This document shows, piece by piece, positions 1-64,000 of a stretch of DNA of 64,000 nucleotides. Each line of letters opens with the position of its first letter. Position 1 is the first letter of the stretch. The position numbers and the translations under genes were made by a program. The DNA is from Brachyhypopomus gauderio (taxonomy: Eukaryota; Chordata; Actinopteri; Gymnotiformes; Hypopomidae): contig NC_135218.1 of assembly GCF_052324685.1 (NCBI RefSeq), positions 17,051,979 through 17,115,978 of the forward strand, written 5' to 3'. Below the pieces are notes generated by a model. That model was given only the letters and a program-made list of their open reading frames with translations, had not been told where the DNA came from and searched no databases.

Positions 1-2114
1 TCAGAAACATGTTAAATTACAGACATACCAGTAAAACTGCTGCAATGTGTTGAAATGTGTATATATATATAATTTTTTTAATATTTTGTGGGAATTTTAT
101 ATGCCAAAGTATCATTTTGGTATCAAGATTACTACGCTGGTATCGAACTCAAAATTCAGGAATCAAGACAACCCTAATCTGAACACCATCCTTATTCTGG
201 AGTAAAATAATAATCACAGGCCTGTGATGACCAAACATATAATATTTTAGGCACATTTACCATTCAAATTCAAAAACACACATCTATTAAAGGAGTAAAA
301 TGTTACTTAACATGTTATTTAGTGTTCATAAAAATAAAGGAATTGTACAGCTTTTAAAATTGTTGTTTCTAGGTCTTACTAAATCTATACGATCACAGCC
401 ATTGAGAACCATTCACATCAAACTCACATGACCACATTTTCAAGGCTATTTCATTCTGTCTTGCTATAAACGCTTCTAACATAACATTAAATGATTCTGG
501 AGTGAATGCTCTTAAGCATGAAATAAGCTTACAGAGAGTAGCTAGGCCAGGTCTGGAGAGAGTCATTAAACCCTGCTGAAAGCATAACAACGACAAACTC
601 CTGAAAACACAGCAGGAGGGAGATCTTCTTCACAGAGCTGAGATTAGAATGCGCAGATAAGGTTACGGTCTGTCAGCTGCCATTACCCTGTCAGACGGGA
701 AGGCACCCTTGAGGTCAAATACTCACTAGAACCGAGTAAGGAAAGACCCTGACATGTAGCCAGGGTTAACAGTACTATGGTAATCAGCATAGGTGGGGAC
801 TCTGTGATTCTGCAGCCTGCTGTACAGTTGTACAGCTGACTGAAAATCTAACCTTACACCTCAATACACAAATAGAGTAAGTATTAGTGTTGTGAAAGAA
901 TGAAAGAAAACACAAATATATTCAGGCAGGTTTCAGATAAAACATGATATTAAAATGTTTTTGCAAGTATAATATCTTTGTTTGTGTCACTGCTTCAGCC
1001 AAATCCTGAAGCCCAGTTATTTTCTTGCTTAATGGAGAACTCTGTAAAGTCCACCTGATGTGCCTGTACATGTACCCGTCAACCTGCCATTATGCCTTCA
1101 AAACCCCAGACAGCTCCGCTTACTAACTCCACATCCAGGACACACACACATCCACCCCCTCACACACAAACATCCACACACATACACACAAATACCCACA
1201 ACCCCACAGATATATACACATACAAATGCACACACCTTGTGTCTACTTATCAAGGAAAGACATCCTGTTATGTTGTCTCAGATACTAATGCAGCCCCATG
1301 AAGAGACCAAGGACTTCAAGATCACTCACACACAACCAGTGAGGAGATTCTGGTGCACCTGTGTACTGTTCAAAATGTCACAAGAAACGATAGAATCATC
1401 AAGGAAGTGAACAGAGCCGTATCCACTAGTGTTTGGTAGAAATGCACTGACCTGATAGATTTTTGTTGCCAGTGAAATACTCTGGCTAGTTTTTCCTTTC
1501 CATGTTCATTTAGGATGAAATGTCAGCATCACTTATTTCTACTCATAACTAACCACCCAAGACTATGATTAATGGCACAATCTGCTCAAGTTCGTGTCTG
1601 GAATGGGGCACCTCAGTCCTGGGGGTGCTGGGAAAAACCCCCTGTGAGCCCCAAGATGATGCAGCAACTGTGCCGTGCACATAGAAAAGAAATCGAACTG
1701 TAGAATTAGCATAACAATGTAACACGTGTACATAAAAACACCCAATTCTTTGGGTTGTTAATATCTACGGTTTCTATGCATGTCACGTTTTTACAAATCG
1801 ACAAAATATCTTATTTAAACATGTCTCTGACCAAGCTTCAGTGGAGCCAGAGAAGAACCTCAATGCCGAAATCAGCATTGTTCTACTGATGCCTATCAGA
1901 TACTCTTATAGTCTTTAACACCAGGAAAACGTGTAAATACATACACAGGTAAGGGTGCGCAATGCTGCAAAGTAAGAAAGTCTTCAAAAATAGAAGTGTC
2001 AATTAACAAAATACAAAGTGAATGAACAAAAGAGAAATCTGAATCAAATAAATTGATTGATCAATTCAAAACAGCATCAACACTTTTAGGTTGACTATGA
2101 TTTCGTTTTGACAT

Positions 2115-3324
2115 ATAGGTTGTTCTAAACATCTTGGAGAACTAATCACAGATCTTCTGTGGCGCAGTCTTGCTCCACTTGCTTGTCCCTTCATGCAATC
2201 CCATACACATTCAGTGATGTTGAGAACAGGGCTGTGTGTGGGGGTCTCATCACCACCCCCAGAACTCCTTGTTCCTCTTTACGCTGAAGATTTGTGACAG
2301 GAGTTCTTAATGACATTGGCTGTATGTTTGGAGTTGTTGTCTTTCTGCAGAGTAAATTTGGAACTAGTCAGACACTTCCCTGATGGCATTTCATGAGGGA
2401 TAAGTAACTGCCTGTATTTCCCTGCACAGAGGACACCATTCGTCCTGACAAAATGCCCAATAACTCCACTGGCTGAAACTTGCAAGAAGCCTCCATCATG
2501 CTTCACTGCTGCCTGTAGACACTCATTACTGCAACAAACCGCCTCCCGTTCCAGCCGAACATTTCAAATTCTGACTCACCTCCAAGTACCCGCTTCCCTT
2601 TTCCTGCCCCTTATTTCCTGTGTTGTCTTGCATGGTCAGTTGAGTCACTTAGCTTTTTTACTACGTTGAAGTATTGGCTTTTTGTCTGCAATTCTTCCAT
2701 GAAGAGTACTTCTGACCTGACTTCCCTGAACAGTAGAGGAGTGTAACCGAGTCCCACTGGTTACTGCCAGCTCTGAGCTGATGTACTGCTGCACATGTTC
2801 TGATTTCATCTGCTGCCCTTGGCTGACCGTGGCGTCTACAGTCCTCAACGCTACTGGTGCTTCTTCAAAAGATCTTGTACACTACCAGTCTGCTTAAAGT
2901 CTTTGCCTGGAAGAGACTCACGGATGTAGTACAACTATGACTTGTGACATGAAGCTTCCACAACCTCACCTTTGAGTCCCAGTTTAATGCCTCTGATGTG
3001 GCAGTTACTGCTTCAGTTAAAGACTGTGTTTCAGACTACATATGAACACGATGATCATTATCAACTGTTTGTTATAATTGGTTAATCACACACAAGACTA
3101 TAATTTTACAAAATCCCTGACTTTGTGCAAGTGCTTCCAGAAGACATTATGCTGTTTTGAAGGCTTAGGGTGGTCACAGAAAATATTGATTTAATTTATA
3201 TTTCCCTTGTTTAATTCACTTAGCATTTTGCTAATTGGCAAAAATAAACCACCACCTCTATTTTTAAATCATTCTTATTTTTCAGCATTTTTCCACACCT
3301 GTCTAAACCTTTTGCACAGTACTG
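2115..3324 (-). mobile_element. Decayed Tc1-like DNA transposon
   Basis: The sequence from about 2115 matches, from memory, the minus strand of a common fish Tc1-like transposon. The right end, CTTTTGCACAGTACTG at 3309-3324, is the typical outer inverted-repeat sequence of that family (CAGTACTGTGCAAAAG on the other strand). The left inverted repeat could not be found, so the left boundary is the start of recognisable similarity. The element lies in a dlg1 intron. Its coding part is broken by many stops and small deletions, so it should be immobile. Confidence 0.8.
2150..2960 (-). pseudogene. Tc1-like transposase pseudogene
   Basis: Minus-strand fragments recall Tc1-family DDE transposase. 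One piece (2645-2848) includes a VSQGQQMKSE stretch and then SGTRLHSSTVQGS and LHGRIADKKP, recalling the helix-turn-helix region before the catalytic core. A second piece (2279-2506) carries the LQKDNNSKHTANVIKN stretch near the second catalytic Asp region. The pieces lie in different frames with stops between them and no intact start, so this is a pseudogene. It has no link to dlg1 function. Confidence 0.75.
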
Positions 3325-4952
3325 CACACACACACACCCCAGTCTTAGGTTGGATCCTAGGTATAGTCCACAGTAGACCATAGTATGAAACACTCTTTCA
3401 TTCCCTAAAGAGGAGGGCTCATGTGTATTTAGTGGCACATATAATATCAGGATTAAAGCTACAGTACATTCATGCCCCCTCTGCAGTCTAATACAGTACA
3501 AGCACATAATAAATATATGATTAATAACAAGGTCAGTGTAAGCAGTTGCCCTGGAGAGACAATTTGTGGTTCATTACATTACCAGTACTGATGTATCAAT
3601 AGAAGTTCCCATAAGCTCTCAGGCCTCCATAACAATTTTATTCATAAATAGTTACTGACTCCTGTGTGGTGGGCTGAGGATCAGGAAATCACTACATAGA
3701 AGATTACCCTGCAAGTGATCATGTCGAGAGACGGATTAATCTGGATTAGGGGTGGGGGGGCTATCACACACACATCTCTGCAGGTTTAGGGTGAAACACT
3801 TTCATCAGTGCTACATGAATGGGATGAAGAACAGATGACTAGCCAAAAACTAGCCATTTGGTAGACTGCTTATTCCCATACAGCCTTCCCACACTGGCTG
3901 GTACAACCAGCGTTTTCCCTTTTTGTTAACTTGGGAGAATTTGACCAAATGCACATTAATCTTTTTTTTTTTTTGGACGGCCACCTCATTTTTCCAACCT
4001 CGCCCTATGTGTGCCTGGTTCAACACATCTAGATGAATTCAAGGCAGAGGTTAATATGGCAATAGCAATTAACAAGCAAGGCACTGTGCAGCCCTCGTGT
4101 ACAGACTACAGTGACTGTGCTCCAATCAGGGCTCAGATAAAGCATCTCACACAAGCCAATCGACGACAGACCAAGAACCAGGGTCAACCTAATCAGATAT
4201 AGCCTACAGTAAACTTAAATGACAACCATAGGATGCATTCCAGAGGTGTGGATGCTGTACTGCTGTACACTATAATTAGATATAAAATCTACAACCACCC
4301 CCCCTCCCCCGGCGCAAACAGACTAAACATGCAAAAAGTGTCCTTCGTAAATTAAGAAATAATTAAATAATTCCTTCCTGATATAGTATCGGCTTATATA
4401 GTATGACCAAAAAATGACCAATTGTTCATGAGGGTGAGTTTTATTCGCAGTAAGCTTCCTTCTATTTAACACCAGTTATGGCGTAAAACAGTCAGAAACG
4501 GGCTTGAAACCTTGATCTTGATTCAACCTTGACCTGTTGAATTCAACAGTATAAAGCTATTACCACGAACACATTAAACTATGTAAATGAATTTCCACTT
4601 TGCTTAGGTTGCCCGGCCTCAAGACAAATTTCATCATTCTCTATTTCAGCTAAAAAAAAATGATGCATTACCACCTGGACGAATTAAGGAGCTGTGCGGT
4701 TGTGATTTCCGAGCTCCAATCACAGCCCCAGACTCGGTAAGAGCTCCACGTCTGAATCGCTGAATGCAAATACCTTCCGCAGGTGTGGAGCGCTGCATGA
4801 CGTTGTTGGAGCAGCCTGCTGACTGTGTGGGTCACGTCCTGGTAAGGTCAAAACCTGTTCCACCATCTCACACAGCCGAAACGTGCTGCTCAGCGCACGA
4901 TGCCAAAAACAATCAGAACACCATTAGATTTGCTCCACTTGCAGACTCTTAC

Positions 4953-5253
4953 CTATTAGGGCTTGAAAGAGGGAGCTCTGAAACACGCCGATAACTCTCT
5001 CAACGGAGTGTCGGAGGTGAGGATCATCAGTCTGGCTCAATTTAGCCCTGTATTCCTCCAGGAGCCGCAGCGCTCTCTGAGTGTCTGAAAAGTTTATTTA
5101 AGTTAATGGAAGCAAAATAAACGACGATTATATATATAATATATATATATAAATAATTGTTTTTGCATATGAAAATGCAAAGCGGTTGAATACAACATAA
5201 AATCTAAAGTTGTAAACTACAATTGTAATCTCACCTTTCTTCCTTACTGGCAT
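4953..5253 (-). CDS. dlg1: dlg1 5' end: start exon and L27-domain exon (partial gene)
   Basis: This is the 5' coding end of discs large homolog 1 (SAP97), a MAGUK scaffold at cell junctions and synapses. The start exon (5253-5235) encodes MPVRKK and ends in phase 1 at a GTGAG donor. The next exon (5084-4953) follows a TTTTCAG acceptor and encodes [18 protein letters not shown] onward through [10 protein letters not shown], ending at a GTAAGAG donor. That is the DLG1 L27 domain, which mediates hetero-oligomerisation with CASK- and MPP-type partners. Joined, the exons give 50 codons plus one base, and the split codon would begin Asp as in other DLG1 proteins. The ATG has A at -3. A CCCCAG just upstream suggests the ATG exon follows a 5' UTR intron. 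PDZ, SH3 and GK exons were not found in 1-4900 and should lie further left. The fish paralogue (dlg1a or dlg1b) was not resolved. Confidence 0.9.
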
Positions 5254-5399
5254 GATGAATCCTGGGGATTAAATCATACACTGGCAAAAAGATGGTAGGG
5301 AGTTGTTTGAATCATTTGAAAGTATTATTATTCGTTTTTATCCTCCGTTCACCAGATTAATACGTTGTATGCGCGGCAACTGGCACGATGCTCCCTGAA

Positions 5400-5950
5400 T
5401 GGAGCAAACTGGTCAAGATGCAATAAGAGGGTAAAGGTTAAACTAAAAAAATCCTTGCAACTCTGCTACCAATTCTATTAAGCAGGGCGACCTCCTGTCA
5501 CAACTCCGTAATCAACCCTGAACAAAAACTTTTGACTTTAGCTCGCGGAGATGAATGAATGGGACAGACCTGTTACAGCCAGCGTGCACAACGACAGAGA
5601 CAATATGGGAAAGAATATGCCCAAACTATTCTTGCAGAAGCAGCACAGGCAGCAGTAATAAACCAGTCTTCTCCGAATGGTATGCAAAGTTGCAGGCAAT
5701 CAACACGGTGCACTCTGGGTGGGTCCCATATGCCAGAATCCAGTGTTATGCCGCTTCCTTGATCCGTATACGTTCCCAAACAAAACTTCTTTGATCCTGC
5801 CCCCTCTACTTTCTACCAGTGTTTCCGAAAATCCTAACTTTCCTCCAAAATGGCGACCTTGATCGGGAAACAAATCACATGATCCGCCGCCTTCCCCGTC
5901 CGTTCAATAGAGCCTCCATGTAGGTGCAGGACGGTTCGGGTTAAGACTCG
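5400..5950 (-). promoter_or_regulatory. Probable dlg1 promoter / 5' UTR region
   Basis: This stretch upstream of the dlg1 start is richer in CpG than its surroundings. It holds an AAAATGGCGACC motif at about 5847-5858, which is YY1-like (GCCATTTT core on the minus strand). The splice acceptor just before the dlg1 ATG implies that a non-coding first exon starts somewhere here. The exact start site cannot be read from sequence alone. Confidence 0.4.
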
Positions 5951-6761
5951 GCGAAGCCAGGTGTGGTCTGACTCGTGTTTTTGTTCATTCTTTGCATGTG
6001 GAGCTATGTACACGTAGGCAGTCCGCGAGAGGCTCCTCGGTACATTTTATATATTTGTATAACACAGAAGAAATCTGCTGTTTAGTGATGATTTTCATAG
6101 GGAAGGTTAAATCGCATGTCATACACTTTTTGTACTGCGTAGAGCAGAGACGAGACAGGATAGATTCTGACTTTGTCAAATGATTTGTTTATTTTTGCTT
6201 TGATCGAGGGTATAAATAAATCTCTTTGAATTTGATCAATTTTCATTTATCGGATATTTCCCAGTAAAACAGCAATGGGCTATAGTTTAACTTAAATTTT
6301 TTTTAACTTTTGCCTGTAGGCTAGTCTGATGAAGCTACACAGTTCAATAGTTAAACTTAGGAGTCTTGCTACAGTACAATGGCACCCTGCAAAACCCAGA
6401 TTTATACAAAGTACATTTGACCGAGTATGTTAAATCATAAGCGACCGAGCCTGTTTTGCCTGTGCATTCCTTCTACCAATCAAGCTTGTTTTTCTGCATC
6501 TTATTAAAATAATAAACGATAGAGGCAAGAACGGACCATCTGAAGATCATTGCAGTTTTGACCCATCCAATACTATGGGCGATGTGCTACTTGTGAAGGA
6601 CAGATACTGGCTAGCTTTGAATAGGAGATTGGTTTAAAATGAGAAGTTATTTTTTGAGGCTGCTGTGTATTTTCTGTCATTTCATTTTATTGATCTAGCA
6701 CTAAAGCCACTTTACAAAGTATAATATATTCTTAATAAATGACCGTTCCAAGTTAAATGAC

Positions 6762-6984
6762 TTTATTTAAAAGTATGACAGTTTGACATAAGTTAACACT
6801 GTCAGGAACAATGTCAGTCCTGTTTGGCCCTGTTGGTGATGCTGGTCTCTGAAATGTCATTGTCAGTTGTAATAATCTTGTGATAGGATGAATGCCTGTC
6901 ACATGATTCCACTGTCATGCCAGAACTGGGTGGAGTGAAGCTGGCCTCAGCTCAGAGCACAGTGGTCTCTTTTTCCTGCAGCAC
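6762..6984 (-). CDS. Possible terminal exon of an unidentified gene
   Basis: On the minus strand a good pyrimidine-rich acceptor (TTTGTCTTTTAG) is followed by a short frame, VLQEKETTVL, and a TGA at 6952-6954. About 185 bases downstream is an AATAAA signal (6762-6767). This is the layout of a last coding exon with a 3' UTR, and the end TTVL would fit a class I PDZ ligand. I do not recognise the protein and found no convincing upstream exons between 7000 and 17000, so it may be chance. Confidence 0.2.
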
Positions 6985-8102
6985 CTAAAAGACAAAGCAG
7001 TTGTTCAACAGGCTTTCCATTTGCAGCAAAGGCAAAGAGGACTAATGACAGAGGTGATCGTGCTAGCAAACTAGAACACTTCAAGGGAAAATTTGTTCCT
7101 GGTCCAATTTCTGTAGTAATGCTATCCTATCGTGTTTGTTTAACCTATCCTAAGAGCCTCTCAGACCATAATTCAGTCTAAAACTTTATAATGGACCCTT
7201 ATTAAAGGTCCTGGGAAACTGAAACACTTGGACGATACTCAGAAAGGTCAATAAAAGTAAAGCAAATTCATGAATGTATTTAGTCAATGCAGGTCCCTTA
7301 AGACCTCATATAAAGTGGTGGAGTCATAACTTGTAATGCAACTATGAATACTTGCAGAAGTATGACCATTAGTTTAAATCTAGTTTGTGCCTTAGAGAAC
7401 TGTCACCCAACTTTTGTTTAATCAAATTGCTCTATCTTTGTCACGTTTTTTTGTTCTTGCATTACTAACTGTGCCTGGTGGAGGTGAGTTTCTGCATCAT
7501 GGCTATGTCTTAAATCAGAAAAAAAGTTCATAAACTATTGGTATCGTGTAAACATAGACTTGGGAAATGTATGTTTTAATTTAAGTAGTATTGCTTTAAA
7601 GAATACATGGGAGTGTCGAGTCTGTTTTTGTTTCAAGAAATATCAAGCAGTAAAGTAGTAAGTAGAGTTCTCACTCTTTGCCACATTTGTATGCTCAGGT
7701 TTGAACCAGGGGTTTAAATTATTTATTTCCTTCAGGATAGTGTATGTTTTGAAAAAAATTGTTTCACTATAAAAAAACATTCTGTTCTCAGTCTAGACAT
7801 CTGGATCAGACAGTGCTAGAAATTGTTGCTCATTTGCAAAGAGGCTCTGACCTTTGGAATTAGAGTCAAATGAAAGGGTGTTTACTCTGAAAGCCTCTCA
7901 TTTATGCTGAGATACAGTAGGGTGGGCTCTTTATTTCTTAGTTGAAATATTTTATGTTCAACACTTTCACATTTTTTGAGGGGGCGGGGGTTACTTAGTC
8001 AAGTAACCAATTACGTAATATTTGAATTTGCTTAAGACAGACATGCTATCTCTGAAATAATGTGGATGAACATGTTTATAGCAGGTGTGTTTCGGGTTTA
8101 TG

Positions 8103-8130
8103 TCCCATCTACAGAAAACAGTAGATGGGA
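8103..8130. repeat. Perfect 10-bp-stem hairpin
   Basis: TCCCATCTAC and GTAGATGGGA are perfect inverted copies around an 8-base loop. No gene or element boundary explains it. Confidence 0.5.
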
Positions 8131-8224
8131 GAACAAATCAAATGTTTGAAAGCAATCACTAGGTGGCACTGTTTCACATTTTCAATAAATTGTCCCATTG
8201 AATGGTGTCATTGGGATATTTTCT

Positions 8225-8300
8225 TTGGCGGCCGGATTGAGATTATTGCCAGGCGGTGTCTGGCGTGGGCCGCATGTTGAACACCCCAGGTTAAGCATGT
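8225..8300. repeat. Fragment of a dispersed fish repeat
   Basis: The stretch has GGCGGCCGGATTGAGATT, then GGGCCGCATGTTGAAC and CACCCCAGGTTAAG. These resemble, from memory, one end of a dispersed non-autonomous repeat common in fish. It is short and diverged, and the family is not assigned. Confidence 0.35.
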
Positions 8301-11299
8301 CTTCCATGGAATTCCATGTTTAAATGAATTGCATCCAAATTATGCGAATGTACTTTATCATAGAGAACAATGTATTCTATTATCATAACAGTGGCATGTC
8401 ATAAAAAATGCAGCATTTCATATCTAGCACAGAAGTTCTTTTAGCATTCCACTCATTAGAGCCCACTGTGGGAGAGATGTGGGTGGATTTGTAGGTCACC
8501 GACCAACAAAATCTACGTCTGTTCAGAGTAAACAGTCTGACGCCTCCCTGACATAATTCAGCAGTCTGCATGTGCACCACATTTGTGTCAGATTTATACA
8601 AGGCATACTTTTGTTGTTTTAACTGATGTTTCATATCAGTGGCATGGTATGTTTGGTTGTGCAGGATAAAGCCCTTGCCTGACTGGCATTTCCATAAATG
8701 TTTTCTGAAAGCACATTTCAGAGGGAAATACGTCTGTGGGAAAAAAAACTCGAATGCAATATCTGTGAACACCATGCACTGTTTAGAGTAATGGCATTGA
8801 CTCAAAGAGTGATTTGAAAAAAGCAGCACCTGTCATGCAATCTGCAATGAAAACAGATCTGAGGGGAAACCAATCTACTGCGCTACAACACACGAGTGCT
8901 TATTCAGCATCTTGAAGTGTGAGTAATAACTACACTGTGCGTCCTGCAGACCTGGCACATCCTGAGGCAAGAAAAGCGATTTGAATATAGAGGTGGTGAC
9001 ATGAGCAGAACGATGTTATGGTTGGATCACACATCTCTTGGCAATCACTCAAAGCACTAATTAGTGATCCAAAATGACTATGTATGTTGTATAACATAAA
9101 TACGTCTGCACATATAAAACATGCAGATGACCAAACAGTGGTTATTTTAATGATGTGCATGATGTTAATATAATGAAATTAAGCAGAGGATAAAATGTCC
9201 ATGTCAAAATGCACAACTGTCATATAGTCAGTGATGCTAATCCTTTGTATTACTGATAATAAAGAATTTGATTTTTTTGCAGCCATTAATTGACGGGTGT
9301 TAATTAGGCCTGTCACAGATCACTGATAGACAGTATGGACTTATTGAATATATTCCTATAGCCTTTGTGCTTCTTTGAAGCAGTACTGCACAATAGCAGC
9401 TGTCACCAGGGAGGGCCTTCAGGGGGCAACATTGAGACACTGAGATGTTTGTCAAGGGAGAAAAGACCCATCAATTGCATTCAGATAAGCAATGGGATAT
9501 AATGACGTATTATAAGTATTATTCAAACCATAGAATCACAGAAAACCATAGAATCCTCTGTCATGTTCAGAAGCATGCCTTGACTTCAAATGACAGGAAT
9601 GAAACTGGACGAATTTCAATTTTGTGTAGTTATTCTGAGCATTTAAGCACTCTAGAACTGTAAAAGAAATCCTCCAATGCTAATACACACTTATGGAGTC
9701 TGGCTTTCCTCACTGATCTAACTGAACATCTCACCTTGTAAGTAATCCGTGTTTCATATCCCAAAAGATTAGGTTCATTCACATTGTTGGACTGATATCT
9801 TTAATGCACCAATTTTGATTACACTGCTCTTTTATTTCAGATATTTACAAGTACAGAGTGAAATATAAATAGAGAATAACAATACCCAGTTCTCATCCCT
9901 ACTCAGGTGCTTGCAAGGTTTCCTCAGCCTGGCAGACTCTGCTGTCGACCTTTGATCATGTGAAAGCCTCATGCTGCCTGTGCTAGCTAGTCAACACTGC
10001 CACTAACCTTAGAGTAGCACACAGGACACCAGTGCTTATTCTAGTGGCACATGTTATTACCATCATTGATGTCCCCTTTTATCTTTTTGGTTTTTTAGAA
10101 GGTCTGGTTGAAGAGGGTGAAGGAGAGACAGGTCTTCCTTCTTGATAAAAAAATTCTTCTTCTGGAAGAATTGTCCAAAATCTTAAGCAAATAATTTATG
10201 TAACTGCATTTCTATATTCTCTAAAGGTAAAGGCCCTTTTGTCCTCATTCAACTAGTCTTTATGTCATTTTTAAGTGTTATATTATTAGATCATCTCTTT
10301 TTATTCAATTCCCGCTTGACTTTCTTTTCTATGAATGTCATAAGTTTCCAGGTGAGTAACTACAGTATGCTTAGAGACAGTCAGACTATAATTTAGTATA
10401 TATAGATATTCTATATATATATGTAAAGATATTCTTATATTCAGAGCTGATGAAACTGCAGTAATCCCCAACTATAGTGCAGAGCCTTGGCACACGGCCT
10501 AAGCAGAGAGAGGCAATCAGAACAGTAGTGAGTACGTGTTTATTTATGTTTATCATTTTGTAATATTGGAGACGTTTTGGTGTTTTCTGTAGAGAACATC
10601 TTTCTTTGTCACTGCCATGGATCTGATTTGATCTTTCCTTTGGATGTCTGCCACTTTTACACTTAGCAAATGACCTCAGGGGTATTTAATTAAAAGAGGA
10701 AACTGGACACATGAGACCTCGTTTCATTTAGGACTTGTGTAAAGTTTAATTTGTGGAAGGTCAACTAAGACTGTATAGCACATTTTCTGGAGGGGCAACG
10801 CTTGCTTATTGTCAAGCACAGGCTCATCTAATAATGATGTGATGAAACTAGCATGACTCTCATTGTTATCATTTCTGGTTAACCAATCATCTGCTTAGTG
10901 AACACTGACCCTCAGTGGTGAAGTATACATACTACATAAGCTCCTTGAAAGGAAAATGTGGACCGATCCTTCTCACCATTAATACTACAACTGAGAAAAA
11001 TTCATGAGTAAGAGCTAATGAGTAAGAATTTACAGCAAAGGGTTAAAAAAAGTGACAGCCAAGGTTGTCTTGTAATTACAGGTGCTCACTGTTATAGTAA
11101 TCATCTGAATTGAAACAGTTGAGTTGCTATTTGTAGAACATATTTGCCAGTACAGAAATTGAGACCAGTCTTATTGATTTCCTTCTAATGAAGGGTGCAA
11201 CCTGTCCAACATCCATGGAGCTAGATGGATCATTATCCTGACTCACTGCCCTCTGTTGGTAGCATAAACAACAACTCTGGATTAACTCTGAATTGTTGA

Positions 11300-12270
11300 C
11301 TTGACTTGATAACCTAAGACTACAGGAATAAATGTTGTTCTGACGTTGGTATCACTTGGGACTGCTACATCTGTCACTATGCCCTCTTCTGGTGATTGTT
11401 ACTGTTATGTCTGGTTCCTTAGCCATTACCATGTTGTCAGTCTCTATCGGGAAGTCCCACAGAATCCTAACTCGATCGTTCTCCACCACCATTTTGGGAT
11501 TTCCAGAGTGTACTTGGCACAGATATTTCTGTACATTATGGCAACCCCTTGGTTATGGTGTTCCTTAAAAGCTCTTCTTGCTAGCATCTTGTATCCCACT
11601 ATTATATGGTAGACCAACTCTGGGGCATCTTTGCACAGCCTCCATCTGGATCCTGCCTGTGTGGTAGATCCCAGCCTCTATTGTTCTTCCCATGATTAGT
11701 GCTTCTGTCCACTGCTTCTTTTCCAGCCATTGGTACTTGGGATCAAACCCTCTGTGCATTGTGAGCAGTTTCCTTGTCTTGATGTCGGTGGTTTCTATCT
11801 CCTCCTTTGGCCAGCGTATTATGCCAGCAGGTCCCGGGTAACCTGATGGTAGAGTGTAGGTGTTGTTCCTCCCATTCCGCTGTATTCCCAGGACCTACAT
11901 CACTCTCTGTAGGTATTTGGCTGTAGCTGCTTTCCTTGTGGCCTCTTCATAATTCCCTCCAGCCTGTGAGATTAAGAAGTGGCTGCCCTCAACATCTGTT
12001 ATGTTTCCTTCTGGTACAATAATCCCCTCAGTCCAAACTACCTTCCCCCTCCCTGTAATCATCCGACCACACGTATCCAGTCTGAATGACATTCAGATGT
12101 CATTGCTGTAAATCCCGGTGAGACGGCTTAGCTGGTCGATGTCTCATTCACTTCTGCCATACAGCTTGATGCCATCCATGTAGTGGAGATGACTGATGGT
12201 CACTCCATTCTGTAGCCAGTATCTGTAGACACTCCTGGTGTGATTTTTCTGCTGGGATGCAGGCCTAGCG
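11300..12270 (-). mobile_element. Decayed non-LTR retrotransposon (LINE), RT C-terminus and downstream region
   Basis: Read on the minus strand, broken frames encode the C-terminal part of a LINE polyprotein. In order they are a reverse-transcriptase segment with HYMDGIKLYGRSE at about 12155-12190, SFRLDTCGRMITGRGKVVWT, RKAATAKYLQRV, GIIRWPKEEIETTDIKTRKL, and the tail ILWDFPIETDNMVMAKEPDI near 11430. The active-site box that should read YMDD reads YMDG, so an essential Asp is lost. There are several stops and frameshifts. The copy is 5'-truncated, as is usual for LINEs. The same family recurs at 51795-52470. Confidence 0.8.
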
Positions 12271-12659
12271 CCCCCTACAGGTCAGACAGCTGAGTCTTTT
12301 TGTTTGTTTGCTTCTTATTCTCTGCTTTTACCTATAACATATTCTATCCCCATGTACCAATGTCTCTATACTGTCTAAACAGTCTGACTGCACGTGGGAA
12401 CAGCTCTCACAAGTGAAGCCTGTGGAAACACACAATGGCGAGTGCGCTGGAGAAATATCAAATGCAGCCAGAAGAGACTGAAGAGGAGAGAATCAAAGTG
12501 GTTTTCTGATTACGTAACTTCAAACTGCAAAAAATTGTGACTTCTGAAAACTATTGTACATTTATGTATTTTTAAACTGTCCAATATGTTTAAACAATTT
12601 TTGAAATAAAAGTGAATTAAAAGCATAGTTACCTTAAATAAGATGAACACGAACCAGTC

Positions 12660-12775
12660 ACAGACAGACACTGACTGTATCAGAATATCCTTTATTACCT
12701 GGGCCTCGTTGCTTAGGTTACTGCCCCTGCACCCCGGACCCAGATAAGCAGTTGCAAATGGATGGATGGATAGAT
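12660..12775. repeat. SINE-like fragment ending in ATGG repeats
   Basis: The order is GGTTACTGCCCCTGCACCCC, GGACCCAGATAAGCAGTTGC, then AAATGGATGGATGGATAG. This matches the usual 3' end of a dispersed fish repeat with a GGATAAGCGG-like box followed by ATGG repeats. It is diverged and no internal promoter boxes are left. Confidence 0.5.
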
Positions 12776-13508
12776 GCCTTTTATTATTTTATTAAACATG
12801 TTATTTGTAGATGTCTGTTAGCTTGTGCCCAAAAGGGTTTATACTTTACTGACTAGATTTGTGGAAACAGGATCAGTATGTTGCTGACAGTGTGCAGTAT
12901 GAAACCCAGATAGTGATGGAGATCTGTAGACCTGTAGGTTCTGTATTGATGATGTCAGTGTACACATGATGGTAAGCCTTTGGGTTTTTTGTGTGTCTAA
13001 GACAGTATGACTTTACACCAAGAACTGGTTCTATTGTCTCTATAGTGTTTCTCAAAAAATCTAAATGAATGTTTTTTTTTTTTTGGCTTAGTAAAAAGTA
13101 TATTTAGAGAAATTATCACTTAAAAGCTCTTTAATAAATCATCATATTGGAATTGAAATATATATTAATATAAATCATGTTTACACACCATATGCATCTT
13201 TTTTACAATATTTGCGATGTCATATATTTCACATGTTTGCACACACAGTGTATTTTTTAAATGATCAGCTTATGCGGACATATAGCTGAATGTAAATAAG
13301 AAAAAGCATCAGCCTTTATTGGCACCAATATTCTCGAGCATAAAAGGGCGCCATGATCCTTTTGTACTGATCTAAGTAAATAGAAAAAATTCCAGATATC
13401 AGCAAGGTATTTTAGATTGCAAACTTCACCTACATCTAATGCTATAAAAGCCTCCTTTGTACTGTGGACATAATGCTCAGTGTGAGTTTGGCGCAGGTTC
13501 CTTGACTT

Positions 13509-13526
13509 ACCACCAGGTGGCAAAAG
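13509..13526 (+). promoter_or_regulatory. CTCF-like motif
   Basis: CCACCAGGTGGCA on the plus strand fits the CTCF core CCASYAGRKGGCA at every position. It lies about 3.6 kb downstream of the ptma 3' end. Binding is inferred. Confidence 0.5.
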
Positions 13527-15340
13527 TGCTAGAGAAGGAGGTCTCACCTACGCCCTCAAGAGGGGAGGATTGTGTAACTTGGCAAAGGACAGAGAGCCAA
13601 TCCTCAGCACAGTCTCAGTCTACTGCACCAGAGCTAGCAGACCACATTCCTAAAAGCAGTGCTGTACACTTGGAGAAACAGGGAAGGGCTTTCACTTATA
13701 TAACTGACATTTTTTCAATACCAAATATATTTGGCTCCTTGAGTAACAGTAAAAAGGAGTGGCTAAAATGTATTGCGCTTGTAACATGTGCAAACTGGTG
13801 CAAGACTACTATTAAAAAATGGTTCACTCGATGCACAAGTGCCTGGCGTTTGGATTAAAAATGTCAAACTGTGTGAGCAGAAGTGTAGGACGTAAGACAT
13901 GTTTTGTGCAGTGACTGAGCACATTCCAGACCTGAGCTCTACTGGACATACAGACTTCAGACTGTCCTTTACTGCTCAAGCACAGAGACCTTGGAAACTA
14001 CGATACCTTTAAACCCAGGAGGAAATGATGTGAGTTCTGTCTAAATATTATTACTGTAGTGGAATTGTGAGTTTCATTTAAAACGTTCCATAATAGCATC
14101 CTGAGTTTGTGGTTCAGCAGATCCACAAGCCCATTCTAGACTGTTGTTCTTTCTAACTTTACATAAAAATTATTTATGGTGACACATTAAAAGTGTTTGC
14201 AATTTTAATATAATGCATTGCCATTTGATTTCTGCCATTGTCATTGACATGTTTACATATCATTTATATTTTCTGCAGTATTGTACTACATGATTGTAGT
14301 CCAAAAATAGTTTCAAGTGTATCTGAGAATAAAAAATAAAGAGTTCATTATTAAAAATGCATCAGTATAATTTCTGTCTGTTTTCTGTCCATCAAAAAAA
14401 TATATATAATTGTCCTTTTATTTTCTTAAAATATTGTTACCTCCATGAATAAAGTTCATGGCAACAGGCACATTGAGGTAGATGGAACAGTCTAACACTT
14501 TGATGACTAGTTCAAGATGTCAGCCCATAGCCAATCATAACACAAAGCATCAGATAAGACCGATAGCTTCCTCTGAATGTATTACGTGCCACTGCAAACA
14601 CTTCAGTGCTTCACATGAAATCACACCTGAACTGAAGAGAAACAATCCAGCAGCCACTGACCAATGTGTTTATTAGTGACCAAGGACACATTTTAGGTAG
14701 TGATGTGTTTCTCTGTACTACAGCTGGTGTTGGTGACCATGAATACATAATATTATCTGATATATATTTGATACATTTTATCTTTTGGAAAAATGTGCAC
14801 AATGTTCTGAAAGGCTGTTATATTATAATAAATGTATAATATATGAATATATTTTCTAATTATCCACTGATGCAATTATTTCTTTCTGCACATTGTGACA
14901 AAAATATTAAAACGTTTTTTTATTAATATATTTGTTGCATATATATTTTTTAGCCCTAAGTAATTTCAGAAATACCTGTAACACAAGTAATTGCAATTCC
15001 TGCAGCTAAAAAAAGACCTAGATATGATGGACATAGACTGTCCTAAATCTTATGAAGTGCTGTTTACAATTAATATGAATTAATTTCTTTTATAAATCTT
15101 AAGCAGAAAGCTTATATCCAAGATTTATTTGGATTTACCAAGATCTTTCATGTTTTCCACCATTAACCCATTTAGTTCACATTCCTGCAGCTTTGTGACA
15201 TCTGCCTGGTTAGAGGTCAGCTCTTACCCACTGAGTACAAATGGCCAAATTTATTCAGTCAATCTGAGCACTATTGATTTCCTTGCCCTACAGAGCTGTC
15301 TCAGCACTGCACGGCATGCAAAATCAATGTGACACACATG

Positions 15341-15346
<6 letters not shown>

Positions 15347-15381
<35 letters not shown>
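15347..15381. repeat. (CA)n microsatellite
   Basis: About 17 CA dinucleotides in a row, with shorter CA and CACATA stretches on the left. Confidence 0.9.
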
Positions 15382-16757
15382 CCAACAACACACACAAATG
15401 CAATCACTTAAACATATTTGTGCATTGATGGTTTAATATTTTAAGAAAATGTGTTTGACTATCACTGTATCCAACCTCCAGTTAATTTAAATAACAATAA
15501 GATATAGTGCAAAATCACTGCTTTGGTATTATGACTGCAGTAGTAATAATAACTAGATTTTAAGAGCCCTTAAGTAAGATTACTGAGGTTTAACTGTTAA
15601 TCAAGCTCTAAGCTTTGTAAACACATACCCTCTGTACCAAGCTCAGTTTTCCAGCTACATAATTGCTTTTGACACCTCTGATTAGGAAAAAATATCTTGC
15701 AGTCATGCAACAAACAAAAGAAATGCAAAATAAAGTCATTAAGACTTAGAATGTTTGCTGGATGTCAACTCAGAATCAGACAGGTTTGTTTATTATGAAA
15801 TCACAGCACTCCCAGTATTGACTTAATTTCTCAGGGAATGCCAACATTTATAGTCTAGCTGTTACATGATTAGTAACACTTGCAAATCTGACTATCACAT
15901 ATCAAGAAATACGTGGGTGAGAAGACTTCCTCTGAACTCTTGAAGGTAACTGGAACTTATCTACAATGGTGAACATTCAATAACATCTTCAAGCACATTC
16001 AGAGACTATGGCTACACCACAGCACAGTAATACAAGCTACTACTTACACCTGGGTTTTTACTGCCAGCTTTTGTCTCTCTCTACATTACCAGCATTTTTT
16101 AAGAAAAGAATTACAAATCAAGCCATCTTTCTAGTGGGGCTGTGTGTGGGGAATGTCAGTGGAATAAGTAGAGAGGGTTGAACAGAAGAAAGGGTCCTGA
16201 TGTCCTCGGTCAATGAGCAGTGTGTGAAACTGAAAAGGTGATGAGGTGCTGATCTCTTTCACAATTCAGAATAAATGCATGCCGAGTGTATTATTTAGTA
16301 ACAATATTACAAGTATAATTTGGAAAACTGAAAACAGACAGTACTGATATCAAATATACCTTTTTGGATCTTCAAATATTTCCTGCCAGTATTTGTAGTA
16401 GCATTTTTATGTATTTGCTTGTGCTGGTATATCTTTAGTGCAATCTTGAAGCAAAGATGGATATTGTGGAAGTCATACATATTTTATAACTTGAATTGCT
16501 TATTACTTTTAAACAATCACTATTTTTCAGTAATTATATTCAACAAGCTCTCAGAATATCTTTTGGTATACATGACAGCGGATCCAAAATAAGAACTTTG
16601 TATGTTGAAATACTTAATAGTATTTAATGGGGAAAATGAAAGTGTATGAAGTGTTATTAGGACATTGCTCATAGACAAGACTGGGAATCACAAGAGAAGT
16701 ATAGCGCCCCCTTCAGGCATAACCCAGGATATTACTATTATCAAGAGTAAGGGCAAG

Positions 16758-16762
<5 letters not shown>

Positions 16763-16790
<28 letters not shown>
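16763..16790. repeat. (AT)n microsatellite
   Basis: Fourteen AT dinucleotides in a row, in an AT-rich setting. Confidence 0.9.
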
Positions 16791-17099
16791 CTGTATAATT
16801 GACCAAACAACGGAGTCCATATTTTCTAAGGAAATAAAGTGTACATTAAAATGGAATAATTCACACAGTCAGATTTATTTAATGCAATATAATTTATACT
16901 GGATCTTGAGGTCTTAAGGCATGAATAATTTACATTGATGTACATTTCCCTCTGACATACTGAAATATGTGAACTGCATATCTGAAAATGATGTTTGTTC
17001 ATGAGTATATTCTCTACACCTCCAACATTAAAAGCTCATCTAAAAGTTAAAGAAAAAATTGGAAAAAAAAAATTAGGAACTCACAAAATAAAATTTCGG

Positions 17100-17643
17100 T
17101 TTATTGTCGCACAACAATTTCACACATACATCAAACAGGCCACAATAGATAGCAATTTAATAGACAAGTAAGAAAAGAATTCTTTCCTTAAGCCTTGCCG
17201 TCTCATACAAACCAACTACGTATGGTACAACTGATGTACATACACAAAGTACTGGAATGCTTTGATTTAAACGGCTTTTTTTTTTTTTTTTTTACAATTT
17301 CAGTTGAGATAACATGACATGGTCAAACCACAAGTAAAATCTATTTCATAGAGAGGCTTCAACTTCAAAGCACCGTTTGGTAACCAGAGATCACTGTCAA
17401 AAATGGCTGACCTCCTAACAATATGTACAAAAATATAAAATGTAAATAAAAATACAAACAAATTCTCCTTTTAAAGTATTTTGTAAGAAGGTAGAGCTTT
17501 GAAGTCTTGGTTGTTTCTACAAAATTTGCAGTTATGTGTGTGTACACAGATGCCGAACTCTACTTGATGATGACCACATTATCTTCCCCCAGTGGATGAG
17601 TTTAGGAGAGGAGGGTTGACAGGACGTTCAGCAGACTGCCCTC
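17100..17643 (-). other. ptma: ptma 3' UTR with polyadenylation signal
   Basis: On the minus strand the stretch from the stop codon to the AATAAA signal at 17100-17105 is the likely 3' UTR. It includes a long A-run (a T-run on the plus strand, 17276-17293). No other gene feature is seen in it. Confidence 0.65.
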
Positions 17644-20568
17644 TTAATCATCTGTCTTCTGCTTCTTGGTTTCAACGTCCTCCTAAAAACAAAGGATTAG
17701 ACCTCACAGCACAAAATCTGCAATATGAACTTGGTGTAAAAATGTTCCTGACAAAAGGGCACTTACTTCCTCGTCGTCATCTTCAGCTGCTCGTTTCCCT
17801 GTGCCCCCCTCAGCGTCATCTTCCTCATCATCTTCATCACCTGCAATGGTGTGAGTTTTAAGTCAGGCAAGGTTATTGTCTTACTGTGTTGCTTAACTCA
17901 CAATGAAGCTCTTACAGAGTAACCACAGCAGAGGCACTTTGATTTTGTTAATTTATTGACAGGGCGAGTTACCTTCGTCTTCTTCATCCTCTTCCTCACC
18001 AACATCATCCTCTTCTTCTTCTACTTCATTTTCTGGATCTCCATTTTCCTCATTATCCTGAAAAATATTAGTATTATAATTTCATAATGTACTTTTTGAC
18101 AACATTCTGAAAGATGAGCCCAACTCATTTAATGTGTACTGATAGCGCAAGTTTACGAGGGGTTGCATTTGAAGTTCTGATCTCATGGTCTGGTGAATAT
18201 CCAATAAAAACAAGACAAAAAACGAAATCTTACTGCATTTCCATTGGCTGGAGCAGTTTTCCCATTTTCTGCTTCGTCCTCAACCACCTTCTTTTCTTTA
18301 AGGTCCTGGGAAATAAAATAGATTTATTGAACTTTTGTCTTATGGGGGCTCAAATGTTTGTTAGAAACCCCATAGTAGGTCTTACACTACTTTTTGTTTC
18401 ACACAAAAAGGCTCAACTTCAATTCTTAAAGCTCATTGGACGTTGACCTTTTCCATCTCCGCCTTGTTTAAAATACCTTACTGAAGTGTTGTAATCTGAT
18501 ACGTCGGTGGTGTTAGCGCCAAAGAGCTGTGTAGTTCAGTAAATAATCTACACCATAGGTTTCGTCGAAGACACGCCCGTGGAAAAACTACAACTCCCAG
18601 CCTGCATACACAGATTATTTTAACGCAGCCAATAAGAACGCTGGAACGAACACCACCAGAAAGAGGCTCGATAGATTAACCCGAGATGGAACAATAGCGA
18701 CATGCACGTAGAGGTTTTTCTTCTTTACCATATGGAGATTATTTTAACAAATCTATTTTAAACAGTTATTGTGGCGCTACTTACGTCCTTGAACTTAATT
18801 TGTTCAGACGGTTGTAAAAATCACATTATTTTTGCCACCAAAATAAAAAACAGTTTTAACCTTCAGAACAGGCCTATGTCGTACCCCAGAGTATGTTCTA
18901 GTGCGGCAAATCGCTTGAATTAATGCATTTAGGTCGTAACCCTTAGTCTTTAAGCCGTTTATTAGTACAGCACGCCAGCAACGTCTCCTTACACCATTAC
19001 ATTACATGTCAGTGCTTTGTAGTCTCAGACCAACACTAAGCGTCACTGACTCAGATGAATAATCCCGGCTAGGATATATTCCCTGCGTTCGCTCTAAAAA
19101 AAGGAAAAAGATGGTCCGCCGTGGATAGGCTATAAAATTGACGAACAGCATGGCCGGTTAGCGACAGTTGAAACAGAAATAATCTACACATTTTTTACTT
19201 GATTAACGGGATATATCCTCGTCAAGGTAGGCTATAGAGCGGTGCTTTGCAATAGCCTAACAAAGGACAAATGGTCATAGATGGTGTTCTGTCCCCAGTT
19301 ATTAGATTTTCGCTTTTTGTTACCAGAGAAAACTTTTATACAGCAGGGGAAGGCTGGAAAAGACGCTCACACTGATGCAATGTAACTTCTGTTCCGTGCT
19401 CGCATTCTGCGTTGGCCATTTATTACATATTATTGTAAACTCACATAACCCGCAAACAGCGTTGCGGAGTGAACCGTTTAGGCTACACTGGTTGCCTAGC
19501 CAAATTTTGCGGGATAACTTCGTCAGTGCGAGGTGTCGAGAGGCTCCCCATTTGCACCTGCAGACGAACAAACGCGGAAAAACGAAATCGTAATCGCCGT
19601 GTCCCTGATTTAACATCTGAAAACGACCCGACAGTGTACCCGGCAGCCAAAATAAGACAAGGTACTCATCAATAACAGTAATAGGTCGCTCCTTTACTCG
19701 CTATCAAAATGGGTTCACCATTATCTGAACTTGCCACAACTTCCACAATAAATGCGTCATTTATGCCGCTTCGAGATAAAATCCCCGCCAAACAGCCGAC
19801 GTGCCTCATTAGAACCAGATTACCATATTTGACAGAAATAAAGAACTACGACAAATATCTAATATATCTCAATCTCTGAAATGAATCTAAATAATCACGG
19901 AATTACTGGCACATGATACAAACGGAATAATCTGACCAACGGACCACAGTCTAGTCTGTGGCATCATTCATCAAGAAGCGTGTAGAAGGAGACATCAAGG
20001 TTCCTCCAGCGCAGAAGCGAACTTGTCATATCGGAATAAGGGAGGCAATGGCTTGTGGATTGACAAATCGCCGCGTCTCCTAAATGCAATAGGCTCTCCT
20101 ATCAGCGATTACACTGGTGAAAAAAAAAAACCCAATAACTTGTTCAAAAAGAAGTTGGAGATGTTAAGATATTATGTCTGCAGCTCAATGTACTTTTTTC
20201 AAAAGGGAACCGAAACGTTTCTAACAAAGAACCCGCGCAGACTGTTACGCTCAGGACAATGCAAGCTCTGGCTACTAATGTTTCTGAAGCAAACCCAACT
20301 TTAGAGTGCATGTTACATTTTTCCATCCAGAAAAGTCTTCACAGAAACATTATGCGTCCACGTCAACGACAAAAAAGATGCAGCCCAACGAACGCTGTTC
20401 CCATACGACAATTGTACAATTTCCACACAGAAATCCTTATTCCATAAGAATATGTGGTCCATTCTTTCAAAATTCCATAAACCGCGTTTTTCGAGTTTTT
20501 ACACTAGATAATAAATTCCCTACCTTTGCGGAGATTTCCGAGCTGGTATCGACTTTTGTGTCAGCCAT
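17644..20568 (-). CDS. ptma: Prothymosin alpha, five coding exons, 104 aa
   Basis: Coding exons: 20568-20524 (MADTKVDTSSEISAK), 18305-18234, 18057-17973, 17840-17767 and 17682-17644. All have GT/AG borders and the phases join without a break. Prothymosin alpha is a small, intrinsically disordered, extremely acidic nuclear protein that binds histone H1 and takes part in chromatin decondensation and cell survival. The N-terminus matches the family, as does the DLKEKK box at the start of exon 2. Exons 3 and 4 are runs of Glu and Asp, and the end has TGKRAAEDD then ETKKQKTDD, the two halves of the nuclear localisation signal. Length is close to the usual 110 aa. The start has G at -3 and +4. The paralogue (ptmaa or ptmab) was not resolved. 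Intron 1 is about 2.2 kb. Confidence 0.95.
18585..18607 (+). promoter_or_regulatory. ZNF143/THAP11-type SBS motif in ptma intron 1
   Basis: ACTACAACTCCCAGCCTGCA matches the long ZNF143/THAP11 (SBS) motif, usually ACTACAATTCCCAGCATGC. It lies in a CpG-containing part of ptma intron 1 and could mark an internal promoter or enhancer. The motif match is seen; its activity is inferred. Confidence 0.5.
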
Positions 20569-20639
20569 TTCTGCCTAAACGTAAAAATGTGATGCGGTCA
20601 CGGAACAAAATAATGTGAAGAGGGGTCCAAAAGGCTTAT

Positions 20640-20750
20640 AATAAAGATAAAGGGTTAGTTAGTGCCTGTGGCAAACTCACTCGACGGCGGAGTCCTTAAT
20701 ATAGAGGAATGGGCGGAGTCTAAAGGCGGGCAGTTTTAAATGATTGGTCG
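20640..20750 (-). promoter_or_regulatory. ptma: ptma core promoter: CCAAT, GC boxes, TATA
   Basis: On the minus strand, in order toward the gene, are a CCAATCA box (20741-20747), GC boxes GCCCGCC (about 20725-20731) and CCGCCC (20711-20716), and a TATA-like CTCTATATTAAGG (20694-20706). Transcription would start near 20665-20675, about 100 bases before the ATG at 20568. The order and spacing are those of a classical strong promoter, which fits an abundantly expressed gene. Confidence 0.7.
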
Positions 20751-23411
20751 ATATAGCGAAAAATCTGTAGTCTATGTCTAATTCGCCAGTCTCGAACAAT
20801 GGACAGTATTTCTACACTGAGGGAAACCGCTTGCAAACCAACCTTTCTGAGTCATTTATGTGACTAGTAACTGTCGCTGCACTATTTTGACTAGTCTCCT
20901 GATTGACGACTAATGTGAGACCCCCACCAAACAAACAAACAAACAAAAAAAAAACTAGGCTGTCTAGATCTAGACTACACGTTTTTGATAAGGTAATACT
21001 CTGGACTATCAAGATGTCCCGTCTTATTCTTATTAATAACCAGCTGACAAAACAGTTAAAGCTGGTCTTTAATTATACCTTTCTTTTACTCATAGGTTCA
21101 GCAGCCTATAACATCTGCGGGTCACATTTCGGTGTTATTACATCTGATTTGCACGTGTTGTTATATGTAGGGTATAGAGAGTAGCTAAACCTATATATGA
21201 AAATGTGATTACATGGAACTTTTTAGGGAATGTTCTCTTGTAATGAGAACGTAATCAAAACTCGGAGACTATACGTCCGTTTCCTGAGGTCTTACATAAA
21301 CAATCCTATCTTACAAGGTGAGATAAACTTGCTGTCTAATAAATAAGGTCACGTATTCAAAGATCAAAGGAGAACATTGCGGTACTTAGTAAAAACTCCT
21401 CTGGGTAAACCTTCTCGAATTTGAGCGACAGTTTCGGGCCCCTCCCCTTTACCAAAGCGTCTCACCAAAAAATATTGGCCTTGCGAGAAAACGCTAGTGC
21501 ATAGTGAATGCTTTGTAGAAAATGCCATTTTCCTCCGATCTCAGAACGGTTTTGTCGCTTTTCTTTCCTTGGCTAATATTAGATATGGGTGGGACGAAGC
21601 TGATCCTAAGTCATTGTAAAGGTCAGATTTAACCCTGAAACGTGCAAGACAGTAATGAAAAATACTGTAAAAAGGAGAACGAACACGTCGAAAAATTAAC
21701 CTATAACCAGTTTTATTGGTTTTGTATCAAAATGTTTGAATAATGAATAACCACTCAGAAGATTAAGCTTATTGAAGTTTTTTTTCCTTGATTTTGAATA
21801 ATTGGTGCAACAACCAATATGGACGACTCTATGAATTTTGATAAAAGAGATAGAATATGTCGCTCAAACAAAGTAGTTTGAGTGCATTTTTGGAGTTATG
21901 TGGACATCATCTTTTGATGTCAAATGTATAGGAGAAATTCACGAAATATATTGACAATAAAATTTGAAAAGGGGAAAAAAGTTCCTCACCAAGATGGCCA
22001 AATAAAAATGCCGTATGGCGTCTTGAAGTCTCCCAATTGGATGATGGAGAGGAACGAACGCAGTCTTGACGCTTTGCGAGAGCTGATTGGATTTCACGGA
22101 CGTCCATCAAATGAAACACCTCGACGAAGGCTCTTGGAAAACCTGGGATGGGTGTCGCTCTCTGGAATGTGTGTGATCTGTAGTTGGTATGGCGGACCAA
22201 GAAAGCGTTTCCTATTGAGCGGGATTTGTTCATTCGGAACCACGTTTGCACTGTAAAGAATAGAGTATCATAATAGTATTACGTGTTACGTTCGTTGACT
22301 GAAGTTTTTTAACGATACTCCTAAATAGCCTATTCGTGGGGTCTGTGTATTCTGAGTTGGATACATGAATACAGAGGCTAGTAACATTTAATATTAATTT
22401 AGTAGGCTGCGTTTAATACGGATCAACAGTTACAACAGTGAGGAAGAGATTGATCTTGTTACGGGGACCACCCCGTATACAGTATAGGTGTCACGTTGAA
22501 ATTCGGTAGTCTACAAAACTGACCATAAATTATCGAATCTTATGTATGAAACGGCTTGGGTTGTCTACAGAGCTCATTTTACAAGGTTTACTTCCGATGG
22601 TTTGAACGACTTTACTGTGGAAGGGAACACTTTATTTGAGTACCTATATGGATGTTTTCATTTTAAAGAAATGTTAAGTTAAAGCTCGTCCGGTACGTGG
22701 GGCTTTGTACGTTCAGTATGCAGATGTCTATAAAGTGCAGTATAAAATTTATTTATGTAACTGGTAATGATGTATATCCATGTCAAACTAGTCCCCATAG
22801 CTGGGTAGCTAATGTATATGTAAGTACGTGTGTGTACGTGCGTGCGCGTGAGAGTGAGTTTAGATTATGAAATTGTTTTTACTTTTATAGTCATTGTTTT
22901 AATTGCATTAGTTAATATAATTGAATCAGTTAATACATTAAATAGGAGACGTACTATTATGTCGACATCATGTTGACGGAGTAATTTCATATGATTGTTA
23001 TATGCACACTTGCCTGATTTAGTTCTCCCCCTGGTGGAGAAATATTAGCATTTTCGGAATAACAACACCGAGAAAGAGAATAAGTTAGAAGAGGCAGTGT
23101 TCTCAAATGCCAACCTAAAGGTCCTGCATATCTTTTATTAAATACTATAAAGTTATCTCCATGTACCAATGTGTTTTTGTTCTAAGATTGGAACATTATC
23201 TCAGGTTAGCACATTAATTTTAGATGTTAACGTAATAAGGAAATATGTGTGCACATTTTACAGTTAAAACCTTTTTCATCTCCTGCTTATGACTTGGGCA
23301 AAACTGAAAATCGGAAGCATTACTTTATTAATTGATCTATAATAGATAATATGAAAGGTAAGACTAAGAGAAACAAATTAAGTTATACTGTTAAACTGAA
23401 ACCGTTTAACA

Positions 23412-23429
23412 CCCCCCCCCCCCCCCCCC
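23412..23429. repeat. Poly-C run
   Basis: Eighteen C in a row, followed by an A-run. This is a low-complexity tract, and its length is a likely site of assembly or sequencing error. Confidence 0.9.
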
Positions 23430-26400
23430 TCCAAAAAAAAAGAGGCTAGTCTGTAGACAAGCCATGAGAGGGCAGTATCTGGGATCTCTGATTCCTACGA
23501 TAAGTACTATTTTCTTGTCAACTACAATAATAGCCTCACTGGAAATCCCCCTGTCTTGCTGCTGTCTGGTATTGTATGTCACATGATCATAACTAGACGT
23601 AGGCCCCCACAGTTCAGTTGCCCCCCTTCTCCTAAGCTACGACTTAGTAACCCACCCCCCCTCTACCTCAAAGACAATCTCATTACCACTGAGCACTCTG
23701 AAAGGCCCTCAGGGGAGGGATCTAGGGGACCCTGTGTTTATAAAAATACTAGCTATTCACATCAAATACAGTATCTGAACAATGACTGCCTGGGTGAGTA
23801 ACCAGTCTACATATACTATTTGAAAACATTTAGTGAGATAATAATTTATTATTGTTTGTCTGGTGAAATGTGGTACTCATGGGAGACTGATAGTAACATG
23901 TTTTTTAATGACATTTTGAAATGACAATGCAGTACAATTTTTTAGATTATGCACCATGTCAATAAAGCACTTATGTACATATCGAACAGCGCACAAGCTG
24001 TCTGCTTAGGCATAGTGAAACTGAATAAACATTTTGGTAAAACAACCCATGTTATGGCATTCATATATATCCATACTATATATCCTGTAAATCTACAGCT
24101 GATACTTAAGTTGCTCTTAAAATGTCTTGTACAAAGTATTAAACCTATATCACACATCTTAGTCACCACATGTAAATCTGTTTCTGGTTTAGAAACAGAA
24201 ACAAAAAAACCCAATCCACTTAGTAATATTATATTTAGAAGCAGTGCATAGAAGATTTTGCAGTGTGGTTATTTTTAGTGTTTCAGGTCCCAGAGAGCCA
24301 GCGTTAAATGCCAGTGTTATGAAGGTTTTGATCTTACATTTCTTTGGTCTCTGTATTAAGCATTCTTAGTTTCCCTCAGACAACCTTAACCCTGCCCTTT
24401 TCAGGCAAGGCAGAGCAGGCCCTCTTTTCTTCTCCTATCCCCCCTTCTCTTCCACTGTAGTAGTAGCAATGCCAAAACTCCACCCCCCCCCCCATCTCAT
24501 TTTTCATTTTTATTTAAATATAGCCCTCTGTTTTCCTGCAGCTGCACCCACAGCTTTCCCAGAGGCAGCAGAGCAGCAGAGAGGCCATCCTCTTCACCCT
24601 GGGCCTGGGTGACCACTGTCTCCTGCTCCCCCTCCCTCAGAGAAACAAACGCTGACAATACACATCAGTCCAGGAATAGCCTGGCGCATGATGCATGTCC
24701 ATTATTACTGCATGAGAGCTTTCCCCCCCCCCCCACACCCGTTTGTTACCTCCCCCTCCCCCCACCAAGCTGGTACTCTAGAGTGGAGGAGTGGTGTTAG
24801 GGAAAAGGTACACAGGAAGGAGTCACACTTCACCCCACCCTCTCCTCAGGGTGATCCATGATGTGGGGAGATGTTAGACACACATTTCCCAAGCGTGACG
24901 TTCAATGGGAGAAAATCAATTGTGACAAAGATTGCAGGGGCTTGACCCTATGACCCCTTGGTCCTGAGGCAAGGTTGTGTGTGCTTTACTTATAATTGAG
25001 CAGGCTAGAAGCTTGCCCCAGGCACTCACCAAGTGTGTATAGAGCAGGGGTACTGTCAGCTGCTGTGAAACCTCTCAGTTTTGCTTAACTTCATATTTGC
25101 GTATTTACTTGTTATTTACCTCTTATGTTGCAGGCTGGATCGGGAGACAGACCCAAGGTTCCCCAGTGTGCTCAAAGGTGAAACTGAAAGAACAGAATTG
25201 AAGCCGATGACTGAGATGTGCATACTTCCTGCGCAAAGTGTTACAGGGGAAGAAGAATGGCCACAGGTCATTGGTTCACAGGCTTTACCCTTGTCAGCCT
25301 AGCAACTGCATCATGTTGATTTTCAAATCGGTGTTTCTCAAACAACATTGGCACATATGATATGACCAGAAATGGCAGAATTTACATTACCCAATGGCTC
25401 CCATGATCACAGTCTTTTGTCAAAGTAAACACACAGTACATTCAAATAAGTATAATAGAAAATGTATGCATCACCTTTGTATCCCTCTCTGATTTCTCAA
25501 AATAAGCCAATTTGGCAAATAAACAGCAGATTTTAATGTTCTCGCCTCCTCCTAAGCAATATAAGAACCAACCAGATTTTCCTGAGTATGTACCTAGATG
25601 GCGCTGATGAGCACTGAGCATTTTAGGTGCCGTACAAAGCTGCTGCCCTCGCAGTATCAAGCTCACATTCAGGGGTGACAGGTAAGAGGACTGTTCACAG
25701 CAAGCTGTCATGAAGTGTGGTAGGACTATATCATTACAACTGCATAGAGATCCCTGCCCTTTCTGACTGTTCTGGTATAATTGGGTAAGTCAATTCTCAT
25801 TACAGTTGTTTGGTTGTCATTGGCATTGGATCTAAGTAGATTAGTAAGAGAAATGTATGAATGAGTTGCTATAAATTTGCACATTATGTTATCATCATGT
25901 AAAATTTTTCTTACATTTTATTTTATTTTATTTATTCCTCTATATGATATTTCCATGTAGCAGTAGTTTGAATTGGGCATCTCTGTTTTAAAGTTCACAT
26001 TTCCAACAACTATCATTCTGTTATGCGGATATGTAATATTGGTGCCCAATAACTACTTATTATAGGAGGAAGTATTATATTTAACTTCCTCCTCATACAC
26101 AATATTTTTGGTCTCATAAGCACGTGTGATTGGCAGCATGCTACACATACACAAAGCTTGTGTGGAGAGGACTGAGGGAATTGTTGCATACACCGGAGAT
26201 GACTGATGGAATGTCGCATATGGAGATGATTGGTTTCACTATTTAAAATGATGTGACTCAAGCCAGAGCAGTACAGTGCAGTTCACTTTAATTTGACCAA
26301 GAATAAGCCTATTCTGGAACTTCCTTTTTATGAGTGACATTAATAAAACTTCTATAAAACTATCTATAAAATCTATATAATTCTCTCTTCTTAATACATA

Positions 26401-29400
26401 CCTTCAGCTACATCACCCAGTATACATGCACATGGTTTATACACTCTAATTTCTCTCCATACTGTTCTTTCTCAAGTCTCTAATGGCTGTGGCTCTTTGC
26501 TTCCTAGGTCCGTTTTCGGCTGGTCCTATCAAGACTTCCAGAGGTAGATGGCAACAATCCAAAATGCAAGCACACACACACCCACACACACACACAATGT
26601 GAGAGAAAATCAGACAAATAGAAAAAGGAGGGATAGGGAGAAAGAGAAAAAGATGTAATGTATGTAAGTCTGTATGTAAGTTTTTCACAATGCCTTTTAT
26701 GCTTTAATCCAGCTCCACATGGCGGAAGGCATTGGAAATATCTTGACATAAGCGGTTTGCAAGCACACACCCAGGACCTGACACTGTGTGGCTCCCCATC
26801 GACATTTATTAGAAAGATACATCTGCATGCATGTGGTACTCTTTGAAGGGTAGTGCTGGTTTTGTTTTGTGTTATTGAGTCTAGGGCTGATAGGGCCTTC
26901 CCAACATGCCCCCTTTGGAGTAAGTCATAAGTGGAGCATTGAGCATGATCCGTTAGTAGCTTCACTGCGTTGAGATTTTGGCTCAGCCAGTGGAAAAGAT
27001 GCTGACAACAGTTCCAAATCACTGTCAGGTTGCATTTGTATATGCATCCCGATCAAAAGCAACTGACAAAAAAGGGGGCATTTTTCACTAAGTGGCAATC
27101 TGAGATGGAAATTGCAGACAATTGCGCTGTAATTATGGCTAGTGACTAAAACATTTGGCCTTTTTATCTTCCATAACCAAAGGGCTCTTCCTGGTTTTTT
27201 GCATGGATGGATGCAAGAAAATTCACAAGTCTACAGGCACGTCACTGCCTCCCCACATAACTTCACATGTGAAACAGTAGCAGTCAAGGCATACAAGAGT
27301 AGATGAATCAGCGTACTGTTTTAATGAATGTGATGGATAAATGCTCATTACAGCGAGTACAATACTCACAGTGTCAGACACACAGTTTCAATTCATACCA
27401 ATGTTCTGCTGTTAACGTATTAAATTAATTCCTTTATTTGTGGTGTATAATAAACTAGAAAATGTTTTATGTTAACATTACATATGTTGTTTTCTCTGAG
27501 GGTACCACCAACACACTGATTCCCTCTCTATACCATTATGGGAGTGTTTGTGTTATCATGATATGGGGAAAGTCAACCTAAATGATTGCTGTAAAAAATA
27601 AAGGCCTGATTGTATTGTATAATCAAATAGAAATGTTTGTCATTTTAGTGCCAGTCACATTTCAGCTGTCTCCCCGTGTCTCCCCGTAAGGGACAATTTT
27701 ATGCCTATGTGGGTCCAACTGTCTCACGTCTCCTTGGTAACTCAGCAGTAGTGATGTCATGGTGATGGTGAGGATGCAGGCCTCGTGTGGCCGTGTGTTC
27801 TCTCTCACTCCTCGGCCGGGGAGCTTATGGACACCCTTCCCTTCAGCTCACCCCACGGCCAAGCTAAGTGACACTAGTGAGAGAAGAGAGTTCTGTGTGT
27901 GTTCCCACACATTACTCTGCATGCTCAGCCATGCATGAAGGAGGAATTCCATTTCATTTATATCATGTACATTATGTTCATAAAGCAATTTTCACAATAA
28001 ACAAAGCCGCTCTTTTCAGTCCAGGTGTGATTATAGCAAGAAAAAAAATCCTCAATAACCATTCCCTCCCTCTAGATGCAGCAAACTGACAGGACATGGC
28101 AACCCATCCCTCACCACCACGCCCTGGCACTCCTAAACGCTCTTCACGCTCAGGGAAACTCTGAGCGTGATGGAAACAAGCTGCAGGTCTCAGGGGCCTG
28201 TCAGCCTGACCCACCAGCAGGCAAAATAGTCAAATAACAGTCACAAGGCTTTGAAGTCCATTGCAAAGCAATATACACTTACAGTCCATAAAGGCCTGAT
28301 AATGGATGTAGTTTTAATATTACAAATCAATTACTGACCTATTTATTCTCTGGTGGTTACAGCAATCTAACACAGTAGCTTGTCAGAGTGAACATTTGGT
28401 TTATGTGAGACATTACCAGCAAATATTACATCATGCTATCCCATTTCAAGCACTAATGCTGGTGTAATGAAGCACAGGGGTGTGATGGTACAGGGGCAGA
28501 ACTGCTATTCAGGAGGGAAATGATGCTGGCTGCTGCCATGGCAACCAACATCAACACTTGCATCACAATAGTGTTTGTGTGGAGCAGCGGTTTTCCTAAT
28601 GCTATTTTTGGCTATTGGGAACTGTGTTGGGATATATTTTTTTACTGCCAATGGTCAGTTGGGTGGGTAAACCAGTTTGAATCTGGTTTAATATAGACGA
28701 TTGATTTGCCCCACCAGTTAGAAAAGATGGAAAATCCATGTCTAGCATATGGCATCAGGCTTTTCATAAAAGTTCAAAGACAAAACACCCCTTCTTCAGT
28801 TCTTTCTAAAATGTGTTCATGTAATCCGCTCACCCACTGCAAACAGTTTATTATGCTGAAAATCTGTTCTAAGATCTGCCCTAATAGGTGGAGTTCAGGG
28901 CTGTGGCTCCCCCTGACTTGGCTGGAGAACCATGGGTCAGATTACTGCTTGTCCACATCAGACACTCCTGCTCCCCAGCAAAGCCCAGGGCTACATTTAA
29001 AAGTGAGCTCACCAACCAACAGCCGCCCCCCCCCCCCCCCCCGCTCCCCGCAAAGGACAGGGCAGAAGCAGTGATGAAGACCACTCATGTGAGCCCCTCA
29101 TCCTCAGTGTCGATGCCAGTAGTCATGTGACATCTCAGCTAGGCCGTGCTGCGTGCCTCTGAGCGGCATGTTCAGACACGTGGGTGGGAGGTCGTGGTTC
29201 ACTCGCCGTCTCACCGCAGAGCTGGAGCAAATCACAGCAGTTAACAGGGATTGAAGGTAAATTGTATAATGGCCACCAAATATGACCCAACTAAGTCTCA
29301 CACCCAATGGCTTGTGTTTATGCTGTTATTGTACTGGGTGTTCCTGGTTACACCATAATCATGAATATCCCAAGATTACATATAATAGTATAAATGCAGC

Positions 29401-29609
29401 AGATATTTGTCGGATGAACATGTAGTGTAATTAACAGGATTTCTTATTTAAGCAGCAGTTGCCTTGTAAATATCTGGAGCAGTTACAACTCAGTAGTGTC
29501 TTTTGGATGTACTGCATATAGGGAACTACTGTAAAGTATACTGTGCTGTGTACTGTACTGTAAAGTGCAGGTGAGGCTACTATATGTAGTTGGAACAGCT
29601 TGCAGGTCT

Positions 29610-29815
29610 ACAGTTACAGTGTGTAGTCAGTGTATACTGAGAGCACAGTCAGTGTATAGCCAGGGTATAGTTACAGAGTACAGTCAGTGTATAGTCAGTG
29701 TTAAGCCATTGTGTTTCCAGTGTATAGTAGTGTAAAGCCACTGTATACTCAAAGTAACGTCAGTATATAGCCGGTGTGTAGTCAGTGTATAATCAGTGTA
29801 TAGTCAGTGTATAAT
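29610..29815. repeat. Degenerate 10-12 bp tandem array (CAGTGTATAGT-like)
   Basis: Units of the type AGTCAGTGTATAG recur about fifteen times with substitutions and length changes. This is an old, diverged minisatellite. Confidence 0.65.
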
Positions 29816-29984
29816 CAATCTATCTACAATTTCCACTAGTCCTTCAAAAGTAAGTTTTGGATTGCAGGAACACTGTTGGTTTTTGAATGGCAAACACTAT
29901 ACCAGCCATACAAGAGCTATAGTCTGACTAAACACTCACAAACGTCCAATATAGTAGACAATATAATAAGTGGGCAAAGGCATA

Positions 29985-30088
29985 TTGTCTGGTCTGGTGG
30001 TTACCAGTCTTGTGACCGGAGGGTTGTGGGTTCGATTCTCAGGCCTGAGGTCATGACTGAGGTGCCCTTGAGCAGACACCTAACCCCA

Positions 30089-30123
<35 letters not shown>

Positions 30124-30300
30124 CATGCCGGGCTACGGCTGCCCACTGCTCTGGGCACGTGTGCACCACAGCCCCCTAGTAATCACTGGTGTGTGTGTGT
30201 TTGTGTGTGTGTTCTAACTGCACAGATGGGTAAATGCGGAGGACACATTTTGATTGGGGTTAAAATCACAATTGACAAAAATATGGTACATATTGTTTCT
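29985..30300 (+). mobile_element. tRNA-derived SINE with an expanded C tract
   Basis: GGTTGTGGGTTCGATTCTCA contains an RNA polymerase III B-box (GGTTCGATTC). An A-box-like TGGTCTGGTGGTTACC lies about 35 bases before it. Downstream are the usual parts of a dispersed fish SINE: GAGGTGCCCTTGAGCA, CTGCCCACTGCTCTGG, a GT-rich stretch and GGTAAATGCGGAGGACACA. A run of 29 C (30093-30121) interrupts the body where most copies, from memory, have a short C-run. Confidence 0.75.
30093..30121. repeat. 29-base poly-C run inside the SINE
   Basis: An uninterrupted homopolymer. The true length is uncertain because such runs are prone to error. Confidence 0.85.
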
Positions 30301-30822
30301 TGTAATGAAGTAGTGATGTGCAATGTAAATGGACAATGTCCTTAGTTTATGCATGTAACATTTATTTAATATTTATGTAACCACCAGAGAAGAAAACATG
30401 CACTTGTCTAATATTCAAAGGTCATCCGGATAAAGACTAGACCAAATGTGACATGCCACAATTTTTGTTATTCATGCATGCGTCACTCAGAGTCAGAGCC
30501 GTGGGAGCCCAGTGAACCTGCTGGAAATGAATTCAGGTGATGAGGAGTGGTGTGGTTCTGAAAGCCCTTCCCTCCACCTCGAGGTCATGCCTCGAGGTCC
30601 AGCATCACGCAGGGCTGATGTAAGCCAGGGCGGCGAGCGGCAGGGCGGCGAGCGGCAGGCCGCCGTGTCGGTGGGCGTGGCTCTCACCGGGCACAGATAA
30701 AGGTGCTTTGTTTGTCCTACTTCCTCTTCACTGCTACATGACTGGAACATTGTTCCTTTGCCACAGTGTTGGCTCAGCTGAAGGGAAACTGAGTTGCTCT
30801 TTGTGGATCTGACCCAAGAACT

Positions 30823-30857
30823 ACGAGAGAGCGAGAGAGAGAGAGCGAGAGAGAGAG

Positions 30858-30902
<45 letters not shown>
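30823..30902. repeat. (GA)n microsatellite
   Basis: About 80 bases of GAGA with a few GC interruptions at its left. The open frame that crosses it is an artefact. Confidence 0.9.
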
Positions 30903-30906
<4 letters not shown>

Positions 30907-31296
30907 GAGGGAGAGACAGAGGGTGAGAGAAAGAAAAGACAGAGGGAAGCTAAATATATTTTTGCTCTTCTATCAACACAAATGAAAACACACTGTGCAG
31001 GGCCATGAAAACACCATGTAAGAGTCTATTTTCACTCATTCTATAAAAGGCAGTTTGCAGGCAGAGACGTTTTCCATTGTTTGCATGCAATGATGTATAG
31101 ATACATTTTGCCACCTCCAAAAAAGTATAAATATACAGATGATAAGGGCCTAAATATATTATACTTTAAATAGTATAAAGTATAATAACAGGAAGCATAA
31201 TAAGTCTGTCTTAAGCATGCATATTAATTCATATTGATGTCAAATTAAAGGTACAAGGTATTTCGACGTAGGTTTGAGAAAGTGCAGCAGAAAAGC

Positions 31297-31316
31297 TGTG
31301 TGTGTGTGTGTGTGTG
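31297..31316. repeat. (GT)n microsatellite
   Basis: Ten GT dinucleotides in a row. Confidence 0.85.
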
Positions 31317-34081
31317 TATCTACAGCTGCATAAGTATATCTGCCACTTGCCCTTTAGTGATCTTCAGTAGGTTCTTAGAAAGCGCTGGGTTGTTCAAACA
31401 TCTGCTGCTCTGAGCTCTGTGGGTCACCTTTATGCTTCAGAGAGCAAAACATTGAAGATTCATTATATTTATCTAGATGCCACACAGCTGTAGATTAAAA
31501 CATGTGCTTCATAAACGTGGATCCTGGTGATTCTCCTCTTCAGATTCATGAAAGACAGATGGTTGAAGGCCCTACCCTGTGCTGGCTTACAGTTACTCTA
31601 GAATAGCAGATCAAATATGTAGAATTTGTAGAACTATGTAGAATGTAGAACTAATACCCAGTTTTATTTTCAGCACTCTTCAGTTGTGGTTGATTGAGTG
31701 AGTTTAATTCAAACTTAATTTTAGAGACTATACATGCAAATGTCATTTGTGATTTGTGGACAGAGCACTTCAGCAACAGTGAAAATAATTATTTGATCCC
31801 TGCATTTAGACTACCTGTTTTAGACTAGCTGTGGAGTGTGATCAGTGCCCAGTGCTGTTTTTTCAATTAATTTGCAAGCTGCTCAAGTCAGTGATCCATA
31901 TTTGACTGACATGAACCTTCTTCAGTGAGTCAATCAGCCACTGCATCACATAATTAACGTATCAGGAGACTATGGAGACTCAAACGTTACCATGAGTCGA
32001 CCAGTCAAGGTGAAGAAGCCATGTTGATTGTTCATTCATACTGATACACAAGGAGCCTGAAAGATTCTATAATGTACTCAGAGTTACTTCTATGATCTGC
32101 TCAGGAAAAAAATAGAATTGAGCGCTTAGCTAATGTATTATAATGGAACATTTTCCATATCAGAACCTGATATGTACTGTCCACTCCGTCCAACTAGACT
32201 ATTACCAGCCAGTTTGAAATGTAAGATGAGCCAACACTGAAAGGTTTGTGCATTGTGCACATACAAAATATGAAATATGTAGTTATGATAGTGCTCCATT
32301 AGATCTTAGTGTAAACACTCAGTGACTAAAATGAGAGGTTAAAGTAGTGTTAACAGTGCTTGTAAGTAATAAGCACAGCATTGGGTGGTAATGATACTAA
32401 AATTAGCCATAGTGGAAGCAATGAATCTCTTACGCCTCAACAACTCATCAGCTAAACGTAAACAAACGATGATGCAGGCTCACCAGCTCAGCATTTTGCT
32501 TGAATGGAAATGTTCATACCTCTTAGTTAAAGAGAGAGGTTTGCCTTTCACTACACACCAGGTCCCCCCGGAACAGCTGTGATATAATGACTGCAGCCTT
32601 CCCTCAAACAGCACACAGACGCAATGAGGACTTTAACCTTGGCAGGTTTATAAAAAGAATAAAATAAACAGCAAGTTGGCATGCCGTGCTGAGGCTGTCC
32701 TTTTCTGCTTCAGAGCCTAGTGAGCTTATAACACTCCATAGATTCAGCGACATTCAATTAAGGGAAAACTACTGTTTTAATCAATATGTCTTACTGTATT
32801 ATTTTGACTAAACACTACAGTGTTCAAGTACTACATGCTTTATGATCATAACATTTAAAGAGCATTGCAGCTGGTGTCTAATGTGTATATATGCTTAAAA
32901 TAATTTAGAAAGTAGAAAACAGGTATAGTAGCAAAACAGACTAAGAACACACCCTGGTGAGTTACAAGTGTGTCTAAGGCGTTCTCTGGAGGTATGTCCT
33001 GAGAGCACGCCATGAGCCACTGCTAATGTTAGGAATGTTTTCAGCCTGGCCGTGTCTTGTCCTAACGTGTATGTCTGCACTTCAGACAATCCGAGACATG
33101 CTGGCATACATGAGGATAAGGGAACAATAACAGCTGCTGAGAGTAAATAACGCCTCGTCTGCCTACAAGAACATGCAAAAAGGAGAGACTGGCCCCTCAG
33201 GCTTGAATAAGTAACCAAGTCTCTGCAGGATCTCCTAGTGCTGAGAAACAGAACTGATTTCAGATTTCACAGAAGATACACAGCATAAGAACAGTGATAC
33301 CGTATGCGTAAACAGAGGTGAATTTTGACAGCAGACTGAAATTCTCTCTCTCTCTGTCCCTCTCTCTGTAAGCTGTGGACTGATTCTGACTCTGAGATGA
33401 TTGGATACACTGTCCATCACAGACATAACTGTCCATTTCAGAGCACGTAGGCACAGACAGCCCTGCTCTGATCTGCTCACCTCACACACACAGGGCAGGA
33501 AATGACATCGATAGAAGTATCCAAAGCTAGGCCAGTTCAATGACCTTTACCTACAACATAAGAACCTGAGGCCATACAATACCTGAGCTCCATTTATAGT
33601 GTCCTGTTGTGTTTGATGTCTGATACAGTGTGTGGTACTTCAGGGAAAAGGGCATGTACACTGTCAGTAGTGAGGTACTGATGAGAGGACTATACTCAGG
33701 GACACGGAGGTCAAAGAGGACACCAGGACAGCAGCCAAGAGCAGATCCTCCTATCATCAGAGCTATAACGTCCTCTACTGGCAGGATAAGTAATGCTCAT
33801 TACTACACTGTCAGCATGCTGACAAGGACTCATCTCAGTGGGCTAGTGCAGGGAGCAGATTGAACAGTGCACATCAGGCAGTTGGCCTATTACTAGTTTA
33901 GATATTTTTAGTGAATAACACTGAGGAAACATGTTAGCTTTAACTCAAGGACAGACACGTGGGCAGGACTGGTATCTGGCTTCACGTGTAACATTTTGAT
34001 GACACTGAGCTGAATCCATGATTGCTTTAGTGACAGAATGCCCTGTCGAACATGTTTCTGGAAGAGAGGGCTGGGTGATTC

Positions 34082-34222
34082 CAGTCCTGGAGGACTGCTG
34101 CACTAAAGACTTTAATGTGTTTCCTGCTCTAATGCACTCAAGTGAACTAATGATCAGGCTTTATCAGTCATATCAAGTGTGTTAGAGCAAAGAAAGACTC
34201 CAGGAGGGGGGTACCCATGCCA
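34082..34222. repeat. Diverged dispersed fish repeat (MITE-like)
   Basis: It begins with GATTCCAGTCCTGGAGGACT and contains TGATCAGGCTTTATCAG and TGTTAGAGCAAAGAAAGACT, ending with CTCCAGGAGG. The outer parts are loosely inverted. This pattern is common, from memory, in many fish genomes as a small non-autonomous element. The boundaries are approximate. Confidence 0.45.
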
Positions 34223-34651
34223 ATCTGCTGGCTGGCTGCTGACAGCTCTATATTTTAAGGTACTCAAGCATCTAAAAACTACTGTCATTACAACTTGGTA
34301 AAGCGGTTCATTCTTTACACATGCAAACTGCTTATATGAATATTTGCAAACAAAATAAAACCTTTACTGTTCTGTACCTTTTCAGAAGAGTTTCATGGGT
34401 AAAACAGACCAGCTGATAGCACATTTTAAGACCCATGTTGTAAAAAATATAAAAAAATAATAAAAAGAGAAGAGAACATCTAATGTATGTGATGTTATAT
34501 GGATTTTTTTATTAATGTATGGAACCCTTAACGTCATACATTATTAACTGGCTACACAGGGCTGTGCAATTTTCATGGCCTCATTTTGATTATTCATTCA
34601 AACATATGAAATGGCATTAAAAATGTAACTAAAATGCAGCTTTACTCTTAG

Positions 34652-34687
34652 GTGCTTATATAGTGCACCTAGCATGTTTTGAACATC

Positions 34688-34778
<91 letters not shown>

Positions 34779-34818
34779 CTTATATAGTGCACCTAGCATG
34801 TTTTGAACATCAAGACAG
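34652..34818. repeat. (AG)42 array flanked by a 43-bp direct duplication
   Basis: A 43-bp unit starting GTGCTTATATAGTGCACC occurs at 34652-34694 and again at 34776-34818, with one difference (CATCGAG versus CATCAAG). Between the two copies is an AG dinucleotide array. The two copies plus the array look like a tandem duplication in which the first copy's AG tail expanded. Confidence 0.9.
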
Positions 34819-35074
34819 AAACCAGCATTTTTGTCATATGGTGTAATAGTAAAGACCTCAAACTAGGGTACAAGGTATTTCCTGGGTTCTGTTATAAATA
34901 TGATGCTTATGGATGTAGACTTAAAATCCTGAACAAAAAAGGCTTGCAATGATTGTTGCAATGAGCTAGTCTGCAAAAATAAAATTAGTCTGTACTTCTG
35001 AAATGACCGTGTAAGGTCACGGTAATGACTGATGAGGTACACGATGCTACAACAGAGATTGCTTGTTGTAGGTT

Positions 35075-35089
35075 GCTGCCATCTAGTGG
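35075..35089 (-). promoter_or_regulatory. CTCF-like motif
   Basis: On the minus strand CCACTAGATGGCAGC fits every position of the common CTCF core CCASYAGRKGGCA. The motif is seen; binding is inferred. Confidence 0.45.
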
Positions 35090-35459
35090 AGCATTAGTAA
35101 AACTGCATAAGATATTGTTCTCTGGCCAGAACCTCCATCTGAACCTCCTCCAGCATTAGATATTTTAGCTCTCATTATGCAATCACTTTTTAGAGCAACA
35201 TGTCACCACACCCAGACTAGCTACTCTGAAACACTTAGCAACGGTCACGTTTATACTAAGAAATTCCTATAATGAGGCACCCACACCTGTGAATCACTTT
35301 TAGATTTTATGTAGTAAATTAATCTCTACCTCGCTTTTGATAGTGCTTATAAATAACAAGTCATGTACTTTTTCAAGTATTTCTAAATCCTGCCTGTTGA
35401 GACAAAATGAGAAGGGTAGAAAGGCCTTTCTAACACTGTGCCTGCAAAACCCCAGAAAG

Positions 35460-35545
35460 AACATGTGATTTCATTTACACTTACAGGATTTAGCACACAT
35501 TCTTATTCAGAGTGACTTACAAAGTGACTTGCTTGGTCATAAATC
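35460..35545. repeat. Fragment of a dispersed fish repeat
   Basis: GGATTTAGCACACATTCTTA followed by TTCAGAGTGACTTACAAAG resembles the frequent fish repeat motif with GCAGACGCTCTTATCC and GAGCGACTTACA. It is diverged and short. Confidence 0.45.
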
Positions 35546-36119
35546 CATATAATATATCTTAGCCAGCACAGTAGGTTAGAGTCAAAGATACCACTGAAGT
35601 AGAATACTACAGGGATACAGGGATCATCACAAAGATTTAATGTATCTTTGCTGTTAATACTTACCCACTTAACAACTTCCAGCATTTTCAGTGACTTTAT
35701 AGGAAGGTTTCAATGTGCTTCATGGCGATAATGTGTGATTAGTATATCGTTAATGAGGATGAGCTTACATTGTTCCCCTTTACAAACGTTGTAACAGGAA
35801 ACATGCAGTTTTGTTGCATATGCATTGTTGCTGTTAATGGAGGATTAATGAGATTTCATCAAGATGACTTCAAGGTTGCCGCCCATAACCTAATTGTTTT
35901 GTTAGAGGAATGGTGTTTCTTACTGCAGCAGTAGACTGCAGTGAGGAGTAACCTATTTCTGATGATACCCTAAGGTAAAGCACACTGCAAGAATAGGCAG
36001 ATACCCAATCATTCTCGGGTTTAATTGGGCTATTGCAGAATTTCACTGAATTATACCCATCATATACACGTCTTGTATTTATTATAACTTGAAAGGATAC
36101 CGTAAAAGTCTGTTAAACA

Positions 36120-36720
36120 CATGTCCTTACAGAGCACCGGTCTTAGCCGGCGCACAACTGCAAGACACCTGCGCACATTGAAGACAGAAGCGGACCAATG
36201 GCACGAAAATGGGAGAGGTGGGCTTAATGTTTAAAAAGCTCCGTGTAAATGTATGCTTCCAATGAAATCAGTCATAATTAAAGAAAACTGACCAAACATT
36301 AAACAAGATTATTTGTAATAAAGTTAATAATCCCACCCATCAATACAGTTTTGTACTCTAAAAAACATTCACTAAGGCCGCCTTTTGGCTTCGTGAACTG
36401 CCCGGCAGTGCAGCTACACGCAGAAGACTGACACCATCATATTGTTGTTCCACCATGACACAGTGAGCGAAAACTGTCGTCCGGGGATAATGCGAAATGG
36501 CGGACTGTGTAGGAGGCAAGGACGGAGAAACCTGACACTGCGCAAGTGCCGGTTGCCAGGGGAAAACGAAGAGATGGAGCAAACTCCAGACATGGATCCG
36601 GACGGCCGCGGAATAATGGCGTGCTCATTTATGCAGTTCCCGCTGACTTCTTGCGGCTCCGTTTTTTATTTTTTAAATTTCACCTTGGTGTCGTGTTTCA
36701 GTTTACTCGGCTCATAAAAT
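36120..36720. promoter_or_regulatory. CpG-rich promoter-like patch in the gene-poor region
   Basis: This stretch is clearly richer in CpG than the surrounding 10 kb. It contains a CCAAT box (36195-36199), a GCGAAATGGCGGA YY1-like motif (about 36491-36503), an X-box-like GGTTGCCAGGGGAAAAC (about 36550-36566) and GGACGGCCGCGG. It looks like a TATA-less promoter, perhaps of a non-coding transcript or of a gene whose other exons I did not recognise. The frame MEQTPDMDPDGRG at 36574 has no known relative that I recall. Confidence 0.35.
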
Positions 36721-39700
36721 AAACCCCCAAAGTACACTAATGCGGTTATTAGACAGCAACGACAGCAGACAAGACGCCAGTACAGGCCTCATACAATCTA
36801 CAAGTAACATCGGAACTGGAGTTTAAAAGTCATAGATATCAGTGAAATGTGGTTTATGATGTCTGCATTTTCTTTTAACTGCTGTGTTCTTTAGATTTGT
36901 GGGTTTTAATTCAAATGGATACAGAGCGATCCCAATGTTTTCACTGGTGTTAATGGCCTAACTCTATCCTCGTAATTATCAGTAAATTCCAGTAAAGATT
37001 ACAAAATGGCAGCGTTAACCCATCGTTAATGTAACGCAGTAAAAGAACGTGGATAACACACGTCTAATCAAGCAGGTTTCCCCAATGAAGGAATACTAAT
37101 GCTAATTTTCCTGTGAAAATTAGAGGTTCGTGTGTGCATGTTCACAAATGTAGTTTTTTCTTAAACGCTGATGATCATGTCTAAGCACAGAAACAAGCTG
37201 TAGAGCACTAGGCCTTCTGACATGGTGGTGGGTTTTCAGAGAATTCTCGCTGGAGTCTCATACCAGCCAAGACATGCCAAGTAGGAGTTGAACTAACCCA
37301 TACCAAAAATATTAACTCTCTCAGTCCTGTCATCTTGGAGTTTTGTAGAGGAAAGCAACACAAACATTGCCAAAACCTGGAGAAAGGTTCTCTGATTTAC
37401 ATTATTAGACTCGCATGACAATACACATAGGCTACATGGTCTACATTTTACTTACTAGTTATTTAATGGGATCCTCAAGAGGACACTGCACATGCTACGA
37501 GTTAGCTCAAGTCATATGGGGCAATATAATAGATTTATTAGTACATTATACAACTTAAACAAGAGTATTATTATTTTCTTCAAATGTTCATATTTCTCTC
37601 CTGTATTTAATATGCTGCTCCTCAGTAAATAGTTGTGCTCGAGTTAATTTTACCACTGGGGCCTTGACTGTTCTCAGCTGCACCTCCTCCTTTTCTCCTG
37701 TGTCAGTCTCTTACCATACATGGACTTGGTAGAGGAAAGGAGGAAAGTGCAAGAAGCAGTTTCAGGAAGCAGAGGACTGCCAGTCAGATGGCTGCGTGTG
37801 AGAGGAGGAGGAAGAGGAGGAGGAGGGCCAGTGGAGCTGTCCTACCATGGCCCAATTACAGCTCCTCATCGCCAGGAATTTACGAGGGAGGGAAAGAGGT
37901 GTGAAGTTAAATATGCTGCACAAACATGACCCAGGAGCTATGGCTGCTGTGTAGTGACGACGCTGCCTGTTTCCTTCTCCCAGCCTGGAAGGGCTCAAGC
38001 GTCTGCGGTGTCAGGGACGACTATGAGGGAGTTCACTGGACGTTTTGGGTGTGGATATAAAAGTTTAACTGTTACAGGTGCACATGATCTCACTCAGCTA
38101 CAAAATGTCTCATTCTTAATAGACCTTTGTTGACAAAAGCCCCTTGGTGTCGAAGCAATTGAATTATAAACAGAGCGGGGAAAAAAAAACTGTGAATCTG
38201 GACTGCAATAGGAGGAGATGGCCCAAATGACAGTATATATTTTACAGAGCCCTCAGGTGTTACAAATCAAAAACACAAGGTCAGGGACCATGAGAGGTGT
38301 TGTAGAATGAAATGCACTAGTGGTCCAGTCACCTCTGCCTCTTTTTGCTGAGTTGACTAATACTGCCTGAGGTTGGCATACTTTCTCAAAGGAATATACT
38401 GTATTGTACACAGTGTTCCTGAGAAATTACTGTAACATTTCCCAAGTAAAACAAGTAATACCAGCTATTGTCTTTCCGTTGGTAAACATATTTTTATGAG
38501 TAATTTGGCAGCACTGTCCATTAGCATTTTATTATCAGCAGGTTAGAGATAAACAGCGAGCTAAACCATTGTGCTATTATCGTAATAGATCAAAAATTAA
38601 TAATTTAACAGGAAGGATTAGAAACACGTTTCGTGTTGTGCATTATAAATCACAAAGTGCAAATGAAAATATTGAAACTGTAAATATATTTTGATATTTT
38701 GAGCATAGTTATGTTTATGGGAGAGACCAGGAAGAACACCACTTTGTGTAAAGGGGACATTTGTTGTGCCCACAACACATGTCTAGTATTGGGGCTGTAT
38801 GAAGCACACTGGCATAGAGCTGGCACTGTTTACATATTTTAAAAGTAAACATAAACCACACCTATTTAATTTATTTACTGAAAAGTACCTGTTTCCCTTA
38901 TATGACATGTATTCTTGCTCAGTAAGCAGTCGGAACCGTTAGGAATAATAAACACAACTATGAACTTTTAATACTGTGGTAGTTGTTCAGTCTGAATCAT
39001 GACATGTTTTTCTCAGGGATTTTGCCTTATGGTTATTTCCAGACACCACCATCTGAAATTCTCCCTCATTCATTTCAGATTAGTAATTTTGATCATTTTC
39101 TTTTTGCATGACCAAACTTCAACCTAAAGATGCTTTTTCATTATCTTGCACAAATGATCATTTTATTATCTTATTCTGACCTTATTCAGGTGGGGGAGAC
39201 TTGCAGGTGGAAACTGCTGCTCAGAACCTGAGTAGATCTGACTCGTATCATATCCAGTGTTATGTGGTGGAGACACAACAGTAGTCACTGAATTAATCCA
39301 GCAGCTAAGCCTAACTGAACCCAAACTTGGCCTGAAAACAACTTTTTCAGACGTGAAGATTGTTTACATGCAAAAAAGGGGACAAAAGCAGAAAAGCCTA
39401 ACATACACACACACACACACAACATTTGGCATTTTATTTTTACAGCATTCCTAAATTTGCTATTTAAATGCACAAAACTGGGCAAATTTAGTATGAATAT
39501 TCAGTTCTCTAGGAGTACTCAGAGGGGGGTTGAAGCATGGCAGACTTACTGGCTGTCATAACCGCTGCTATTTAATCTTTGCTACACGGGGCGAGTAGAT
39601 TCATCACATTGATGAGACTGCCTGCAAATGGAACATGCAGAGGAAGTGGGCTGTTGGCTGTGGAAAGCTCTCTCACATCCTCAAAAGGCCTGTAACTGTA

Positions 39701-40014
39701 ATGCTTTCATTTCCATCTCACTTCACTGCACTGCGCTACAGTAAGTGGCCGTGCCCCATGTTTTTACGTCCTTTTGAGGGAGCGTACGTAAAAAACAGGA
39801 AGAAGTCCACTCGTCTGTTAATCTTGGTTTCACTTTCTCATTTAGGAGAAGCATCTCCAGCCCACCTAAAAAAATCTAATGATTCTAATATGATGTAAAA
39901 TGTATAGGATCATAGATGGGAAGGCAGACAGGATAAATGTCAAGGATAGAGATGCCCACAGGTGGTGGCTGCACAGCCAAAATATTCTGCTCTAGAATTG
40001 GGTGCAATCTCCTG

Positions 40015-40130
40015 TGGATCAGGTAAGATCTTAAAATGGATCAGGCATGATCTCGTTTAGATCTCATATCAATCAGGTAAGGTCTCATTTGGATCTCATA
40101 TCAATCAGGTAAGATCTCATATGGTCATAC
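40015..40130. repeat. Short minisatellite, about 32-bp unit
   Basis: Units with ATCAATCAGGTAAGATCTCA recur three to four times, the last two being nearly identical. It lies about 330 bases from the LTR element. Confidence 0.7.
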
Positions 40131-40459
40131 CTGTCTTACTGACACAGTAAGTGATAATCCAATAAACCAGCTGAAATGAAAATAAAACAAAATATCAGAA
40201 ACAGAGGCATTAACCCAACACTAGTTATATTTTCCCATATCTGCACACTCTATAGGAACATAAATCTTACACCCTGTATTGGAACTCCTACCGACACCAT
40301 AAGATTAATTTGACTAATGTGGACAAAACACTTGACACAAGTATGAATAAAAAGTACTATAAACATATATTTTTTGTATCTTACTGGGTCGAGGACTTTT
40401 GAGGTACACCAAAGTTTATGACCTACACAGACAAATAAATTGGAGATCCTGGAACATAT

Positions 40460-40806
40460 TGTGACGTTGGGTGCGAGGCGAAGGACGAGACACAAATCCA
40501 GCTTCACAGGCACAACGACACGTTTTAATGCATACAGGTTATTGCGCAATAGCGCACGCTAAACAGACACTTACACACGTAACGTGTAGACTCAAACATT
40601 AGACAACGACGAGCACAAGACACTGCGCGAACGCACATTAAATAGACAGACCACATCAACCCCACGTGATGACGAGACGAGCCACAGGTGAGACGGATAA
40701 TGACAAGACGCACCCGCACCCACGGAGGTACACAGACGCAGACGAATAGACGCAGACAACGTTAACACACGCCCCAAAGGAAGGGTTCGGGGACCGTAGC
40801 GTGACA
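40460..40806 (-). repeat. 3' LTR, apparently identical to the 5' LTR
   Basis: Same length and, as far as I can compare by eye, same sequence as 42270-42616. The TATA-like box is at 40638-40644 and the polyadenylation signal at 40524-40529. Identity of the two LTRs means the insertion is recent or the copies were homogenised. Confidence 0.85.
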
Positions 40807-40948
40807 GACGCCCCCACCAAGGGCACTACCCGTCCCGGGGTGCCAACAGGACTGAGTGCCCCGAACCCACGTCGATGGGCGGATCTGAAGCGCCCAGTCC
40901 TGCGTCTGGGGGATGACCGCCCTCGGCGGAGAGTCCGCCACGCACAGT

Positions 40949-42238
40949 CTAGAACACCCTCCCTGGGAAGACGGGGGAAAACACGTTAGACACATTTAAC
41001 GGGACATTCACAAACACACACACAGGTACACTTACACATAGTGGCACGAAAGGGAAAAACGGGTTAGGCACACAAATGGGAAGACTTACGAACACTGGCA
41101 TACACAAACATGAAACAGGCGCCAGACTACGCGCCAGGAGTAGAGCGATAAGGGGAGAGAGATCGGGAGCTGCCGGTGCTGCAGCGGACGGTCCTCCTCC
41201 GGTCCTCGCAGCAGACCCTCCGCGGGGTGCAGCGCGACCGGCGGACGTGCCGGGTGCAGCGCGACCGGCGGACGTGCCGGGTGCAGCGCGACCGGCGGAC
41301 GTGCCGGGTGCAGCGCGACCGGCGTAGGCGCCGGGTGCAGCGCGGCCGGTAGACGCCCCGAGCGGACCGCCTGGGAGATCCCCTGCGGTCTCCATCTCCT
41401 CCTCCTCTTCTCCTTGGTCCCACTCCATGGACTGCTCCGGGCTGCCACCCCGGGAGCAGTCCATCCTCTCTCCACCGTAACGATCGGAGGATGGGACCAT
41501 CTCTGGTGTCCACCTCCCCTTCACAGTCCCAGCGGAACACTCAGAGGGAGGCGGACTGCCTTCCTCCTCCGACTCGAACTCCTCCACCTCCTCATCGTAG
41601 CCCACAGCGGGGAAGGAGCGTTCTGACGGAGGGTAATCATAGTCTTCCTCCTCCTCTTCCTCACCGTAGCCCACGGCCGGTGCGTTGCATTCGAACGGAG
41701 GGTAATCGTCGTCGTCGTCCTCCTCCTCCTCCTCGCCGTAGCCCACGGCAGGAGCGGAGCACTCGGACGGTGGGTAGTCCTCCTCGTTCCCCTCTCCCCC
41801 ACCATAATCCACTGTGGGGGCGTAGCACACGGAGGGAGGGTAATCCTCCTCCTCGCCGTAGTCCACGGTGGAGGCGGAACAAACCGAGGGAGCCTGATCC
41901 TCCTCTTCCTCCTCGCCCTCCGATTCCTCCCCCTCGAACTCGCTCTCAGGGGTCTTCTCTGTGGAGCAGAGTTCGAGGGAGCCGACCCTCAGGGGCGAGA
42001 GGTCTCTGGTGGGAGAGGGGTGTCGCTCCCTCCACATCCGCACCGCGGTCTGGCGGAAATACTCCGCCAGTTCCCCAGTGCTGGCCTCCCGAGCCCGGAG
42101 CAGCATGATGCTGCATAAAGGGTCCTGCTCCATAAGTTCGGGAGTAACGGTGGCGGCGCGGTGTTGGGCAGGAGCAGAGGCATGGCGGCGCTTGCTGGGC
42201 TTCTTGCCCTTCTTTGGCCGGGTGGTGTAGCCTGGCAT
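40949..42238 (-). CDS. Single ORF of the LTR element: 429-aa acidic repeat protein
   Basis: The frame opens 31 bases after the 5' LTR and is uninterrupted for 429 codons. Visible parts are: a basic N-terminus (residues about 7-20, with KKGKKPSKRR, nuclear-signal-like); a segment with LLRAREASTGELAEYFRQTA (about 46-65); five to six copies of a repeat built as PSxCSAxxVxYG followed by a Glu/Asp run and DYP (about 115-240); a Ser/Gly-rich linker; a 9-aa repeat GRAAPGTSA (about 299-335); and a Pro/Val/Cys-rich hydrophobic tail. It has no protease, RT or integrase motif and no zinc knuckle. It may be a reduced Gag or an unrelated passenger ORF. The last about 60 residues may be read-through of a normally untranslated 3' part, since they end at a splice-acceptor-like CCCGTCTTCCCAG. 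Confidence 0.7.
   Translation of the reverse strand: MPGYTTRPKKGKKPSKRRHASAPAQHRAATVTPELMEQDPLCSIMLLRAREASTGELAEYFRQTAVRMWRERHPSPTRDLSPLRVGSLELCSTEKTPESEFEGEESEGEEEEEDQAPSVCSASTVDYGEEEDYPPSVCYAPTVDYGGGEGNEEDYPPSECSAPAVGYGEEEEEDDDDDYPPFECNAPAVGYGEEEEEEDYDYPPSERSFPAVGYDEEVEEFESEEEGSPPPSECSAGTVKGRWTPEMVPSSDRYGGERMDCSRGGSPEQSMEWDQGEEEEEMETAGDLPGGPLGASTGRAAPGAYAGRAAPGTSAGRAAPGTSAGRAAPGTSAGRAAPRGGSAARTGGGPSAAAPAAPDLSPLIALLLARSLAPVSCLCMPVFVSLPICVPNPFFPFVPLCVSVPVCVFVNVPLNVSNVFSPVFPGRVF
41226..41355. repeat. 27-bp coding minisatellite inside the LTR element ORF
   Basis: The 27-bp unit GTGCAGCGCGACCGGCGGAC plus GTGCCGG is repeated about five times, three copies being identical. A 27-bp period keeps the frame and encodes a 9-aa repeat. 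Because the unit contains no stop, other frames are open too, which produces several shadow frames. Confidence 0.9.
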
Positions 42239-42269
42239 GGCTTGTTGTGTCTCTGACGGCTCGTCGTTC

Positions 42270-42616
42270 TGTGACGTTGGGTGCGAGGCGAAGGACGAGA
42301 CACAAATCCAGCTTCACAGGCACAACGACACGTTTTAATGCATACAGGTTATTGCGCAATAGCGCACGCTAAACAGACACTTACACACGTAACGTGTAGA
42401 CTCAAACATTAGACAACGACGAGCACAAGACACTGCGCGAACGCACATTAAATAGACAGACCACATCAACCCCACGTGATGACGAGACGAGCCACAGGTG
42501 AGACGGATAATGACAAGACGCACCCGCACCCACGGAGGTACACAGACGCAGACGAATAGACGCAGACAACGTTAACACACGCCCCAAAGGAAGGGTTCGG
42601 GGACCGTAGCGTGACA
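42270..42616 (-). repeat. 5' LTR (TATA and polyadenylation motifs visible)
   Basis: Read on the minus strand the LTR holds a CACGTG E-box, a TATTTAA TATA-like box (42448-42454) and an ATTAAA polyadenylation signal (42334-42339) about 115 bases further on. This is the expected U3-R-U5 order. The inverted tips are TGTCACG and CGTCACA. Confidence 0.85.
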
Positions 42617-42621
42617 CATAT

Positions 42622-45229
42622 ATCTAAGAGCCACACAGGAAACCCTTCACAAGGACACAGAGTATTGGCACAAAGCTAATCAATCTCTCCTAAGTAATGT
42701 CTCTCTCAATCTACAATGTACATTTGCAGAGATAGAAACAGCTGTGTATCATCCATCTCAGCCCTTCTCATTTTAATGCCATCAAGAACAGCACCAATCC
42801 GGCTTGACCTGCGTTCTGTAATGACTCTACATATTTCCTTGTCTCTTTATATATGTTTGTTCAGAGGGGTGCACTGGCCCACAACTGAACTGTAGAGGTA
42901 GTTGCAACTAATATTAGACCAACAAACAGCTTCTAACAGCACACACCACTTCGTTTTGTGGTGGTGGAAGCAATGCACTTCTGAGAAGGATAACAGGTGT
43001 CAAATTACGTTCAACTGGAGAACAACCCTCACCACCAACTTCCGTCTCCCCAACAACTAGAGATAAAAAAGAAAGTAATTTGATATCCAGTTTTCAGTGA
43101 GTTAAACTATCGGTGCCTTAAAATTTTACAAATGTAACATTTTAGAGATATAGCTGACATAAAAAATATACCACCATAACAGTCCCTCGCCCACTTATTG
43201 TTGTTAAATATTAACTGTCTTGTCCTCAATCAGATAAGTGTGGACCCACAAGAACAAGTCATTTAACAGCTGCCATCATTAAATGTCAAAACCCGTCATT
43301 TTGAGCTAAAAAATTACAACATGTTCTTCCTTTTTGTAAACACAGTATTAAATCAGGATTAGAGCCCTTCAGAGCAGCTGGACACAGAGCAAGGGTAGCC
43401 TTCTCTCAGGCTTTGAAGAGCTACCTTCAATGATGAGTATAAACATCGACAAATAGAATCCACTAAATTAAACCTTTTGATCAGTGATTTCAGTGTGTCC
43501 TCTGAAATCAAGTTTGTTTTTAAACAGCTGTACCAGTCAGGATCTCATGAATGGTCATGTAACACACCAAAGGCTTAAGTGCCTCCAAAAACAGCACTGA
43601 AATTGAAAACATGCTTTTGTATGCACCATACTATGTTAGACAACAGAGCACACCAACCAGTCATTTCAACACAACAAACCCTATTCAGATGAACAGTAGT
43701 TAATCAACAAGACACTTCTTTCAGCTTCATTTTATACATATGGCCAGAGGCTCAACAGCTATCATTATCATTACAAGCTATGATTAAACCCCAGGCGACT
43801 AAACACCCTTCAAGAGATTTTAAAAACAAGAAAGGGAATTGTTGTGTTGTGCATATTTTGCTAACTATATATTTTTTTATTACAGTAGAATGTCAGTATT
43901 ATAACACTGGAAATGCATATTACAATATGTAACTCATATTGCCCTATTAGCTTTCTAAGGGCTTTGGTTCTGACTACAGATTCTGTATTTGCTGTTTGAC
44001 TTTTTCCAGACCTCTGAACAGCCCCACAAAGCAGTTTAACCTAGTGCTGAGGGAAAAAATACTCTCTACACACCTGAAGCTGGAGTTGATGATGAATATT
44101 CTGCTTAAGCTAAAATCTACCCCTCTATTTGCACAGTGACTCAGTACCAAGGTATGAGGGCAAACTGGTATCCATTTCAAATTAAACTCTACAGTTCACT
44201 TTCTCTTACTCACACTGACACCGGTGAAAGCACTCGGCATGTTCAAAGCTCCTGTACGGTTTGACAGGATGATAATATGTTTTTCAACGCTTCTGCTGGC
44301 CCTGGCAACACAGACACAACATCATATAAATGAGGATACCAGATAATGAGACAAAGAGAGACTTGAAAGAGAATCCTGGGAAATGTGGATGTTTGATAGA
44401 CAGGAGTCTACGGGGAAAGGGGGGAAGGGGGGGGGAGGAATACATATTCATGTTTGATGACACAAAAGATGCACTGTGCACCTTTCCTATTTCTAGCTTT
44501 CTGCGATGTGAGTGGTGTACACCAGAGAAAGGGGTGGAGCAAAGGATGAGAGGTCCAACCACACGCCGTCTTGAACCCTAGCCTTGGGTGTACTAAACGT
44601 GTTCTGGCCACCAGACCGAAGGCATGGCACTCCGGTACAGATCACCCCCTTAACCTTCATGTGTGATGTGTGATTCATGGGCATGAATATGTTAACTGCA
44701 TATGTATCTTTTTATTCTTTTGGTGTGTCTTGAATGTGTTATAAAGCAAGTCAGTGTATTGAAGAAGGTGTTATATGAATCTAATGTTCAGTATAAGAGT
44801 TAATGCTAGAAACAAATACCATGAATTACATCCTTTTCACCTCCAGTAATTCACATCTCAACTCAAAGATGAGGTTATGGAGTTAGTTCGGCTCCTAATA
44901 TGACGGGTACCTTCACTGAGCATTCTGGAGACAAATGACATATAACACACACACTCAGCCCAGACAAAGAAAGTGATGATGGTGCTTTTGTAGGAACATT
45001 GGTAGCTGTCCATAGTTGAACATTCACCAGATTCTATGGCTGTTTCTCATGAAGGCCTGTTCCAACCAGCCAAGTGAGAGACACTGAAACATTTGAACCC
45101 TGAAGTCCGCTTCAGTTACCTCGTCACAACATGAACTCTACATGACTAACCATCGTGGTTAAAAGAAGACACACAGGGGAAAGATGGGTACTAGTTAATG
45201 TTCACCCTCACGGCATATCCTGTGCAAGG
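42622..45229. other. Intergenic region, no recognised gene
   Basis: Ordinary AT-rich sequence with one G-rich tract near 44410-44438. No exon or RNA gene was recognised. Confidence 0.5.
44410..44438 (+). other. G-rich tract, possible G-quadruplex
   Basis: Four or more runs of three or more G (GGGGAAAGGGGGGAAGGGG and on) lie within 30 bases. The sequence fits the usual quadruplex pattern. No gene is nearby. Confidence 0.55.
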
Positions 45230-45480
45230 GTTTTGGATTGTAAACATGAGAGCGAATACACACACACACCTGGTCATGGTTTGTAAACGTGAAAGTGAAT
45301 ACACACATACCTGTTCATGGTTTGTAAACGTGAAAGTGAATACACACATACCTGGTCACGGTTTGTAAACGTGAAAGTGAATACACACATACCTGGTCAT
45401 GGTTTGTAAACATGAGGGTGAATACACACATACCTGGTCATGGTTTGTAAACATGAGGGTGAAGACACACATACCTGGTC
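45230..45480. repeat. 41-bp minisatellite, about six copies
   Basis: The unit TTTGTAAACGTGAAAGTGAA continued by TACACACATACCTGGTCATGG is repeated about six times with few differences. The leftmost copy has extra CA and GAGAGCG instead of GAAAGTG. Confidence 0.9.
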
Positions 45481-45943
45481 CAGTTCTCAAGTTGATATTC
45501 CCATTCTCTTCTTTTAAAAATCAGTACAGCAAAAGTCTTAGCCCTAATAGAGAAGAAAATAGCTCTCTGAGAATAGACATTTTATCAGCAGAATAAAAGC
45601 AACCATGATTTGTTTTGTACTGATTAAAGCTGTACTGTTAAATAAGAGATTTATTTAGTTTTGAGTTCATTAAGATCTGGAGATGAAACATGAAATGTGG
45701 AAACATGGTACATAGACATGTGTTACAGAAACATACAGTTTTCCAGTGATGTATAAGCTCACCATATGGGGCTTATAACACATGCAGATTATGGTAAGCT
45801 TAACATACAAACATGTGACAGAAGTGTACCGATAACTTGGCAACTGACATGAAGTCATTTGGAAAGGTAAAGGCATCAGTACTGATAGAGGTCATAAACA
45901 GGAAGAGAAAATGATAGTTAGACAGACAGTGATAAACAAAGCT

Positions 45944-46107
<164 letters not shown>

Positions 46108-47555
46108 TGTGAGAGAGTGTGAGAGAGCTGATAGCAGTGTATATAGGCGGGTCAGTAGTGAGCGAGTAAGACACCGCCTACAGACAGCATGATTAATGAC
46201 CACTCGGCCAGGCGTGTCTCTGGGGAGACGGAGCTGTGGTGAACCCAGCCTCAGCCGTTCCTTAGCAGAGACTCCGCAAGCAGCCCACGACTTAGTCACC
46301 CCCATCCATGCTGCGGCTCGGTTGCCGGGCTATCATTTAACAGCCAGAGGTCGAGACTGGGATGTGGAGACAACGTAAGCTCTTCACTATGATGCGAGCG
46401 TAGAGCTGGTGCATAATGTTGCGCTTGTCCACGAATGAGCCAGAACGTCACACACATAAGTAGTCTGAGAGCACAGGAGCCTGGATCACCATCATCACCT
46501 ATCTGTTTGGATCAGGCATCAGCAGACAGGTCAGACTGAACACTTCCTGCAGGGCCCACAGGCTTAGACTGTGGTTGTCAAAGTGTGAGGGACTTCCAGT
46601 GAAGAGCACATGGGCTGACATTACTCAAGACTCATTTCCTCATCCTAGCCCTAGGAAGCCAGACCATGCAACAGAAAGCTCTCCTACACATACGCACACA
46701 AACAGCTGCTGTGTGAAGGTGAGATTCTCAAAGCACACTTGAGCTTTTTAGGAGATATGGGGCTTAATAAAATTATAGTGTATACATGCCTTCGTTTTAT
46801 ACATAGCTTATTCAATTCCGTTTTCCCACTATCTTCAAATTTTTTCTTGCATGGTTCTTTCTGGTGAATCATCCAATCCCATAAAACACTTCACATTGCA
46901 TTAGCTCATGTATAGGAAAAGGCAGCAAAATGAGAAAAACAAGGATTTGCAGGAGGGAAATCAGTCTCTCCTCAACATCTCAGGGCAATCAAAAAGGTGT
47001 TAGAATATTCTGGTCCTTAAAATTCCTAGCATTCATTCATCATACAGTGTATTCTGATTAGGAACAACACAATCAGTGTCTTTTCTGTTCAGAAATTACT
47101 GCAGGGATCTGCACAACAGCCTTTCTATGTACTATTAAGTAGACAGACAAAAATCCAGCTGAAAACAAGCAATGTGTGTGAGGTCTGTTGTGAGTATGCC
47201 ACAAGCAATGCACTCCGAACTAGAACACAATTCCCCAATCCCATTTAATGACCAGAGAGAGGCGTGCAGGGGTCAGGGAGGTTAATTCATTTACCTAAAA
47301 GAATGATGAAGACCACTCAAAACTGCATGCTGACACATTTCTACACACACATACACTCACACATGCACAAATTACAGCATGCAAACCCTGACACAGAGCA
47401 ACTGTTTTAGCAGCTACTCTGAGTGAGAAAGGGCAAAGAAAGACGGATGCACCAGATCACTGCACTATGTGTTACCGAGGCCAGGATAACTACTGAATCA
47501 GGCTAGGCCTGTTTACACATCCAGCTTCTGCATGTCCCAATGTGGTTTTTGATGG

Positions 47556-47556
47556 T

Positions 47557-47612
<56 letters not shown>

Positions 47613-47622
47613 CACACACACA
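47556..47622. repeat. (CA)n microsatellite
   Basis: About 33 CA units with one AA interruption, followed by a purine-rich GAGGAAGG region. Confidence 0.9.
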
Positions 47623-47854
47623 GGGTAAATGAGGAAGGAGGCAAACAGGGAAGGAGAGAGGAAGAAGAGGATGAGAGGGTGACGATAAAGGGGGAGAAAG
47701 TGGAAGAGAAATGTGCAGGATGACGGAGGAGGGAGGGAGGACAAGCAGGAAGGAGGAAATGCAGGGGCCTCCTTTATCACTGTGCTAGGGAGGAGAGAGG
47801 GGAGGGGCCTGCACTATGCCCCTCCACCATGCAGGCCCCATCATCCAGCCCTCT

Positions 47855-47855
<1 letters not shown>

Positions 47856-47935
<80 letters not shown>
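47856..47935. repeat. (CA)n microsatellite
   Basis: About 40 CA units without interruption. Confidence 0.95.
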
Positions 47936-47937
<2 letters not shown>

Positions 47938-48000
47938 TTAATGAGCCAGAGAAACCATGCTGGCACATACTATACACGTGATCTTGTCACCGAGCGATGT

Positions 48001-48064
48001 GGTCTGTCTGTCTGTCTCTCTTTCTCTCGCCCTCTCCCCCTAGACACACACACACACACACACA
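48001..48064. repeat. CTGT/CTCT tract and (CA)n microsatellite
   Basis: A short tetranucleotide CTGTCTGTCTGT tract, then CT-rich sequence, then CACACA from 48043 to 48064. Confidence 0.85.
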
Positions 48065-48862
48065 CCATTAAACCTTGTCCCTGGGTTTATGGTCTTCAGG
48101 CTTTCTATTAACTATCTTTGCTTACAAAGAAAACCAGGTAAAGGAAATTACTGCATAAATGACAGTAATCTGAATTTCTGTGGTGGTTAGTCAGTCGGTA
48201 AACTAGGACTATATTAAAGGCTGTGCCTTTGACCATCCTATGGCTCACACCATGCCAGCTTTAGATGAACTGCATGCAGTGTTCAGTCTCCTTGGAGAAC
48301 TCCGAGGACACAAGAAGGGCATAAAGGGACACTTCAGAATACACTCTGCTGCTGAAATTGACTTGTTTTTCTCTTGCACGCAGGCACGCACACACACACA
48401 GAAAATCACACACAGTGATAAACACAGCTGATGTCAAAGCCATCTGTTTTACGACATGGGAAAATTGTAAATAGAAATAAAAAGCAGAGTGAAAAGACGG
48501 AAAGGAAAAGGCTAACATTAATGGAAGGCTTCCAGTGGCTCCATCTAGCAGTTATTGTCAGGTTAACCAGTGTCAGGTTAAACCATCAGCAATAACTGAA
48601 ACTGAACAGCCAAGCTTACAAACATTAAACATGTTCAAAGATAATAGCCTCTCAAAGTGAGCTGCTGTACTCGGGAGGTCCAAACTGTAATGGCACAAGG
48701 CTATTGTAAAATACGACATAGGAAAACAGAAACTACACGAGCTAGCTTAGTAAAGGGCAGTAACAATCAAAGCCACAGCCACAAATACACATTTGACATT
48801 GTAGCTTTTCTGCCTGTTGGCTAAAAGCGTCACACAGAAATAGCTCCTGAACCGGTAGGTGT

Positions 48863-48965
48863 GTTGCTATAGCAACTAGAGCTCAGATCTGATGTCACAA
48901 TGGATTGCCATGACAACTAACCCAGATTGCCTGTCGCAGCATGAGGTCAGAGTTTCCATGGAAAC
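48863..48965. promoter_or_regulatory. Cluster of three RFX-type X-boxes
   Basis: GTTGCTATAGCAAC (48863-48876) and GTTTCCATGGAAAC (48952-48965) are perfect 14-bp palindromes of the RFX X-box form. ATTGCCATGACAAC (48904-48917) is a close third. The starts are spaced 41 and 48 bases apart. RFX factors are known to bind such inverted half-sites in ciliary and neural genes. Three in about 100 bases suggests an enhancer; the target gene is unknown. Confidence 0.55.
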
Positions 48966-49525
48966 ACACCAGCTGAGCTCGCCTTGGGTGTTTTTTATTT
49001 TTATTTTTATAGTGAGCTCGTGAGCGGGAGGACACCGCCAGGACTGGCACCTTAACACGGCCAACAACCACCTCATTCCCCTCGTGTGTTCAGGTGAAGG
49101 ACAACAGTCATAACAGTAATTCAGTTTTTGTCTTCATTATTGTAATTCAGTGTTCAAACAGCGACAATTAACCCTCTCGTAAACATCAAACGACACCTAT
49201 GATACATTAGAACTGCAACTCTGCGTACTTATTTTAAGGCCAAGGACTTGAGTGTGCCTGCTCCTGAACACGGGCTCTGTAGCCTCCTTGCCTCAGAAGA
49301 GCTTTTCATTGCACATGCATTGTGAGGAGCCCATCACGCATGAATACATGCCTTAGAAACCCGAGGCAGCAAACACATGCTGTCCTTTCACGTTGAACAC
49401 AAGCGTGCGGCGCGGCTTTGGATCCAGCTCGCGAACAGCACTTGAATTTGCTACAGTCCATAAATCTGAAACCCCGCCTACAATTGTGTTTCAAGTGACG
49501 TCCGACACTGATACGACTAGTGTTT

Positions 49526-49543
49526 GGCGCCACCTAGTGGCAC
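49526..49543 (-). promoter_or_regulatory. CTCF-like motif
   Basis: On the minus strand GCCACTAGGTGGCGCC fits the CTCF core CCASYAGRKGGCR at every position. It is one of the best matches in the window. Binding is inferred. Confidence 0.5.
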
Positions 49544-49995
49544 GAAAGGCAAGGCTCGGCTCGCACAAGTGATGTTCAGTTGCGTCTCCATCATTACACG
49601 CGCAACACGCTTAGCATGACAATTATAATGGAGACAATACAGATCAGTTATAGAGCCTTAATGGAACCCTTTATGATCCATTAAAAAGTGCAGACAGTTA
49701 GCAACTTTGCTGCTTTTATCTGCTTACCTTAGGTATGTTTACTTCTGTTGTGGGAATCATGTCCAAATGCACTCTGCCAACAAATAAAATGTTGACTCGT
49801 GCGTAACTGTTACGCTCACAGAACACGGCAGGGAAACAAAAACAGGAATACATTATTTTTAACGTGTTCTCATTCCACCCCTTGAAGGTGGTATATGGTA
49901 TATTTATAAATATACTAAAATGATCTGTGGTGTGTATAGAAGCCTTAGGGAGATCCTAAAACAACAGGAAAAAGAGTAGGATACTCTTAAGACAA

Positions 49996-50200
49996 ACACA
50001 ATACACAACTACTGATGCTCTGAACCCAAACATAACACAACCACTGATGCTCTGAACCCAAACGTAATACATAACCACTGATGCTCTGAACACAAACATA
50101 ATACACAACCACTGATACTCTGAACCCAAATGTAATACATAACCACTGATGCTCTGAACACAAACATAATACACAATCACTGATGCTCTGAACACAAACG
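49996..50200. repeat. 34-bp minisatellite, about six copies
   Basis: The unit CACTGATGCTCTGAACCCAA continued by ACATAATACACAAC is repeated about six times. Copies alternate between ...AACCCAAACGTAATACATAA and ...AACACAAACATAATACACAA, suggesting a higher-order two-unit repeat. Confidence 0.9.
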
Positions 50201-50699
50201 AGCCAAAATCCGCTCAGTGAGTTAACAGCTTAATTGTGACTGAAAGGGAGCCAACAGGTGAGGGTTCAAGGAAACATAATGAGATGTACACTCAAATTTA
50301 GAATGCTTGAGAGGAGAGAGACACTGAAATGTAGCAGGTTTAAGTAGGATATAGATTCTTAGCTGTTTAAAAGGTTAGATACAAATATAGTATTTTTATG
50401 GTGTAAGTCAAGCAATACATACAGATGTTGCAGGCTAAACACGAGACATACACAGTTAGTGCTGGTTTAAGATGAGATATCTTTGGTTCCTGCAGTTAAG
50501 GGAAAGGACACATGTATGTAGCAGCGTTGTAACAACTCCAGCAGCTAAACAGGAGGAGGTGGAATATGTGAACCTTGAGAACCTATAGATGTTCTAAAGA
50601 CAACCATTAAGAGAAGGGGAAACTAGAAGAAACTAATTCCTTTAATATTTTTTAAAGCCATCTTATTTTGCTTTTGCCAATGTTTTTTTTGTGTGTGTA

Positions 50700-50912
50700 G
50701 TCATGGCAATGTCAGTTTCACCAATCAGGATCTGCATACACCTCACATGCTTTTCCCAGTGCCGCTACATGTTCAGGCCAGCAGACCAGCAGGTTCTCGG
50801 CCAGGACTTGCTGTCCCAAGGGAAGGCAAAGCTTCACCCAGACATACAGCTCAGACTTCAAAAAGATTCAAACATCAGGTTCCCCTTCAATTTGAACATC
50901 ACAGGAGGTTAA
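50700..50912 (+). other. Exon-like open stretch of unknown origin
   Basis: A strong acceptor (a T-run then GTGTGTGTAG) ends at 50700, just after the start of two overlapping open plus-strand frames. One begins MAMSVSPIRIC and ends NLNITGG with a stop at 50910. I recognise no relative, and no matching upstream exon was found, so this may be chance or a relic of a transposed gene. Confidence 0.15.
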
Positions 50913-51096
50913 TAGTATATTTTAGGTTTTATTGATTAACCTGCCTTGATGCCTTGGTGCATTGATGCCGCCTGTTTCCATCCTCCATTGCCAACATATA
51001 CATAAAGTTCCAGCATTGGATCATGTCAAGCCTCTGATGAAGACTTAATAGTTAGAAAGGCACACCTTTGAGAAGTGGGTGAAATTAAAAAAAGAC

Positions 51097-51512
51097 TTTT
51101 ATTCTGCTGTCCCTTCACAATTATGTCAAATATGCCACCAGATCTCCGATATTCAGCAGACACTCACTATTCGTCAGAGAACGGACGGTCTTTTATTTTT
51201 TACATTTTTGTCCAGCCTTCATCTTATGAATTACAGCACTAAAGATGTAATTTTTCACAACAGAAAATTAGCAGGCAAACTAAATTGTGATTTCTGTCAC
51301 ATACACTGTGTGTTCATGTACAGCAACAGATTACATAACTAACATGAGCCTTAACAGTGGTCATGACAACAAAAAATCATATAGATTTAGACTGACAAAC
51401 ATATGTGAAGAATTAGAGTCACTTCCACTTCCATTCAGAGACTTCCTTGGCACCTTAAAAATTGTTCCAATTCTTACAGACAGCTCCGGGTTGAAAGTCC
51501 TCTCTGAGAAAA
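51097..51512 (-). other. phb2: phb2 3' UTR with polyadenylation signal
   Basis: On the minus strand the stretch from the stop codon (51513-51515) to the AATAAA signal near 51097-51102 is the likely 3' UTR. Small plus-strand frames here are antisense to it. Confidence 0.6.
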
Positions 51513-54500
51513 TTACTTTTTCCCCAGTGACAATCTGATGGAAAAATAGAACACAAACATTAATGCCACCTTCTAAATGTCCACAAGGCATACCACAATT
51601 AAAGCTTGCGTACACACACACACAAACACACGTTCTACCAGTCATCAGATACCCCACTGGCATAATAAACTGACCAAAGGAGGAGATGGAAGCCTCTGAC
51701 ATCAAGACAGGGAGACTCCTCACAATGCTTGGAGGGTTTGATCCCAAATCCAGCACTCTGACTGCACACTAAGCGTAAAGGGAGGTGGGGGGAGGGTTCG
51801 AGGACTACTGAGCGTTGGAGCCAATATCCTGGATCAAGCTACCAGGATCCAGGAGTACATCAGGAACATGGCCCCAAGTGATGGAGTGCTTAATGAGAAC
51901 TTCAGACAGCAGATACCAGGGAGGACGGGAATGAGCTGGAGCAGAAACTATCATGAGAGAATAAACACCTGGTATGAACTACTGGGAAATAGTGGAATTG
52001 GCTGATCAATGGCTAGAAAAGGCTGAACTCAAAGACAGCACAGAGGCACCATCATGGCATCAAGGACAAGCTCTGAACACAAGATCATTAGACACATGGA
52101 ACACCATAACCAAGTGGTTGGCATAGTTTACAGAAACATCTGTGCCGAGTACTGGCTTGAGGTTATAGGTCAAAGTAGGATATACTCCTGGAGGTGGCTG
52201 GAGGTGAATGGCCACGCCAAGATCCTGTGGGACGTCCAGATACAGACCAACAAAATGATAATGACTAAGCAACCGGACATGGTGATGGACAGAATAGTGC
52301 TGTTGTGATGCATCATTCCCCAAGTCAGAGAGAAGAGCGAGAGAAGATGTGCAAGGAGAAGGCAACGCTGGTTCCCGTGGTAATCACAGCACTACAGGAT
52401 GTGACCCCCAAAATGGGAGAAAGGCTGTAGCAGATCCCAGGAACATCTGCATTATGTATTACAAGCAAAATGAAAATGCCATATCAAATATCAAAAAGAC
52501 AATGTCGATTACTACCCAATACCCGTACTTGTTTGAGATGGGGTTATTTCACTTGGTAAATAACACCAAACCAGAACTGAAAACATACCTGTTAAAAGAC
52601 TCATCTTGGAGGTTCAGGACTAGACTATCTGCATTCAGATACACTCTGTTCTGGGAGGTGGCAACCTGCAACAGAAAAGGACATTCAAATGACACGATCA
52701 CAAAGCCTTGGCCAAACAGTGCAAATAACATTTACAGAGAAGGAAATCCTAAAGTTTGTATAAGAAGGAGGGGGAGACAAAACAAGCTTAAAACTAAATA
52801 AAACACGAAACTTCAAGAAACACGAGTACGGATGCCAGCCAAAATGATCACTGAAGATTCGTGAGGTACCGTTTTGGCAATGTTCTGAGCTGCCCGGATC
52901 CTGCGAAGTTTCAGATAACCAGGATTCTTCGTAACTGCCTCGCCTAACTGTAAAACAGAAATAGTACCATGGCACATTATTAATACATGTTCCATGGTTT
53001 ATATGTATATAAAATGGTATATGTGTCATTCATACCATTTTAGCTGCTTGGGCCTCTCCTTCTGCTTGGATGATCTTCTGTTTTTGGTCTTGTTTGGCTT
53101 TCTCCACAAAGAACTGAGCTCTCTGCGCCTCCTGCTGGGCTGGAGAACATGGCTGTCAATATGTAGGCCGTACAAAATCCTGATCAGAGAACTATTCAAG
53201 GCAGCTGTAGATATCAGTCTATAACGTACCAACTTGTTTGGCCTCCACAGCTGCTGTGTACTCTTTACTGAAGCTCAGCTCTGTAATAGCCACATCATCA
53301 AGGATAATGTTGAAGTCCTTAGCTCGCTCAAAGAGGTCCCGGCGGATCAATAAAGAAACCTGGCATCACGCACACACACAGACATACAAAGTAAGAGTCT
53401 TCTATGGAGACAATCAACACAATATAGCAACTCAGATGGCTCATCTGTACAATTTTGTTAGAAAAACAGCATCAAACGGCTAAAAAACAGTATCAAGCAC
53501 CACTGCAGATGAATTCAAATCAAAATCTACATACAGTTCTCTACACACAGCCAAATTTTTCCTGGCACAAATGTGAGTTTTTCCAGATGAAAGCACCGGC
53601 GACTACACAACAGGCAGATGGGCCGTTGGGCGTGTACCTGGGCTCAGTGGGCGTGTACCTGGGCTCGTTGCGTGATGAGCTGCGAGGCGTTGAACTTGGC
53701 CACCACACTCTTCAGAACCTCGTTAACGATGGAGGGCAGCACACGCTCATCGTAGTCCGTCCCCAGCTGCTGGTACATGAATGGAAGGTTGGATGCCATG
53801 GGACGTGACAAAACCCGTAGTGCGATGTTCACCATCTGAAGGTCTGGTCCACAAACAACAGAGTGTCAACATTAGAACATTATAAGGACTTATTCTTGGA
53901 ATCCTGCAGGTACGGTCCTGACTTAGCTATATTTGGAATGATGACTATAAATTTAGCAGTGGGAGTATTCGGGTTATTAATTCAACAGACTGCCTCAGAG
54001 CACAACACACTAGAGAGGGCAAGTCAGTGTGGGAACTTTTTCAATTATCAGATGATAGGAAAAATGCTTAGAGCAAAAATAAGAGACAATCATTTGGTAT
54101 ACTATGGAGACTTAAGAAGTTTCATCAATTATCTCAAGTAGCAACGTATAGTAATCTTCATCAGAGATTAATATGTGCATATTATATGGTAGGCCACGCC
54201 TGATGTGTTTCACACCATTTAGGTTCACATATGAAATATAATGAATATGCATGTTGAACATTAGAGTTCATTATAAAAGCAGCAATATTTGTAAGCACGC
54301 TTGGAAGATGGTACTTGAAGTAACCCTAATCAGACCAACTCAAAGTTATATCAGCAATGTCTTCACAATAAAGAACATTTACCTTTACTTCCAGTCAAAG
54401 AGGAAATCTTCCGTGGTTTTGCTCTGATATCGTATATAATGGGGTACTGAAACCATGGTATCCTTAAAACATAAAGATTTGATTACTGACATGGGAGCAG

Positions 54501-56151
54501 TAAGATTAATAAAACATTCATAAAGTGAAGCCTAAATGTATATTAACACTATTTAAAAGCTTTACCTAAAGTGAAGCCCCTCAGCCAACACCGTGTCCAT
54601 CTGCATTCCACCAATTCTGTTAAAGACGATTGCTCGCTGACCCCCTTCCACTGCAGAAACAGCACGGTTAATGTTCCCCACAATAATCACGTTTTGTTGA
54701 ATTAACACCATGCATGACTCAAATACACATACAAGTTTGAAAACGTAACACGCACACCATGTCTCATTAATTTGTCATGCCCAAGGCATTTTCAAAATCC
54801 CTGGAGCTGACCTAACTTTGAACCGAAACCCAACAGAACACTGATCCAGAACAGAATCATTCATGCTCACGCCAATACTGCTATACAGATTTTGCAAGAT
54901 GATGCAACTACGTCTGCCCACAAAACTTCATTGAAGTATGAGGCAAAAAAGGATATACGATCTGCATTTCAAACCACAAAATCATTACAGCCTGTTCTAC
55001 GATACAGACTCGCATTGCTTTGTCTTACATTTGAACAGTCAAAACATCACAAAACAATAAAATGAGTAGGGTTCTGAAAATCTAAATAATGGATGTACAG
55101 AAAGTCCAGAGACAGAAATACCCGTGTATGTGGCCTCTTTGACTCCATAGGCAAGAGCACCGGCACCAATAAGTAACTTAAGCCCAATCCCTACTCCTCT
55201 GGAGCCAGAGGACAGGCGGTTAACAATGTCCCTCAGGTGCTGAAGGAACCCCTGCAAATGAAATAGTATAATTACTGCATTCCACTTTACATGGATTAAC
55301 TCTGAGACCTTTCGTTTGTGCCAGCTGTAACAGTTGTTATCGTGGGGTCAATCTACCTCGGAAAGGTCTCTAAACACAGTGAGGAAACAGCGCCACCTGC
55401 TGTATTCTATAACGAATTTGAATGCCCGTGGACAGATTATTGTACTAAGATAGCTACTTTAGTAAAATAATATAATTAGCTATTTGATTAAATCCAACAC
55501 TAACATACGAGAATGTCTAAGGCACTCAGAAGCACTGAAAAAATATCCAATTCATAATCTATTAGAATTATGCTACAAAAACTACAACATGCATTTGACC
55601 TAACGCCAGCAAATTCTCAATTACATAGCTAAGGGACGCTAGATATGGTTGCTCCAACGGAGATAAATATATATATGTATATACTCCGTTATACAAACTG
55701 CATTCAAAATAATGGTCTCCCCATGAATATTTTTGTGTGATGCAGTTTTTTTTTTTACATTTGTCTGGTATCTTCAGACAGCAAGATACGTAGCTGGTTA
55801 GCGTAGCTAGCTAGCCAGAGTTCTGTAGGTTTCAAAAGCAGGCTTGACCTTACCAGTGTTGTGCATCTCTAACTATAAATTATAGTGTCGATAAGCACCA
55901 TCTGAAATGCAGAATTTTTGCTCTTAAATAACAATTTCCCGGTGTAGCTTAACTTGCTACCCAAGCTAGATGTGTATCTGCTACACTTTAACCGGGGTGC
56001 GCTGCGCAGGTGTTGATGCTTATAGATTAAAGCACGTTGTGACCCCGTTACATGAACATGCCATATATGAACTTCAACGTATTTTCTAGGTAGACGCAAT
56101 AGCAGAATGTGTAATACTGACGGTACTCACGTTTGGATCTTTATTCGCCAT
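51513..56151 (-). CDS. phb2: Prohibitin-2, ten coding exons, 303 aa
   Basis: Coding exons: 56151-56131, 55251-55122, 54650-54566, 54462-54383, 53843-53659, 53359-53230, 53139-53036, 52947-52870, 52665-52589 and 51534-51513. All borders are GT/AG and the phases add up to 912 bases including the stop. PHB2 forms ring complexes with PHB1 in the mitochondrial inner membrane, stabilises respiratory-chain proteins and is an LC3 receptor in mitophagy. Seen: an N-terminal membrane anchor ([14 protein letters not shown], about residues 31-44), the SPFH/band-7 core from [15 protein letters not shown] on, an MYQQL at the LC3-interacting site, and a coiled-coil with [15 protein letters not shown]. Human PHB2 has 299 aa; here the N-terminus is 8 longer (MANKDPNG) and the C-terminus 4 shorter (RLSLGKK). 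The last coding exon is only 22 bases. Confidence 0.95.
51795..52470 (+). mobile_element. LINE fragment in phb2 intron 9, antisense to phb2
   Basis: Plus-strand frames encode the C-terminal region of the same LINE family as at 11300-12270: [15 protein letters not shown], then [20 protein letters not shown], then [16 protein letters not shown] and KQPDMVM, then a piece that reads like [19 protein letters not shown]. Frameshifts and stops break it. It is a 5'-truncated dead copy lying between phb2 exons 9 and 10. Confidence 0.8.
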
Positions 56152-56230
56152 GCTTACCGACGAACACCCAAGGTCGTCACGGTCAACTTCCGTTCTAGCA
56201 CCGGAGATTTGGGATTTGTAGTTTCTTTGC
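56152..56230 (-). promoter_or_regulatory. phb2: phb2 promoter with ZNF143-type and ETS-type motifs
   Basis: On the minus strand, in order, are AACTACAAATCCCAAA (ZNF143/THAP11-like, 56208-56224) and ACGGAAGT (ETS-like, about 56185-56192), then the ATG at 56151 with A at -3 and G at +4. No TATA box is seen. The region sits between the pde6d 3' end and phb2, so the phb2 promoter is very compact. Confidence 0.55.
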
Positions 56231-57152
56231 CATTATGTTGCGGTCATTGTTTTCCCAGCCATTCCACTGACCTTAACACTTGTTTTACATCAATATCGAT
56301 ATCTGGTATAAAGTGTAATCATGTTAAAACATTTCGTTTTCCTTCATTTTGCTCACCTTCAAATTAGTATTTAAACTCTCATTTAAACTACATTAAGACA
56401 AACCCATGTGCCAGATACCTGAAGGTCACATGACCAACCCAGCAGGCGAAGCTACACATTAGTAATGTCACTACAAGTAAATAACTAGCTCGCATTTCAA
56501 ATACTTTTATTTTCTCCAGCTGGAAGGACAAATTCCAGTTAGTTCTGCATAGAAATCAAGGCGACAGCACTGAATTAGAGCAGTGTTGAGAACAGGACCT
56601 TGCTTAAGATCAGATCAATAAAGAACAGAGAAAGAAACTTGTTTTTTTAGTGCTCCCTTTACAGAATGACTGGGAAACAGCACACACACACAAGAAAAGG
56701 GGGCATGGCTCTAGGATATCATTATTTTAATCCATAAATACATAATGTATTTAAACACTGTCTATTTTACAGTTCTTCCTAAATAATAATAATAATAATA
56801 ATAATAAAAAACACAAGTTCAGCTAACTTCAAAGCCTGGAAGAAAATGTTTAGAAACAGAAGACAAGGAAGCAGTATACAATGCAGGATAAATCTAGATA
56901 AAAGTTACAAATGAAAATGTACATGGACGGGTAGCAATGAGCATCACTGCTGTTATATACAAGTCTTTATATGCCATTATAACTGGTGTCAACATTTGAC
57001 CTGAAATTTGGTTTGCTCAAATTGTTCCCTCTCGTACCATTGTCATAGCACCATGACAACAGTATTATGCAGAGTCTCCTCTGGCCGTAAAAGCTCACAG
57101 GAATGTGTGCGTCCTTCTGGATGACTTTATTTAAAGGGGACGTTTCCCCACC
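56231..57152 (-). other. pde6d: pde6d 3' UTR and short gap to phb2
   Basis: From the pde6d stop to an AATAAA signal on the minus strand at 56506-56511 gives a 3' UTR of about 640 bases, including a TAA repeat. This leaves under 350 bases between the pde6d cleavage site and the phb2 ATG. Confidence 0.6.
56782..56806. repeat. (TAA)n microsatellite
   Basis: About eight TAA/AAT units, inside the probable pde6d 3' UTR. Confidence 0.85.
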
Positions 57153-61347
<4,195 letters not shown>

Positions 61348-61720
61348 CGTTTCCAAAGTACTTTGCGTCAGTGGATGAAAAGTGCACCCCCAAAATACGA
61401 CTAAAATGTTCAGACTTTGACGATTTTCTCCCACAAAGAATTAAACGCGGACTGCCTGGCTACTTGGATAGCGCACTTTAACAACAACGATTCGCTAATC
61501 TGGAGAGATACACTTGAGCCTCCTTTTCAAGATACTGTAAATAGATTTTCGTCGTTGATTGACAGCTAATTCGACCGAACACCTTGCTATCCTCTGGAGG
61601 CCAGATAAGAATGAACCAATAACAGTGGAGAGGCAGGACTACAAGGGCGGGGCTTAGTTGACAAGGGACGCGTCACCGGTGGCAACTGGAAAGGTCCGCT
61701 TGATGCAAACTACGGAAGAT
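61348..61720 (-). promoter_or_regulatory. pde6d: pde6d promoter region
   Basis: The region upstream of the start is CpG-rich for this window. It holds a CCAAT box (61616-61620, plus orientation) and a GC box GGGCGGGG (61645-61652). No TATA box is seen near the expected start, as is common for housekeeping genes. Confidence 0.45.
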
Positions 61721-62830
61721 TAGTTGGGACAAAACACTTTCCCCCAATGTTTTTCATTTTGTTTCTAGACTAAAACAAATCTACTTATTTGTAGATAAAA
61801 AAGTATCTAAAAGTCTGTAGTCAAATTAAGATCAAGCAATCATGCCTACTAAATGGAACCGCATTACTAATGGTATTATTAATTGTAATGCTCTAAACCC
61901 AGCACTGCATCCTCTGACCTGATCCAGTTGTCAGTCTCGTTCGTTGCACAGGCAATGAACAATTTCTAGTTCACTTTATAATTTTACAATAACTTTATAA
62001 ATTTATTTGAACAAAACTCAAGAAAAAACTGAAGGTATTAAAAATCTGTATATGACTGATCAGAGTTCAGTTATTTTTATCATTTATATCTGAGAAAAAT
62101 CAAGTAGCTACTTTTGTGCTCTTGAATAAAATAACAGCTAAACTGGTTCAGACACTCCTTAAGCTTTGCAGAAAAGTCACCTATTCATGGTTTATATTCA
62201 AAGGCAATCGAAAACTGGTACACAACGGTAGCTTTTTATTACTTTCTTTGCCTTCATTTAATTGCATATTGTTTTAGTATTTCATCATATACATTTATAT
62301 GGCGCTCCTACAAGCATTTTACCTGACAGTAACCTGACTGTTCTATTAGAACAATAGAGTTGTAAAAACACAGCCTGTCCACAAGAGGGAGCAATAGTAC
62401 AAGATAAGCAGAAACTACTTTATTAGGCTCTGAAATGTCCATCATGGACAAATATCGTCACATTGTATTAGTCAGTTTTAACATTGAAGGTACACCAAAT
62501 CTTCAGTAGTTCCATAGTTTCCATATCTGAGAGCAGATATGCTGTGAGGTTACAAAATGATCACTGAACAACCAGGCTTTAAAACGTACATTAAGACTCC
62601 AGGGTGTCAAATTGAATGTATGAATATGTAAAGTGTTTAACATTATAGTTGGAAATGTCATGGTCTTGAGTGTTCAGTATTCCAGTATTAGATTATCTTT
62701 AGTAAATGTATTTAAAATATTTAAGACTATAACAACAAATATAATTACTGCAATAATATCACAAGCGACACTGAAAGTGATTTTTTCATGTATTTTAGAA
62801 CTTAGAAAAACTGTATAATTACTAAAATAA
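61721..62830. other. Intergenic region upstream of pde6d
   Basis: AT-rich sequence without a recognisable gene. A CTCF-like GTCCACAAGAGGGAGCAAT lies at 62377-62395 on the plus strand. Confidence 0.5.
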
Positions 62831-63411
62831 TGGTAACACTTTACAATACGGTTCCTTAATTAATGTTTAAGTACTTATTAACTAAGCAATAGATAATGGA
62901 GAATTGTCGTCATAGTTTTACCTTAATTACTCTTCACTATAATAAACTACTATGTTAGGTCACATGTAAGTAATTAATAAGTAGTCTTCATCAATTTTCG
63001 TAACTACTTACTTTCGATTCCTTAATTATTGTATTAGCTAAGCAACAAGTAATAGAGAATTATCATCATATTTTTCATTAATTACTCTTCACTTCACTGT
63101 TAGTTCACATATAAGTAATTAATAAGTTGTCTTCATCTATTTTTGTAACTACTCACTTAATCAGTCCTTCATTAATAAGTAGTCTTTGTGTGCATGTGCG
63201 CTGGTTTGGGTACGCCCCTGTTTAAATGTCTAGCGATGTCTAGACAATCGCCTTTGTAAGTTCTCTCACCTATCTCTAGTCTCGTTGCACACGTTATGTA
63301 TTATTGTTGACATTGTCATGAGTGTTGTGTTGTTAGTTTTCGTCACTGCTTTAAACGCATCCTTACATACAGGCTACACTTTACTATTATACACTGCACA
63401 CTATAACACTT

Positions 63412-63443
63412 CCTCATTGTAATTACAGGTCATTACAATGAGG
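63412..63443. repeat. Perfect 12-bp hairpin in the foldback element centre
   Basis: CCTCATTGTAAT and ATTACAATGAGG are exact inverted copies around an 8-base loop. Confidence 0.8.
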
Positions 63444-63486
63444 AGTACTTAGTGTTAAGGAAACCGTACTGGGGTGGGTTTCCCGA

Positions 63487-63556
63487 AACGTTCTTAGCGC
63501 TAAGTACTTCGTAACCTCGTACGTTTCATACGAGGTTACTTAGCGCTAAGAACGTT
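63487..63556. repeat. 70-base hairpin at the foldback element centre
   Basis: AACGTTCTTAGCGCTAAG (63487-63504) pairs with CTTAGCGCTAAGAACGTT (63539-63556). After a 7-base bulge on the left, TAACCTCGTA (63512-63521) pairs with TACGAGGTTA (63529-63538), leaving a 7-base loop. All 28 pairs match exactly. Confidence 0.85.
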
Positions 63557-64000
63557 GCAGGATACTCACCACTGTTAAGTAAATACGTGATTACTTATTC
63601 TGAAGTTACTTACTGTGACGTTGCGAGCAGGCAGGATACCGAGATGGGAGCAGCGTTTAAAGCAGTGATGAAAATGAACAACACAACACTCATGACAAAG
63701 GTCGAACAACAACTGATGAAGGACATGTACAGGACACACACTTACATATCTCAACAATAATACCCAAACCAGCGCACATGCACACAAAGACACGCTGGAG
63801 TGACAAGTACATAAGCATTAATGAAGGACTGATTAAGTGAGTAGTTACAAAAATAGATAAAGACAACATATTCATTACTTATATGTGAACTAACAGTGAA
63901 GTGAAGAGTAATTAATGAAAACTATGATGATAATTCTCTATTACTTGTTGCTTAGCTAATACATTAATTAAGGAACTGAAAGTAAGTAGTTACGAAAATT

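What the first reader, a model, noticed from the sequence alone, without database searches (positions are those of the whole stretch)
40460..42616. Very young 2.16-kb LTR element with a single ORF
Both 347-bp LTRs look identical and the 5-bp target duplication CATAT is intact, so the insertion seems recent. The element has LTR promoter and polyadenylation motifs and one clean 429-codon ORF, but no polymerase genes. Vertebrate LTR elements this short that keep an intact ORF are unusual. It may be a family still mobile through a partner element.
Basis: partly seen in the sequence, partly recalled or inferred. Interest (0 to 1): 0.75.

Follow-up and report, generated by a model that had tools for sequence, protein, structure and literature searches.

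The report
Self-priming short retrotransposon with conserved protein
This is a recently inserted member of a large family of short jumping elements that lack their own copying enzymes, seem to use the folded-back start of their own RNA as the primer for copying, and keep a protein of unknown kind intact.

Summary
Window 40460-42616 is an LTR element read on the minus strand: identical 347-bp LTRs, CATAT target duplication, one 429-codon ORF. The unnamed host genome (796.5 Mb) holds hundreds of relatives. Of copies checked, 14 of 15 close and 15 of 15 diverged loci have 5-bp duplications; LTR pairs mostly differ by 0-4 substitutions. The "long" copies seen carry nested inserts. First, the primer-binding site is the exact complement of the 10 nt starting 30 nt after TATTTAA, the predicted mRNA start. 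Genome-wide one position of this helix is G-C at 681 loci, U-A at 461 and mismatched at 3: self-primed reverse transcription, as in the Tf1/sushi group. Second, the ORF is under purifying selection between four subfamily representatives (dN/dS 0.25-0.40), yet matched no Pfam family, PDB chain or fold. No autonomous partner with this primer site was found in the capped lists compared. Precedents: zebrafish BHIKHARI (Gag-only) and wheat RLG_Quinta.

The parts
42270..42616 (-). 5' LTR (sense orientation), TGTCACG...CGTCACA
   Evidence: 100% identical to the other LTR
40460..40806 (-). 3' LTR
40455..40459 (.). target-site duplication CATAT (left)
42617..42621 (.). target-site duplication CATAT (right)
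42448..42454 (-). TATA-like TATTTAA, LTR nt 163-169
   Evidence: in 98 of the 100 listed sites of the TATTTAA-plus-primer pattern the primer starts exactly 30 nt from its first base
42415..42424 (-). self-primer GCTCGTCGTT, LTR nt 193-202 = predicted first 10 nt of the mRNA
   Evidence: mRNA start inferred from TATA spacing, not measured
42259..42268 (-). primer-binding site AACGACGAGC, nt 2-11 after the 5' LTR, exact complement of the self-primer
40949..42238 (-). 429-codon ORF (MPGYTTRPKKGKK...FPGRVF, stop included)
42023..42142 (-). part of ORF: small helical domain, residues 33-72
   Evidence: AlphaFold2, block mean pLDDT 81-93 for residues 31-70 and 64 for 71-80
41579..41845 (-). part of ORF: acidic, tyrosine/proline-rich repeats (69-72 nt units)
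   Evidence: residues 81-296 have a charge of about -61 at pH 7
41225..41349 (-). part of ORF: 27-nt repeats (GRAAPGTSA units), copy number differs between elements
41000..41110 (-). part of ORF: hydrophobic C-terminal predicted beta hairpin, residues 377-413
   Evidence: block mean pLDDT 44-72, so weak; residues 338-429 dN/dS 0.13-0.24 in six comparisons
40807..40818 (-). candidate polypurine tract, G-rich run next to the 3' LTR
   Evidence: position and sequence only; inferred, not tested
40524..40529 (-). poly(A) signal ATTAAA in the 3' LTR (LTR nt 278-283)
   Evidence: an AATAAA-like motif stands near the same alignment columns in most of the 20 leaders aligned

Best explanation
A non-autonomous LTR retrotransposon family. 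Shown by sequence: identical LTRs, 5-bp target duplications, hundreds of copies, a primer-binding site that complements the predicted start of its own RNA, an ORF with the mark of purifying selection, and no recognisable pol in the element. Inferred life cycle: the LTR promoter starts the RNA 30 nt after TATTTAA; the first 10 nt fold back onto the site next to the LTR; a reverse transcriptase/RNase H from an autonomous element, most likely of the Tf1/sushi kind, cuts the RNA after the pairing and extends the freed end, as described for Tf1 in yeast; the same donor supplies particle and integrase. Inferred for the ORF (about 0.4 on its own): because a freely shared trans protein should not be kept intact copy by copy, the protein probably acts on the RNA that encodes it, for example binding it through the basic N-terminus and helical domain and taking it into the partner's particles.
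For: LTR identity and target duplication. 5-bp duplications in 14 of 15 close loci examined (L027, with a cut 3' LTR, lacks one; L010 and L011 counted apart although they look like one locus) and in 15 of 15 diverged two-LTR loci checked, of 20 fetched. LTR-end+PBS motif at 786 exact places, reversed-pattern control 0. Primer/PBS match 10 nt: 19 of 20000 Markov-simulated LTRs reach it in the 30-nt start slot, 204 of 20000 anywhere. Primer present in the 5' LTR in 15 of 16 close elements (13 at exactly 30 nt, 2 at 27) and 18 of 20 diverged loci (16 at exactly 30, one at 31, one without a TATA motif found). The leader's predicted fold places the first 10 nt on the PBS, and RNAalifold of 20 leaders gives the same helix as outer stem with one compensatory pair. 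Primer and PBS columns differ in 1% of pairwise comparisons, the stretch between in 30%. Genome-wide G-C 681, U-A 461, mismatched 3, reversed controls 0. ORF: dN/dS 0.25-0.40 in six comparisons of four representatives, the other two frames pN/pS 1.03-1.47; pN/pS 0.43 pooled over all pairs of 15 young sequences; 30 of 37 listed matches that cover the ORF in one piece to residue 425 or beyond have no internal stop.
Against: No transcript or cDNA end was seen, so start site and primer cut are inferred. The 681/461/3 table counts copies, not independent events; it may reflect one or a few old switches. RNAalifold gives no covariation bonus (term +0.39), and the leader as a whole is not unusually stable (z -1.04, 28 of 200 shuffles fold as well). 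One other interior stretch, near the 3' end, also has a complement of 10 nt or more in the LTR, outside the start slot. L037 and L048 and L027 lack the primer match in their 5' LTR. No partner was found: 0 of 30 and 0 of 52 comparable SH3_Tf2-1 hits, and 0 of 17 and 0 of 33 comparable DUF4939 (gag) hits, have a listed PBS of the two types upstream, out of lists capped at 150 hits and 100 sites. In the young copies the window's own ORF against a single close copy can show pN at or above pS on tiny counts (for example 8 against 2 changes for L012a).
Confidence: 0.8

Rival explanations
1. The ORF product is a highly diverged Gag, so this is an ordinary Gag-only (semi-autonomous) element that feeds particle protein to itself and its partner, as proposed for RLG_Quinta.
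For: The ORF sits where gag sits, 31 nt after the LTR, has a helical N-terminal part and basic stretches, and bears the mark of purifying selection. BHIKHARI-1 and RLG_Quinta are Gag-only precedents.
Against: No Pfam match in any of 9 members at E up to 1, no PDB sequence match, no Foldseek match at E<=0.001 in PDB or viral models; only about 40 residues fold as confident helices and most of the rest is low-confidence, acidic and repetitive, little for a two-lobed capsid domain; a CX2CX4HX4C knuckle was found in 0 of 21 ORFs.
Confidence: 0.25
2. The ORF is a captured host gene or a protein that counters host silencing or drives transcription, kept because it helps the family as a whole rather than its own RNA.
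For: Long acidic repeat region, like activation domains (recalled comparison), plus a small basic/helical N-terminus.
Against: No relative in Pfam or PDB. A freely diffusing trans function should let most copies decay, yet 30 of 37 listed full-length matches are stop-free (these are the best-scoring ones, so biased to intact).
Confidence: 0.25
3. A plain decayed autonomous retrotransposon whose ORF is open by chance or youth.
For: LTRs are identical, so little time to decay.
Against: Four subfamily representatives with pS 0.29-0.43 keep the same frame with dN/dS 0.25-0.40; the diverged loci with two LTRs share the short architecture (2,084-2,333 bp in 15 of 15); among 100 listed LTRs of each primer type, neighbouring same-strand LTRs lie 1-3 kb apart in 19 and 20 pairs and 3-8 kb apart in 3 and 1.
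Confidence: 0.03
4. The primer-binding site is for an unusual tRNA or tRNA fragment and the match to the LTR is incidental.
For: A 10-nt match is short.
Against: Fixed 30-nt spacing from TATTTAA in 98 of 100 listed LTRs and the paired switch at two sites about 146 nt apart. The site does not begin with TGG as tRNA sites do (recalled convention; sequence). No tRNA database comparison was run.
Confidence: 0.08

Closest known systems
Tf1/sushi group of self-primed Ty3/gypsy elements (Tf1, Tj1, sushi-ichi, plant Tcn1)
   Same: PBS complements the 5' end of the element's own mRNA; meets the criterion used in a plant survey, at least 10 bp complementary starting 0-5 bp after the LTR (PMC6317226, passages; PMC4600332, passages)
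   Different: Carries no pol, hence no chromodomain integrase; encodes a different protein in gag position
BHIKHARI-1 / BHIKHARI-2 (crestin), zebrafish
   Same: Short vertebrate LTR family with a single ORF, no pol-bearing copy in the reference genome, recently mobile, presumed to need a partner (PMC10996621, section 5 and passages)
   Different: Its 617-aa ORF is predicted to be a Gag with coiled-coil and capsid domain, of lokiretrovirus kin; far fewer proviral copies (25 for Bik-1); no self-priming mentioned in the parts I read
RLG_Quinta, wheat (partner of RLG_Cereba)
   Same: Non-autonomous element with an intact protein ORF, lineages whose ORF diverges and recombines (PMC11302176, passages)
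   Different: ORF is clearly Gag plus an unknown domain; autonomous partner identified by shared PBS and LTR ends; plant centromeres
TRIM elements
   Same: Small non-autonomous LTR elements (PMC6934838, abstract in listing)
   Different: Described by a short internal domain; this one keeps a 1.3-kb ORF under selection

Membership tests
Non-autonomous LTR retrotransposon | Paired LTRs with target-site duplication | tested here: met
   14 of 15 close and 15 of 15 diverged loci checked
Non-autonomous LTR retrotransposon | No reverse transcriptase or integrase in the element | tested here: met
   The long ORF has no Pfam match (the shorter ORFs were not scanned); an RT-motif regex over window and all loci held hit one place only, a neighbouring element in L037
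Non-autonomous LTR retrotransposon | Mobilised in trans by an identified autonomous partner | tested here: inconclusive
   No partner with this PBS among the comparable pol or gag hits; lists were capped at 150 hits and 100 sites
Tf1/sushi group | Self-primer: at least 10 nt of 5' mRNA complementary to the site next to the LTR | tested here: met
   By sequence only; mRNA start predicted, not measured
Tf1/sushi group | pol of the chromovirus type placing it in the clade | tested here: not met
   No pol in the element, so it is not filed as a member; it works like one at the priming step
Gag-only element (BHIKHARI, RLG_Quinta; TR-GAG by recall) | ORF recognisable as Gag/capsid by sequence or fold | tested here: not met
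   model confidence is low (mean pLDDT 45.5), so a capsid hidden in the low-confidence part is not fully excluded
TRIM | Short internal domain without coding capacity (coding part recalled) | tested here: not met
   429-codon ORF with dN/dS 0.25-0.40 between representatives

The most novel reading that the evidence does not exclude
A large family of self-primed, pol-less LTR retrotransposons that has carried its own non-Gag protein through several subfamilies because the protein acts on its own RNA: a retrotransposon strategy in which the element brings only an RNA-handling protein and a built-in primer and borrows everything else.
Probability: 0.4. Interest if true: 0.78.

Novelty: new variant of a known kind. 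Interest (0 to 1): 0.62.

Why it matters
Non-autonomous elements normally lose their genes. Here four subfamilies, several with fully identical LTR pairs at once, keep one protein of no recognised kind under purifying selection. That makes an open question testable: how an element without enzymes stops its protein from serving everyone else. The genome-wide G-C/U-A switch in the primer helix is also clean comparative evidence for self-primed reverse transcription in this host, with the caveat that copies are not independent events.

Tried and rejected
Autonomous long copies: the 5.4-kb (L009/L010) and 3.07-kb (L011) LTR pairs are the same short element with nested inserts flanked by 8-bp duplications (the label hAT-like is recalled); L010 and L011 share duplication and flanking letters, so they look like alleles or duplicates of one locus. 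Of the 20 regions, five were not used in the element table: L009 (same arrangement as L010), L013 and L014 (two halves of one interrupted copy), L024 (solo LTR) and L026 (one LTR and part of the interior). Of the 20 diverged regions, five were not used in the duplication count: L034, L035, L039, L047 and L048. Partner by pol: SH3_Tf2-1 (PF24626) gave 150 scored of 1765 candidates; DUF4939 (PF16297) gave 150 scored of 1339. Compared by coordinates with the 100 listed sites of each PBS type, 0 of 30 and 0 of 52 pol hits and 0 of 17 and 0 of 33 gag hits qualified (which replaces the smaller comparison: 75 and 89 of the 100 sites, 27 and 51 pol hits, also none). A 1.5-kb stretch placed by guess for the 5' LTR of one pol copy (L049) showed no LTR or self-primer that I could recognise. 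The held part of the pol remnant beside L037 has no matching primer. Rfam at gathering thresholds found nothing in the window. PDB and viral fold searches gave no match at E<=0.001. Self-alignment of the window found no second copy in it. For the codon test I dropped L034, L045 and L046 (3' ends out of the common frame) and compared one representative of each of four groups, which I drew by eye, not all 21 sequences.

Literature seen: PMC3601003 (passages and section 12), PMC6317226 (passages), PMC4600332 (passages), PMC10996621 (passages and section 5), PMC11302176 (passages); for searches otherwise the listings only. I saw no description of this family in those listings, which show at most 20 papers each; subscription papers are not held, so this is no proof of absence.

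Full report
What is there. The window holds a 2,157-bp LTR element at 40460-42616, read on the minus strand. The two 347-bp LTRs are identical and CATAT flanks both ends. In sense orientation the LTR runs TGTCACG...CGTCACA, with TATTTAA at nt 163 and ATTAAA at nt 278. The long ORF, 429 codons, starts 31 nt after the 5' LTR. No Pfam family was reported for it at E up to 10.

It is a family. A search with the LTR listed 40 scored matches out of 3954 candidates, all 99-100% identical in the table, including six exact copies of which two are the window's own. A search with the ORF gave 158 matches from 98 scored of 9409 candidates, in tiers near 98-100, 93, 73, 69 and 64% identity. Of the 37 listed matches that cover the ORF in one piece to residue 425 or beyond, 30 have no internal stop; these are the best-scoring ones and so biased toward intact copies. 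[quoted passage not shown]

Copies read. Among 15 close loci (16 elements; L012 is a tandem of two units sharing LTRs; L010 and L011 look like one locus but are counted apart), 14 have a matching 5-bp duplication; L027 has a cut 3' LTR and none. All 16 carry the same PBS; 15 carry the self-primer in the 5' LTR. Their LTR pairs differ by 0-5 substitutions. Of 20 diverged loci (L029-L048), 15 with two usable LTRs were checked and all 15 have 5-bp duplications; LTR pairs differ by 0 substitutions in five, 1 in three, 2-4 in five, 7 in one and 13 in one. So several subfamilies, not one, are young together. L024 is a solo LTR with duplication ATAAT. The longer copies seen contain nested inserts with 8-bp duplications and no long ORF in those inserts, and are not autonomous.

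Self-priming. Nt 2-11 after the 5' LTR, AACGACGAGC, are the exact complement of GCTCGTCGTT at LTR nt 193-202, 30 nt after the first base of TATTTAA, where the mRNA should begin. In Markov-simulated LTRs a match this long falls in the 30-nt start slot in 19 of 20000 and anywhere in 204 of 20000; among the element's own interior 14-mers, 2 of 1449 (both overlapping the PBS) match in the slot, and 7 match anywhere in the LTR, the other five from one stretch near the 3' end. Folding the predicted leader pairs exactly the primer and PBS, although the whole leader is not unusually stable (z -1.04; 28 of 200 shuffles fold as well). In the diverged loci the match is 10 nt or more in 18 of 20, at exactly 30 nt from TATTTAA in 16 (my notebook entry said 17, and 16 is the recount). 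L037 and L048 lack it.

Covariation. A diverged element in L035 has AAAGACGAGC as PBS and GCTCGTCTTT as primer, both changed, still paired. RNAalifold on 20 leaders chooses the same helix as its outer stem, with that one compensatory pair but no covariation bonus (term +0.39). Primer and PBS columns differ in 1% of pairwise comparisons, the columns between in 30%. I then counted genome-wide: primer and PBS 130-160 nt apart as G-C, 681 loci; as U-A, 461 loci; mismatched, 3 loci. The matched patterns are their own reverse complements, so forward equals reverse and each locus is counted once; the mismatched pattern is the reverse complement of the other mismatched type, so one search covers both, and all three printed hits read as primer U against PBS C. 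Reversed-pattern controls gave 0 in all three. These counts are copies, not events, and may go back to one or a few switches. LTRs with TATTTAA followed by the primer number 3143 (G type) and 1980 (U type), reversed controls 0; of the 100 listed G-type sites 98 have exactly the 30-nt spacing although the pattern allowed seven spacings. This meets the criterion used in a plant survey, at least 10 bp starting 0-5 bp after the LTR (PMC6317226, passage), and follows the mechanism described for Tf1 and proposed for Tj1 (PMC4600332, passages).

The protein. Between representatives of four subfamilies dN/dS is 0.25-0.40 for the whole ORF and 0.13-0.24 for residues 338-429, while the same alignments read in the other frames give pN/pS of 1.03-1.47 over the whole ORF. 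For residues 1-105 alone the signal is weaker in two of six comparisons (dN/dS 0.46 and 0.57). Fifteen young sequences give pN/pS 0.43 pooled over all pairs; for the window's ORF against single close copies the counts are tiny and some ratios reach or pass 1. Length differences between copies are mostly whole-codon repeat changes; L017, L045 and L046 have shifted C-termini and L034 runs on. N- and C-terminal types are mixed between subfamilies, which looks like recombination (judged by eye). AlphaFold2 with 9 sequences folds a small helical domain (residues 33-72) with confidence, leaves nearly all of 81-360 below pLDDT 50 and suggests a C-terminal hairpin; mean pLDDT 45.5. There was no PDB sequence match, no Pfam match in 9 members, no CX2CX4HX4C knuckle in 21 ORFs, and no Foldseek match at E<=0.001 in PDB (26 matches at E<=10) or viral models (92 at E<=10).

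Partner. The genome has Tf1/sushi-type pol in quantity: 150 scored SH3_Tf2-1 matches of 1765 candidates, all over the cut-off, many in frames of 1100-1700 aa. Using the 100 listed sites of each PBS type, 0 of 30 (G type) and 0 of 52 (U type) comparable pol hits have a PBS 1.5-8 kb upstream on the same strand, and 0 of 17 and 0 of 33 comparable DUF4939 hits have one within 3 kb upstream. Among 100 listed LTRs of each type, neighbouring same-strand LTRs lie 1-3 kb apart in 19 G-type and 20 U-type pairs, and 3-8 kb apart in 3 and 1. So elements bearing this primer look nearly all short, and the donor may have another primer or be rare. The lists were capped and letters could no longer be fetched, so this is inconclusive.

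What it works like and what it is. It works like a Tf1/sushi element at the priming step, but with no pol it is not filed as one. It resembles BHIKHARI-1 in being a single-ORF, pol-less, recently mobile family (section read), and RLG_Quinta in being a protein-bearing non-autonomous partner (passages), but its ORF fails the Gag test by sequence and by the weak model available. I call it a new variant of a known kind. The role of the protein is the open point; my preferred reading, cis-acting RNA binding or packaging, rests on selection and domain make-up and is worth about 0.4.

Noticed in passing
L034:7627-9129: A different short LTR element: 382-bp LTRs 99.7% identical, TGTCACA...CGTTACA, TATGA duplication, 739-bp interior with no open stretch longer than about 100 aa; the LTR's last letters are nearly repeated right after it.
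   Followed up: partly
L010:1597-2571, 3076-3455, 3606-5581; L011:1585-2559: Nested inserts with 8-bp duplications and short inverted ends inside the element, one of them in the 3' LTR; L010 and L011 share the first insert (99.8% identical) and the outer flanks.
   Followed up: partly
L012:501-4515: Tandem LTR-interior-LTR-interior-LTR with a single outer GTGAT duplication.
   Followed up: no
L037, minus strand, 6768-9415: Part of a Ty3/gypsy pol (motif YIDDILIYS) with its frame broken between the two open pieces seen, about 1 kb from the element copy there.
   Followed up: partly
window 45234-45480 and 49980-50199: Tandem arrays of 41-bp (6 copies) and 34-bp (6.5 copies) units.
   Followed up: no
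G000 C1:5777893-5791395 and C1:5811670-5911636: LTR and pol positions recur at constant offsets (9817/9819 and 4248 bases), which suggests segmental duplications.
   Followed up: no
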